From contig CASDXQ010000002.1 of the NCBI GenBank assembly GCA_949285145.1, positions 81,516 to 126,167 on the forward strand: a stretch of 44,652 nt of DNA, in the 5' to 3' direction. The notes beneath the pieces are model-generated. The model saw nothing but the letters and a program-made list of their open reading frames with translations, ran no database searches and was not told where the DNA came from. Positions 1-44,652 of the stretch are shown here, in pieces. Position 1 is the first letter of the stretch. Every line of letters begins with the position of its first letter. The translations under genes were made by a program, and so were the position numbers. The DNA comes from an uncultured Spirochaetales bacterium. Its GTDB lineage: Bacteria; Spirochaetota; Spirochaetia; Sphaerochaetales; Sphaerochaetaceae.

Positions 1-635
1 AGATATCCGTCCTGAAAGAAAAGACCACCTTCCCCGCTTCTGTAATTGAGAAGATCGCCGCTTGTATAGAATGTCACCTTCTCATCTTCGTTGTTGGTTC
101 TCTGGCTGCTTGTCATTCCTCCGGAGACAAGAAGGTCGCCGGAATCATACAGATAAGTCACTATGTCAGCTGCAATATTCTCAAGTCCGGAATCTTCTCC
201 GCTGTCTTCATAGCGGACATTGCCGTAAGCGGTGAGCCTGCCGTTTCTGCTGTCAAGAAGCATATGCCCGGCATAAAGGGTCTTGTCATCGCCTTCATCA
301 TCCAGAGAGAACACGACCTGGACATTGCCGGAAAGCGTTATGAGCCCATCGCGTGTGACATCCATGCTGTCTGCATTGATTATCTCAAGACTGTATCCTT
401 CTGTCTCCTCAACGCTTTTGCTGTCAAAAACGCTTTCACCTTCAAGAAGAATGTTCCTGAGGGAAGAAACGCTTTGCGTCGTATCAAGTCCTCTTACAGA
501 TGCCATGTTCAGGATAGTTTCATCATCCGCATTGGCTATGAAATACCCGACTTCCCCTTCAGCGTGAAGGAAAAAGCCGGAAAGGAAAAGAATGATGATG
601 GTACAGCATATCCTCAGAATTCTATTCTCTGCCAA
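1..635 (-). CDS. LptD/OstA-like outer-membrane assembly protein, N-terminal part (runs off the window)
   Basis: About 211 codons are visible before the window edge; the 3' part is missing. The chosen start is a TTG at 635-633, preceded by GAGGAG five to six bases upstream, and it overlaps the end of uvrA by 14 bases, which suggests translational coupling. Residues 6-24 are hydrophobic and end HAEG, a likely signal peptide with no lipobox Cys. The following region has repeated short beta-type segments such as ITLSGNVQVVF and GRLTAYGNVRYED, the pattern of the periplasmic OstA/LptA-like jellyroll at the N-terminus of LptD, which inserts lipopolysaccharide-type lipids or other amphiphiles in the outer membrane. 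From memory, Treponema pallidum also has an LptD-like gene next to uvrA, which supports the call. A general OstA-fold protein is the alternative because the barrel is not visible. Confidence 0.6.
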   Translation of the reverse strand, partial: MAENRILRICCTIIILFLSGFFLHAEGEVGYFIANADDETILNMASVRGLDTTQSVSSLRNILLEGESVFDSKSVEETEGYSLEIINADSMDVTRDGLITLSGNVQVVFSLDDEGDDKTLYAGHMLLDSRNGRLTAYGNVRYEDSGEDSGLENIAADIVTYLYDSGDLLVSGGMTSSQRTNNEDEKVTFYTSGDLLNYRSGEGGLFFQDGY

Positions 636-3450
636 GATATCTCCTCAGGAACTGTCCTGTATAGCTTTCCTTCACCATGCTGACTTCCTCAGGAGTACCG
701 GCCGCAACGATTGTGCCGCCTTCATCTCCACCCTCCGGTCCCAGGTCGATCAGATAGTCTGACGACTTTATCACATCAAGATTGTGCTCGATGAGGATGA
801 CGCTGTTTCCCTGATCGACAAGACGGTTGAGCACTTCAAGCAGTTTCTTCACATCGGCGAAGTGAAGGCCTGTTGTCGGTTCATCAAGCACGTAGAGTGT
901 CTTTCCGGTCTGCTTCCTGCTGAGTTCCAGAGACAGTTTGATTCTCTGAGCCTCGCCGCCGGAAAACGTCAGTGCGCTCTGTCCAAGACGGATATAGTCA
1001 AGACCAACGCTCACGAGTGTTTCAAGCTTCGTCCTTATGGATGAAACAGGTGCGAAAAACTCAACAGCTTCCGCAACCGTCATGTCAAGCACATCCGCGA
1101 TGTTCTTACCCTTGTACTCAACCTGCAGTGTCTCTTTGTTGAAACGTTTGCCATGGCAGACATCGCATGTGACATACACATCCGGCAGGAAGTGCATCTC
1201 GATTTTGAGGTTTCCGTCTCCCTGACAGTTCTCGCACCGGCCTCCGACCACATTGAACGAGAAACGGGAGGCGGTGTAACCTCTGGCTTTCGATTCAGGC
1301 AGCTTTGCAAAAAGTTCCCTGATCGGGGTGTAGAAGCCCACATAAGTTGCAGGATTCGAACGCGGAGTCCTTCCGATAGGACTCTGGTCAATGTTTATTA
1401 TCTTGTCGATATTCTCAATTCCGCGGACAGCGCGGTAACCGGAAAGCTCGACTTTCTTCTTTCTTGTGATCGCATCTTCGACTGCAGGTATGAGGATTTC
1501 ATTGAGCAGCGTGGACTTTCCGCTGCCGGAGACTCCTGTTATAGTGACAAGCTTGCCGAGGGGAATCCTGACATCGATGTCCTTGAGGTTGTTCTTCGTA
1601 CAGCCCAGGACCTCAATGAAATGTCCGTTGCCTTTCCTTCTCTGCCTGGGCACATCTATGCTGAGACGTCCGGAAAGAAACGCGCCTGTGATCGATGCGG
1701 GGTTTTTCTCAATTTCCCCCGGAGTTCCCTGTGCCGTGATGAGACCGCCCTTCTCTCCGGCACCCGGCCCGAGATCAATGACATAATCCGCGCTTCTGAT
1801 CGTATCCTCATCATGTTCAACGACAATCACGGTGTTTCCGAGGTTCCTCAGGTTGATCAGCGTGTTTATGAGTTTTGTGTTGTCCCTCTGATGCAGGCCT
1901 ATGGAAGGCTCGTCAAGAACGTAAAGCACACCTGAGAGGGCCGAACCTATCTGTGTTGCAAGTCTGATGCGCTGCGCTTCGCCGCCGGAGAGCGTGGCAC
2001 TGGCACGGTTGAGCGTAAGATATCCCAGTCCCACATTCATGAGGAAGCTGAGGCGGCTCTTTATTTCCTTGAGTATCTGGCGTGCAATATCCTTTTCCAT
2101 ATCCGTAAGTTCAAGAGAATCGAAGAATGCGACGGAATCCTTTACGGAAAGATTCGAAAGCTCCCATATATTCAGGCCGCCCACCCTGACACTCAGAGCT
2201 TCCTTTCTCAGTCTCTGGCCATGGCATGAGCTGCATACATGGGAATAGCGGAGCTGATCATACATCCACTTCATCGCAAAACTCTGTGTTTCCATGTAGC
2301 GCCGTTCAAGTTCCACCAGTATTCCGGGATACTGTTCTTTCTTGGTGTATGCCGCGGTCCCCTTCTTGTTCTCATATTTCACGTCAAGAAGCTTGCCGCC
2401 ACCGTACAGCAGGATCTTCTTGGCCTCCGCCGGCCATTTCACAAGCGGCAGGTCAAGGGAGAATCCATAGGCTTTTGCAAGGGCACAGATCCAGGCATGG
2501 CTGACTTTTGCATCAGGATTATGAGTGACAATTGCACCTTCATTATAGCTTTTCTCAGGATCGGGGATGATCTTGTTGATGTCGAATTCGCTTTTCACAC
2601 CGAGCCCGTTACAGTCAGGGCAGGCGCCGTAGGGATTGTTGAATGAGAAAAGACGGGGTTCGAGATCCGGAACGGTTATGCCGCAGAAAGGACAGGAATT
2701 GCGCTCGCTGAAGAAATCCTTCTTTCCCTCACTCACGTATTCAACCTCGACAAGGCCGCTGCTCATTTCGCAGGCCTTTTCGATCGAATCGGCAAGACGC
2801 GCCCTGTCGCTGCGGCGCAGTATGAGACGGTCAACGACTATCGAGATGATATGCTTATACTGCTTGTCAAGAACGGGAATCTCATCTTCAAGCATGTATG
2901 TCTTTCCATCCACGACCGCACGGGTATAGCCTGCGGCAAGCGCATCTGAGAATATCTTCTTGAATTCCCCCTTTCTTCCCATCGCCAGAGGTGAGAGTAT
3001 GATGAGGCGTCCTTCCTCCTCATGGGTGAAGATCGCGTCTATGATCTGGTCAACCGACATTTCGGAAATCTCACGTCCGCATTCAGGACAGTGCACATGA
3101 CCTGTCCTTGCATAAAGCAGACGGTAGTAATCATAGATTTCCGTCACCGTTCCGACCGTTGAACGGGGATTCTTCTGTGTCGAACGCTGTTCTATTGCTA
3201 TGGCAGGGGAAAGACCGTCGATCGAATCGACATCAGGCTTTTCGAGACGTCCCAGGAACTGGCGCGCATAGGCAGAAAGAGACTCGACATAACGTCTCTG
3301 CCCCTCTGCGAATATCGTATCGAAAGCTAGCGAGGACTTTCCCGAGCCTGACAAGCCTGAAATCACGACAAGACTGTTTTTCGGAATCGTGACGTCTATG
3401 TTTTTAAGATTGTGCTCTCTGGCACCTTTGATCACAATATTGTCATTCAT
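622..3450 (-). CDS. uvrA: UvrABC excinuclease subunit A
   Basis: DNA-damage recognition ATPase of nucleotide excision repair; a UvrA dimer loads UvrB at lesions in the cytoplasm. The 942-residue protein has the full family length and order: a first Walker A (GLSGSGKSS, about residues 32-40), a zinc-binding CPEC at 121-124 within the UvrB-binding region, a second CPFC...CPDC zinc module near 250-285, an ABC signature [11 protein letters not shown] with Walker [14 protein letters not shown], then the second ATPase half with GVSGSGKST, a third zinc module CENC...[17 protein letters not shown] and [10 protein letters not shown]. All catalytic motifs look intact. It starts 5 bases after ispG ends and overlaps the next gene by 14 bases, so the three genes are probably co-transcribed. 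No LexA-type box was noticed directly upstream. Confidence 0.98.
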
Positions 3451-3455
3451 TGCAT

Positions 3456-4496
3456 TCAGATTTCATCAATAAGATCGAAAAGACTGTCCTCTGCGGACAT
3501 GACATCAACATCCTTGTAAAGCTGGCCGCGGCAATAAAGGAAAACCTTGTTGCCAATGCCTGTTATCGCAACATCGGCATTTCTTGCCTCTCCCGGACCG
3601 TTGACCTGACAGCCCATGATGGCCACTGTTATATCCTTGTTCACTGTAAGCAGTCTGTTCTCCACCTGTGTGAGGAAGCCCTGCGAATCGAATGTGTGAC
3701 GTCCGCACCGCGGACAGGAGACAATCCTGACACCGCCTTTCGAATATCCCAGCGCCCTGAGTATCTCAACTGCGGCATGGACTTCATCCTCTATGCTACC
3801 CGTGATCGAAACCCTCATTGTGTCACCGATTCCTTCCTCAAAGAGCTTTGTGAAAGCATATGTTGAGCGGATGCAGGAAGAGACAACGCCTCCGGCTTCG
3901 GTCACACCAATGTGCAGAGGAACGTCACATGCCGCCTTGAACTTTCTGTTTGCGCTTATCGTCGTCGCGATGTCAGAGGACTTGAGAGAGACAACTGTGT
4001 TGTCAAAACCCCAGGATGCAAACCATGAAAGATACTCAAGCGCACTGTCCACCATTATATCTTGTGGTCTGTCACCTTCCCTTCCCCTTGGCAGGGATCC
4101 GTTATTCAGTCCTATCCTTATGGCTGTGCCGTGATCCAGGGCAGCTTTGACGACTTCCTCAGTCTTCCATTTCGCTCCGATGTTTCCAGGATTGATCCTT
4201 ATTTTGTCGGCACCTGCCTCAATTGCTTCCAGCGCCATTCTGTAATCGAAGTGAATATCGGCGACAACAGGCATGGGACTGCCTTTGCATATCGAGGCAA
4301 AATTTTCCCTGTCATCTGATGAAACATAGGAGAAACGTATCAGATCGCAGCCCATCGACTTGAGGACGCGCAGTCTGTGAAGCACATCCTCCACACTGCA
4401 AGATGCGATCTGGCTGTCATACATTGTCTGGACTGCCACCGGATGGCTGCCTCCGATGAAGATATCCCTTACCTTTGCGACTCTGCTACTGAACAT
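3456..4496 (-). CDS. ispG: 4-hydroxy-3-methylbut-2-en-1-yl diphosphate synthase (IspG/GcpE)
   Basis: Converts methylerythritol cyclodiphosphate to HMBPP, the penultimate step of the MEP isoprenoid pathway, using a [4Fe-4S] cluster. The 346-residue protein has the N-terminal TIM-barrel half ([11 protein letters not shown], then [29 protein letters not shown]) and the C-terminal cluster-binding half with SCPRCGR near residue 260 and [11 protein letters not shown] near residue 295, which supply the three Cys ligands; the conserved Glu is also in place. It lacks the long insertion of plant and chlamydial forms. It begins 3 bases after the upstream short YhcH-like gene and ends 5 bases before uvrA. 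This shows that the organism makes isoprenoids by the MEP route. Confidence 0.97.
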
Positions 4497-4499
4497 GAA

Positions 4500-4808
4500 C
4501 TACTCCAGAACATATTTTCTGACACGGGCATCACCTCTGAAAATGAATCTCTCCCCGGGAAGGAAAAAAGCAAACGTGCCTTCTGTCAGGCTGACAGCGG
4601 CAAGCACGTCTTTAGTGATGCCATCCTCCCTCCAGCTTGAAGCCACCCGGGATCCGTCTTCCTCACAGACAAAAAGAGTACAGCACTTTCTGTTCACATC
4701 AAAAGTCTCCATATCCTCAGCCTGAGAGAAGAGAAGCCCGGAAATGTTCCTGAGCGATTCGCACAGCGGATAATATTTCTCAAGATTTGCCGTTTTGTCG
4801 AAAATCAT
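4500..4808 (-). CDS. Short YhcH/YjgK/YiaL-like (DUF386) protein, reduced
   Basis: 102 residues. The start MIFDKTANLEKYYPL matches the opening of YhcH/YiaL/EbgC-type proteins (usually MIFD.L.NL..Y), and the tail LTEGTFAFFLPGERF...VRKYVLE matches the closing cupin strand and the end of that family. Family members are normally about 150 residues and carry a central His/Glu/His metal site after an EAHRKYIDIQ-type segment. That segment is absent here, so the protein is about 50 residues shorter and probably lacks the metal site. Function is unknown; full-length relatives act on sugar acids or N-acetylneuraminate intermediates, or modulate galactosidase. It is the first gene of the ispG-uvrA run, with a 3-base gap to ispG. 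The start has no clear Shine-Dalgarno sequence. The family assignment is moderate because similarity is confined to the two ends. Confidence 0.55.
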   Translation of the reverse strand: MIFDKTANLEKYYPLCESLRNISGLLFSQAEDMETFDVNRKCCTLFVCEEDGSRVASSWREDGITKDVLAAVSLTEGTFAFFLPGERFIFRGDARVRKYVLE

Positions 4809-5029
4809 AACGGTGCAATTCTATTGTTTTTAAAGCTCAGTGTAAATGCAGAGATGCGGACGAAAACTCACCTCATCCGTTTTACGGCATGAAAATCAAG
4901 AGGCGGCATTTATGTTTCAATTCAATCAAAACTGTGAAATTTTTATCATAAATCGTCTACAACCTTTTCAAAGTCTGTTTTTTTAAATAATTTATACTGG
5001 TTATTTCTAAAATATCTGGAGGAAAAAAC

Positions 5030-7693
5030 ATGAAAGAATACCTCTCCAGCTATCAGGAGGTTCTTGACAGTCAGAAAGTCAATGCCGAAAAAGGTCTGAC
5101 AGAAAGCGAAGTCAGATCAAGGCTTGAAAGAGACGGCAAGAACAAGCTCGCTGAAGCAAAGAAGGATTCAATGCTCAAGAAGTTCTTTGACGAACTCAAG
5201 GAACCGATGCTCATCATCCTGATGATCGCAGCAGTGCTTTCAGTCATCACCAGCGCAGCTTCCGGTGAGATCGAATTCACCGACGCCGTCATCATTCTTG
5301 TCGTTGTACTGCTCAACGCCATTCTGGGCGTAGTGCAGGAAAGCAAGGCGGAAAAGGCAATCGAGGCACTGCAGGAAATGAGTGCTGCAACAAGCAAGGT
5401 AATCAGGGACGGCAGGCAGATAAGCGTCCACTCCGAAGATCTCGCAGCCGGCGATATCGTGATACTTGAAGCCGGAGACTCGGTACCGGCAGACGGAAGA
5501 ATCATCGAATGTGCTTCGATGAAGATAGAGGAAGCCGCGCTCACAGGCGAATCGGTGCCAGTCGACAAGCAGGTTGAGGCTCTCAGCGCATCCTCAGACG
5601 GCGAAGTTCCGCTCGGCGACAGGAAGAACATGGTCTACATGGGTTCAACCGTCGTTTACGGAAGAGGAAAGGCCGTGATCACATCAACAGGCATGAATAC
5701 AGAGATGGGCAAGATCGCAAGTGCAATCCAGACTGCGAAAGAAGAGCTCACTCCGCTTCAGATCAAGCTTAATCAGCTGAGCAAGATACTCACCTACCTC
5801 GTCCTCGGCATCTGTGTCGTCATCTTCGCAATCGACATTCTGAGAATGTATATTGTAAACGGTACTGTTTCATTTAACGGCATACTCGACACATTCATGG
5901 TAGCCATTTCCCTCGCCGTAGCCGCAATTCCGGAAGGTCTTGCAGCTGTTGTCACGATTGTTCTTTCAATCGGAGTTACGAAAATGAGCAGGAACAAAGC
6001 TATCATCAGAAAGCTCACTGCAGTTGAGACACTCGGCTGCACACAGGTCATCTGTTCTGACAAAACAGGTACGCTCACCCAGAACAAGATGACAGTTGTC
6101 GATAAATGGACAAGCAATGAGGAGCTTCTTGCGAAAGCCATGGCGCTTTGCTGCGACAGCAAGCTTGACGAGAACAACCAGGCTATCGGAGAACCTACAG
6201 AATGCGCTCTTGTCAACTATGCTTATTCACTGGGCATCAACAAGAACGAACTTGAGAAGGATACCTACAAGAGAGTCGGAGAGGCTCCATTCGACTCATC
6301 AAGAAAAATGATGAGCACAGTCCATACGGACAATGGCGGAGATGATTTCATACAGTTCACGAAAGGCGCTCCGGATGAAATTCTGAAGAAATGTTCATCC
6401 ATCCTCAAAGACGGAGAGGTTGTTCCGATGACTGACAAGGACAGAGAAGATATCCTTGCACAGAACAAGGCGTTTGCCGACAGAGCCCTCCGTGTTCTTG
6501 CAGCCTCATACAGGGACTGGGAAGTCGAACCGGTGAACTATGATGCGAAATATATTGAGGACAATCTGACATTCATAGGCCTTACAGGCATGATAGATCC
6601 GATCAGGCCGGAAGTGAAAATCGCTGTTGAGGAATGCAAGAGCGCAGGCATCCACGTCGTCATGATAACCGGCGACCACAAGGATACCGCAGTCGCAATC
6701 GCAAAGGAACTGGGCATCATCCAGTCCGCAGCCGAGGCCCTCACAGGTGCTGACCTTGACAAGATGAGCGATGAGGAACTTGATTCGAAGATCGAGATGT
6801 ATTCCGTATACGCCCGTGTTCAGCCTGAACACAAGGTGAGAATCGTCCAGGCATGGAAGTCCCGCGGCAAGGTCACTGCAATGACCGGTGACGGTGTCAA
6901 CGACGCTCCGTCCATCAAGAATGCTGATATCGGAGTCGGCATGGGAATAACAGGTACCGATGTCACGAAGAATGTTGCCGACATGGTTCTTGCGGATGAT
7001 AACTTCGCAACCATCGTAACGGCTGTTGCAGAAGGAAGAAAGATCTACGACAACATCAGAAAGGCCATCCAGTTCCTGCTGGGAAGCAATATGGCCGAAG
7101 TCATTTCGATTTTCGTTGCTTCAGTAATGGGCTTCACTATCCTGCGCCCGAGCCACCTGCTGTGGATCAACCTCATCACGGACTGCTTCCCCGCAATCGG
7201 ACTCGGCATGGAAAAAGGCGATGACGATATCATGACACGTCAGCCCAGACCGAAGAACGAAGGCATTTTCGCAGGCGGACTGGGTGTCAACTGCTTCATC
7301 CAGGGCTTTGCTGTTTCGATAATCACGCTGATCAGCTACTTCATCGGAGACTTCGTGGAAACAGGACACCTGCAGATAGCCAGCAGCACACACGGCATGA
7401 CAATGGCATTCCTCACCCTTTCAATGGCTGAGCTGTTCCATTCATTCAACATGAGGAGTCTTGACAAGTCACTCTTCTCAATAAAGGGACACAACAAGTA
7501 CCTGCTCTACACTATGCTTGGAGCATTTGTACTTACAATCTGCGTTCTCTACATTCCGTTCCTCCGCGATGCGTTCAGCTTTGAGCATATCTCGGTGATG
7601 GAATTCGCAATCGCCCTCATAATGGCTGTTCTGATCATTCCCATCGTGGAAGTGCAGAAATTCATCCAGAGAAAGATTGCAAAGAAGAAATGA
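5030..7693 (+). CDS. Calcium-translocating P-type ATPase (P2 type)
   Basis: Membrane cation pump, probably exporting Ca2+ from the cytoplasm. The 887-residue protein has the complete P2-type layout: cytoplasmic N-terminal domain, M1-M2, actuator domain with TGES at about residues 172-175, M3-M4 with the ion-site motif IPEGL, the phosphorylated Asp in DKTGTLT at about residue 344, the nucleotide-binding KGAPDEIL segment, the hinge GDGVNDAP near 620-625, and six C-terminal membrane segments. M6 reads WINLITDCFPAIGLG, keeping the Asn and Asp that bind Ca2+ in SERCA-like pumps. The start follows GGAGG with a good spacing. It stands alone on the plus strand, is divergent from the ispG-uvrA run, and is followed by a clear terminator. 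Substrate Ca2+ is inferred from M4/M6; Mn2+ or Na+ relatives cannot be excluded. Confidence 0.93.
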   Translation: MKEYLSSYQEVLDSQKVNAEKGLTESEVRSRLERDGKNKLAEAKKDSMLKKFFDELKEPMLIILMIAAVLSVITSAASGEIEFTDAVIILVVVLLNAILGVVQESKAEKAIEALQEMSAATSKVIRDGRQISVHSEDLAAGDIVILEAGDSVPADGRIIECASMKIEEAALTGESVPVDKQVEALSASSDGEVPLGDRKNMVYMGSTVVYGRGKAVITSTGMNTEMGKIASAIQTAKEELTPLQIKLNQLSKILTYLVLGICVVIFAIDILRMYIVNGTVSFNGILDTFMVAISLAVAAIPEGLAAVVTIVLSIGVTKMSRNKAIIRKLTAVETLGCTQVICSDKTGTLTQNKMTVVDKWTSNEELLAKAMALCCDSKLDENNQAIGEPTECALVNYAYSLGINKNELEKDTYKRVGEAPFDSSRKMMSTVHTDNGGDDFIQFTKGAPDEILKKCSSILKDGEVVPMTDKDREDILAQNKAFADRALRVLAASYRDWEVEPVNYDAKYIEDNLTFIGLTGMIDPIRPEVKIAVEECKSAGIHVVMITGDHKDTAVAIAKELGIIQSAAEALTGADLDKMSDEELDSKIEMYSVYARVQPEHKVRIVQAWKSRGKVTAMTGDGVNDAPSIKNADIGVGMGITGTDVTKNVADMVLADDNFATIVTAVAEGRKIYDNIRKAIQFLLGSNMAEVISIFVASVMGFTILRPSHLLWINLITDCFPAIGLGMEKGDDDIMTRQPRPKNEGIFAGGLGVNCFIQGFAVSIITLISYFIGDFVETGHLQIASSTHGMTMAFLTLSMAELFHSFNMRSLDKSLFSIKGHNKYLLYTMLGAFVLTICVLYIPFLRDAFSFEHISVMEFAIALIMAVLIIPIVEVQKFIQRKIAKKK

Positions 7694-7710
7694 TACAGTT
7701 TATAACGCAG

Positions 7711-7738
7711 AAGGCGGCAGGCATAACCTGCCGCTTTT
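7711..7738 (+). terminator. Rho-independent terminator after the calcium ATPase gene
   Basis: Perfect 8-bp stem GCGGCAGG (7714-7721) with CCTGCCGC (7727-7734), loop CATAA, extended by A-T and G-T pairs and followed by TTTT. It lies 20 bases after the stop codon. Confidence 0.85.
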
Positions 7739-7769
7739 GCATGTAACGCCCGGTCAGAAGGCAAAAAAA

Positions 7770-7817
7770 GTCCCAAAACCTGCTCATTGAGAAGCCAGGT
7801 AATGGGACAGAGGGGAC
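7770..7817. repeat. Imperfect inverted repeat with GTCCC/GGGAC ends (possible REP- or MITE-like hairpin)
   Basis: GTCCC (7770-7774) plus CCTG (7779-7782) pair with CCAGG (7795-7799) plus GGGAC (7804-7808), with AT-rich bulges between the two stem segments. A second GGGGAC follows at 7812-7817. The element sits just beyond the terminator of the calcium ATPase gene and borders an AT-rich, gene-free stretch up to 7957. The pattern resembles short extragenic palindromic elements, but only one copy is in this window. Confidence 0.4.
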
Positions 7818-7957
7818 AAATTCTAAATAGAGAGTTATATCTCTTTACTGATATATGGAATTATAGTTCAGAATATCATATATTTCAAGTATTTAGTATT
7901 TTTTTTGTTTTTATTTAATTTTTTTCAATATTTAAAATTAACTGTCAAACGTAAAAA

Positions 7958-8508
7958 TTACATCAAATCTTCACAGAAGATTTGCACCATATGACTCAGA
8001 GAAGGATACTCATCATCTATCAGAAGATATGGGGCTGAAAGTCTTTCCGTTTCCCCAAGAAGACGGAGATTCTCTTCAATCAGTCTGCCGGTATCAATGT
8101 CATCACAGATGCGCTTCTCGCTGCAGGATGCGAACTCACGGATCTGTCTTACATGCCTTCTTATATAATCTTCTCTCATTATGAGAGTGATTCCCCGGAT
8201 GTGGCTGAGGTACTGCTTGTCAAAATCATTGCGCCGTGATGAATGGACATAGCAGCCTTTGATGATCAGTTTCTGTCTGTTTTCTACAACAGTCATAATC
8301 ATATTTCTCACAACTGGCCAGAGTATTGTGCAAGATTCTCGTCCTCACTGACATTGTAGGGACATAATCCGCTTCTGATCAGGCTCATCTTGAGCCAGTC
8401 TATCGGGAAATACGGCATGGAAAGCTCCTTCATCAGATGATAGCTGAAATAAGTCTTTCCCGTATGAGAAGCACCGGTTATAAGCAATACGTTTATTTTT
8501 TCATCCAT
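7958..8508 (-). pseudogene. P-loop kinase/ATPase-like gene broken by a one-base frameshift
   Basis: Two partial reading frames together make one protein of about 183 residues. The first part starts at the ATG at 8508 (MDEKINVLLITGASHTGKT) and has a Walker A motif GASHTGKT near residues 12-19. It stops at 8308. The second part is open from about 8325 to 7958 and continues with LWPVVRNMIMTVVENRQK and GCYVHSS, ending at 7958. Joining them needs a -1 shift around 8321-8326, where ...NLAQY meets LWPVV, so one base seems to have been lost. No slippery heptamer is present there, so I read this as a mutation or sequencing error rather than programmed frameshifting. Substrate is unknown; it resembles small nucleotide or metabolite kinases. 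It lies behind the nrdB terminator with no clear ribosome-binding site. Confidence 0.6.
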
Positions 8509-8515
8509 GCTGCAA

Positions 8516-8554
8516 TCATAAAAGAAACCTCTTCCGCCGCAAAGACAGAAGAGG
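8516..8554 (-). terminator. Rho-independent terminator after nrdB
   Basis: Read on the minus strand, CCTCTTC (8554-8548) pairs with GAAGAGG (8534-8528), with a 13-base loop that holds a further GC-rich part, and TTTCTTTT follows. It begins about 25 bases after the nrdB stop codon. Confidence 0.7.
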
Positions 8555-8579
8555 CATGAAAATAATGACAAGCTGCCGA

Positions 8580-9626
8580 TCAAAGATCATCCACAAGTGC
8601 TGTGCTCTTCGCATATGCTGTGCTTCTTGCTTCAAAGAAATCCGTTTTGACCATATTGGCATTGGAATACAGGCTTACCCATGCAAGATCCTCACTCTCC
8701 TCCTCGTAGCCCGGATACAGAACCTCAAAGCCAAGGCTTGTCCAGCGCAGGTTGCCCAGATATTTGATATACGTTGTGATGAGATCACTGCTGAGACCAG
8801 CGATATCATCACCGATGACGTAGTGGCCCCAGTCGATTTCCATCTCGACTCCGGTCTTAATCATCTGCCTGTAGACTTCCACCTTATCATCTGTGAAAAG
8901 CTCGGGACGTTCCTTCTTCAGCTCGAGGATTATGTTCCTGAAGAGCCAGAGATGGGTGTTCTCATCCCTGTTGATGTATCTGATCTCCTGGCTGGAACCC
9001 GGCATCTTGCCGTTTCTTGCAAGATTGTAGAAAAACATGAAGCCGGAATAGAAGTAGATACCTTCAAGAATGTAGTTGGCGACAAGGACTTTCATAAAAT
9101 GCCCGGCATCCCTGTTGTAGAGGAAGTCATTGTAGCAGTCCCCGATGAAAGTGTTTCTTCTCAGCAGGTGCTCGTCCGTCTTCCATGCGTACAGAATCTC
9201 ATCCCTCTTCTCCGGTGCGCAGATCGTATCAAGCATATATGAATATGCCTGGGAGTGGATGCATTCCTGGAATGTCTGTATGTGAAGGCAGAGATTCACC
9301 TCGTTTGCTGTGATATAGCTGCTTATGTTGGGAAGATTGGCAGACTGGAGGGAATCCAGGAAGACAAGGAAGGAAAGAATCTTGTCATAAGCCCTTCTCT
9401 CTGCGTCACTCAGATTCGGGTAATCCTTCAGATCCTGGGAGAGATTGATCTCCTCCGGAATCCAGAAGTTGTTCATCGCCTGCCGGTACCAGTCGCTTGT
9501 CCACTGGTAGCGCAGGTTGTTGAAATCGTTGAGATTGGTGGTGTTGCCGCCGATCATACGTCTTTTGTTGAGCTCAATATCCCCGTCAGGGTTGAAAAGC
9601 ATTTTCTCTTTCAGAATCTCACTCAT
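8580..9626 (-). CDS. nrdB: Class I ribonucleotide reductase, small (beta) subunit
   Basis: Houses the metal/radical cofactor that starts ribonucleotide reduction by NrdA. The 348-residue ferritin-like protein has the metal ligands in order: Asp in FLVFLDSLQSANLPN (about residue 91), Glu and His in FQECIHSQAYSYM, Glu in YILEGIYFYSGF, and Glu and His in RDENTHLWLF. A Tyr lies four residues after the first His (HSQAY), the position of the radical Tyr in class Ia/Ib enzymes, so a tyrosyl radical form is likely. The C-terminus (STALVDDL) is the tail that docks on the large subunit. It follows nrdA by 11 bases and is followed by a terminator, so the two form a simple operon. The start ATG follows AGGAGAATAA. 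Confidence 0.96.
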   Translation of the reverse strand: MSEILKEKMLFNPDGDIELNKRRMIGGNTTNLNDFNNLRYQWTSDWYRQAMNNFWIPEEINLSQDLKDYPNLSDAERRAYDKILSFLVFLDSLQSANLPNISSYITANEVNLCLHIQTFQECIHSQAYSYMLDTICAPEKRDEILYAWKTDEHLLRRNTFIGDCYNDFLYNRDAGHFMKVLVANYILEGIYFYSGFMFFYNLARNGKMPGSSQEIRYINRDENTHLWLFRNIILELKKERPELFTDDKVEVYRQMIKTGVEMEIDWGHYVIGDDIAGLSSDLITTYIKYLGNLRWTSLGFEVLYPGYEEESEDLAWVSLYSNANMVKTDFFEARSTAYAKSTALVDDL

Positions 9627-9637
9627 AATTTATTCTC

Positions 9638-12157
9638 CTAGGATGAACATGATTCGCATTCTTCGACCTCAAGCGACTTGCTGCGTGTATAATAAAGTGT
9701 TTTCACACCTTCCCTGTATGCAAGCAGCAGAAGATCAAGGACCTGTCTCATTGTGTAATCATTTGTTATGTAAAGATTAAGTGACTGCGCCTGATCAATA
9801 TGGCGTGTACGCACCCCTGCCGCCCTGACAGACCAGCTCTGATCTATTTCATGGGCGTTTTTGTAATACCACCAGGTATCGGGATTGAGATCCGGGGCAA
9901 TGCGGGGAAGCATGGCTCCTTTCTTCTCTTCGTAGAAGAAACGTTTCATCACCGGGTCGATGCCTGCAGATGTGCTTGTGATGATGCTGGTACTGCTTGT
10001 TGGAGCAATGGCAAGAAGATAAGCGTTCCTCATACCCTGACGTGCGACCTTCTGTCTTATCCTGTTCCACTCATCATCATTGTATGAACGCTTGTCGAAA
10101 TAAGCACCGCTGTGCCAGTCAGAGCCTACAAAGAAATCATAGGAGCCTCTCTCGCAGGCAAGATCGCTTGAAGCTTCCACGGCAGCTTTGCTGATGGTCT
10201 CGAAGACAGAATCAACATACTTCAGATGCTCTTCGCTTTCCCATCTGATGCCCTTGTTGGCAAGCATATGATGATAGCCGGAAACACCGAGCCCTACAGC
10301 TCTGTACTGCCGGTTCGTATAGCGGGCATATTCAAGAGGATACATATTGAGGTCAATGACATTGTCCAGGATCCTGATTGCAAGACGCGTGAGTCTTTCA
10401 AGCTCTGCCTTGTTGTCAGTATCGATGTTGCCAAGCACGAGGGATGCAAGATTGCAGACTACGAATGTCCCTGGCTGTGTCACGGTCACAAGGCACGCCT
10501 CTCCGTTTATGTCCTTCAGCGAAACATCTTTCACTGTTATCTCGCTCATGTTCTGTGCGATTTCGGTACACAGATTCGATGAGTAGATCATTCCCTTGTG
10601 TCCATTCGGATTGGCTCGGTTGACATGATCACGGTTGAAAACAAAAGGAGTACCTGTCTCGACAGCGCTCTTGATTATGAGACGTACAAGATCCTTGACG
10701 CACATGATTCTCTTCTTGATCCGGCTGTCTGAGACACACTCAAGATAGCGGCGCTCCCACTCGTCTCCGTAATAATCCTCAAGCGAGTAACCCTTGAATT
10801 TCTTTATCTCATACGGACACATCATATACCATGTGCCGTTTATATTCTCCTCAACCTGTTTCCAGAAGTAATCAGGATAGCAGATTGCAGGAAAGACATC
10901 GTGAGCCTTCATCCTGTCATCACCGTTGTTGGTTCTCAGGTTGAGGAATTCAGGAATATCCCTGTGCCAGATATCAAGATAGACGGCGACAGCACCGCTT
11001 CTCACCCCGAGCTGGTCAACAGCGACAGCTGTGTCGTTGACAAGCCTTATCCATCTGATGATACCACCGGCAGCGCCTTCAAAACCCCGGATCGCAGAAC
11101 CGGCTGCCCTCACTTTTCCGAAATACAGCCCCATGCCTCCGCCGAATTTTGATACCTTGGCGAAGTTGTCAAGTGAGCGGTAGATTCCGTCAAGGCTGTC
11201 GGGAACTGTGTCGATGAAGCAGCTTGAAAGCTGATGGAACGGCTTTCTGGCATTTGAGAGTGTCGGTGTTGCAAGACTTATCTCAAGAAGGGAAAGCGCA
11301 TCATAGATTTCCTTCACATATCTCATCCTCTCTTCCTTTTTCTCATCAATTGCAAGGAAAAGGGAAATTGAAAGATACATTTCCTGAACAAGCTCAAGTG
11401 CAACGTTCTGATGGCTCTTGATCACATAGCGCTTGATAAGAAGATCAAGACCGGAATATGTGAAAAGATTGTTTCTCGTCTCATCCATGAATGACGCGGC
11501 TTCCTCTATCTCCGCCTTTGTATATGCAGAGAGTATCCTGCTGTAATAAAGCCCTTCATCGTTCAGATAGCGCAGCTTGTCATAGAATGTGGCAATGTTG
11601 AGCCTCTCCATCTGGGCAAGCACTTTCTTTCTGAAGGAATAGTAAAGAAGACGGGAGGCAATGTACTCCCACTTCGGCTCCTGTGCGCTGGCAAGCTCGA
11701 CGGCTCCCTTTGTCAGGGCCTCAAGCTTCTCGTCATTGCTCATGCCGGGATTAATGAACACCACGACCTTTGTCTTAAGCGCAGAAAGGGAATACTCGCT
11801 TTCCGGATAATCCTTCTGTATGGATGAAAGCACACTTTCAAGTCCCTCATCCCCGATAAGCGAGATAATTTCATTTCTCTCGCTTCTCAGATTTGATCTG
11901 CCTTCACGGTAAAGGATGTATGCCTTTGCCGTTTTGTAATAACCGGCTTCCATCAGCTTCTCTTCCACGATGTCCTGAATCTGCTCGACAGTTACCGCAT
12001 CTTTTGTCTCAGCCTGAGCCACGACAGAAGCGACAATTGAATCGAGCCTGTCATCTGAAGGAAATACCGATGAGCTGTGAAAAGCCTTTGAAATGGCATT
12101 CCTGATCTTGGCAGAGTCGAAAGCCTCAAGTCTGCCGTTTCTCTTTGTTATATTCAT
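9638..12157 (-). CDS. nrdA: Class I ribonucleotide reductase, large (alpha) subunit
   Basis: Reduces ribonucleoside diphosphates to deoxyribonucleotides with NrdB. The 839-residue protein opens with an ATP-cone allosteric domain (ITKRNGRLEAFDSAKIRNAI, residues 3-22, and following), then the reductase barrel: the first redox Cys in LSSCFID, the thiyl-radical motif NLCTEIAQN, the second redox Cys in FVVCNLASL, and the radical-transfer region with APTSSTSIITSTSAGIDP. The C-terminus ends ECESCSS, a mobile CxxC that re-reduces the active site. All key residues are present. The ATG is preceded by AAGGA. A candidate promoter lies at 12189-12217, and a perfect GAAC-N4-GTTC palindrome lies further upstream. 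Confidence 0.97.
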   Translation of the reverse strand: MNITKRNGRLEAFDSAKIRNAISKAFHSSSVFPSDDRLDSIVASVVAQAETKDAVTVEQIQDIVEEKLMEAGYYKTAKAYILYREGRSNLRSERNEIISLIGDEGLESVLSSIQKDYPESEYSLSALKTKVVVFINPGMSNDEKLEALTKGAVELASAQEPKWEYIASRLLYYSFRKKVLAQMERLNIATFYDKLRYLNDEGLYYSRILSAYTKAEIEEAASFMDETRNNLFTYSGLDLLIKRYVIKSHQNVALELVQEMYLSISLFLAIDEKKEERMRYVKEIYDALSLLEISLATPTLSNARKPFHQLSSCFIDTVPDSLDGIYRSLDNFAKVSKFGGGMGLYFGKVRAAGSAIRGFEGAAGGIIRWIRLVNDTAVAVDQLGVRSGAVAVYLDIWHRDIPEFLNLRTNNGDDRMKAHDVFPAICYPDYFWKQVEENINGTWYMMCPYEIKKFKGYSLEDYYGDEWERRYLECVSDSRIKKRIMCVKDLVRLIIKSAVETGTPFVFNRDHVNRANPNGHKGMIYSSNLCTEIAQNMSEITVKDVSLKDINGEACLVTVTQPGTFVVCNLASLVLGNIDTDNKAELERLTRLAIRILDNVIDLNMYPLEYARYTNRQYRAVGLGVSGYHHMLANKGIRWESEEHLKYVDSVFETISKAAVEASSDLACERGSYDFFVGSDWHSGAYFDKRSYNDDEWNRIRQKVARQGMRNAYLLAIAPTSSTSIITSTSAGIDPVMKRFFYEEKKGAMLPRIAPDLNPDTWWYYKNAHEIDQSWSVRAAGVRTRHIDQAQSLNLYITNDYTMRQVLDLLLLAYREGVKTLYYTRSKSLEVEECESCSS

Positions 12158-12188
12158 TGAATGTCCTTATTAATAATAATTCTTATTA

Positions 12189-12217
12189 AGATTAACTTAA
12201 CATGTGTCCTTAAACAA
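12189..12217 (-). promoter_or_regulatory. Candidate sigma-70 promoter of nrdAB
   Basis: On the minus strand TTGTTT (12217-12212) is followed after 17 bases by TAATCT (12194-12189), and the nrdA start codon lies 32 bases further on. The match to consensus is moderate; no other good pair was seen close to the gene. Confidence 0.4.
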
Positions 12218-12274
12218 GTAACCTGAGACAAATTTCTCCTGAAAAATTTTCCCGCTCCATCAGGAATGATTCAT

Positions 12275-12286
12275 GAACATATGTTC
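12275..12286. promoter_or_regulatory. Perfect GAAC-N4-GTTC palindrome upstream of nrdA (LexA/DinR-box-like)
   Basis: GAACATATGTTC is a perfect 12-bp palindrome that matches the core of the Gram-positive LexA (DinR) operator. It lies about 118 bases before the nrdA start and 33 bases after the lon-like stop. It does not overlap the promoter proposed at 12189-12217, so the regulatory role is uncertain. Confidence 0.35.
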
Positions 12287-12318
12287 CAAAACCATTTGAA
12301 TATTCAGTACACCCGGAA

Positions 12319-14058
12319 TTATGCCCCCTTCCTCACTTCAAGTTCTGAAATATGAAGAAGTGCCTCAACAGCTTCGTCAAATGTGGACACATAGACAAGC
12401 TCGGCAGAAGGAAGAAGCTGAGATGGAACGCTTTCCACTTCCTTTCTGTTTCCTTCAGGAAGAATAATCTTCACTGCCCCCTGATTCGCAGCACCTTCGA
12501 TCTTTGCAAGAATGCAGCCTACAGGAAGCACCATGCCCTTTAGAGACAGAGCTCCCGTTACAGCAGTGGATTTATCAGCAGAGATGGAAAGAAGATCAGA
12601 TATGATGGCAAGTGCGGTTGCAAGAGATGCGGAGTCCCCTCCTTTGTGAAAGCTGTATGTGTAGTTTACCGTCACTGCCTCCAGATTTCTGCCAAGATGC
12701 TGTGATGCATAGGCATCAGCAAGCTCATATGCTATGTCGGCACTCTCGCTCATCACCTTCTCCACCATACCGGTCACCTTTATCTCACGGAATGAAGACC
12801 TGATGTTTCTGGCTTCCACAGGCTGCATGAAACCTCTGTCCCCCGCAATTCCGATTCCGCTTACAATTCCGGGAGAGTATATGAAATCTTTCACTAGATC
12901 AGGATATTCATTCCGATTAAGGATTTTATTTATCTCTTCATTATTAACTTCCAGAACTTTTTTCTTTTTGGCATTCAGTGCTTCTCTGGCCTTGAGTGCG
13001 AAAACACGCTCGATGTTCTGCTGAAGCGACCGGACAGACGAGCTTGTTCCATACGAGCCGAGAACAAGTTTTCTCATGACTGGATCTGGAAAGCGGACAG
13101 GACACTTCGCACTCCTGTTCAGTCTGGAGACGATGCTTGCGGCAATACCGAGAAGTTCTTCATAGCTGTACGGTTCCGTGAAGAAAACAGCCAGCCTGTC
13201 CAGCAGTGGTTCAGGTATGCCTGCAAGCGTGTTCGCCGTGAATATGAACCAGCCGTTTGAAACATCCACGGGAAGAGAGAGGAAATTGTCAGTGAACAGC
13301 CGTGCTGATTCCCTTTCAAGCAGTTCAAGGAAAACGCTGTCCGCCCGTGAATGAGTATCACTGGTTCCAGCTTTGTCGAGTTCATCGAAAACTATCACAG
13401 GAGAAAGAGAACCTGCCTGAAGAAATGCCTTGATTATAAGGCCGCAGTCAGATGCACGCCATGACTGATCTGAACCGCACAGTTCGAATGCCGCTGATTT
13501 TCCGCTCATGCTTATCAGTGCTGATCCTCTTTCAGGAAATGCGGAAGCAAGACTTAGTGCTAGGCTTGTCTTGCCACATCCCGGACTTCCGACAAGCAGA
13601 AGAGGATGAGGACTTCTGCCGTTTGCAGCTGATGAGGCAATCTCATCAAGCAGGAAAGACTTCAGCTTATCCATACCGGAATGTGATGCATTCATTGTCT
13701 TCTGGGCTCTGGAGATATCAGGGGCCCTGAAAGCGACGGCCTTCATATCAGCAAATTGGGACAGAATCTGAAGCCTCTTTTTATTCACGTCGTCATCTGA
13801 GCCTTCCGACTTTATAACAGTGTTCCACATTGCCCTGATGCGTTCCACCGTAATACGGCTCATCTGACAGGCGGATGATTCAAGCTTTCTGAGTATCATG
13901 CTTCCTGCATCTTCATCCAGACTATCCTGAACATGTGAATCATATTCCTTTTCCATGCGGATGTAGTCCATAGCCCTGGATTTGAAAGCATCGATCTCAG
14001 ATGCGCTCATTCCCTCTTCAAGTGATTCAATCAGTGATTCAAGCAGAAATTCGTACAC
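12319..14058 (-). CDS. Short Lon-type ATP-dependent protease lacking the N-terminal LON domain
   Basis: Cytoplasmic AAA+ protease of family S16. The 579-residue protein has a helical N-terminal part (residues 1-120) in place of the usual substrate-binding LON domain, an AAA+ domain with Walker A (LVGSPGCGKTS) and Walker B (IVFDELDK), and a C-terminal S16 domain. The catalytic Ser lies in HKGGDSASLA (about residue 476) and the catalytic Lys in GCILAKIEG (about 519). Their 43-residue spacing equals the Ser679-Lys722 spacing of E. coli Lon, so the dyad appears intact although the usual DGPSAG motif is altered to GGDSAS. Canonical Lon is about 780-800 residues. The start is a GTG after GGAGTAAAGGATA. 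It is unclear whether it replaces or supplements a housekeeping Lon. Its 390-base upstream region holds two strong palindromes. Confidence 0.85.
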   Translation of the reverse strand: MYEFLLESLIESLEEGMSASEIDAFKSRAMDYIRMEKEYDSHVQDSLDEDAGSMILRKLESSACQMSRITVERIRAMWNTVIKSEGSDDDVNKKRLQILSQFADMKAVAFRAPDISRAQKTMNASHSGMDKLKSFLLDEIASSAANGRSPHPLLLVGSPGCGKTSLALSLASAFPERGSALISMSGKSAAFELCGSDQSWRASDCGLIIKAFLQAGSLSPVIVFDELDKAGTSDTHSRADSVFLELLERESARLFTDNFLSLPVDVSNGWFIFTANTLAGIPEPLLDRLAVFFTEPYSYEELLGIAASIVSRLNRSAKCPVRFPDPVMRKLVLGSYGTSSSVRSLQQNIERVFALKAREALNAKKKKVLEVNNEEINKILNRNEYPDLVKDFIYSPGIVSGIGIAGDRGFMQPVEARNIRSSFREIKVTGMVEKVMSESADIAYELADAYASQHLGRNLEAVTVNYTYSFHKGGDSASLATALAIISDLLSISADKSTAVTGALSLKGMVLPVGCILAKIEGAANQGAVKIILPEGNRKEVESVPSQLLPSAELVYVSTFDEAVEALLHISELEVRKGA

Positions 14059-14103
14059 TATCCTTTACTCCTTAAATATGTTCAAACAACAAAAAGAATC
14101 ATG

Positions 14104-14128
14104 TCATGCAGTCAAAGACACTGCATGA
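14104..14128. repeat. Strong hairpin upstream of the lon-like gene
   Basis: TCATGCAGT (14104-14112) and ACTGCATGA (14120-14128) are perfectly complementary with a 7-base loop. On the minus strand TTCTTTTTG follows within about 10 bases, so it could act as a weak terminator or leader structure 46 bases before the GTG start. Confidence 0.55.
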
Positions 14129-14364
14129 GCACAATACACAAATGTGTTTATTTCATGTGTTACTGACTATGCGATGATTGATCTCTGCAGGGATTGTTCA
14201 GGATCCCCATCCTTTACACTGTCACTTGATGATTAGCCGGGAATTGCCGCTGAATATCGGAATTGATGTCGTTATCTGCCCTGCAATGTTCATTCACTAC
14301 TCTCCTCTTTTTTTATGAACAATTTGCGACAAGCTGTAAGCAATACAACAGATTTGATAAAAAC

Positions 14365-14382
14365 GTAATTATATATAATTAC
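14365..14382. repeat. 18-bp perfect palindrome, AT-rich
   Basis: GTAATTATATATAATTAC is identical to its reverse complement. It lies about 67 bases past the end of the RiPP cluster on the minus strand. It could be an operator or a simple AT-rich cruciform. Confidence 0.45.
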
Positions 14383-14448
14383 ATAAAATTCAATTTTAGT
14401 CAATACCATTAGAGCAGACACATCAACATACGGCCTTAAAAAAAGCCT

Positions 14449-16023
14449 TTACAAGAGGATATCAACATGAGGAAGATTATCAAAAACAGCACCATGAGTG
14501 ACAGCTATCACCAACCTTGATCGGGCTTCCTTTTCAACCAGATGTACCAAGGTTGATACTGAAGCTGTATCAAGGCCGGCATCCGCTTCATCCATAAGGA
14601 GAATGTCAGACTCACTGCACAACAAGCGGATCACAGCAACCTTCTTTTGCTGTCCGGTTGACAGATTCTCAACATTCAAAGTCTCCTCACCAAAGAAAGA
14701 AATCTTCAATTCATCATACAATGCGGTCTCAGCCGGCTTACCCATGAAAACATTATCCTCAAAGCAGGGACCAAAGAAAGCTGGCTTTTGCATCAGATAG
14801 GCAGGTTTTGCTACAGATTGGACAAGCACGGTTCCCTCAGATACATAGTCATCAGGGAAGAGACCTGCAAGCATGTTCAGGAGAGTCGTCTTACCAGCAC
14901 CATTACCGCCTTTAACAAGGTAGAGTCCCGGGCCATGGAAGGTATAAGAGAAATGATTTATCACATAGCTGGCATCCTTTGAATAAGAGAATGAGAAATC
15001 CCTGACTTCAATACAAGGTCCTCCTGTATTCTGATTCAAAGACCAGCAGACAGGATTGGTTTTACGGGTTGAAGCCTCCCTCACCCTTGATATTGCAACA
15101 AGAGCAATCATGGTCGTCTGGTAATAACTCCCGATGTTGACAAGTATATTCTTCAACTGACTTGTCAACATATGCATTGAGACGAAGTCTCCGACACTGA
15201 TCGCTCCGGAGATAACCATACGACCTAGTAACAGATAAACAACGATATTGGTGACCGCATTCACCAGATAAAGAAGCAGAGAAGAAGTTCCATTCAGCTT
15301 GACTGTGTCGACAACTACTGAGAAGCCCTGCCCAAGCACTCTTCCATAAAGTGAGGTGAAATGTCTTACAACAGCATTCTGGCTGATTTCTTTCTGCCCA
15401 TCGACATAACTGACAACAGTTTTGAGGTACTGATCCTGAAAAGCCCGGCTCTCAGCATTCAGTCTGGCCATAGGTTTGCTGTATAAAGCATTGATCAGTA
15501 TTGGAAACACAGACAACAGGACAGCCAATCCAAACAGTTTTCCATCTACACTCAGGAGCCGCATAGAAATAACTAAGATTGTGAAAATCATGACCAGCAG
15601 GTCAGGTATGCTAGCGGTGTAAAAATCAATCAATGATGATATATCGTCTAAAATAATGTTCTTAACCTTATCCCTGCCAAGTTCATCTGGAACATACATC
15701 TGCGAATCAAGGTATGTCTCAAGAAAACCAAGCTCTATCCTCCGTGTCACATGGTTGTTCCACCTTGTTCTCAGATAAGTCAGCAGGACAGAAACGGCAA
15801 GACCCAAAAAGAACAGCAACGAGAATGAGACCAGAAGGCGCAGGAAGTGATCCCATTCACCAGCTGTAAGATCATCTATCAACCAGCCGGAAAGCATGGG
15901 TTCCAAGGTATCAAGGTATTTAATTCCCATTGAGGCCATCATAAATGCGATATAAGGCAACAGATAGGGAGCAACCAGATTGAAGCCCCACTTCAAAGTG
16001 CTGGTTTTCTTATCAGCTTTCAT
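14449..16023 (-). CDS. ABC exporter, fused permease and ATPase (RiPP cluster)
   Basis: The 524-residue protein has an N-terminal exporter-type membrane domain (hydrophobic segments near residues 15-37, 60-82, 135-160, 165-185, 255-275 and 280-300) and a C-terminal ATPase with Walker A (VKGGNGAGKTTLLNML), signature NLSTGQQKKVAV and Walker B (DILLMDEADAGLD). The signature is STGQQ instead of LSGGQ, a common variant in peptide exporters. There is no N-terminal C39 peptidase, so it would not cleave a leader. It is the last gene of the cluster, overlapping the LolA-like gene by ATGA (16023-16020). By position it most likely exports the modified peptide or provides self-protection; a lipid or drug exporter role cannot be excluded. 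Confidence 0.85.
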   Translation of the reverse strand: MKADKKTSTLKWGFNLVAPYLLPYIAFMMASMGIKYLDTLEPMLSGWLIDDLTAGEWDHFLRLLVSFSLLFFLGLAVSVLLTYLRTRWNNHVTRRIELGFLETYLDSQMYVPDELGRDKVKNIILDDISSLIDFYTASIPDLLVMIFTILVISMRLLSVDGKLFGLAVLLSVFPILINALYSKPMARLNAESRAFQDQYLKTVVSYVDGQKEISQNAVVRHFTSLYGRVLGQGFSVVVDTVKLNGTSSLLLYLVNAVTNIVVYLLLGRMVISGAISVGDFVSMHMLTSQLKNILVNIGSYYQTTMIALVAISRVREASTRKTNPVCWSLNQNTGGPCIEVRDFSFSYSKDASYVINHFSYTFHGPGLYLVKGGNGAGKTTLLNMLAGLFPDDYVSEGTVLVQSVAKPAYLMQKPAFFGPCFEDNVFMGKPAETALYDELKISFFGEETLNVENLSTGQQKKVAVIRLLCSESDILLMDEADAGLDTASVSTLVHLVEKEARSRLVIAVTHGAVFDNLPHVDILL

Positions 16024-16793
16024 AATTCCAGGAGAATCTCCTGCTCAAAATACTCATCGGGAATGTACATGAGCCGGGGATCAACTATCTGGAAGTATCT
16101 GACCCGTCCGGGAAAAGACTGATTCCAGATCGAGTATGCCTTTTCAACATAAGTACCATCTTCCAGAGCCCAGTAATCCACATAGTCAATCCTCTGAGCC
16201 AGGACAGGATACTCAGCAAAGTAATCCTCCCTCACCCTGAGGCCTGTCTCACAGTCTATCCAGAAAATTGTGACAGACCTCCTGTTGTCATTGTGCATCT
16301 CAAGCTTCCAGCAGTTTCTGCCATTGAACTCCTCCACATGACAGTCGGCTATATTATATCCATCTTTCATCTTCAGGACATCATCGTCAGAAAATTCCAT
16401 GACAGAAGCCTTGCCGAATGTATGATAGATATTATCATCAAAGTTTGTCTTGTAATGAACCATTTCCCTGTCATAAAGAAAGTCATAGTCTTTCGATATG
16501 TCAGAAATCGTGGAGAACAATGAAACCTCAAGACGCCTGTAAAGAGAACCTTGTGCCCTCAGGTACTCAAGTTTCACTGTCTGAGCCCCATATTTCTCTT
16601 CAGGGCCGGACATATCGTCAGGAACGACAGAAACCCACTGAAGGAAAACAAGGTCCTTTTCAGAGTTTCTGAATGAACCTTGTTCAAGCGAATTCTGCAA
16701 GGCGTAGGCAAGTATGGCTTGTGGGTCTTCAGCAAAACAAACCCCGGCAAGCATCAAGATTATCAGGAGAAACAGAAAGAACCGTTTCTTCAT
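16020..16793 (-). CDS. LolA-like periplasmic (outer-membrane lipoprotein-sorting-type) protein
   Basis: 257 residues with a clear signal peptide (positively charged start, hydrophobic residues 5-20, cleavage after VCFA). The mature part is rich in alternating beta segments (TVKLEYLRAQGSLYRRLEV, CWKLEMHNDNRRSVTIFWID, GLRVREDYFAEYPVLAQRIDY). This fits the open beta-barrel fold shared by LolA/LolB and related outer-membrane lipoprotein-sorting proteins, which carry lipophilic ligands across the periplasm. It has ATGA overlaps with both neighbours: it follows two FtsX-type permeases and precedes the ABC exporter. Together with the LolD-like ATPase these genes resemble a LolCDE-LolA set dedicated to this cluster. 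The ligand (lipid, lipoprotein or the peptide product) is unknown; the fold assignment is by pattern only. Confidence 0.6.
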   Translation of the reverse strand: MKKRFFLFLLIILMLAGVCFAEDPQAILAYALQNSLEQGSFRNSEKDLVFLQWVSVVPDDMSGPEEKYGAQTVKLEYLRAQGSLYRRLEVSLFSTISDISKDYDFLYDREMVHYKTNFDDNIYHTFGKASVMEFSDDDVLKMKDGYNIADCHVEEFNGRNCWKLEMHNDNRRSVTIFWIDCETGLRVREDYFAEYPVLAQRIDYVDYWALEDGTYVEKAYSIWNQSFPGRVRYFQIVDPRLMYIPDEYFEQEILLEL

Positions 16794-17980
16794 TGTTTTC
16801 CCCTCCTTTCTGCAATCAGATCAGATAAGAGCACAACCACAAGATACAGTGCTGAATACAGTAAAAGCTGAGAGACAGGAAAAGGCATAAACAAATGACC
16901 GTCAACACAGTAGACATCAGTGAAATTAAGTCCGGTTTCAGCATCCAGCAGCATCGAAGGCCCGGGTATAAGTGAGACAAGGGAGCAGATTACAGCTGTC
17001 AGCACCCATGACACAGCTATTGGAATGATGGCTGTGATTAAACTCTCAAGCAGTCTGGTTTTTCTCACACAGGCCTTTGTCATACCCAGATTACGATAGA
17101 GAACATACTCATCCTTCCTTACAAAGAAAACGTGAACTGCAGAGAACAGCATCGCACAGATTGATATCAGGGCGAAGCCAGACAGAAGGACAAGGACATT
17201 AAGGCGTAAATCAGTCAGCATGGAGTAGCTTTCAAAAGTTGAGGGGGCCATCCTGCGCAGTATTTCATAAGGTGATGTGTTCATGGTAGTCAACACCATG
17301 AATTCAGGATGAGTGGACAATTCATTTATGAATGCTGAAACTTCATCTTGAGATGCCCCATGAAAATCGATGGTGATGTATGCCCTTTTCGCAGGGATCA
17401 TGAGACGGTTTGCATCACTGCGGCTTATCGCTATGTCATACATGAACGCCCGTGGGAATGGAATATAATCATCTGACTTCTTCAGCTCTGTATAGGACTG
17501 GTCTTTTCCCGCTACAAGATAAGCTGACTGGGGAAGAGCTGAAGATGGTTTTGCTGAGAAAACACCCTCTGGTATGGCATCGGAAACTATCAATGAAACC
17601 TGCTGTCCGGGCTCCATAAGATCCTCATATATGAAATATTCCTCGTTCTGGCCGTAGATGAAGGAATAAAGTTCATATGTACACTCCTCTGGAGAACTGA
17701 ATGAACTGGCAACTGCTTCATCGATATAATATTCAGTCATACGGGACAAGGCCGGCCTGTCTCCTGCCGCCATGCTGTTATCTTCCAGTGATGCAACAAG
17801 GACATCGCCTGAGAGTACCTGATCCTGCAGGAAGAATGAGAAAGCGTCATCAATCATTCCGGATAACAATCCCTCAATACTGACAGGAATAACTATTGAC
17901 AGTACGATGAGCATGTAAATCACGACATATGTTCTGAAATGTCTGAAATATATTTTCAGGAGGAGTTCAAGTCTTTTCAT
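16790..17980 (-). CDS. FtsX-type ABC permease, second subunit (RiPP cluster)
   Basis: The ATG at 17980 is chosen because GGGAGGAAGAG stands directly before it and it overlaps the upstream permease stop by ATGA; an upstream extension of the same frame looks like spurious Cys/His-rich translation. The 396-residue product has one N-terminal membrane segment (about residues 14-36, YVVIYMLIVLSIVIPVSIE), a large extracytoplasmic domain (about 40-265) and three C-terminal membrane segments (near 268-295, 315-338 and 372-390). This is the MacB/LolC/FtsX layout without the ATPase. It pairs with the preceding permease and with the ATPase at 21550-22224. Substrate unknown; likely the modified peptide, or lipoprotein/lipid handling linked to the LolA-like gene that follows. 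Confidence 0.8.
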   Translation of the reverse strand: MKRLELLLKIYFRHFRTYVVIYMLIVLSIVIPVSIEGLLSGMIDDAFSFFLQDQVLSGDVLVASLEDNSMAAGDRPALSRMTEYYIDEAVASSFSSPEECTYELYSFIYGQNEEYFIYEDLMEPGQQVSLIVSDAIPEGVFSAKPSSALPQSAYLVAGKDQSYTELKKSDDYIPFPRAFMYDIAISRSDANRLMIPAKRAYITIDFHGASQDEVSAFINELSTHPEFMVLTTMNTSPYEILRRMAPSTFESYSMLTDLRLNVLVLLSGFALISICAMLFSAVHVFFVRKDEYVLYRNLGMTKACVRKTRLLESLITAIIPIAVSWVLTAVICSLVSLIPGPSMLLDAETGLNFTDVYCVDGHLFMPFPVSQLLLYSALYLVVVLLSDLIAERRGKQ

Positions 17981-19353
17981 CTCTTCCTCCCTGCTTTCTT
18001 CAACATGCGAATGACAATAAGAACAGAAGTTCCCATGAAGACTGCCTGCATGGCTATGACAAAGATGACAGAACACAGGACATACTGGCTGGCAACCAGC
18101 ACCTGCCTGCATAAGATGCACATTAAACCACAGGCAAGGGCAGTCCCGATAAACGAAGGTACGGCTGCAATCATGCAAAGCTGGAGAAACAGGTCACGGA
18201 CTATCATCATCTTCTGTCGTCCCAGTATCGACAGCAGCTCAATGAGCCCTCTCTGGTTTTCAATCAGTACATTGACGCCGATCAAGCCAAGCACAATCGA
18301 ACCTGCAGACAGGATCAGCGACACGATTCTGCTTATCACAGTACTCATGTTATCCAAAGCAATCTTTTCATCTGTGAAGACGTTGTACATGCTTGAAACG
18401 ACCTTGTATGAGATACCTGTACCCATTGAGGAATACTCATCAAGAATATGCTGAATATCTGCCGCAACCTTGTCAGCTGAAGCTCCATCCTCCAAGCGCA
18501 CCATCAGCTCGTTAGAGAGCATCGGGGCTTCTATCACGTCATCCCCGGAAGGTTCAACACCCCAAAGCGGAGGGAATACAACCTCATCCAGGCTCTCAGG
18601 CGCCGTCGCATAACTCTTGTATTCATAATCCTTGCTCCAGAGTGCGCCCATGGCATCCTCGTTGAGGATGAATGCATCAATACTATAGCCGATCCCCTCC
18701 GGATCCTCGATCTGGTTATACTTTCCCAATGGTTTGTATGTGCCCCAGTAAACAAGATCCACAGTTTTTCCGGACGACCCTGAACTCACCTTCAGGGACA
18801 TCCCCTTCTCCATCTCTATTCCGTTTTCTGCAAGCCTTCTCACCGTGTTTTCACTGATAAGGACAGCATTTGGCGGAGCATCAGAGACACCAGGGAATGC
18901 AAGATGCTCAGCATGTTCATAGAATTCATTGAGCTTGGAGAAATCCTCTCCTACATGGCGGCCTGTGTATAGCAATTCCTGATGGCCCAATGAAAGGTGG
19001 ACACCAAAGCTTCCCAGCGTGATCTGACGCTTCAGGACAGCTTCAACCCCGTCAACTGATGCAATCCTCTCATAAAAGACAGGGTCGACAGGCAGATAGA
19101 AGATGTTTGTGGATTCTTCAATCAGTGCCCCCGCCCACATATCCGGACTGTCAATCAGACCATGTTCCTCACTGTCTACAAGTATAATGAGTTCGCCATA
19201 GACTTCCTTACGGTCCAGCTCCACTCTGTTGGCATATGGATATATGCAATCCGGCAGGATGCACACGCACAGGAAAGAGACCCCTGCGAACATCAATGCC
19301 AGGGTGATGCATATGAGTTTATTCTGACGCAGTCCGATCAGAGCAAGTTTCAT
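17977..19353 (-). CDS. FtsX-type ABC permease, first subunit (RiPP cluster)
   Basis: 458 residues with the MacB/LolC layout: an N-terminal membrane segment (about residues 13-35, ICITLALMFAGVSFLCVCIL), a large extracytoplasmic domain of about 300 residues, and three C-terminal membrane segments (about 340-362, 392-414 and 420-447). The gene begins only 3 bases after the stop of the third precursor peptide and has no Shine-Dalgarno sequence of its own, so its translation is probably coupled to that of the precursor. It overlaps the next permease by ATGA. With its partner and the LolD/MacB-type ATPase it should form a heterodimeric type VII ABC transporter. These systems either pull substrates out of the inner membrane or drive efflux from the periplasm. 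Confidence 0.82.
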   Translation of the reverse strand: MKLALIGLRQNKLICITLALMFAGVSFLCVCILPDCIYPYANRVELDRKEVYGELIILVDSEEHGLIDSPDMWAGALIEESTNIFYLPVDPVFYERIASVDGVEAVLKRQITLGSFGVHLSLGHQELLYTGRHVGEDFSKLNEFYEHAEHLAFPGVSDAPPNAVLISENTVRRLAENGIEMEKGMSLKVSSGSSGKTVDLVYWGTYKPLGKYNQIEDPEGIGYSIDAFILNEDAMGALWSKDYEYKSYATAPESLDEVVFPPLWGVEPSGDDVIEAPMLSNELMVRLEDGASADKVAADIQHILDEYSSMGTGISYKVVSSMYNVFTDEKIALDNMSTVISRIVSLILSAGSIVLGLIGVNVLIENQRGLIELLSILGRQKMMIVRDLFLQLCMIAAVPSFIGTALACGLMCILCRQVLVASQYVLCSVIFVIAMQAVFMGTSVLIVIRMLKKAGRKR

Positions 19354-19356
19354 ATA

Positions 19357-19620
19357 TTAATAAACTGTTGAACTTGAACCACATGTTGCAGTGCAGTCAG
19401 ATGTACAGCCAACTGAACATCCTTCTGAGCAAACAGATGAACAACTGGTACCAGCACAACCTGAAGAGCATGACGTTCCACTACATCCTGTTGCGCAAGA
19501 AACACCTGAACAACCAGACCCGCAGCCAGGATCACAAGAAACAAAACAAAATCTCTTCTCAATACCAGGATCTGATGTATTCAATCGTTCAATTGATTTC
19601 TTAAGTTTTGTAATATCCAT
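19357..19620 (-). CDS. Cys-rich RiPP precursor peptide 3 (14 Cys)
   Basis: 87 residues. A short charged leader (MDITKLKKSIERLNTSDPG) is followed by a core of about 63 residues that is nearly all Cys, Ser, Gly and Thr. Cys occur at residues 25, 29, 33, 37, 42, 46, 51, 55, 60, 64, 68, 72, 76 and 80, so every neighbouring pair is spaced X3 or X4. The core ends CGSSSTVY. The leader start MD(I/V)xxLK is shared with the other two precursors. AGGAGGAACGT precedes the ATG. The neighbouring radical SAM maturase suggests thioether formation (sactipeptide or ranthipeptide class). No GG or AxA cleavage site is obvious. A metal-binding protein is the alternative, but three tandem paralogues beside a maturase argue for a RiPP. 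Confidence 0.85.
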   Translation of the reverse strand: MDITKLKKSIERLNTSDPGIEKRFCFVSCDPGCGSGCSGVSCATGCSGTSCSSGCAGTSCSSVCSEGCSVGCTSDCTATCGSSSTVY

Positions 19621-19633
19621 ACGTTCCTCCTAG

Positions 19634-19825
19634 TCACCAAGACGACATACTGACGCCGCAACCATTCGGACATCCCTCAGAACATTGAACAGGACATCCA
19701 CTTGAACAAACTGAGTAACAATTGCCACTGCTGCAATTACTGGAACATGAAATACATATCCCTTGAGTCTTTATAGCCGATGCACCAACATCCTCAATGA
19801 TATTTTTCAGTCTTTTCACATCCAT
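19634..19825 (-). CDS. Cys-rich RiPP precursor peptide 2 (9 Cys)
   Basis: 63 residues. The leader MDVKRLKNIIEDVGASAIKT is followed by a core with Cys at 24, 27, 31, 36, 40, 44, 48, 52 and 56, mostly spaced X3. Residues between the Cys are Ser, Gly, Asn, Pro and acidic or aliphatic residues (SSGCPVQCSEGCPNGC), and the tail is GVSMSSW. It shares the MD(I/V)xxLK leader start and the spacing rule with precursors 1 and 3 but not the core sequence, so the three are diverged paralogues. GGGAGATATGTC precedes the ATG. It lies 13 bases before precursor 3 and 35 bases after precursor 1. Expected to be modified by the adjacent radical SAM enzyme. Confidence 0.85.
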   Translation of the reverse strand: MDVKRLKNIIEDVGASAIKTQGICISCSSNCSSGNCYSVCSSGCPVQCSEGCPNGCGVSMSSW

Positions 19826-19860
19826 GACATATCTCCCATTACGGACTATTCAGATGTTAG

Positions 19861-20067
19861 TCATCTGCGGCTTTCCCTGATATTCGAACCAGGAGCGTAA
19901 CACGATGACGAACAACCAGTAGAAGAGCACCCCGATGCACACGAGCTAGGACAACCTGACTGGCAAGACGTAGTACAACTGGTTACATTACATGATTCAT
20001 CACCTCCTAACCTGTCGTCAAATTTTCCTTGACGAGTGATTTGTTCTTTCAGTTTTTCAATATCCAT
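19861..20067 (-). CDS. Cys-rich RiPP precursor peptide 1 (8 Cys)
   Basis: 68 residues. The leader MDIEKLKEQITRQGKFDDRLGG ends in a double Gly at 21-22, a possible processing site, although the cluster exporter has no C39 peptidase domain. The core carries Cys at 26, 31, 35, 39, 43, 47, 52 and 56, spaced X3 or X4 and separated mainly by Ser, Gly and Thr. Unlike the others it has a polar basic tail (YAPGSNIRESRR). AAAAAGGGGGACAGAT precedes the ATG. It starts 16 bases after the maturase gene ends, the usual maturase-to-precursor proximity in radical-SAM RiPP loci. Function is inferred from context and composition, not from a recognised peptide family. Confidence 0.85.
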   Translation of the reverse strand: MDIEKLKEQITRQGKFDDRLGGDESCNVTSCTTSCQSGCPSSCASGCSSTGCSSSCYAPGSNIRESRR

Positions 20068-20083
20068 ATCTGTCCCCCTTTTT

Positions 20084-21553
20084 CTACAAGATTCTTATTG
20101 GCCCGTATTCGGCCATTGGACATTTGTAATCTGGTTCATAGACATCACCGAGATACTCACGGCAAAATCGCAGGCACCTGCTGTATATTTCATGACAGTA
20201 CTTGTAATACTCATCGGGGCAGGTCTTACATGCACAACCATCGTGAAAAATATTTCTGTCTGGAGCAGACAGCCAGGCCTTCATTTTCTTACCATTCCAT
20301 ACCTTGTAAAGATCCTGGGTTCTGAAATCCCCAAGAACATAACGCGGATCATATGGTAGATGCTCACAAATAAATGCTTCTCCATTAGGCATAATCAGAA
20401 GGGAAAAACGGCCGGCATTGCAGATGACACGGTCTTTCATCATTTCCTTAAAGTCAACGCAATCCGTTCTTTTATGCTCTGAGTATGTAATCTGATAACC
20501 GCCACCAACCAAATCAACATCAGCATGCTCTTTCCGCCATGTCTCGATTACAGATGAAACTGAATCCAATTGCTCCTGAGTGGCGAAGAGTTCGTCATCA
20601 TGGCGATATCCGCTACGGCCATACCCGACAACCTGAATATGCTTGATACCCAGTTCAACACACTTATCAAGATAATCGCTGATGCATCCAGCATTAATAC
20701 TAGTAAGTACAGCTTTGATACGAACATCCATATCGATGCTCTGCATATACTTGATCATATTGACAATCTTGTCCACGTAACCAGGTCCGACACCAATCAA
20801 TTTCTGCTCAACCTCATCATCAAAGCTGTCAAGGCTAATCTGAATGCGGTCAAGGCCAGCTCTGTCATAAAGCTTTTTTATTCTCTCATTTGATAGTACG
20901 CTTTTGGTGGACAGTGTGTAGAAAACACCATGCTTATGGATAAGTTCCATGACATCATCGATGTCTGGGCGCAACATGGGATCTCCTCCTGTAAGCAACA
21001 CACTTTCAACTCCTGCTTTCTTCAAATCTGAGAAGAGGACATCAAGCCGATCAAGCGAGATGTAATCGTCTACAGGTACCAGTGGGTGATAACAATAGCG
21101 ACATGAAAAACCACAACGTGTAGACACATTGAAATTTACAGACAGAGGTGCTTCAAGACGCAGGTTCCGTGGATCCAGGAAAACCTGGTCAGAAGGAATC
21201 AGATAATCTTCCGGATTGAAACGGTTACGGATCTTTTCTATCTTTGCCTCATCATACTTTTTTACTGGTACAAGGAACTCATAGTCATGAAGCTGGGGCC
21301 CAAGCAATGACAATGCCTGTTCAACATCAAGTTCAGCGTTGTCAAACAGGAACTCGAAATCACGTTTGACATCTGCAAAAGACCTGGTTCCATCAAATAG
21401 CAGAAGAAAGATCACATCCTGAGGATGAATAACAGAAACATTATCCGGAGCATAGAAGAAGTCATCTACAGTGTAGAACAGGCACCTATGACTTTCCTTC
21501 CTGAACCTCACCTCATCAGAGAGTATATACCTGATATCATCTCTGTATTTCAT
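20084..21553 (-). CDS. Radical SAM/SPASM peptide maturase with N-terminal RiPP recognition domain
   Basis: 489 residues. Residues about 10-90 resemble the PqqD-like RiPP recognition element (VRFRKESHRCLFY, then HPQDVIFLLLFDGTRSFADVKRDF), expected to bind the precursor leaders. The radical SAM core has the CX3CX2C cluster at C147, C151 and C154 (CGFSCRYCYHP) and a GGDP loop (LTGGDPMLRPD). The C-terminal SPASM domain, about 375-475, is Cys-rich (VICNAGRF, FICEHLP, CACKTCPDEYYKYCHEIYSRCLRFC) and should hold auxiliary Fe-S clusters, as in sactipeptide and ranthipeptide synthases. The ATG overlaps the ATPase stop by ATGA, and three Cys-array precursors follow. The likely reaction is formation of Cys thioether crosslinks in those peptides; the residue and carbon attacked cannot be read from sequence. 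Confidence 0.9.
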   Translation of the reverse strand: MKYRDDIRYILSDEVRFRKESHRCLFYTVDDFFYAPDNVSVIHPQDVIFLLLFDGTRSFADVKRDFEFLFDNAELDVEQALSLLGPQLHDYEFLVPVKKYDEAKIEKIRNRFNPEDYLIPSDQVFLDPRNLRLEAPLSVNFNVSTRCGFSCRYCYHPLVPVDDYISLDRLDVLFSDLKKAGVESVLLTGGDPMLRPDIDDVMELIHKHGVFYTLSTKSVLSNERIKKLYDRAGLDRIQISLDSFDDEVEQKLIGVGPGYVDKIVNMIKYMQSIDMDVRIKAVLTSINAGCISDYLDKCVELGIKHIQVVGYGRSGYRHDDELFATQEQLDSVSSVIETWRKEHADVDLVGGGYQITYSEHKRTDCVDFKEMMKDRVICNAGRFSLLIMPNGEAFICEHLPYDPRYVLGDFRTQDLYKVWNGKKMKAWLSAPDRNIFHDGCACKTCPDEYYKYCHEIYSRCLRFCREYLGDVYEPDYKCPMAEYGPIRIL

Positions 21554-22224
21554 CCTGCAATCCTCCCATCTTCAAGCCTGATTCTGTCACCAATAGAATC
21601 GACAATTCTTTTATCATGTGTCGCAACTATGCAAATTGAGCAGAGTTCCCTGTTCAATTCCTCAAGCAGGGACATGATGTCTTCAGCTGTAGCAGAATCC
21701 AGACTGGCAGTCGGTTCATCTGCCAGAATAATCGATGGCTTCTTCACAAGAGCCCTGGCAATGGCGACACGCTGTTGCTGACCTCCGGAAAGCTCACCGG
21801 GGCGATGATGACGTCTGTCTGAAAGACCGACACGTTCCATAATTGCCTCAGTGTCCTTCTCAAGCTTCTTCCTGTCTGCCCGTCTGCCCCCTCCTGCGAC
21901 AGCGCCGAGGAGGATATTCTCAAACACATCCAGAACAGGTATCAGCCTGAACTGCTGAAAAATGTAACCTACATTGCTGAAACGGTAAGCAGATGCTTCC
22001 TTGTCAGATGTGTTGACTATGCTCCTGCCATCAAGCTTTATATCCCCGGATGTGGGGACATCTGTCGCAGCAATGAGATTCAGCAATGTGCTTTTGCCAG
22101 AACCACTGGGCCCTGATACAACTGTCATGGAACCATTGCGGAAAGTATATGAGAAACCACTGAGGGCATGAACAATATTATCGCCCATCTCATAGATCCT
22201 GCTTACATCAACAAGCTCCAGCAC
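21550..22224 (-). CDS. ABC transporter ATPase, LolD/MacB type (RiPP cluster)
   Basis: 224 residues with Walker A ([16 protein letters not shown]), Q-loop (YIFQQFRLIPVLDVFENI), signature LSGGQQQRVAIARAL, Walker B (IILADEPTASLDS) and the H-loop His (IVATHDKR). The sequence is typical of the LolD/MacB/FtsE-like ATPases that work with FtsX-type permeases, so its partners are probably the two permeases at 16790-19353, encoded beyond the maturase and precursors of the same operon. The start is a GTG at 22224 with GGAGG seven bases before it. A TTGACA and a near-palindrome lie in the 86-base gap upstream, where the regulator may act. It ends in an ATGA overlap with the maturase. Confidence 0.92.
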   Translation of the reverse strand: MLELVDVSRIYEMGDNIVHALSGFSYTFRNGSMTVVSGPSGSGKSTLLNLIAATDVPTSGDIKLDGRSIVNTSDKEASAYRFSNVGYIFQQFRLIPVLDVFENILLGAVAGGGRRADRKKLEKDTEAIMERVGLSDRRHHRPGELSGGQQQRVAIARALVKKPSIILADEPTASLDSATAEDIMSLLEELNRELCSICIVATHDKRIVDSIGDRIRLEDGRIAG

Positions 22225-22251
22225 AGCTTACCTCCATGTGTTTTAAGTCTC

Positions 22252-22274
22252 ACTCCCAGCTGGAGGTATGTCAA
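22252..22274 (-). promoter_or_regulatory. Candidate promoter element and operator for the RiPP operon
   Basis: On the minus strand a perfect TTGACA (22274-22269) is followed at once by ACCTCCAGCTGGGAGT (22267-22252), a 16-bp sequence that is palindromic apart from pyrimidine/purine exchanges. No good -10 box lies at normal spacing, as expected for an activator-dependent promoter. The LuxR-type regulator gene ends 37 bases upstream, making it a candidate target. Confidence 0.4.
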
Positions 22275-22310
22275 ATAAACTTATGATATTTTTCTATTAT
22301 GAAAAAAATT

Positions 22311-23306
22311 CTAAACTGAAGTTTCTCCAAAAAACTCAAGGATTTTTACAAGCAGGCTGGCTCTGGAAGGAACATTCAGTTTTTTCATAATGACATGGAG
22401 TCTGTTTTTGATCGTGGCCTCATTTGTGTTGAGCTCAAAGGCAATCTCACGATTCGCCTTGCCGCCTTTTGACAAAAAGAACGATGACAATATCCTGTAA
22501 TCCACATCTCTCAGCCCTTCCAGTTCAGGAAACCTTCTCAACTCCTCATCGACAGACTCCTGTGTCAGTCTGATCAGGTTGTTCCGGCTGGAATACGTAG
22601 TGATATTATTCTTGATTTCTTCCCTCAACCTGCTGTTCTCTTCCTCCAGATCACTTACTTTCTTCTGGAGTTCCGACATACTGACTTTCCCATCATACAT
22701 CCCTTCATCAGCCGACGATTCTATCTGAATACTCTTCAGTTCCTCATCTTTCATCATGAGAGTCTCCTCCAGCGTAACCAGACGTTCTTCATTTGAAATC
22801 ATTTTCTTTATGAGATTCCGTGTGATAAAAGCAAGGAAGAAGAAAACACAACAAAAGTAAATCAGGCATCCTATAAGAATCCATTCGTTATCATGAATAA
22901 GGCTGCTGACTGTTGCAACAAAGACGAACGAGAGGATGAACAATGCCGTTTTTATCCAGAATCCCTTCTGGAACTGTTCATAATACCACCCCATAAGAAT
23001 AAACAGTAGAAGAAAACCCCACGCATAGAAATCACTGCTTCCATTATAAATAAAGCATACATATGACATTGCCAGCATGCATATGGTCTGAAGAGAAACA
23101 GCCCATCTGTATTCTAATAATGTAATCAGAGAAACAGCAAGGAATACCCCCATTATACCAAAATACCAGGCTTCACGGATCCCAAAACCATCCAGTCCCG
23201 TTTCGATATATTTCGTTATGAAGCTAAGAAGCATGGTGAGTGCAATGAAAAAAGCAAATACACTACCAATAACAACCTGGGTAAAGCGTTTCTCGTAATT
23301 AAACAT
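22311..23306 (-). CDS. Membrane-anchored LuxR-type transcriptional regulator
   Basis: 331 residues. The first 170 contain about six hydrophobic segments (beginning FTQVVIGSVFAFFIALTML and ending IGCLIYFCCVFFFLAFI). A coiled coil of about 70 residues follows (ERLVTLEETLMMKDEEL to LEEENSRLREEI), and then a C-terminal helix-turn-helix of GerE/LuxR type (LRDVDYRILSSFFLSKGG...NREIAFELNTNEATIKNRLHVIMKKLNV, near 262-325). There is no receiver domain, so the signal is probably sensed in or through the membrane. It lies 86 bases before the operon with the maturase and precursors and 6 bases after a gene of unknown function. The likely role is to switch the RiPP operon on or off; the ligand is unknown. 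Confidence 0.8.
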   Translation of the reverse strand: MFNYEKRFTQVVIGSVFAFFIALTMLLSFITKYIETGLDGFGIREAWYFGIMGVFLAVSLITLLEYRWAVSLQTICMLAMSYVCFIYNGSSDFYAWGFLLLFILMGWYYEQFQKGFWIKTALFILSFVFVATVSSLIHDNEWILIGCLIYFCCVFFFLAFITRNLIKKMISNEERLVTLEETLMMKDEELKSIQIESSADEGMYDGKVSMSELQKKVSDLEEENSRLREEIKNNITTYSSRNNLIRLTQESVDEELRRFPELEGLRDVDYRILSSFFLSKGGKANREIAFELNTNEATIKNRLHVIMKKLNVPSRASLLVKILEFFGETSV

Positions 23307-23312
23307 TTTCAG

Positions 23313-23834
23313 TCATGCTCCTTCCCAGAAACCGCGATTCATAACAATATCCAACGGAAAATCCATGTCCAGCCCCTCTGTCCTCATACATGCAGCTTGT
23401 TTTATCAGCTCGTCCCTTATTCTGTTATATTCCCATGCTCCGGATACCACCGGATTGTATTTTCCAGTTCTGATGTCTGCTTCGCTGTCTGTCATATGAT
23501 CCTGTATCATTATGAGTTCAAGCAGGATACGCCCCTTGTCAATCACAGCCTGGTTTCCAGATGGAACGATATAGAGGAGACTGATACGGGAAAAGAGATC
23601 ACAATCATCCTCCGGCTGATGGTTAAAGTATTTCCGTGCACCTTCACAGGCATAGAGGAAATAGTTGTTGATACAGGCAACAGCCACACGCATAGGGTTG
23701 CTGCTGCCTGCATAAAATGGAACCGATGCGAGAATCTGAAGAACTAAATTGTCCCTCTGTCTTTCCACAATGTCCCCACCCCAGATACCAGCCATGATTC
23801 TCAGCACTTCTTCATATTCTTCATTGAATTTCAT
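23313..23834 (-). CDS. Protein of unknown function, first gene of the RiPP cluster
   Basis: I do not recognise this 173-residue protein. It has no signal peptide or clear membrane segment and looks like a soluble, mainly helical protein (for example EEYEEVLRIMAGIWGG, VACINNYFLYACEGARKYF, ISLLYIVPSGNQAVIDKGRILLELIMIQDHM). It contains several Cys (residues near 53, 63, 78 and 150) but no metal motif. It ends 6 bases before the LuxR-type regulator gene, so the two are probably co-transcribed and it may modulate that regulator or sense the inducing condition. No good Shine-Dalgarno sequence precedes the ATG; a weak TTTAAG-17-TATAAA promoter-like pair lies 30-60 bases upstream. Confidence 0.6.
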   Translation of the reverse strand: MKFNEEYEEVLRIMAGIWGGDIVERQRDNLVLQILASVPFYAGSSNPMRVAVACINNYFLYACEGARKYFNHQPEDDCDLFSRISLLYIVPSGNQAVIDKGRILLELIMIQDHMTDSEADIRTGKYNPVVSGAWEYNRIRDELIKQAACMRTEGLDMDFPLDIVMNRGFWEGA

Positions 23835-24001
23835 AATCTACATTTTAAGCATTGAACAGCGGTTTTATAAAGGAAATGAATAACCACTTAAACCAAAGTT
23901 TTGTCTTTCAGCCTGCAAACAAGCCTGATATACCGCACATCTGCACAGATTCAACCTTCACAAACTGATGTCTTTTTGAAAAAATTCCTGCCTTTTCTCT
24001 C

Positions 24002-24014
24002 AATACATTGTATT
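24002..24014. promoter_or_regulatory. Small near-palindrome before the nitroreductase gene
   Basis: AATACATTGTATT has 6-base complementary arms around one central base and lies 20 bases before the start codon. It sits downstream of a TTGAAA (23976-23981), so it could be an operator over the promoter. No direct evidence for a regulator. Confidence 0.3.
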
Positions 24015-24034
24015 ATTCTTACAGGAGAAAAAAG

Positions 24035-24559
24035 ATGGACAACGAAGTATTGAAGAACATAAGGGAAAGACGGAGCATCAGGAAATACAGAAGCGATGCT
24101 GTTGACGAAAAGCTGCTTGATCTGGTTCTTGAAGCCGGAACATGGGCACCAAGCGCAATGAACAGACAGCCCTCAACAATTGTATGTGTGACGGACAAAG
24201 AGGACAGAGACAGGCTTTCACGCATGAATGCAGAAATAATGGGCACAGACAGTGATCCTTATTACGGAGCTCCTGTAATAATACTGGTTCTTGGGGAGAG
24301 ATCTGTTTCCACATACATCCAGGACGGCTCGCTGGTTCTTGAGAACATGATGCTTGCCGCCCACTCCATCGGTCTCGGCTCCTGCTGGATCAACAGGGAA
24401 GCTGAAATGTTTGACAGCAAGGAAGGAAAAGAGCTTCTTGAGAAATGGAATCTGCCCTCCACTCTTGGCGGTGTCGGTGCGCTGGCTCTGGGCTATGTCG
24501 ACGGAGATGTTCCAAAGGCAAGGGAGAGGAAGAAAAACTACATTGTGAAAATAAGATAG
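24035..24559 (+). CDS. Nitroreductase-family FMN oxidoreductase
   Basis: 174 residues from the ATG at 24035, chosen because ACAGGAGAAAAAAG precedes it; the same frame extends nine codons upstream without a ribosome-binding site. Family marks are the N-terminal RRSIRKY FMN-binding motif, LEAGTWAPSAMNRQP, GSLVLENMMLAAHSIGLGSCWI and the closing GALALGYVDG...RERKKN. These small homodimeric flavoenzymes reduce nitroaromatics, quinones or related electrophiles with NAD(P)H in the cytoplasm. The physiological substrate cannot be told from sequence. The gene stands alone between the divergent RiPP cluster and the convergent V-ATPase operon and ends at a shared terminator. Confidence 0.9.
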   Translation: MDNEVLKNIRERRSIRKYRSDAVDEKLLDLVLEAGTWAPSAMNRQPSTIVCVTDKEDRDRLSRMNAEIMGTDSDPYYGAPVIILVLGERSVSTYIQDGSLVLENMMLAAHSIGLGSCWINREAEMFDSKEGKELLEKWNLPSTLGGVGALALGYVDGDVPKARERKKNYIVKIR

Positions 24560-24592
24560 GAGTTTTCACGGCAAAAGTGAAAAAGAAAATGA

Positions 24593-24627
24593 AAACGGTC
24601 CTGATGCATACACACTCAGGACCGTTT
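24593..24627. terminator. Bidirectional terminator between nitroreductase gene and V-ATPase operon
   Basis: AAACGGTCCTGA (24593-24604) and TCAGGACCGTTT (24616-24627) form a perfect 12-bp stem with an 11-base loop, with A-runs on the left and T-rich sequence on the right. It sits between two convergent genes. A smaller TTTTCAC/GTGAAAA hairpin (24563-24583) lies just before it. Confidence 0.9.
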
Positions 24628-24644
24628 ATATTTCAACCTTCTGA

Positions 24645-25082
24645 CTAGTTCAGAAGAAGCATGCAGAATACGAGTGAGAACAGAGCTACAGTCTCAACGA
24701 TACCGATAACGATGAAGTAGTTTGCTGTACCCTTACCTGTCTCGGCAAGCGCATCACAGCTTGCAACCGCAACCTTACCCTGCATGTATGCAGAGAATCC
24801 GATTGCAGCACCGCCGAAAACGCCGACACACAGAGCCATGAGCCAGTTTCCTGTTTCCTGGAATGCGGAACGGATGAAGTTCATCAGCAGGAAGCCGTAG
24901 ATTGTCTGTGTGAGAGGTGCACCTGCGAATGCAACCATGATGAATGATGCGGGACGTCCTTCTGCATAGCACTTCTTCCAGCCGCCTACAGCAGCCTGGG
25001 AAGCAATACCTGTTCCGATTCCTGAACCGAGTGCAGCAAGACAGAGTGCGCATGCCATACCTAAATAAGCAAGATTAGTCAT
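24645..25082 (-). CDS. atpK: V-type ATP synthase subunit K (membrane rotor ring)
   Basis: 145 residues, four hydrophobic helices in two hairpins, the size of a duplicated K-type proteolipid. Ion-site residues resemble those of the Enterococcus hirae Na+ ring: Thr-Gln in GAPLTQTIYGF, Gln in YMQGKVAVAS, and the carboxylate Glu in IVETVALF. All these ligands are kept, so Na+ rather than H+ is the more likely coupling ion (inference). It is the last gene of the operon, overlaps atpI by ATGA, and is followed by a strong terminator. Confidence 0.93.
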   Translation of the reverse strand: MTNLAYLGMACALCLAALGSGIGTGIASQAAVGGWKKCYAEGRPASFIMVAFAGAPLTQTIYGFLLMNFIRSAFQETGNWLMALCVGVFGGAAIGFSAYMQGKVAVASCDALAETGKGTANYFIVIGIVETVALFSLVFCMLLLN

Positions 25083-26941
25083 TTTTGTAACTCCTTATTT
25101 GTTTCGTTTGTTTCGACCGTTTTCCTGAACGGATCGTATTTGTATCCTGTCCACTCCATTCCGAGCTGACCGGAGAATTCCAGAAGATTCAGCCTGACGC
25201 CGTGTACGACAACTGAAAGAAGCCCCATCACGATATTCAGCAATGTGCCGAGTATAACAATGAGGAAGCCGAACACAGGTCCTGCCATACCAGCCATGTT
25301 GTTGAATGACTGGGCAATTGCCAGAGAAGCCATGCCTACGGCAAAAAGCCTTATGTAGCTCATGATGTTGCTGAAACAGCTCACTGTATCAAGGAAGGAG
25401 GTGAAGAAGCCTCCCAGTCCTGACTTCAGACCGGAAGCGAAACTATGCCCCGGGCTCTGTGAGCCGAAAACAACGACAAGAGCGAAACCGACAGCAACCC
25501 CTGCGATCACAATGCTGAAATTGACCTCAGCACCGATTACAAGGTAGAGAGCCATCATGTAAAGCACGCAGACATCAATGAGCCATCCTATGTCTCCAAG
25601 CAGGGACAGGTCTTTCGCCTTTGCCTTGTTTATCACATTGATGACACAGGCAAGGCCCAGCTGTGCAGCACCGAGGATGAAGCAGAACTGCATGACATTG
25701 TTCTGTGCATAAACGGAATCTATGCCGTATAGCTCAACCGAGTAGTTGCATATCGAAGGTATGATGAACACCTGCAGGAACGGCAGCTTCTCAAGCACAG
25801 TCAGAGAGCCGAACCATGTTCCGGTCACGGCGCCGTAGACTATCGTTGTGCCGCTGAGGAAATACAGCAGTATGTTGATGTCGCTGCACTTCTTTGCCTT
25901 CACATTCATGACAATTGCGATTATGAGGAAGATGAGCCCGTAACCGGCATCGCCTATGATCATGGCGAAGAACACCGAGAAGAACAGGAGGAACCATGAG
26001 GAAATATCATACTCCCTGTAGCCCGGAACAGTGCCAAGTATGTCATAGATGGGCTGGATGATCCTGACAAGTCCCTTGTATCTGAGCTTTGTCGGAGGAT
26101 TGTCCTCTTCGCTGACATCATCCACAAGATATGCCCAGCCGTTCGCCTTCGCAAGAGCCTTTACATCCTCACTCCTGTCTTCCGGGACATAGCCCGTGAT
26201 CAGGGTGATGGCATCATCTTCATCACGGCTTGTGGCCTTGACCCGTTCGAACATTGACTCCTGATCAAGCAGCTTTATCTGTCTTCTGTACTCGTCTGTG
26301 TATTTCGCACTGGAGACAAGCAGCTCATGAGCAGTCCTGATGGTTTTCAGGCACTCTTCATCCTCAGCTTCAAGAGACGAGAGGCTTTTTTCCGGAAGAG
26401 TGAACTCACGTGCACCGCTGAGAGGATCAGGCCTGCTGCCAAGACATGCGACGGCCTTCTGCCTGCCAACGTCGCTGAGGCAGATGAATTTCACATTCTC
26501 ATCTTCCCTCAGCCTGTCCAGGGCTTTTTCATCAAGTGTATAGAAGGAAAGATCAAAGCCCTGCCCGCGCAGCGCTCTGACTTCACAGGGATCAAAATCG
26601 CCCCACTCAGAGATCCTGCCGATTTCCCTTGCCAGCCTGATATGCTCGTCTTCAGCTTTCTTTTTCGCATCAAGTGCCCTGAGGAGCTCCTCATGAAGCC
26701 TGCTGAAAGCATTACTGTCAAGAGATTCCTGCTTCACTTCTTTCTTCCTGTCCCCTTCATCGCTTATTGCATTGAGCACAGTCATCAGGGAGTGTATTCT
26801 CTGTGCCTTCTTCTCACTTGCCTCGCAGGTCTTCTTCAGCTCCTTGATGTGAAGCAGCCCGGCATCCCTGAGGCTGGACAGCATTTCGTTCTTTTCCTTT
26901 GAGGAGGCGACAAGCGTCACGACCTTCATTGTTTCAATCAT
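25079..26941 (-). CDS. atpI: V-type ATP synthase subunit I (membrane stator, subunit a homologue)
   Basis: 620 residues: a cytoplasmic N-terminal half with alternating coiled-coil segments (for example ALDAKKKAEDEHIRLAREIG) and a C-terminal half with about seven to eight membrane segments starting at SSWFLLFFSVFFAMIIGDAGYGLIFL. The essential Arg is probably the one in SYIRLFAVGMA in the next-to-last segments. It forms the ion half-channels against the K ring and part of the peripheral stator. The start follows the end of atpD by about 6 bases and the gene overlaps atpK by ATGA. Confidence 0.93.
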   Translation of the reverse strand: MIETMKVVTLVASSKEKNEMLSSLRDAGLLHIKELKKTCEASEKKAQRIHSLMTVLNAISDEGDRKKEVKQESLDSNAFSRLHEELLRALDAKKKAEDEHIRLAREIGRISEWGDFDPCEVRALRGQGFDLSFYTLDEKALDRLREDENVKFICLSDVGRQKAVACLGSRPDPLSGAREFTLPEKSLSSLEAEDEECLKTIRTAHELLVSSAKYTDEYRRQIKLLDQESMFERVKATSRDEDDAITLITGYVPEDRSEDVKALAKANGWAYLVDDVSEEDNPPTKLRYKGLVRIIQPIYDILGTVPGYREYDISSWFLLFFSVFFAMIIGDAGYGLIFLIIAIVMNVKAKKCSDINILLYFLSGTTIVYGAVTGTWFGSLTVLEKLPFLQVFIIPSICNYSVELYGIDSVYAQNNVMQFCFILGAAQLGLACVINVINKAKAKDLSLLGDIGWLIDVCVLYMMALYLVIGAEVNFSIVIAGVAVGFALVVVFGSQSPGHSFASGLKSGLGGFFTSFLDTVSCFSNIMSYIRLFAVGMASLAIAQSFNNMAGMAGPVFGFLIVILGTLLNIVMGLLSVVVHGVRLNLLEFSGQLGMEWTGYKYDPFRKTVETNETNKELQK

Positions 26942-26947
26942 TCTGTC

Positions 26948-27508
26948 CTATGCCTCCTTTACAAGTTTCTTCTTTGCGATCTTACCTCTGACGACAGCAC
27001 TTGTGTCCTGATCGCCCAGGTAAATACTTATGACCCGTATGTTCTCTTTCGCTTCGGGAATCTTGACCTTCTCAAACAGATTCACGCGCTGGCTCGTAGT
27101 TCTCAGTTCTTTCGAGATCAGCTCAATCTGTTCCTTCAGAGTCTTGATCATTGCGTCATAACGGGAACATTCTTTCAACGCCACAATGCCTTTATCCATC
27201 CACAGAGGATAATCATAAAGGGAATAAGGCACATCCCTGAATGTGAGATCCCTGAACACGGGAATCTCGACACCGGCGACATTCTCCTTACCCTTAACGA
27301 TGGTGTCGATCTGCACCAGCTTCAGAATATCCTTATCGCCCAGAAGAGGGTTCTCGCCGAAAACGGCAATCCAGGAATCAAGGGAATCAATGAGCTTCTG
27401 CTGCTCTGCCTCGTATTTCCTGATCTGTTCCTCTATCTGACGGATGAAGAGCTGAAGCTGCTGCTTCTTGAGCTGCAGCGTCGGAAGATAACGATTGAAT
27501 TGTTTCAA
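26948..27508 (-). CDS. atpD: V-type ATP synthase subunit D (central stalk), original N-terminus cut off by a frameshifting duplication
   Basis: This frame encodes 186 residues from a TTG (27508-27506), reading LKQFNRYLPTLQLKKQQL onward; it is the coiled-coil central stalk that transmits rotation to the A/B head. The original start is the ATG at 27588, six bases after atpB and with GGGGGAG before it. It reads MAVKLTKNEQKKQKDALKQF and then, because of an exact 32-bp duplication (27498-27561), runs into a TGA at 27507-27505. With one repeat copy the frame would be continuous and give about 202 residues, the normal family length. The TGA overlaps the TTG (TTGA), so reinitiation could give a protein missing about 16 residues. 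The repeat could also be an assembly error. Confidence 0.85.
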   Translation of the reverse strand: MKQFNRYLPTLQLKKQQLQLFIRQIEEQIRKYEAEQQKLIDSLDSWIAVFGENPLLGDKDILKLVQIDTIVKGKENVAGVEIPVFRDLTFRDVPYSLYDYPLWMDKGIVALKECSRYDAMIKTLKEQIELISKELRTTSQRVNLFEKVKIPEAKENIRVISIYLGDQDTSAVVRGKIAKKKLVKEA

Positions 27509-27561
27509 AGCATCTTTCTGCTTCTTCTGAATTGTTTCAAAGCATCTTTCTGCTTCTTCTG
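27498..27561. repeat. Exact 32-bp tandem duplication inside the 5' end of atpD
   Basis: Copy A is 27498-27529 and copy B 27530-27561, 32 of 32 bases identical and directly adjacent; two more bases before each copy also match. 32 is not a multiple of three, so the second copy shifts the atpD frame. Loss of one copy would restore it. Confidence 0.97.
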
Positions 27562-27588
27562 TTCATTTTTCGTCAGCTTCACAGCCAT
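27505..27588 (-). pseudogene. Original 5' end of atpD, now a 27-codon frame closed by TGA
   Basis: Starts at the ATG at 27588 with a proper ribosome-binding site, encodes MAVKLTKNEQKKQKDALKQF followed by seven out-of-frame residues (RRSRKML), and stops at 27505. It may now act as a short leader whose termination allows reinitiation at the overlapping TTG of the main atpD frame. Confidence 0.75.
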
Positions 27589-27594
27589 GACTCT

Positions 27595-28890
27595 TCACTC
27601 CCCCGGCCAGTATTGTTCAATGAGCTCGCTCTTGAGACCGGTCTCATTCTTCTCAAAACACTGCGAAAGAATCTTCCAGCCGAGATCAAGCGCATCCTCA
27701 AGCGGGATGTTCACGGAAAGATCCATCAGCTCAGACTCGAACATCTGTCCGTATTTCAGCAGTTTCTCATCCCAGTCACTCATCATGAAGCCCATCGCCT
27801 TCTTCTCAATCGTGTCCTTGTAAGCGGCATAGAGCTTGATCATGGCATCCATGAGCGACCTGTGGTCGGATCTCGTGCCAGAGTTGACCTGCTGCTTGAG
27901 TCTCGAAAGGGAACCGAAAGGCTCAATATGTCCGTTTCTGAGGTAGTACTGTCCTTCAGTGATGTATCCGGTGTTGTCAGGAACCGGGTGCGTGACATCA
28001 TCGCCCGGCATAGTGGTGACACCGAGAATCGTGAGAGAGCCGGCACCTTCAAAGTCAACAGCCTTCTCATAACGGGAAGCCAGTGTCGAATACAGGTCGC
28101 CAGGGTATCCTCTGTTGGATGGGACCTGATCCATTGTGATTGCCATTTCCTTCTGTGCATCACAGTAGTTCGTCATGTCTGTGAGCAGACAGAGAACCTT
28201 CTTTCCGTCAAGGGCGAAACGCTCGGCAACAGCAAGAGCAAGATCCGGAACCAGTGTGCATTCAACTGTCGGATCGCTTGCAGTATGGACAAACATGATC
28301 GTTCTGGACATCGCACCGCCTTTCTCAAGCGTATTTCTGAAATAAAGATAGTCGTCATACTTCAGGCCCATGCCGCCAAGAACAATGAGATCAACTTCAG
28401 CCTGCAGTGCGATACGTGCAAGAAGCTCATTGTACGGCTCGCCCGAGACAGAGAAGATGGGAAGCTTCTGTGATTCAACAAGCGTGTTGAACATATCGAT
28501 CATCGGTATACCGGTCCTGATCATCGTCTTGGGAACAATACGCTTTGCAGGGTTTACCGAAGGCCCTGCGATATCAATCATGTTGTCATTCAGCTCGGGA
28601 CCGTTGTCACGCGGTCTTCCGGCACCGTCGAAAACACGTCCCATCAGCGCATCCGAATAACTGACGCGCAGCGGATAGCCGAGAAAACGCACGCTGTCTC
28701 CGGTACTTATGCCCTGGGTGCCGGAAAAGACCTGAAGTGACACAAGATCCCTGTCCAGCTTGATGACGTTGGCATAGCTTTTTCCCGTCTTTGTCGTCAC
28801 TTCCGCAAGGTCAGCATTCTTGACGCCCGCGGCACGTACTGTGATTACGTTGCCGACAATGCTCTCAATTTTCGTATAAATCTTCTGCAT
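27595..28890 (-). CDS. atpB: V-type ATP synthase subunit B (regulatory head subunit)
   Basis: 431 residues. It is the non-catalytic head subunit, alternating with A in the hexamer. The family core is clear: [37 protein letters not shown] in the place of the P-loop ([11 protein letters not shown], without a true GKT as expected for B), the tract [35 protein letters not shown] and the C-terminal helical domain. It starts 2 bases after atpA ends and is followed after 6 bases by the original atpD start codon. Confidence 0.97.
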
Positions 28891-28892
28891 AA

Positions 28893-30620
28893 TTATGACC
28901 TCACCTTTGCCTTATAGATTTCAACAAGCTTTTTCCTGCCTTCCTCATATGCGCTGCTGCCTGCGGCAATGCCGTTCCAGTCGAGGAATGCCTGTCTGAT
29001 TTCATTGAAGAAAACACGCACATCGCTCTTTGTCTCAAGGGCAAAGGAACTCATGAGGATATCATAAAGGACATCGAACATATCCTTCTGTCTCTCAGGA
29101 GGAGCCGCATAGTCGACAGGATCGAAAGAGTTCTGCTGAAGGTATGCCGCATCAATGAGCTCACCCTTCTGGTAGATAATATAGTCATCGACACTCGTGC
29201 CTTCCTCGCCTACGACCTTCATCATCTGGTTGACTTCATTGCCGCGCACAAGAATCGAATAAGCCTTTCTGACCTTGTCCTGATCAATGATTCCCATGTA
29301 CTTTGACCAGGAATCAAGCGGGTCAATGGCAGGATACTTTCTCGCATCTGATCTTTCACGCGACAGTCCGTGGAATGCGCCAACGACCTTCACAGTAGCC
29401 TGGGTCACCGGCTCCTCGAAGTTTCCGCCGGCAGGAGAAACCGTACCGCCGATGGTGACAGATGCGATGCTTCCGTCCTTCAGGCGTACCTTGCCTGCCC
29501 TTTCATAGAATTCTGCGATTCTCGATTCAAGATATGCAGGGAAAGCTTCCTCTCCCGGTATTTCCTCAAGTCTTCCGCTCATTTCCCTCATTGCCTGGGC
29601 CCAGCGTGATGTCGAGTCTGCAAGAAGAAGGACATCAAGACCCATGTTCCTGTAATACTCTGCAAGTGTCACTGCCGTATATACGGAAGCTTCACGTGCC
29701 GCAACAGGCATTGAGGAGGTATTGCATATGATGATTGTTCTCTCCATAAGGCTTCTTCCGGTCTTCGGGTCAACCAGTTCGGGGAATTCCTTGAGAACCT
29801 CAACAACCTCGCCTGCTCTTTCCCCGCAGGCTGCAATGATGACTATATCCACATCTGCATTGCGGCTGGTGAGATGCTGGAGAACGGTCTTGCCGGCACC
29901 GAAAGGTCCCGGTGTACAGTACGTACCGCCCTTGGCAACAGGAAGGAATGTATCGATGATCCTTATCTTGGTGACCATCGGCTCATCCGGCATCAGACGC
30001 TCTTCATAACATTTTATGGCTTTCTTGACCGGCCATTCGAACACCATTGAGAGGGACTTCTTCTCACCGTTTTCATTTGAAATCACGGCAATCTCGCTTC
30101 TCACGTTGTAATCGCCTTCTGCCACGACTGAATCGACAGTCCACTGTCCGCTGACATCAAACGGCACCATGATGTGATGGGTGAAGACTCCTTCCGGGAC
30201 TGTGCCAAGCGTATCGCCGGCGCCGACCTTGTCTCCTTTCTTAACGGCCGGAGTGAAATGCCAGTCTCTGTCAGGAATGGCGTCAAGGTATACACCGCGC
30301 TGTAAGAAGAATCCACATTTATCCGCAAGATCCGGAAGCGGGTTCTGAAGCCCGTCATAGACCTGGCTCAGAAGACCCGGCCCCAGCTCTACTGAAAGCA
30401 GTTCTCCGGAGAATTCCACTTCATCCCCGACAGCAACACCCGTGGTCATCTCATAGACCTGCAGGGAGGCAATGTTTCCATTGATACGGATGACTTCACC
30501 CTTCAGCCTTGTCTCTCCGACAAGGATGTAGGCAACCTCATTCTTGGTTACGGATGTATCAAATTCCACATTAACCATGTTGCCGTTGACTGAAACAACA
30601 TGACCTATTTTCTTTGACAT
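28893..30620 (-). CDS. atpA: V-type ATP synthase subunit A (catalytic head subunit)
   Basis: 575 residues. It is the catalytic subunit, with the N-terminal beta barrel, the V-type-specific insertion ([17 protein letters not shown] region), the P-loop [13 protein letters not shown] near residue 228, the catalytic-Glu segment [14 protein letters not shown], Walker B region [16 protein letters not shown] and the tract [31 protein letters not shown]. All residues for ATP hydrolysis are present. It lies 12 bases after the DUF2764 gene and 2 bases before atpB. In spirochaetes this enzyme replaces the F-type ATP synthase. Confidence 0.98.
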
Positions 30621-30632
30621 ATGTTAATCCCC

Positions 30633-31172
30633 TTACTGGAATATTTCCTTTTTCAATGTATTGAAGAGTCTGCTGAACTCTGCCTTGCCTTTCTGTGTCT
30701 CGAATGAGGAGCGGCGGCTCAGAAGCTGGAGCTTGAGCACATAGCTGATCAGGAACGTGACATCGTAGCTGTGACCTGTCCTGACATTCCTGTCCAGAAA
30801 ACTGAAATAAAGGGAGAGAATCAGCTTCTCCCCTTCAAGCGGGGAAAGTTCGTTCACCGCTTTTTTCACGACGCTGCTTATGTAGTTATTCTTTGCGCCG
30901 TCATTTCTGTATTCATCGCTGTCAAGACCCAGGGCAAGACTTCTCTGGTATGCAAGTTCCTTTTCCACACAGGAGCGGAAGCGGGTATATGCCTTCACGA
31001 AACTGTTGGTCTCAACGACTTCATCGCTGAGCGCGACTTTCTCAAGTGTCGCATAATCCTTTTTCGTGATTTTCCCCCTGCACATGGCAAGAAAGTCCTC
31101 GACTGACATATACGAATCGCTCTCGCTCTTGATTGAAGGAAGAGATGGTACCAGATAGTAGTAATTAGTCAT
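30633..31172 (-). CDS. V-ATPase-associated DUF2764-type protein
   Basis: 179 residues beginning MTNYYYLVPSLPSIK, the usual start of DUF2764 proteins found between the E and A genes in spirochaetal, chlamydial and Bacteroidetes V-ATPase operons. It is mainly helical (YISSVVKKAVNELSPLEGEKLILSLYFSFLDRNVRTG) and has no membrane segment. Its gene takes the place where other operons encode subunit C, and no recognisable C, F or G gene is in this operon, so it probably acts as the C-like connector between central stalk and membrane ring (inference from position). It starts 15 bases after atpE and ends 12 bases before atpA. Confidence 0.85.
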   Translation of the reverse strand: MTNYYYLVPSLPSIKSESDSYMSVEDFLAMCRGKITKKDYATLEKVALSDEVVETNSFVKAYTRFRSCVEKELAYQRSLALGLDSDEYRNDGAKNNYISSVVKKAVNELSPLEGEKLILSLYFSFLDRNVRTGHSYDVTFLISYVLKLQLLSRRSSFETQKGKAEFSRLFNTLKKEIFQ

Positions 31173-31187
31173 AATCCCTTTCCTTCC

Positions 31188-31775
31188 TTATTCTGAAAAG
31201 ATCTGCTCCTTTATGGACTGGGACAGATAAGGCATTAGTATCTCGCTGAGGGAAGATGAAGAGAAATCTACATAACCGCTGCCGTCCTTTGACACGAGAC
31301 GGATACCGGATGCACCGTTTCCGACCTTGAGTTCAAGCCCGTCTTTGAGTTTTGTCGCAAGCTCACCTGAAAGTCCATTGACAATTGAGGCGGCATCATC
31401 AGCACTGATCTCGATGTCCATGTCCTTCAGTGAAGCCTCGATAAGAGAGAGAACAGTCTTCTTCACAAGATCCTTGTCAAATGAAGAGCGGATCTCACCG
31501 GAGAGTATTGCGGCAAGCTGCCGGTTGATCTCCTCCCTGAGGGAAAGAGACACATCACGGGCAGCCTGGCTTATGGATGCCTTTGCACTCTGTTCTCTGA
31601 GCGCACATTCCTTTGCAGCATCATCAATCATCTTTGCGGCGTTGTCTCTTGCTTCCTTTATTATTCTGTCGGCTTCAGCTTTTGCTTTCTGGATTATTTC
31701 ATTTCTCTGTTTCTCAGCTTCCTCAAGCCCTTCCTTCCTGATGGAATCGACCAAGTCCTGAATCTGTTGTTCCAT
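31188..31775 (-). CDS. atpE: V-type ATP synthase subunit E (peripheral stalk)
   Basis: 195 residues from the ATG at 31775 (MEQQIQDLVDSIRKEG). The frame is open 19 codons further upstream, but that extension looks unlike the family, and GGAGAA lies 11 bases before this ATG. The N-terminal 100 residues are a continuous Ala/Lys/Glu-rich helix (IIQKAKAEADRIIKEARDN), and a small globular C-terminal domain follows, as in E subunits that form the stator stalk with subunit I. It is the first gene of the operon; a good promoter candidate lies about 90 bases upstream. Confidence 0.9.
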   Translation of the reverse strand: MEQQIQDLVDSIRKEGLEEAEKQRNEIIQKAKAEADRIIKEARDNAAKMIDDAAKECALREQSAKASISQAARDVSLSLREEINRQLAAILSGEIRSSFDKDLVKKTVLSLIEASLKDMDIEISADDAASIVNGLSGELATKLKDGLELKVGNGASGIRLVSKDGSGYVDFSSSSLSEILMPYLSQSIKEQIFSE

Positions 31776-32141
31776 AACAATGCATTCTCCTTTTTTCCGG
31801 AACTGTCCGTCACATACGTGGCGAAAAGACAAAATTACATTTGGAAAATCAAATTTATTTCTATAATAACTTTCTCTTTACATGAAAGTAAACAAGAAAA
31901 ATTTGCACAGGCCAAAAAACAGAGACAAAATCAGCAGAATGACTGAAAATCATGTTACAATTACAAGCAGTGAGGAAGAAAACAGATGAGAACAAAACCA
32001 TATTCTTCAAATCAGAACACATTTGATGAAAAGAGATGAAAAAACTTGTGAATGACATACGCACACAACTGACAGATGTGAATGAATGAACATATTGTAG
32101 TACTTGCAACCATAATTGTGTAACAAACAGGAGAAAGGAAG
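31776..32141. other. 366-base divergent intergenic region between atpE and the glycosyltransferase gene
   Basis: AT-rich, with the candidate V-ATPase promoter at 31863-31891 and a weak plus-strand CTGACA-18-TATTGT pair near 32069-32098 before the glycosyltransferase gene. I see no gene or stable RNA here. Confidence 0.5.
31863..31891 (-). promoter_or_regulatory. Candidate sigma-70 promoter of the V-ATPase operon
   Basis: On the minus strand TTACTT (31891-31886), 17-base spacer, TATTAT (31868-31863), in AT-rich DNA about 88 bases before the atpE start codon. The long 5' leader is otherwise featureless. Confidence 0.5.
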
Positions 32142-33083
32142 ATGATCTTGAAAGACAATATGATGGACAATAGGCCTAAGCGATGTATAGCTGAAGATGT
32201 TGAAGCAGTTATTACAAGTTTTAATCAAAGGAATATGATTCTCGAAGCAGTTCGTTCATTATGTGAACAGACTGTACTGCCATCAAGAATTATCATTGTA
32301 GATGATGGATCAAAGGACAAAACTTCTCTGAAAATACTGAATACAATTGAGTGTGACACTGCCATTCCTGTTCCTGTTGTTGTGATTCAACAGTCAAATA
32401 GCGGTGTATCAACTGCAAGAAATACTGGGATTCGTAAATCAGAAACACCATTTGTGCTTGTACTTGATGGAGACGACAAATTGAAGCCGTCATATATTGA
32501 GCAAGTTTGTAAATTATTGCGCGAAAATACTTCAATGGTAGCGGCTTCATCATGGATGAACACCTTTGGTGTGCTTGATTCTGTAATTTGTCCAACTGGA
32601 GGTAGTATAAACAAATTTCTTTCACGCAATTGTTGTCCGGTCACTCATATTCTTCGTCATGAAGTATGGGAAAAAAGCGGTGGATACGATGAATCAATGT
32701 GTTCCGGTTTTGAAGATTGGGATTTCTTTTTAAGCATGCTGGAAACTGCACAGAATGCTCATATCGGGATTGTCTGTGAGCCATTGATCGATTATCGCAC
32801 GACATCTGCTTCATCGAATGTCAGAAGCATGTCAAAAAGGCTTGAACTAATGCGTTTCATAATAAGAAAACATATTCAATCTTACAAAACACATGTAGAA
32901 GATGCAATATTGGGAATAGAGGCCATATCCATGTCCAGATTGGAGGGGTGGGAAAATGAAATATGCCACACCTTGCAGGAAAAACAAATTATGAGTCAGA
33001 CATCCAAAAACTTTATCAAAAACCCTTCATATGGAGATGGCGGGATGGCGGCTGCTGTTCGCATTATATCTTCAATCTCCTAG
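32142..33083 (+). CDS. Family 2 glycosyltransferase, isolated and AT-rich
   Basis: 313 residues with a GT-A fold start (EAVITSFNQRNMILEAVRSLCEQ, IIIVDDGSKDKT), NSGVSTARNTGI and the metal-binding DxD region LVLDGDDKLKPSYIE near residues 108-120, then a catalytic-region FEDWDFFLSML. It transfers a sugar from a nucleotide sugar to an unknown acceptor, probably a surface glycan or protein. It has no signal peptide or membrane anchor. The start ATG follows GGAGAAAGGAAG. Codon use and base composition are visibly more AT-rich than its neighbours, and no other glycan genes are nearby, which suggests acquisition by transfer. It is a single gene between the V-ATPase and lac loci, and its TAG stop shares a CTAG with the stop of a convergent small frame. 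Confidence 0.88.
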   Translation: MILKDNMMDNRPKRCIAEDVEAVITSFNQRNMILEAVRSLCEQTVLPSRIIIVDDGSKDKTSLKILNTIECDTAIPVPVVVIQQSNSGVSTARNTGIRKSETPFVLVLDGDDKLKPSYIEQVCKLLRENTSMVAASSWMNTFGVLDSVICPTGGSINKFLSRNCCPVTHILRHEVWEKSGGYDESMCSGFEDWDFFLSMLETAQNAHIGIVCEPLIDYRTTSASSNVRSMSKRLELMRFIIRKHIQSYKTHVEDAILGIEAISMSRLEGWENEICHTLQEKQIMSQTSKNFIKNPSYGDGGMAAAVRIISSIS

Positions 33084-33271
33084 ACCTGAACCGGATGCGC
33101 ATCGTCCGCCACGGCCCAATGTACGGCATCAGCAGGCATGACATTAAGATTTTTACGTTTTGTCTGACTTACCTCAACAGACACCAGACTCATTCGGAAC
33201 AATGCGTAAGTGCCGGACAGGAACAGCAAAATGCAGTACACACCGTAATCCATGCACTGCATTATCTTCAC
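33080..33271 (-). CDS. Possible 63-codon membrane micro-protein downstream of lacM
   Basis: A GTG (33271-33269) overlaps the lacM stop TGA by GTGA, as in coupled genes, and the frame runs 63 codons to a TAG at 33080. The product would have one hydrophobic segment (about residues 9-30, YGVYCILLFLSGTYALFRMSLV) and a polar tail ending ADDAHPVQV. I recognise no family. Its stop shares the palindromic CTAG with the stop of the convergent glycosyltransferase gene. It could equally be the remnant of a longer gene displaced when the glycosyltransferase arrived, or a chance frame. Confidence 0.3.
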   Translation of the reverse strand: MKIMQCMDYGVYCILLFLSGTYALFRMSLVSVEVSQTKRKNLNVMPADAVHWAVADDAHPVQV

Positions 33272-34188
33272 TTGAGAATAAAACTTATCCTGTATTCTTT
33301 TGAGGCATCAAGCCTGAATGCAGGAGACACATCGCTTCCCCAGCTGTCTATGCCGCCGACCCCGCGTACTGCTGCCGCTATTGTAAGATAGCTTCTGCGC
33401 TTGAGAGGAAGATCGATCGGATGATATGCCGCCTCAAGTTCCTGAGGAGTCCATGCCAGAAGGGAGAAGTTGAATGTCGAGTCAGGAAGACTTTCCACAG
33501 TAAGACTTTCTCCATCAGTACTCTTCGCAGTAAGGCTTTCCGTGTTCATGTGCATTCCGTAATCCTGTGCCATGACATACGGGCATTCGGGAATACCCTC
33601 GCTGTGCCAGGTTCCCTTCACTCCTCCGTCCATCCTGTCAGGATATGTCTCACCGGAAAGGCCTCTCCAGTCAAAAGACTCAGTCCTGAAGGGAAGAATG
33701 AATCTCATACCGCATAGCGGAAACTCCGGAAGTCCTTCACATCCTGTGTAAGTATAGTCGACCCTGATTCCATCGCTCTTGCCGCTCACGCTGTATTTAA
33801 CACAGACCTTCGCGGAAGGAGACGTGCAGGTTGAGAGGAAGAATGTTATTGAAGCCTCCTCAGCATGGCGCAGCGGAGAATCAAAAAACATGTTGTTTCC
33901 GGGTGCCCTTAGATCACTCTGTGTCAGCATCTTTCCGTCAATGACAGCAGAAAAGTCATCAACATTGAAAAACAGATCAGCGCCCATCCACATGCAGGAC
34001 CGGCGGGAAAAGCCGTTTCCCCTGTCGTTGTCTGTACTCGCCCTCCAGAAAGCCAGGGACGGAACACGGTAGAAGAATTCCTTTCCACCCTTGTTCAGGC
34101 TGTCGAGCCCGCCGAGGTTGTATGCGAAAATATATGACACATCAGAATTTCTGATACCGAGAGAATAATCACCGAATACGATTTCCAT
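33268..34188 (-). CDS. lacM: Beta-galactosidase small subunit (LacM-like, GH2 C-terminal domain)
   Basis: 306 residues equal to domain 5 (Bgal_small) of E. coli LacZ, with the typical FWRASTDNDRGNGF near residue 48 and the sandwich ending in PLKRRSYLTIAAAVRGVGGIDSWGSDV. In LacZ this domain closes over the active site. The start ATG (34188) lies inside the end of lacL, 20 bases before that gene's last base, with GAGGGCAGTGT before it, so it has its own ribosome-binding site. Size and arrangement match the heterodimeric LacL/LacM of lactic acid bacteria. The alternative is a frameshifted single lacZ, but the ribosome-binding site and clean domain boundary argue against it. Confidence 0.88.
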   Translation of the reverse strand: MEIVFGDYSLGIRNSDVSYIFAYNLGGLDSLNKGGKEFFYRVPSLAFWRASTDNDRGNGFSRRSCMWMGADLFFNVDDFSAVIDGKMLTQSDLRAPGNNMFFDSPLRHAEEASITFFLSTCTSPSAKVCVKYSVSGKSDGIRVDYTYTGCEGLPEFPLCGMRFILPFRTESFDWRGLSGETYPDRMDGGVKGTWHSEGIPECPYVMAQDYGMHMNTESLTAKSTDGESLTVESLPDSTFNFSLLAWTPQELEAAYHPIDLPLKRRSYLTIAAAVRGVGGIDSWGSDVSPAFRLDASKEYRISFILK

Positions 34189-36013
34189 ACACTGCCCTCA
34201 CTTCTTCATACGCCGGTTTCGGCACTCTATCCGCCCTTACTATACCATTGGCACTGAATTCATAATCGCTTCTCTTCTCGCCGAAGTCCCCGCCGTAGGC
34301 AAGATAATACTTACCGCTTGCCTCGTCCTTCTTATAAAGAGCCTGATCAATGAAATCCCATATGTAGCCGCCGGCATAGCTCAGGTACTCATCAAAGAGA
34401 TCGTCATATTCCCTGAAACCGCCAAGGCTGTTGCCCATACAGTGCATGTACTCACACACAATGAAGGGCTTGGATCCGTCCTTCTCCAGATACTCCCTTA
34501 TCCTCTGAGGCGGAGCATACATCTGTGATTCCACATCACTGACACATTTCTTGTACTCAGGGTAATGGAACACTCCCTCATAGTGAACAAGACGTGTCGG
34601 ATCCGCATTCTTGAAATACTCGTTCATGGCTTTTATGTTCTCACCGCAGTAAGACTCATTACCCAGAGACCAGAAGATTATGCTTGTATGGTTTTTAAGC
34701 AGTTCGTAATTGCTTTTTGCCCTGTCAAGCACAATAGCTTTCCATGAGGGATCATCACCCGGCACATTCCAGCTTGGCTCCACTGCACTCATCTTCTGCC
34801 AGGATCCGTGCGATTCAAGATTTGTCTCAGCCATCACATAAATGCCGGCGTCATCGCAGAGACTGTACCACTCAACCCTGTCAGGATAATGGCAGGTCCT
34901 CACGGAATTGCAGTTGCAGCCTCTGATGAGCTCAATATCTTTTCTCATGTCCTCAACAGAGATCACCCTGCCGGAAGAAGGATTCCATTCATGCCTGTTC
35001 ACACCGCAGATAAAAAGCCGGTGGTAATTGTACATCACCATCTCGTTTTCTATCTCGATATGATTGAATCCTATTTTATAGGGAATGAACTCAACTACCA
35101 GGCCATCATCGTCATAAACCGTGATTTTCAGGTCATAAAGATGTGGGGTTTTGTAGTGATAAGGTTTTATGTTCTCAATTCTTATCTCGTCAGATGCATA
35201 TGAAAGCACACTCTCATCAAGTACTGCCTCGCCCGATGCGATATCCCCCAGAGACCAGACCAGTTTTCCTTTGAATGAATCCTTATATGAAAACCTGAGC
35301 CTCAGCGTGAAAACCCCGCTTCCGTCTCTCTGGTAATCACCGCGTACTGCCATGTCCTCAACATGGCATGAGGGTACGGAATAGACATACACGGGACGGA
35401 AGATCCCCGAGAAACGGAAGAAATCCTGATCTTCAAGCCAGCTGGCCTTTGAATAGCGGAAAACCTCAACGCACAGCCTGTTTCCCTTCTTTCTGACTTT
35501 ATCTGTTATGTCGAACTCGCTGGGTGTGAAGCTGTCCTCACTGTAACCGACAAACTCGCCGTTAAGATAAACATACATTGCGCTCTCAACGCCTTCGAAA
35601 CGGAGGATTATCCTCTCATTCTCCATACAGGCGGCAAGATCAAAGTATCTGATGTACTGGCTGACAGGATTGACAGAAGGAATCATCGGCGGGCGCAGCA
35701 TTTCCTTTCCTTCCCACGGATACATGGTATTGATGTACTGTATCTGTCCGTATCCGTTCATCTCGACGTGGGAGGGAATCTTTATCTTTTCCGCTTTGCT
35801 GCCGGAAAAGTCTTCCCTGTAGAATTCCTCTTCCCTCTCTCTGCTGTCAGGGCAATAGATGAAGTCCCACTCCCCGTCAAGACAGAGATAAAAGCCTGAC
35901 GCACCGTTTCCCTCCTCGTCCTCATTCCGGTAATGGATATGATCCGAGTGAGCATCCATTCTATTGACACAGAAAGTGTTCAAGTCTGTTAAATAAGTCA
36001 GATCTGAAGCCAT
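34169..36013 (-). CDS. lacL: Beta-galactosidase large subunit (LacL-like, GH2 catalytic part)
   Basis: 614 residues from the ATG at 36013 (MASDLTYLTDLN), chosen because AAGGAG lies four bases before it and the preceding permease gene stops one base before it. It has the GH2 sugar-binding, immunoglobulin-like and TIM-barrel domains, with the acid/base Glu in FWSLGNESY and the nucleophile Glu in VCEYMHCMGNS. It ends EEVRAVYGNRIR, where full LacZ would continue to domain 5; that domain is encoded by the overlapping next gene. Hydrolyses beta-galactosides such as lactose in the cytoplasm. It has no signal peptide. Placement behind an ABC sugar importer suggests import followed by intracellular hydrolysis. 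Confidence 0.92.
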   Translation of the reverse strand: MASDLTYLTDLNTFCVNRMDAHSDHIHYRNEDEEGNGASGFYLCLDGEWDFIYCPDSREREEEFYREDFSGSKAEKIKIPSHVEMNGYGQIQYINTMYPWEGKEMLRPPMIPSVNPVSQYIRYFDLAACMENERIILRFEGVESAMYVYLNGEFVGYSEDSFTPSEFDITDKVRKKGNRLCVEVFRYSKASWLEDQDFFRFSGIFRPVYVYSVPSCHVEDMAVRGDYQRDGSGVFTLRLRFSYKDSFKGKLVWSLGDIASGEAVLDESVLSYASDEIRIENIKPYHYKTPHLYDLKITVYDDDGLVVEFIPYKIGFNHIEIENEMVMYNYHRLFICGVNRHEWNPSSGRVISVEDMRKDIELIRGCNCNSVRTCHYPDRVEWYSLCDDAGIYVMAETNLESHGSWQKMSAVEPSWNVPGDDPSWKAIVLDRAKSNYELLKNHTSIIFWSLGNESYCGENIKAMNEYFKNADPTRLVHYEGVFHYPEYKKCVSDVESQMYAPPQRIREYLEKDGSKPFIVCEYMHCMGNSLGGFREYDDLFDEYLSYAGGYIWDFIDQALYKKDEASGKYYLAYGGDFGEKRSDYEFSANGIVRADRVPKPAYEEVRAVYGNRIR

Positions 36014-36014
36014 A

Positions 36015-36851
36015 TCACTCCTTGACCGCACCTGCCACAACTCCGGAAAGAATATACTTCTGGAAGAATATGTAAAGCAGTACAGTCGGTAACATTATGA
36101 TAATAATTCCGGCAGCCAGTGTTTGCCAAGAACCCTGCTGGGCATTTGCGTAATTCATCAGGTATGTCGTGAGCGTTCTCAGCCTTGTCTTCGGCATGTA
36201 GAGATACGGGATGTACATGTCATTGATTATCGTAATCGATTTTATTATGCATACCGTTGCAGTAGCAGGCTTGAGAAGCGGGAAAATGATCCTTGAAAAA
36301 AGCCCCCAGTAGCTGCAGCCGTCAAGAATCGCCGATTCATCAAGAGATACCGATATCTTACTGATGAACTGGCGGTAAATGTAAAGCTGCATGAGATCAG
36401 ATGCGACATAGATCACAATCGGAGCACCCAGTGTATTGTAAAGACCGAGACCTGATATGATCTTGAATCTCGAAATTTCCGTCACGAAAGTTGGAATCAG
36501 CATTCCCAGGAAGAAAAGCGATACCACAAACTTCTTGAACCGGAAACTGAAACGCTCGATGATGTATGCCGTGATAGTGCCGAACATCACATTGAAAACC
36601 AGGCTCACAGCGAGAATTATCAGTGTATTCCTGAATCCCGTATACAGATTCCTGTCGTTCAGGACTTTCGCAAAGTTGTCAAACGTGATTCTTTCGGCAG
36701 GCGGCAGCGCAAGCGGTGATGTGTTGACCATATCCGCGCCCGTCTTGAATGCTGCAAACAGCGTCAGCAGGATCGGAAGGATGACTATCACCACCATTGC
36801 AATGCAGATTATCTGCAGATTGAAGGTTTTGAAAACTGACTGAACTTTCAT
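36015..36851 (-). CDS. Sugar ABC transporter permease, MalG type
   Basis: 278 residues, six membrane segments (first at LQIICIAMVVIVILPILLTLFAAF). The EAA loop that docks the ATPase is seen as ESAILDGCSYWGLFSRIIFPLLKPAT. It imports a sugar together with the adjacent MalF-type permease and the binding protein. It overlaps the MalF-type gene by ATGA and lacL begins one base after its stop. No ATPase gene is in the locus, so it probably shares an MsiK/UgpC-type ATPase encoded elsewhere. Substrate is inferred to be a galactoside from the linked beta-galactosidase. Confidence 0.92.
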   Translation of the reverse strand: MKVQSVFKTFNLQIICIAMVVIVILPILLTLFAAFKTGADMVNTSPLALPPAERITFDNFAKVLNDRNLYTGFRNTLIILAVSLVFNVMFGTITAYIIERFSFRFKKFVVSLFFLGMLIPTFVTEISRFKIISGLGLYNTLGAPIVIYVASDLMQLYIYRQFISKISVSLDESAILDGCSYWGLFSRIIFPLLKPATATVCIIKSITIINDMYIPYLYMPKTRLRTLTTYLMNYANAQQGSWQTLAAGIIIIMLPTVLLYIFFQKYILSGVVAGAVKE

Positions 36852-37741
36852 TTCCGGCCCTCCTTCAGCACCACTTTATGAATCAGGAAATTCTGTATCA
36901 GATAGATGATCACAATCATGAACATGATCGCCACAGCCATTGTTGCGGCAAGGCCGAAGTTCGAGAATTTGAATGCAGTATTTATCGTATACAGAGTGAA
37001 TGTGCTTGATGCATAGCCCGGACCTCCGTTGGTTATCACGAACGGGATGTCGAACACCTGCAATGCGCCTCTTATGTTGTCAAACAGGACAAAATCGACC
37101 ATCAGCATTATCGACGGTATCTGGATATATCGGAAAAGCTGCCATGTGCTTGCACCGTCAATCATCGCGGCTTCCTCGATATCCTTCGGCATAGACTGAA
37201 GCGCTGCAAGGAAGAGGATCACATGATAGCCGGAGAAACGCCACACTGAGACGAATGCGAGAACATAGTTCACGATACCGGGATCCGACAGCCAGCTTCT
37301 CTGCAGGGCCTCAAGCCCCAGCACCTCCAGAACCGCATCAAATGCGCCGTTGATCGGTGAAAAGAAATAGCTGAATGCATAGCTTATCGCGACACCGTTT
37401 ATGATATACGGCATGAAGACCATCGTCTTGTAGAATTTTGCTCCCCTGAGCTTGCTGTTCAGAACGACAGCGAAAGCAAGTTCAACTGGTATCATGAGAA
37501 GGTGTATGAAGAAATACACCATGTTGTTTTTAAGACTGAGCCACAGATTCTCGTCCTGAAACATCCTTATATAGTTGTCCAGACCTATGAAGTCATAGTC
37601 ACCGGCAAGACCGTCCCAGTTGGTTGCGCTGAGGCGGAAGAGATCTACGCCGGGAAAGACCACGAAACATACAAGCAGGATCACGGGAATAAGGAGTGCA
37701 GTCAGGATGAATACCTGTCTCTGACGGGCAATGGAACCCAT
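36848..37741 (-). CDS. Sugar ABC transporter permease, MalF type
   Basis: 297 residues, six membrane segments beginning VFILTALLIPVILLVCFVVF. The EAA loop is EEAAMIDGASTWQLFRYIQIPSIM. The AAGGAGGCTTAAT stretch before the ATG is a strong ribosome-binding site. A stable hairpin separates it from the upstream binding-protein gene, the arrangement that usually gives more binding protein than permease. It overlaps the MalG-type gene by ATGA. Confidence 0.92.
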   Translation of the reverse strand: MGSIARQRQVFILTALLIPVILLVCFVVFPGVDLFRLSATNWDGLAGDYDFIGLDNYIRMFQDENLWLSLKNNMVYFFIHLLMIPVELAFAVVLNSKLRGAKFYKTMVFMPYIINGVAISYAFSYFFSPINGAFDAVLEVLGLEALQRSWLSDPGIVNYVLAFVSVWRFSGYHVILFLAALQSMPKDIEEAAMIDGASTWQLFRYIQIPSIMLMVDFVLFDNIRGALQVFDIPFVITNGGPGYASSTFTLYTINTAFKFSNFGLAATMAVAIMFMIVIIYLIQNFLIHKVVLKEGRK

Positions 37742-37760
37742 ATTAAGCCTCCTTTGATGT

Positions 37761-37789
37761 TCCGGGCAGGATTTTCGTTCCTGCCCGGA
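37761..37789 (-). repeat. Stable hairpin between the sugar-binding-protein and permease genes
   Basis: TCCGGGCAGG (37761-37770) and CCTGCCCGGA (37780-37789) form a perfect 10-bp stem with a 9-base loop. No T-run follows on the minus strand, so it is more likely an mRNA-stabilising or partial attenuation element than a full terminator. Confidence 0.75.
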
Positions 37790-37824
37790 GATTCAAGCAA
37801 TCGGTGATTTATAAATCTGATATC

Positions 37825-39123
37825 TTAAAGACCGAGATCAGCGCGGGCTTCAGCCCATCTTGCATTCAGATCTTCAAATGTCTCTTCCAGATCAAACCCC
37901 TCTGTCATCATCTGGGCACCGAGTTTCTTGTAATCAAACGAAGTCGCATTCTGGATTGCAGTGAAATCATCACCTGCTCCGCCATATGTGACAAGTTCCA
38001 TGTCAGGACAGTTCTCATCACTTTCAGCAAGGATGGGATCCTTTTCCTTCGGGAAGTTTTCCATAGCGGATGAGCTTGAAACATATGCGATGTATTCAGG
38101 ATACCATGCATCCGAATAGAACCACTCGACGAATGCCTTTGCAAGTTCAGGATTCTCGGAATGTGTCGTTACGCCCATCAGTGAGTCGCCCTGAACGATT
38201 ACTCTGTACGGTTCATCCTCACTCATTCTCACAGGCAGGTAGAATGTACCCAGCTCAGAAATGTCGGCACCAGCATTGATGATATTCTGAAGTGACCAGT
38301 CACCTGATGGGAAAATGGCAACCTGCTTTGCAGCAAAGAGATTGTTTATCTGATCGTTGCCAAGTCCCAGCGGATCCTTACCGAGAACTCCGCTTGTGAA
38401 GAGTTCATATACTCTTGTGTACGCTGTGCGGATGTCAGTTCCCGCTTCAAACGGCTTGTCCTGATTTGCCATCCAGTTCCACATATCACCTTCTCCGTTA
38501 ATCAGGGAAGGCATGAATTCCATGAACGGATAATCAGGCCATTCATCTTTGAGTCCGATACCCAGAGCGATGAAATCATCATTGTCCTTGCCATAATATT
38601 CCTGAAGAGTCTGACAGACTTCCACAAATTCGGGCCATGTGGTCGGGACTTCAACACCAGCTTCCCTGAAAAGGTCTTTCCAGTAGAACACATACTCATA
38701 ACCTGCTGTCATCGGCACGCCGAGGATTTTGCCGTCAACTGCATAGCCTTCAGCCAGAATATTGTTCTGCGCAGCCTGTGTGTCCGACAGATCTATAAGG
38801 TAATCCTGGAAGCGGGCAATGGTGAAAGGCTTATTGAACATAACATCAGGAAGCTGTCCGCCGCTTGTCCTGATCTTCATGCTGTTCCAGTACTCAGAGT
38901 CGTCCTTGATCTTCTCAACTTCGACATCTGCATTCGGGTATGCTTCCTGGAAACGTCCGACCATATCATTTTCCTCAATGAATGCATTGAGATTGTTATC
39001 CCAGATGGCGAATGTGATTGTACCGCTCATCGGATCATCTGAAGACTCGCCTGCACCGCCGGCGAAAACACATGTCATTGCAGCAAGCAAAACAATAAGA
39101 ACTGCAAATACCTTTTTGTACAT
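37825..39123 (-). CDS. ABC transporter sugar-binding protein
   Basis: 432 residues. The signal peptide (residues 1-20) ends TCVFAGGAGES. The cleavage after VFA, or a lipid on the Cys two residues before, is typical of spirochaetal family 1 binding proteins. The mature part has the extracellular solute-binding fold (GTITFAIWDNNLNAFIEENDMVGRF; AKAFVEWFYSDAWYPEYIAYVSS near the C-terminus). It binds the sugar in the periplasm and delivers it to the two permeases encoded next. The start follows GGAGGTAAGAAAAA. A perfect TTGACA (39213-39208 on the minus strand) upstream may be the -35 of an activated promoter. Confidence 0.92.
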   Translation of the reverse strand: MYKKVFAVLIVLLAAMTCVFAGGAGESSDDPMSGTITFAIWDNNLNAFIEENDMVGRFQEAYPNADVEVEKIKDDSEYWNSMKIRTSGGQLPDVMFNKPFTIARFQDYLIDLSDTQAAQNNILAEGYAVDGKILGVPMTAGYEYVFYWKDLFREAGVEVPTTWPEFVEVCQTLQEYYGKDNDDFIALGIGLKDEWPDYPFMEFMPSLINGEGDMWNWMANQDKPFEAGTDIRTAYTRVYELFTSGVLGKDPLGLGNDQINNLFAAKQVAIFPSGDWSLQNIINAGADISELGTFYLPVRMSEDEPYRVIVQGDSLMGVTTHSENPELAKAFVEWFYSDAWYPEYIAYVSSSSAMENFPKEKDPILAESDENCPDMELVTYGGAGDDFTAIQNATSFDYKKLGAQMMTEGFDLEETFEDLNARWAEARADLGL

Positions 39124-39221
39124 TTTTTCTTACCTCCGTTTTGTTTTCGGTGCCTTCATCTAACCATTGAGGTGAGGATACAGCCATAGAATTTTAGTCA
39201 GAAAAACTGTCAAATCATCAG

Positions 39222-39258
39222 AAAAAAGCAGTACGGGAGCCAGTTTTACCCTGCTTTT
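39222..39258 (-). terminator. Terminator after the AraC-type regulator gene
   Basis: On the minus strand AAAAGCAG (39258-39251) pairs with CTGCTTTT (39231-39224), with an inner GGG/CCC, followed by TT. It begins 2 bases after the regulator stop codon. Confidence 0.7.
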
Positions 39259-39260
39259 AA

Positions 39261-41522
39261 TCACATTTTGAATTTTTTCCTGTATTCATTGGGTGTCATT
39301 GAGACATGTTTTTTAAATGCCTTGTTGAAATTCTCACTGGTGGAATAGCCGCTCATTGATGCGATTTCATAGATCTTGAAACTGGTGGTTCTCAGCAGAT
39401 TCTTTGCATTATGGATTCTCAATGCACTCAGATAATCGGAGAAAGTTTCTCCTGCCTGTTTTGCAAAGCATGTCGAAAAATATCTTTCATTGAGGCCGAC
39501 ATAGCCGCTTACCATGCTCAGTGTCAGATCCGAATGCTGGAAGTTATCAGCTATATAGCGTTTTGCCTTTGTAATCATATCCTGATTCTCATGTTCAAGA
39601 TTCTTCACGCTTATATCGGAGATCTCACTGATGAGATTGTTGAGATAAATCATAAGTGACGTACTGTCCTCAAATGCCTCGACTTTACTGTACATTTTCG
39701 TATCATAGCCGAAAAACGAATAAAGGCTGGTTCCGTCTTTCTCCAGACGCATGGAAAATGCAGTCATCAGTGCAAGAACCCTGTTCTTCGCCTCCTGCAG
39801 ATCTGAATGAGCAATCACCTCGTTCAGTTTTTCCTTTTCATCCGCACTGACTCTTTCATCTGCAATATAGGCAGCGGAAGCGAAACTGCCGTACTCGTCC
39901 AGATAGCGCAAAACAGGAGAAAGCCTTTCAGCTTCATTTTCGAGAGACAGCACGAGTTGTCCGCTTCTGAGCGATAGAGATGGGATGATCGTTCTGATTC
40001 TGGCAAGCGCATCTTCCGCATCGCTGCGGCATTCAAGCTTTCTTGAAACGGCAATCACGCTCTTTGAATCAAAAACGGCAGTGAATATTTCCTGAATATC
40101 GCAGACAAGTTCCTTGAAACTGCGCCCTGCTCCCCTCTTTTCCATATAATGGACAAGATACGAATTGTACTCATCCAGTTTTACAATACAGCACTGCGAG
40201 GCGAAATGAAGATTCGAATCCAGATGTTTGTAAAGCAATGCCGAATTAATCATACTGCTGCTGTGGGCTGTGAGCAGAATGAAATAAAACGGAGACGAGA
40301 AAAGCTTTTCATCTGCAGCACCTATATCTTCATCTTTCAGAGTGCCGGAAACAAATGAGGCGAAAAGCCTGTCAGCCTGACGCTCTTTTTCCCTGAGTTT
40401 TGATTTGTAGTCGTCAATGAGAGCTCTCTGATGTCTCACCATCCCGTTGAAAGAATGGATTGTTGCATTAATCTCTTCATATCCTTCTCCCTCAAGATGC
40501 ATTTCAAGATTTCCGTCTTCCACACTTTTCAGGCCTTGGGAAATATTCTTTACAGGTCTTATGACATTCTTCATGAGAAGTCTGGAGAAAAGTGTCACGA
40601 AAACGACAATGAAAATGACCAGCAGGAAGATAAGCATACCGGGAATGATGAAACCTCCGCTTATGTCGCTTACCTTTACGAGTGTGAGTATGGTGTATTC
40701 CATTTCACTTATGCTTACATCTCTTGCCACATATATGTATGAAGGATGCCGTATTCCTTTCACATAATCTTCGACAAGAGTTTCGTCAATCCTGGAGGAA
40801 GAGAGGATACTGCCGCTTCTTTTATCAATCACCGCGGTATAGCCGATTGAATTGTTTCCAAGGCTGTAAGCCGTGTCATACTTGTTTATCTGCCGGTAAA
40901 TGCCTGATATCGCAAAAAATTCTATGCTCCTGATATTTCCTTCCCTGTCAATCGCATTGCTCGGATAGAGGATTGCGGAATAGATCATGTCATTCGGATT
41001 GCTTCCGCTGTAGAATCTTTCGGCAGAACCGGAGCGGAACGCACTTACAAAAACGGAATCTTCTTTCAGATTTCCGCCGCTGCCGTGACGCAGCCGCGGA
41101 TTGCTGTTGATATTCAGTTCGGTCTTGTAAACAGCAGAACGGGAGGAATCGAAAATGAAAATCATGCTCAGGACGGATGAATCGAGCTGCAGAGTATAAT
41201 CCAGAACTTCCTCAAGACTGCTGAGAGCTTTGTAACGCTCATATATGTCAGATGTGTCAGCATCGTTTATATATTCAAGTATCCTCCCGTCATTCGCATA
41301 TGCGATATGGGAAAGAGTCATTCTAACCTCGTTGACTTCTTCTATTATTGTTTCCTCCATCGTTTCCTGAACAAGCTCGATATTCTCCATTGCCCTTTCA
41401 AAATAATTCGAATAGGAAAGGAAAACGAAAAGAAAAACAAGGACGAAGAGCGGAAGAACAACAAGCAGGCAGAATGACAGGGTGAAAGCTTTTTTTACCG
41501 GAACTCTCTTGATATCTCTCAT
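39261..41522 (-). CDS. Membrane-bound AraC-family regulator with extracytoplasmic sensor and HAMP
   Basis: 753 residues. The first membrane segment (about 13-36, FTLSFCLLVVLPLFVLVFLF) is followed by an extracytoplasmic sensor (to about 285, Cache-like), a second segment (GMLIFLLVIFIVVFVTLF, near 292-310) and a HAMP linker (RPVKNISQGLKSVEDGNLEM). A cytoplasmic mid-region precedes two AraC-type helix-turn-helix motifs at the C-terminus (DLTLSMVSGYVGLNERYFSTCFA and FKIYEIASMSGYSTSENFNKAFKKHV). This one-protein design senses an outside sugar and acts directly on DNA. It is encoded just upstream of the binding protein, permeases and lacLM in the same direction but behind its own terminator, so it is probably their activator. 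Confidence 0.9.
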   Translation of the reverse strand: MRDIKRVPVKKAFTLSFCLLVVLPLFVLVFLFVFLSYSNYFERAMENIELVQETMEETIIEEVNEVRMTLSHIAYANDGRILEYINDADTSDIYERYKALSSLEEVLDYTLQLDSSVLSMIFIFDSSRSAVYKTELNINSNPRLRHGSGGNLKEDSVFVSAFRSGSAERFYSGSNPNDMIYSAILYPSNAIDREGNIRSIEFFAISGIYRQINKYDTAYSLGNNSIGYTAVIDKRSGSILSSSRIDETLVEDYVKGIRHPSYIYVARDVSISEMEYTILTLVKVSDISGGFIIPGMLIFLLVIFIVVFVTLFSRLLMKNVIRPVKNISQGLKSVEDGNLEMHLEGEGYEEINATIHSFNGMVRHQRALIDDYKSKLREKERQADRLFASFVSGTLKDEDIGAADEKLFSSPFYFILLTAHSSSMINSALLYKHLDSNLHFASQCCIVKLDEYNSYLVHYMEKRGAGRSFKELVCDIQEIFTAVFDSKSVIAVSRKLECRSDAEDALARIRTIIPSLSLRSGQLVLSLENEAERLSPVLRYLDEYGSFASAAYIADERVSADEKEKLNEVIAHSDLQEAKNRVLALMTAFSMRLEKDGTSLYSFFGYDTKMYSKVEAFEDSTSLMIYLNNLISEISDISVKNLEHENQDMITKAKRYIADNFQHSDLTLSMVSGYVGLNERYFSTCFAKQAGETFSDYLSALRIHNAKNLLRTTSFKIYEIASMSGYSTSENFNKAFKKHVSMTPNEYRKKFKM

Positions 41523-41548
41523 GGAGAAAATTCTAACCTGCCATCAGG

Positions 41549-41580
41549 AAAAAATAAAATCCTCCGCACATGTGCAGAGG
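41549..41580 (-). terminator. Rho-independent terminator before the AraC-type gene
   Basis: On the minus strand CCTCTGCACA (41580-41571) and TGTGCGGAGG (41570-41561) form a stem with one mismatch, followed by ATTTTATTTTTT (41560-41549). It ends the transcript of the upstream DUF2007-like gene. Confidence 0.8.
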
Positions 41581-41645
41581 AAAGAAAATAAGTTTTTTTC
41601 AGCTTTTCACCGGCAAGGCTCAACCCCCTTGGAAAGCCTTTTCCA

Positions 41646-41882
41646 TCATACTCCTTCAATCTCTCCTATAATCGTCTCGACTTCAGGCAGATCGAATTCA
41701 TTGACATAAAACTGCCGGCAGAACTGCGAGGAACCTGCAATGATGTTCATAAACTCGGCATCTGCAGCATCTTTCACCATGTAGGGTATGCCGCGGCCGT
41801 CAAGTTCCTGAGCAATCCGTGAAGCTGTAACGTTGTCCATTGCGTTATAGACAAGTTTCAGATTGAGTTCACTCATATACAT
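41646..41882 (-). CDS. Small DUF2007-like putative signal-transducing protein
   Basis: 78 residues from the ATG at 41882 (MYMSELNLKLVYN); the ATG two codons later is equally possible, as GGAG lies just before both. The pattern LVYNAMDNVTASRIAQELDGRGIPYMVKD and the ending NEFDLPEVETIIGEIE match the DUF2007 fold, which has one ferredoxin-like unit. No catalytic residues are known for this family. It stands alone, divergent from the GIY-YIG-like gene and followed by a terminator. Role unknown. Confidence 0.6.
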   Translation of the reverse strand: MYMSELNLKLVYNAMDNVTASRIAQELDGRGIPYMVKDAADAEFMNIIAGSSQFCRQFYVNEFDLPEVETIIGEIEGV

Positions 41883-42082
41883 GTTTCTCCAATATTCATT
41901 TTTTTGTAGCACGAAACATATTTTTATGGGAATATGTTCATGAAAAATTTCCGTTCTCCGAACTGCTTATAAGTGAAGAAAATATATGAATACTGTTTCA
42001 CAGGTGAATTTTTTCATCCACGGTGAAAGAAGGTTGAAGAAACGTCCGGGAACCAATAATATTCCACAGTCAGGAAAATAAA

Positions 42083-42361
42083 ATGAACAAGAAAACACTT
42101 TACAGGATATACAACCTTAAGACGGACGCCTCTTACTTCGGCATAAGCAGCAGCAAAGGCAATGTGTGTGCACAAGAACGTTTCAGCCTCGATCTGGGGA
42201 TGCACCCGTGCAGGACACTTCAGGATGACTACACAAAAACAGGGCTTGAGCTTTTCGTTATCGAGACAATAAAAGAAAGTGACGAGACTGAAGAGCTCGT
42301 CACACTGAAAGCTGAACTTGAGAAACAGCTTGAAGATAAAGGAATAACCGTCTACCGCTGA
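42083..42361 (+). CDS. Degenerate GIY-YIG-like small protein
   Basis: 92 residues. The layout resembles single-domain GIY-YIG nucleases: [19 protein letters not shown] aligns with the GIY...YIG strands, and [26 protein letters not shown] aligns with the usual helix and H.N..LQ.D..K.G...F segment. The GIY is RIY and the YIG is FGI, and the C-terminal catalytic Glu (VIETI) may remain, so nuclease activity is doubtful. The ATG follows CAGGAAAATAAA. Its last 10 bases overlap the end of the convergent uridine phosphorylase gene. Function unknown; the fold call is by pattern only. Confidence 0.5.
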
Positions 42362-43134
42362 GCTTTGTCTGATATTATCAGCTGGCGGACACCCTCCACT
42401 GCAACACGTATTGCACTGGATGTGTCATGCACCTGAGGGTTGTCCATACCTTTCTTCTCCCTCTCCTGGTTCGCGACGACCAGAAATGCGGAACCGGCCC
42501 TCACTCCGAGACGTGCGGCAACCGTGAAAAGCGCCGAGCTTTCCATCTCGCTTGCAAGAACGCCCAGTCTCTTCCATGCTTCCCATTTGTTCAGCAGCTC
42601 ATAGCTTACGGGCATTTCCTCAGGATCATGCTGGCCGTAGAAACTGTCCTTGCACTGCACAACACCCATATGGTAATTCATGCCGAGCCTGACAGCAGCC
42701 TCACGGAGCGCCAGAGCCACATTGAAATCTGCAACTGCAGGAAATTCAATCGGAGCGTATTCGCGGCTTGTGCCTTCCATCCTCACGGCGCCTGTCGCAA
42801 TGACAACATCACCGCCCATGACAGGAAGTGCTATACCTCCGCATGTGCCCATTCTGATGAACGTATCGGCTCCGCATTTATAAAGCTCCTCCATCGCAAT
42901 GGATGCTGAAGGTCCTCCGATACCGGTGCTGGTGACACTCACCTTCTCTCCTTCCAGATAGCCGGTGTATGTTACGAACTCTCTTGAGTCGGCGATCTCT
43001 TTCGCATCATCAAGATGGGATGCGATCAGGGGAACTCTTTTCGGATCTCCCGGCAGGATCACATAACGGCCGACATCGCCTTTCCTTATCCTGAGATGAT
43101 ACTGCAGTCCGCTTCCTTCTGTATAATCAGTCAT
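42352..43134 (-). CDS. udp: Uridine phosphorylase
   Basis: 260 residues from the ATG at 43134 ([16 protein letters not shown]), chosen because GGAGGAAAAC precedes it; a TTG four codons upstream lies inside that site. Family marks are the phosphate-binding [38 protein letters not shown], and the nucleoside-binding [11 protein letters not shown] (about residues 195-205). It splits uridine with phosphate into uracil and ribose 1-phosphate for pyrimidine salvage in the cytoplasm. A good promoter candidate lies about 42 bases upstream. The 3' end overlaps the convergent GIY-YIG-like gene by 10 bases. Confidence 0.93.
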
Positions 43135-43175
43135 GTTTTCCTCCAATGAACAGGTCTTAATTCTAACATACAGAA

Positions 43176-43203
43176 ATCATATTTAATAGAAAAGATTTGT
43201 GAA
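43176..43203 (-). promoter_or_regulatory. Candidate sigma-70 promoter of udp
   Basis: On the minus strand TTCACA (43203-43198), 16-base spacer, TATGAT (43181-43176), each one base off consensus and 42 bases before the udp ATG. Confidence 0.55.
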
Positions 43204-43239
43204 TTGCTTTTTAAGCATCGTACTCCACTTTATGATACC

Positions 43240-43269
43240 GTGGTGAACTACCACCACCTTAAAAGGTGG
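43240..43269. repeat. Paired hairpins at the 3' end of the tnpB element (possible IS200/IS605 right end and omega-RNA end)
   Basis: GTGGT-GAACT-ACCAC (43240-43254) is directly followed by CCACCT-TAAA-AGGTGG (43254-43269 on the plus strand). Small adjacent hairpins of this kind mark IS200/IS605 ends, and in active elements this end encodes the guide RNA used by TnpB. The exact element boundary cannot be fixed from one copy. Confidence 0.5.
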
Positions 43270-44466
43270 AAGCTTCGCCCTTCAACGGTCCATAACAATC
43301 GAGATTGCCTTTCATGAAGGCCTTTTCAATTGCTCTGCGGATCTCAGGTGCGCTTGTTTCGGTGCGTCCCACACCTACATTGTTTTCATAGAACAGTCAC
43401 AACGATAGACTCTGTCCTTAAGGGAAAGACTGTTCAGCTTCCCGCAATCAGGACAGAACTTTGTACTCGGTACTCTTTTATTTAAAACAATGACATCATC
43501 CCTCTTCATGAGATCGCTCTTCACCCTGCCAAGGACTGAATGCTGGACATGTCCTGCAAACCACCCTTTATGCCAGTGAGTGAGCATCTCATCCTGAATG
43601 ACCACCGTCCTGTTCCTCACAAATCCCGCCACTATCTTGTTCGCAAGGTCATCCTTGCAGTTTGTCATCTTCTGGTATTCAACCTTTATCAGATGGAGAG
43701 TACGTGCATGGCGCCTTGAGCCTTTGACCTGCCGGGCAAGCTTCTTCTGAAACCTTTTAATACGCTCACCTTCTTGCACCGCTGATGTGGTGAAGTCGGT
43801 CTCGATGCCGAAATCGACACCGATGACCTTATTGTTCTTTTGTTTTGATTCAACCTTGTTCCTGTCAATCCAGCAGGTGACAGCTATATAATAACCATCA
43901 GGTTTATTGAGAAGTTTAACATTTGCAATCTCATAATCCGGATTGTCAAGAAACTGGTCCATCCCGTTTACTTTGATGAGCCCTTTGATTCCCTGGAGCT
44001 TTATACGGTTCATTCGGGCAATCTTGTGTGTCACACCATACTGCTTGAATTCAAGCGCCTTCAGCTCACTGATGTATTTCAAAGGACCGACCTTCAGCCC
44101 CTTCCTCTTCCTTACAGCAAGCACCCTTATGGAGTTCTTTATCTGGGTGTGTATCGTCTGCCTCAATGACTGGGGAAGATAGGCATACTCGCATTCGATG
44201 TCATTACCGTCCTTGTCTTTGTGTACGACGGTCTTTGACTTTGTATCGTAATCAAAAATTGAAGATGTTTCGCCAAAATTGAGGATGGCATTGTAGCACC
44301 GCTTGCCTTCGACAAAGAGCATCTTCAGTTCTTCTTTCTGTCTTGCAGTGAGCTTGTTCCTCTGTATCTTGCACTTGCACTGGAAGACACGGCAGACCTG
44401 ACTCTCACGTTTTTCACGTGTCGCCTTCTTTGACTGGGCGATCTTCCTGTTCTTTTCAATGTTCAT
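43259..44466 (-). pseudogene. tnpB: tnpB of an IS200/IS605-type element, C-terminal RuvC motif deleted and frame broken
   Basis: From the ATG at 44466 the frame reads about 363 residues (MNIEKNRKIAQSKK...). It has the helix-turn-helix/wedge region, the first RuvC Asp in GVDFGIE, the Glu region TVVIQDEML, and the zinc-finger pairs CPDC and CDC. It then ends at 43375 just after YRCDCSMKTM. The next family segment, with the third catalytic Asp (DRD.NAA.N), is missing. A different frame picks up at once with FYENNVGVGRTE and runs to GEASTF and a stop at 43259, which is the normal TnpB tail. So an internal deletion of roughly 20 codons removed a catalytic residue and shifted the frame. The RNA-guided nuclease should be dead. 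No tnpA is in the window. Confidence 0.85.
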
Positions 44467-44476
44467 ACAACAGTAC

Positions 44477-44652
44477 TCAGGCTTTGTATTCAGCTTCTTT
44501 CTCTGCCGCAAGCTTAGCTTTCACATCATCGGAAAGAGTGAGGGAGAAAGGAATTCTCTGCTGCATCACAACCTGACTCAGATAGAGATTCACTCCTGCT
44601 GTGAGAGTAAGTCCAAGTGATGAGAATATTTTCTCTGCTTCTTCTTTTACCT
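44477..44652 (-). CDS. RelB/DinJ-type antitoxin, C-terminal part (runs off the window)
   Basis: The visible 57 codons read VKEEAEKIFSSLGLTLTAG followed by VNLYLSQVVMQQRIPFSL, the ribbon-helix-helix and linker typical of RelB/DinJ antitoxins, and end KAKLAAEKEAEYKA with a stop at 44477. The start lies outside the window. Such antitoxins normally overlap a RelE/YafQ-type toxin gene; here the decayed tnpB begins 10 bases after the stop instead, and no toxin follows. The insertion may have split the pair or cut the antitoxin tail. Confidence 0.75.
   Translation of the reverse strand, partial: VKEEAEKIFSSLGLTLTAGVNLYLSQVVMQQRIPFSLTLSDDVKAKLAAEKEAEYKA

Follow-up and report, generated by a model that had tools for sequence, protein, structure and literature searches.

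A putative radical-SAM RiPP operon with Cys-array precursors and a Lol-like pump set in an uncultured spirochaete

Why would a double-membrane bacterium encode a radical-SAM enzyme and several Cys-rich peptides in one operon with a transport set that resembles LolCDE and LolA? The question is raised by a 44,652-nucleotide stretch of DNA from an uncultured Spirochaetales bacterium (contig CASDXQ010000002.1; the window), in which positions 14449-23834 carry eleven intact genes in the list of open reading frames, all on the minus strand. An earlier note on this DNA had described ten genes in one direction; the direction stands, and the number is eleven. The first gene of the cassette (23313..23834) codes for a protein of 173 aa to which no function is assigned and which has no Pfam match over cut-off. 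It lies 6 nt ahead of a membrane LuxR-type regulator (22311..23306; PF00196, 28.6 bits against a cut-off of 23.5), in which hydropathy and Pfam predict at least five TM segments, a coiled coil and a GerE helix-turn-helix. These are followed by an ABC ATPase, the maturase, three Cys-array precursors, two permeases, a LolA-like secreted protein and an ABC exporter. Four ATGA overlaps connect the ATPase with the maturase, permease 1 with permease 2 (the true start of the latter being at 17980), permease 2 with the LolA-like protein, and the LolA-like protein with the exporter. The remaining junctions are gaps of 6, 16, 35, 13 and 3 nt and one of 86 nt between regulator and ATPase, in agreement with the earlier description of most junctions as ATGA overlaps or very short gaps. 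Rfam and tRNA scans of the window gave no matches, a promoter scan remained at chance level, and 11 terminator-like sites were found in the window compared to 7.4 expected.

The three precursors comprise 68 aa with 8 Cys (19861..20067), 63 aa with 9 Cys (19634..19825) and 87 aa with 14 Cys (19357..19620), each characterized by its open reading frame, its leader pattern, a gap shuffle and a profile match (for precursor 1, itself one row of the profile, E=5e-7). The spacing of the cysteines is very regular: 27 of the 28 Cys-Cys gaps measure 3 or 4 residues, a number attained in none of 20,000 within-core shuffles (best, 15), so that the three Cys arrays previously proposed are borne out. Of the 31 Cys residues, 22 directly follow a Gly or a Ser. 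All three peptides share the leader M-D-[IV]-x-x-L-K-x-x-I. The pattern M-x-[LIV]-x-x-L-K-x-x-[IV] matches 11 of 811 small open reading frames in nine loci, and ten of the 11 are Cys-array peptides adjoining this maturase family; because the pattern was composed after the peptides had been seen, this figure is descriptive and carries no predictive weight. L056:9769-9978, however, one of the ten, came to light only after the pattern had been fixed, and a profile search retrieved it too. Among the 120 residues of the cores there are only four acidic residues (2 Asp, 2 Glu), one Phe and one Tyr, and since the cores offer so few classical acceptors, any assignment of the crosslink type is a guess.

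The maturase (489 aa, 20084..21553) contains radical-SAM (PF04055, 79.7 bits) and SPASM (PF13186, 37.4 bits) domains, both over cut-off, with a CX3CX2C motif at Cys147/151/154 and seven conserved auxiliary Cys residues (positions 378, 396, 442, 445, 453, 460 and 478). The motif and all of the auxiliary-cluster cysteines are invariant across four homologues, and the protein thus has the features by which radical-SAM/SPASM enzymes are recognized. None of the NCBIfam equivalogs fits it, the top score being that of PqqE (97 bits against a cut-off of 381). A viperin identity (PADLOC pVip, 70.5 bits) was considered and rejected, as the score reflects the common radical-SAM core. The earlier note had also called the maturase RRE-containing; this part of its description is suggestive only, as the profile matches are weak. 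TIGR03859 reaches E=0.024 in one of four family members, and the N-terminus aligns collinearly with PqqD/MftB by hhalign, but at a probability of 4% (E=0.0095). A moderate AF2 model built from four sequences (pLDDT 58.5) retrieved SuiB as the top fold match (Z 17.4, rmsd 6.1 over 291 residues, model residues 23-474), a ranking that alone proves little because RRE-less radical-SAM enzymes score within 1 Z unit. We regard the N-terminal domain as a probable RRE.

At E<=1e-30 the maturase has no homologue in the 138 further genomes covered from its own family. The only close homologue in the phylum sample (47% identity) occurs in a dolphin-mouth Treponema MAG (G474) of the same class as the window genome, and a family search of 274 genomes added a goat-rumen MAG (G521); both maturases are 46-47% identical to that of the window over their full length. 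The complete dolphin-mouth locus (L056) encodes four Cys-array open reading frames, the maturase, two small secreted-looking proteins and a homologous exporter. The rumen locus (L057) encodes five Cys-array open reading frames, the maturase and one small secreted-looking protein, after which the contig ends. Same-leader Cys-array peptides thus accompany the maturase in the window and in two further spirochaete MAGs (three, four and five in the window, G474 and G521, respectively), and this amounts to a conserved precursor-maturase core: small precursors with a leader and a modifiable core adjoin the enzyme and are conserved with it, except at one paralogue. The co-occurrence expected by the earlier note was accordingly found in two other genomes but not at this 40%-identical paralogue in G521 (L058), which has several ABC exporters nearby and no adjoining Cys peptides, a situation that the note had named as contrary evidence. 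In the same region (L058:5129-15673, contig C91) the exporters stand in a row, with near-identical ATPase halves and differing membrane halves, interleaved with the solo maturase and a maturase C-terminal fragment.

Several further features of these and more distant loci were recorded. The third precursor of the rumen locus (L057:8432-8725) has its leader and Cys array in different frames (a one-base frameshift or an assembly error), and the first of the dolphin-mouth locus (L056:8226-8513) has an apparent ATA start after a good ribosome-binding site. The small secreted or lipoprotein-like proteins of both loci (L056:9086-9646, L056:11466-12047 and L057:11062-11604; about 170-185 aa) are similar in appearance, and could possibly be immunity or periplasmic factors. 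Another genome (G454) retains a maturase remnant of 74 aa. A distant relative (28.7%) is a frameshifted maturase on the Paenibacillus peoriae plasmid NZ_CP011513.1, directly upstream of which are two small Cys-rich peptides with CxxC/CxxxC arrays (L033:11535-13421). A search of genome contigs and viral contigs with the single maturase sequence gave no matches; the four-row alignment retrieved the two spirochaete MAGs, a weak planctomycete match, one weak viral-contig match and nothing else. On rhizobial plasmids, conserved peptides of about 80 aa that end in GCDSCTVCPCMICW (L034:9626-9874 and L035:9598-9834) precede two radical-SAM genes, an arrangement that looks like a separate RiPP.

The Lol-like set consists of the ATPase (21550..22224), permease 1 (458 aa, 17977..19353), permease 2 (396 aa, 16790..17980) and the LolA-like protein (257 aa, 16020..16793). 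The ATPase matches PF00005 (123 bits), and its top NCBIfam match is LolD (TIGR02211, 201 bits against a cut-off of 308). By hydropathy, both permeases show the layout of LolC/E and MacB, with one TM segment, a loop of 230-310 aa and three TM segments; in permease 1 the loop between TM1 and TM2-4 has about 310 aa. Permease 2 matches FtsX (PF02687) at 21.7 bits in the protein scan (cut-off 25.5) and at 25.3-26 bits in a genome search, and for permease 1 the genome search gave 13.6 bits and the protein scan no FtsX match. A PDB search with permease 2 returned only chance matches. The LolA-like protein begins with a signal segment, its single hydrophobic segment spanning residues 5-23, and matches LolA_like (PF17131) at 28.5 bits, against a cut-off of 30; its AF2 model, made without an alignment, has a pLDDT of 38, too low to give a usable fold. 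The set therefore has the composition of a type VII (MacB/LolCDE-like) ABC transporter, to which permease 1 is assigned by topology and gene context only. As for the Lol names given to these genes earlier, the ATPase class and the permease topology agree with them, but neither the LolD nor the LolA-family curated cut-off is reached. PF03548 (LolA) has no match in the bacterium's own genome (96% complete), in which the cassette's protein is the sole PF17131 match. The same genome contains a second ATPase/two-permease cassette with a secreted protein of 316 aa (L054:6208-10068, contig C21).

The pairing of the maturase with a Lol-like set had been put forward as a feature of the system. As a conserved trait of the family it is not supported: the complete dolphin-mouth locus has no LolD-, FtsX- or LolA-like genes, and none are seen in the rumen locus up to the contig end. 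Among the loci compared, the pump was seen only in this genus, in which it is not a one-off, as a sister species retains a decayed ATPase at the same site. The cassette borders, at about 14.0-14.4 kb and 23.97 kb, coincide with the edges of absence in the sister genomes. In one of these (G015) the flanks are 92-97% identical and enclose about 2.2 kb of unrelated DNA in place of the cassette, which was either lost or never present. In the other (G013) most of the cassette is missing through one deletion that joins two sites sharing TCTTCAAG, and only the ATPase gene remains, 93% identical in DNA but broken by stops and a frameshift. Because this remnant occupies the same site, the cassette predates the species split, with the pump gene already in position; the genome comparison thus indicates that the cassette is old and has been lost at least once. 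A recent horizontal island is not supported, given the same remnant and a GC content (42-47%) only mildly below that of the flanks. In G013 the Lon-type protease gene adjoining the cassette is also broken by stops and frameshifts, beside the ATPase pseudogene (L071:1-3223).

The last gene (14449..16023) codes for a single-chain ABC exporter with a TM domain (PF00664) and an ATPase (PF00005), 24% identical over its full length to the exporter of the dolphin-mouth locus (E=1e-49). No C39 peptidase domain was found in the exporter, and no protease in the cassette. We favor, with a probability of roughly 0.6, the reading that the cassette is a RiPP-type operon combining RRE/leader-guided radical-SAM modification, single-chain export and a lineage-specific MacB/LolCDE-type pump for protection or handling. 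The shared leader would be bound by the N-terminal, probably RRE, domain of the maturase, and the enzyme would modify the Cys/Ser/Gly array, the most likely products being thioethers that join Cys to carbons in the backbone or side chains of neighboring Ser, Gly or Thr. Moving the product from the cytoplasm would fall to the exporter, with the protease for the leader either absent or encoded elsewhere, and the LuxR-type regulator would control the cassette. As the complete relative locus encodes an exporter but lacks a Lol-like set, we assign export to the single-chain protein, and self-protection or periplasmic peptide handling to the pump and its periplasmic LolA-like partner. This division of roles is one that we infer from the comparison, and the role of the Lol-like set is proposed from resemblance; for the pump, self-protection or handling appears more likely than lipoprotein sorting.

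The position of the LolD-type ATPase, two permeases of LolC/E topology and a periplasmic LolA-like protein in one operon of overlapping genes, in a genome with no other LolA-family match, would also suit delivery to the outer envelope, as the earlier note suggested, by a dedicated system in which the mature peptide is extracted from the inner membrane in the manner of LolCDE and carried to the outer membrane by the LolA-like protein. We consider this rather unlikely: in the complete relative locus, precursors, maturase and exporter occur without a Lol-like set, none of the three peptides carries a lipobox, and a self-protection pump takes fewer assumptions. That a LolCDE/LolA-type periplasmic shuttle was recruited to carry a radical-SAM-modified Cys-array peptide to the outer membrane seems improbable to us, and we know of no RiPP that takes such a route. 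Conversely, the set could be housekeeping lipoprotein-sorting machinery that neighbors the RiPP genes by chance, as the lack of PF03548 and of a second PF17131 match might suggest. This is highly improbable, and we rejected it: searches of 392 other Spirochaetota genomes at E<=1e-6 gave no homologue of permease 1 or of the LolA-like protein (plasmid searches with both were likewise without matches), a sister species does without the set, of which only the decayed ATPase is left, and the genes of the set overlap and interleave with those of the maturase and precursors.

The Cys arrays themselves allow another interpretation, in which the peptides bind or store metal and their modification serves chelation instead of producing an antibiotic or signal. 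Their very regular C-x3-C spacing, with 8-14 Cys per peptide, is like that of thiol metal sites generally. Against this, a common leader, several paralogous precursors by a SPASM maturase and an exporter form the usual layout of a RiPP locus, and no metal-transport or metal-sensing gene was recognized in the cassette; we therefore regard a metal-related function as unlikely.

The RiPP-type operon was compared with known systems. Like SuiB and other RRE-SPASM enzymes, the maturase has a radical-SAM core, a SPASM domain and, in the fold alignment, an N-terminus aligned to the RRE end of SuiB; unlike them, its substrates are Cys arrays, and the identity is 17-18%. Streptide, the product of SuiB, contains a Lys-Trp crosslink. 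Going by its name, the ACGX system (NCBIfam TIGR04340) would have a Cys repeat of four residues, as in the C-x3-C of the cassette; the maturase scores 46.8 bits with this model, against a cut-off of 400. With the ranthipeptides (SCIFF, freyrasin/PapB) and sactipeptides, the cassette shares a Cys-rich precursor and a SPASM radical-SAM enzyme. Freyrasin has the same repeated C-x3 spacing, and PapB joins Cys to Asp/Glu within CX3D motifs (PMC9413430), whereas the cores of the cassette are almost free of these residues, and its PapB score is 46 bits against a cut-off of 340. The darobactin cluster darABCDE, a radical-SAM RiPP locus of Gram-negative bacteria, includes an ABC system, DarBCD, that is dispensable for production (PMC9055067); the cassette ATPase scores 168 bits with the darobactin ATPase model (cut-off 375), and the precursor is a different one. 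The set resembles LolCDE-LolA and the MacB/BceAB/LanFEG-type pumps in ATPase class, permease topology and LolA-like periplasmic protein, and differs from LolCDE-LolA in that no component passes a Lol cut-off and the cassette has no lipoprotein substrate.

In the open-access literature (subscription papers lying mostly outside this scope), we found neither a spirochaete radical-SAM RiPP nor a RiPP with a LolCDE/LolA set. A 2014 survey of anaerobes recorded four LAP-type RiPP clusters (Brachyspira), the only ones from its 21 spirochaete genomes (PMC4289311). The view that this is an apparently undescribed radical-SAM RiPP system in a spirochaete is thus upheld, by the literature as by the lack of an equivalog family. 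On the sequence data, it is best read as a new radical-SAM RiPP variant in which a LolCDE-like pump, specific to the lineage, accompanies a conserved pairing of precursors and maturase, and since its very regular Cys arrays have almost no classical acceptors, its chemistry could be new as well. Precursors and maturase would form a compact family in which each locus carries several Cys arrays, and the LolCDE-like pump would make it possible to test how a producer with two membranes tolerates or moves a RiPP.
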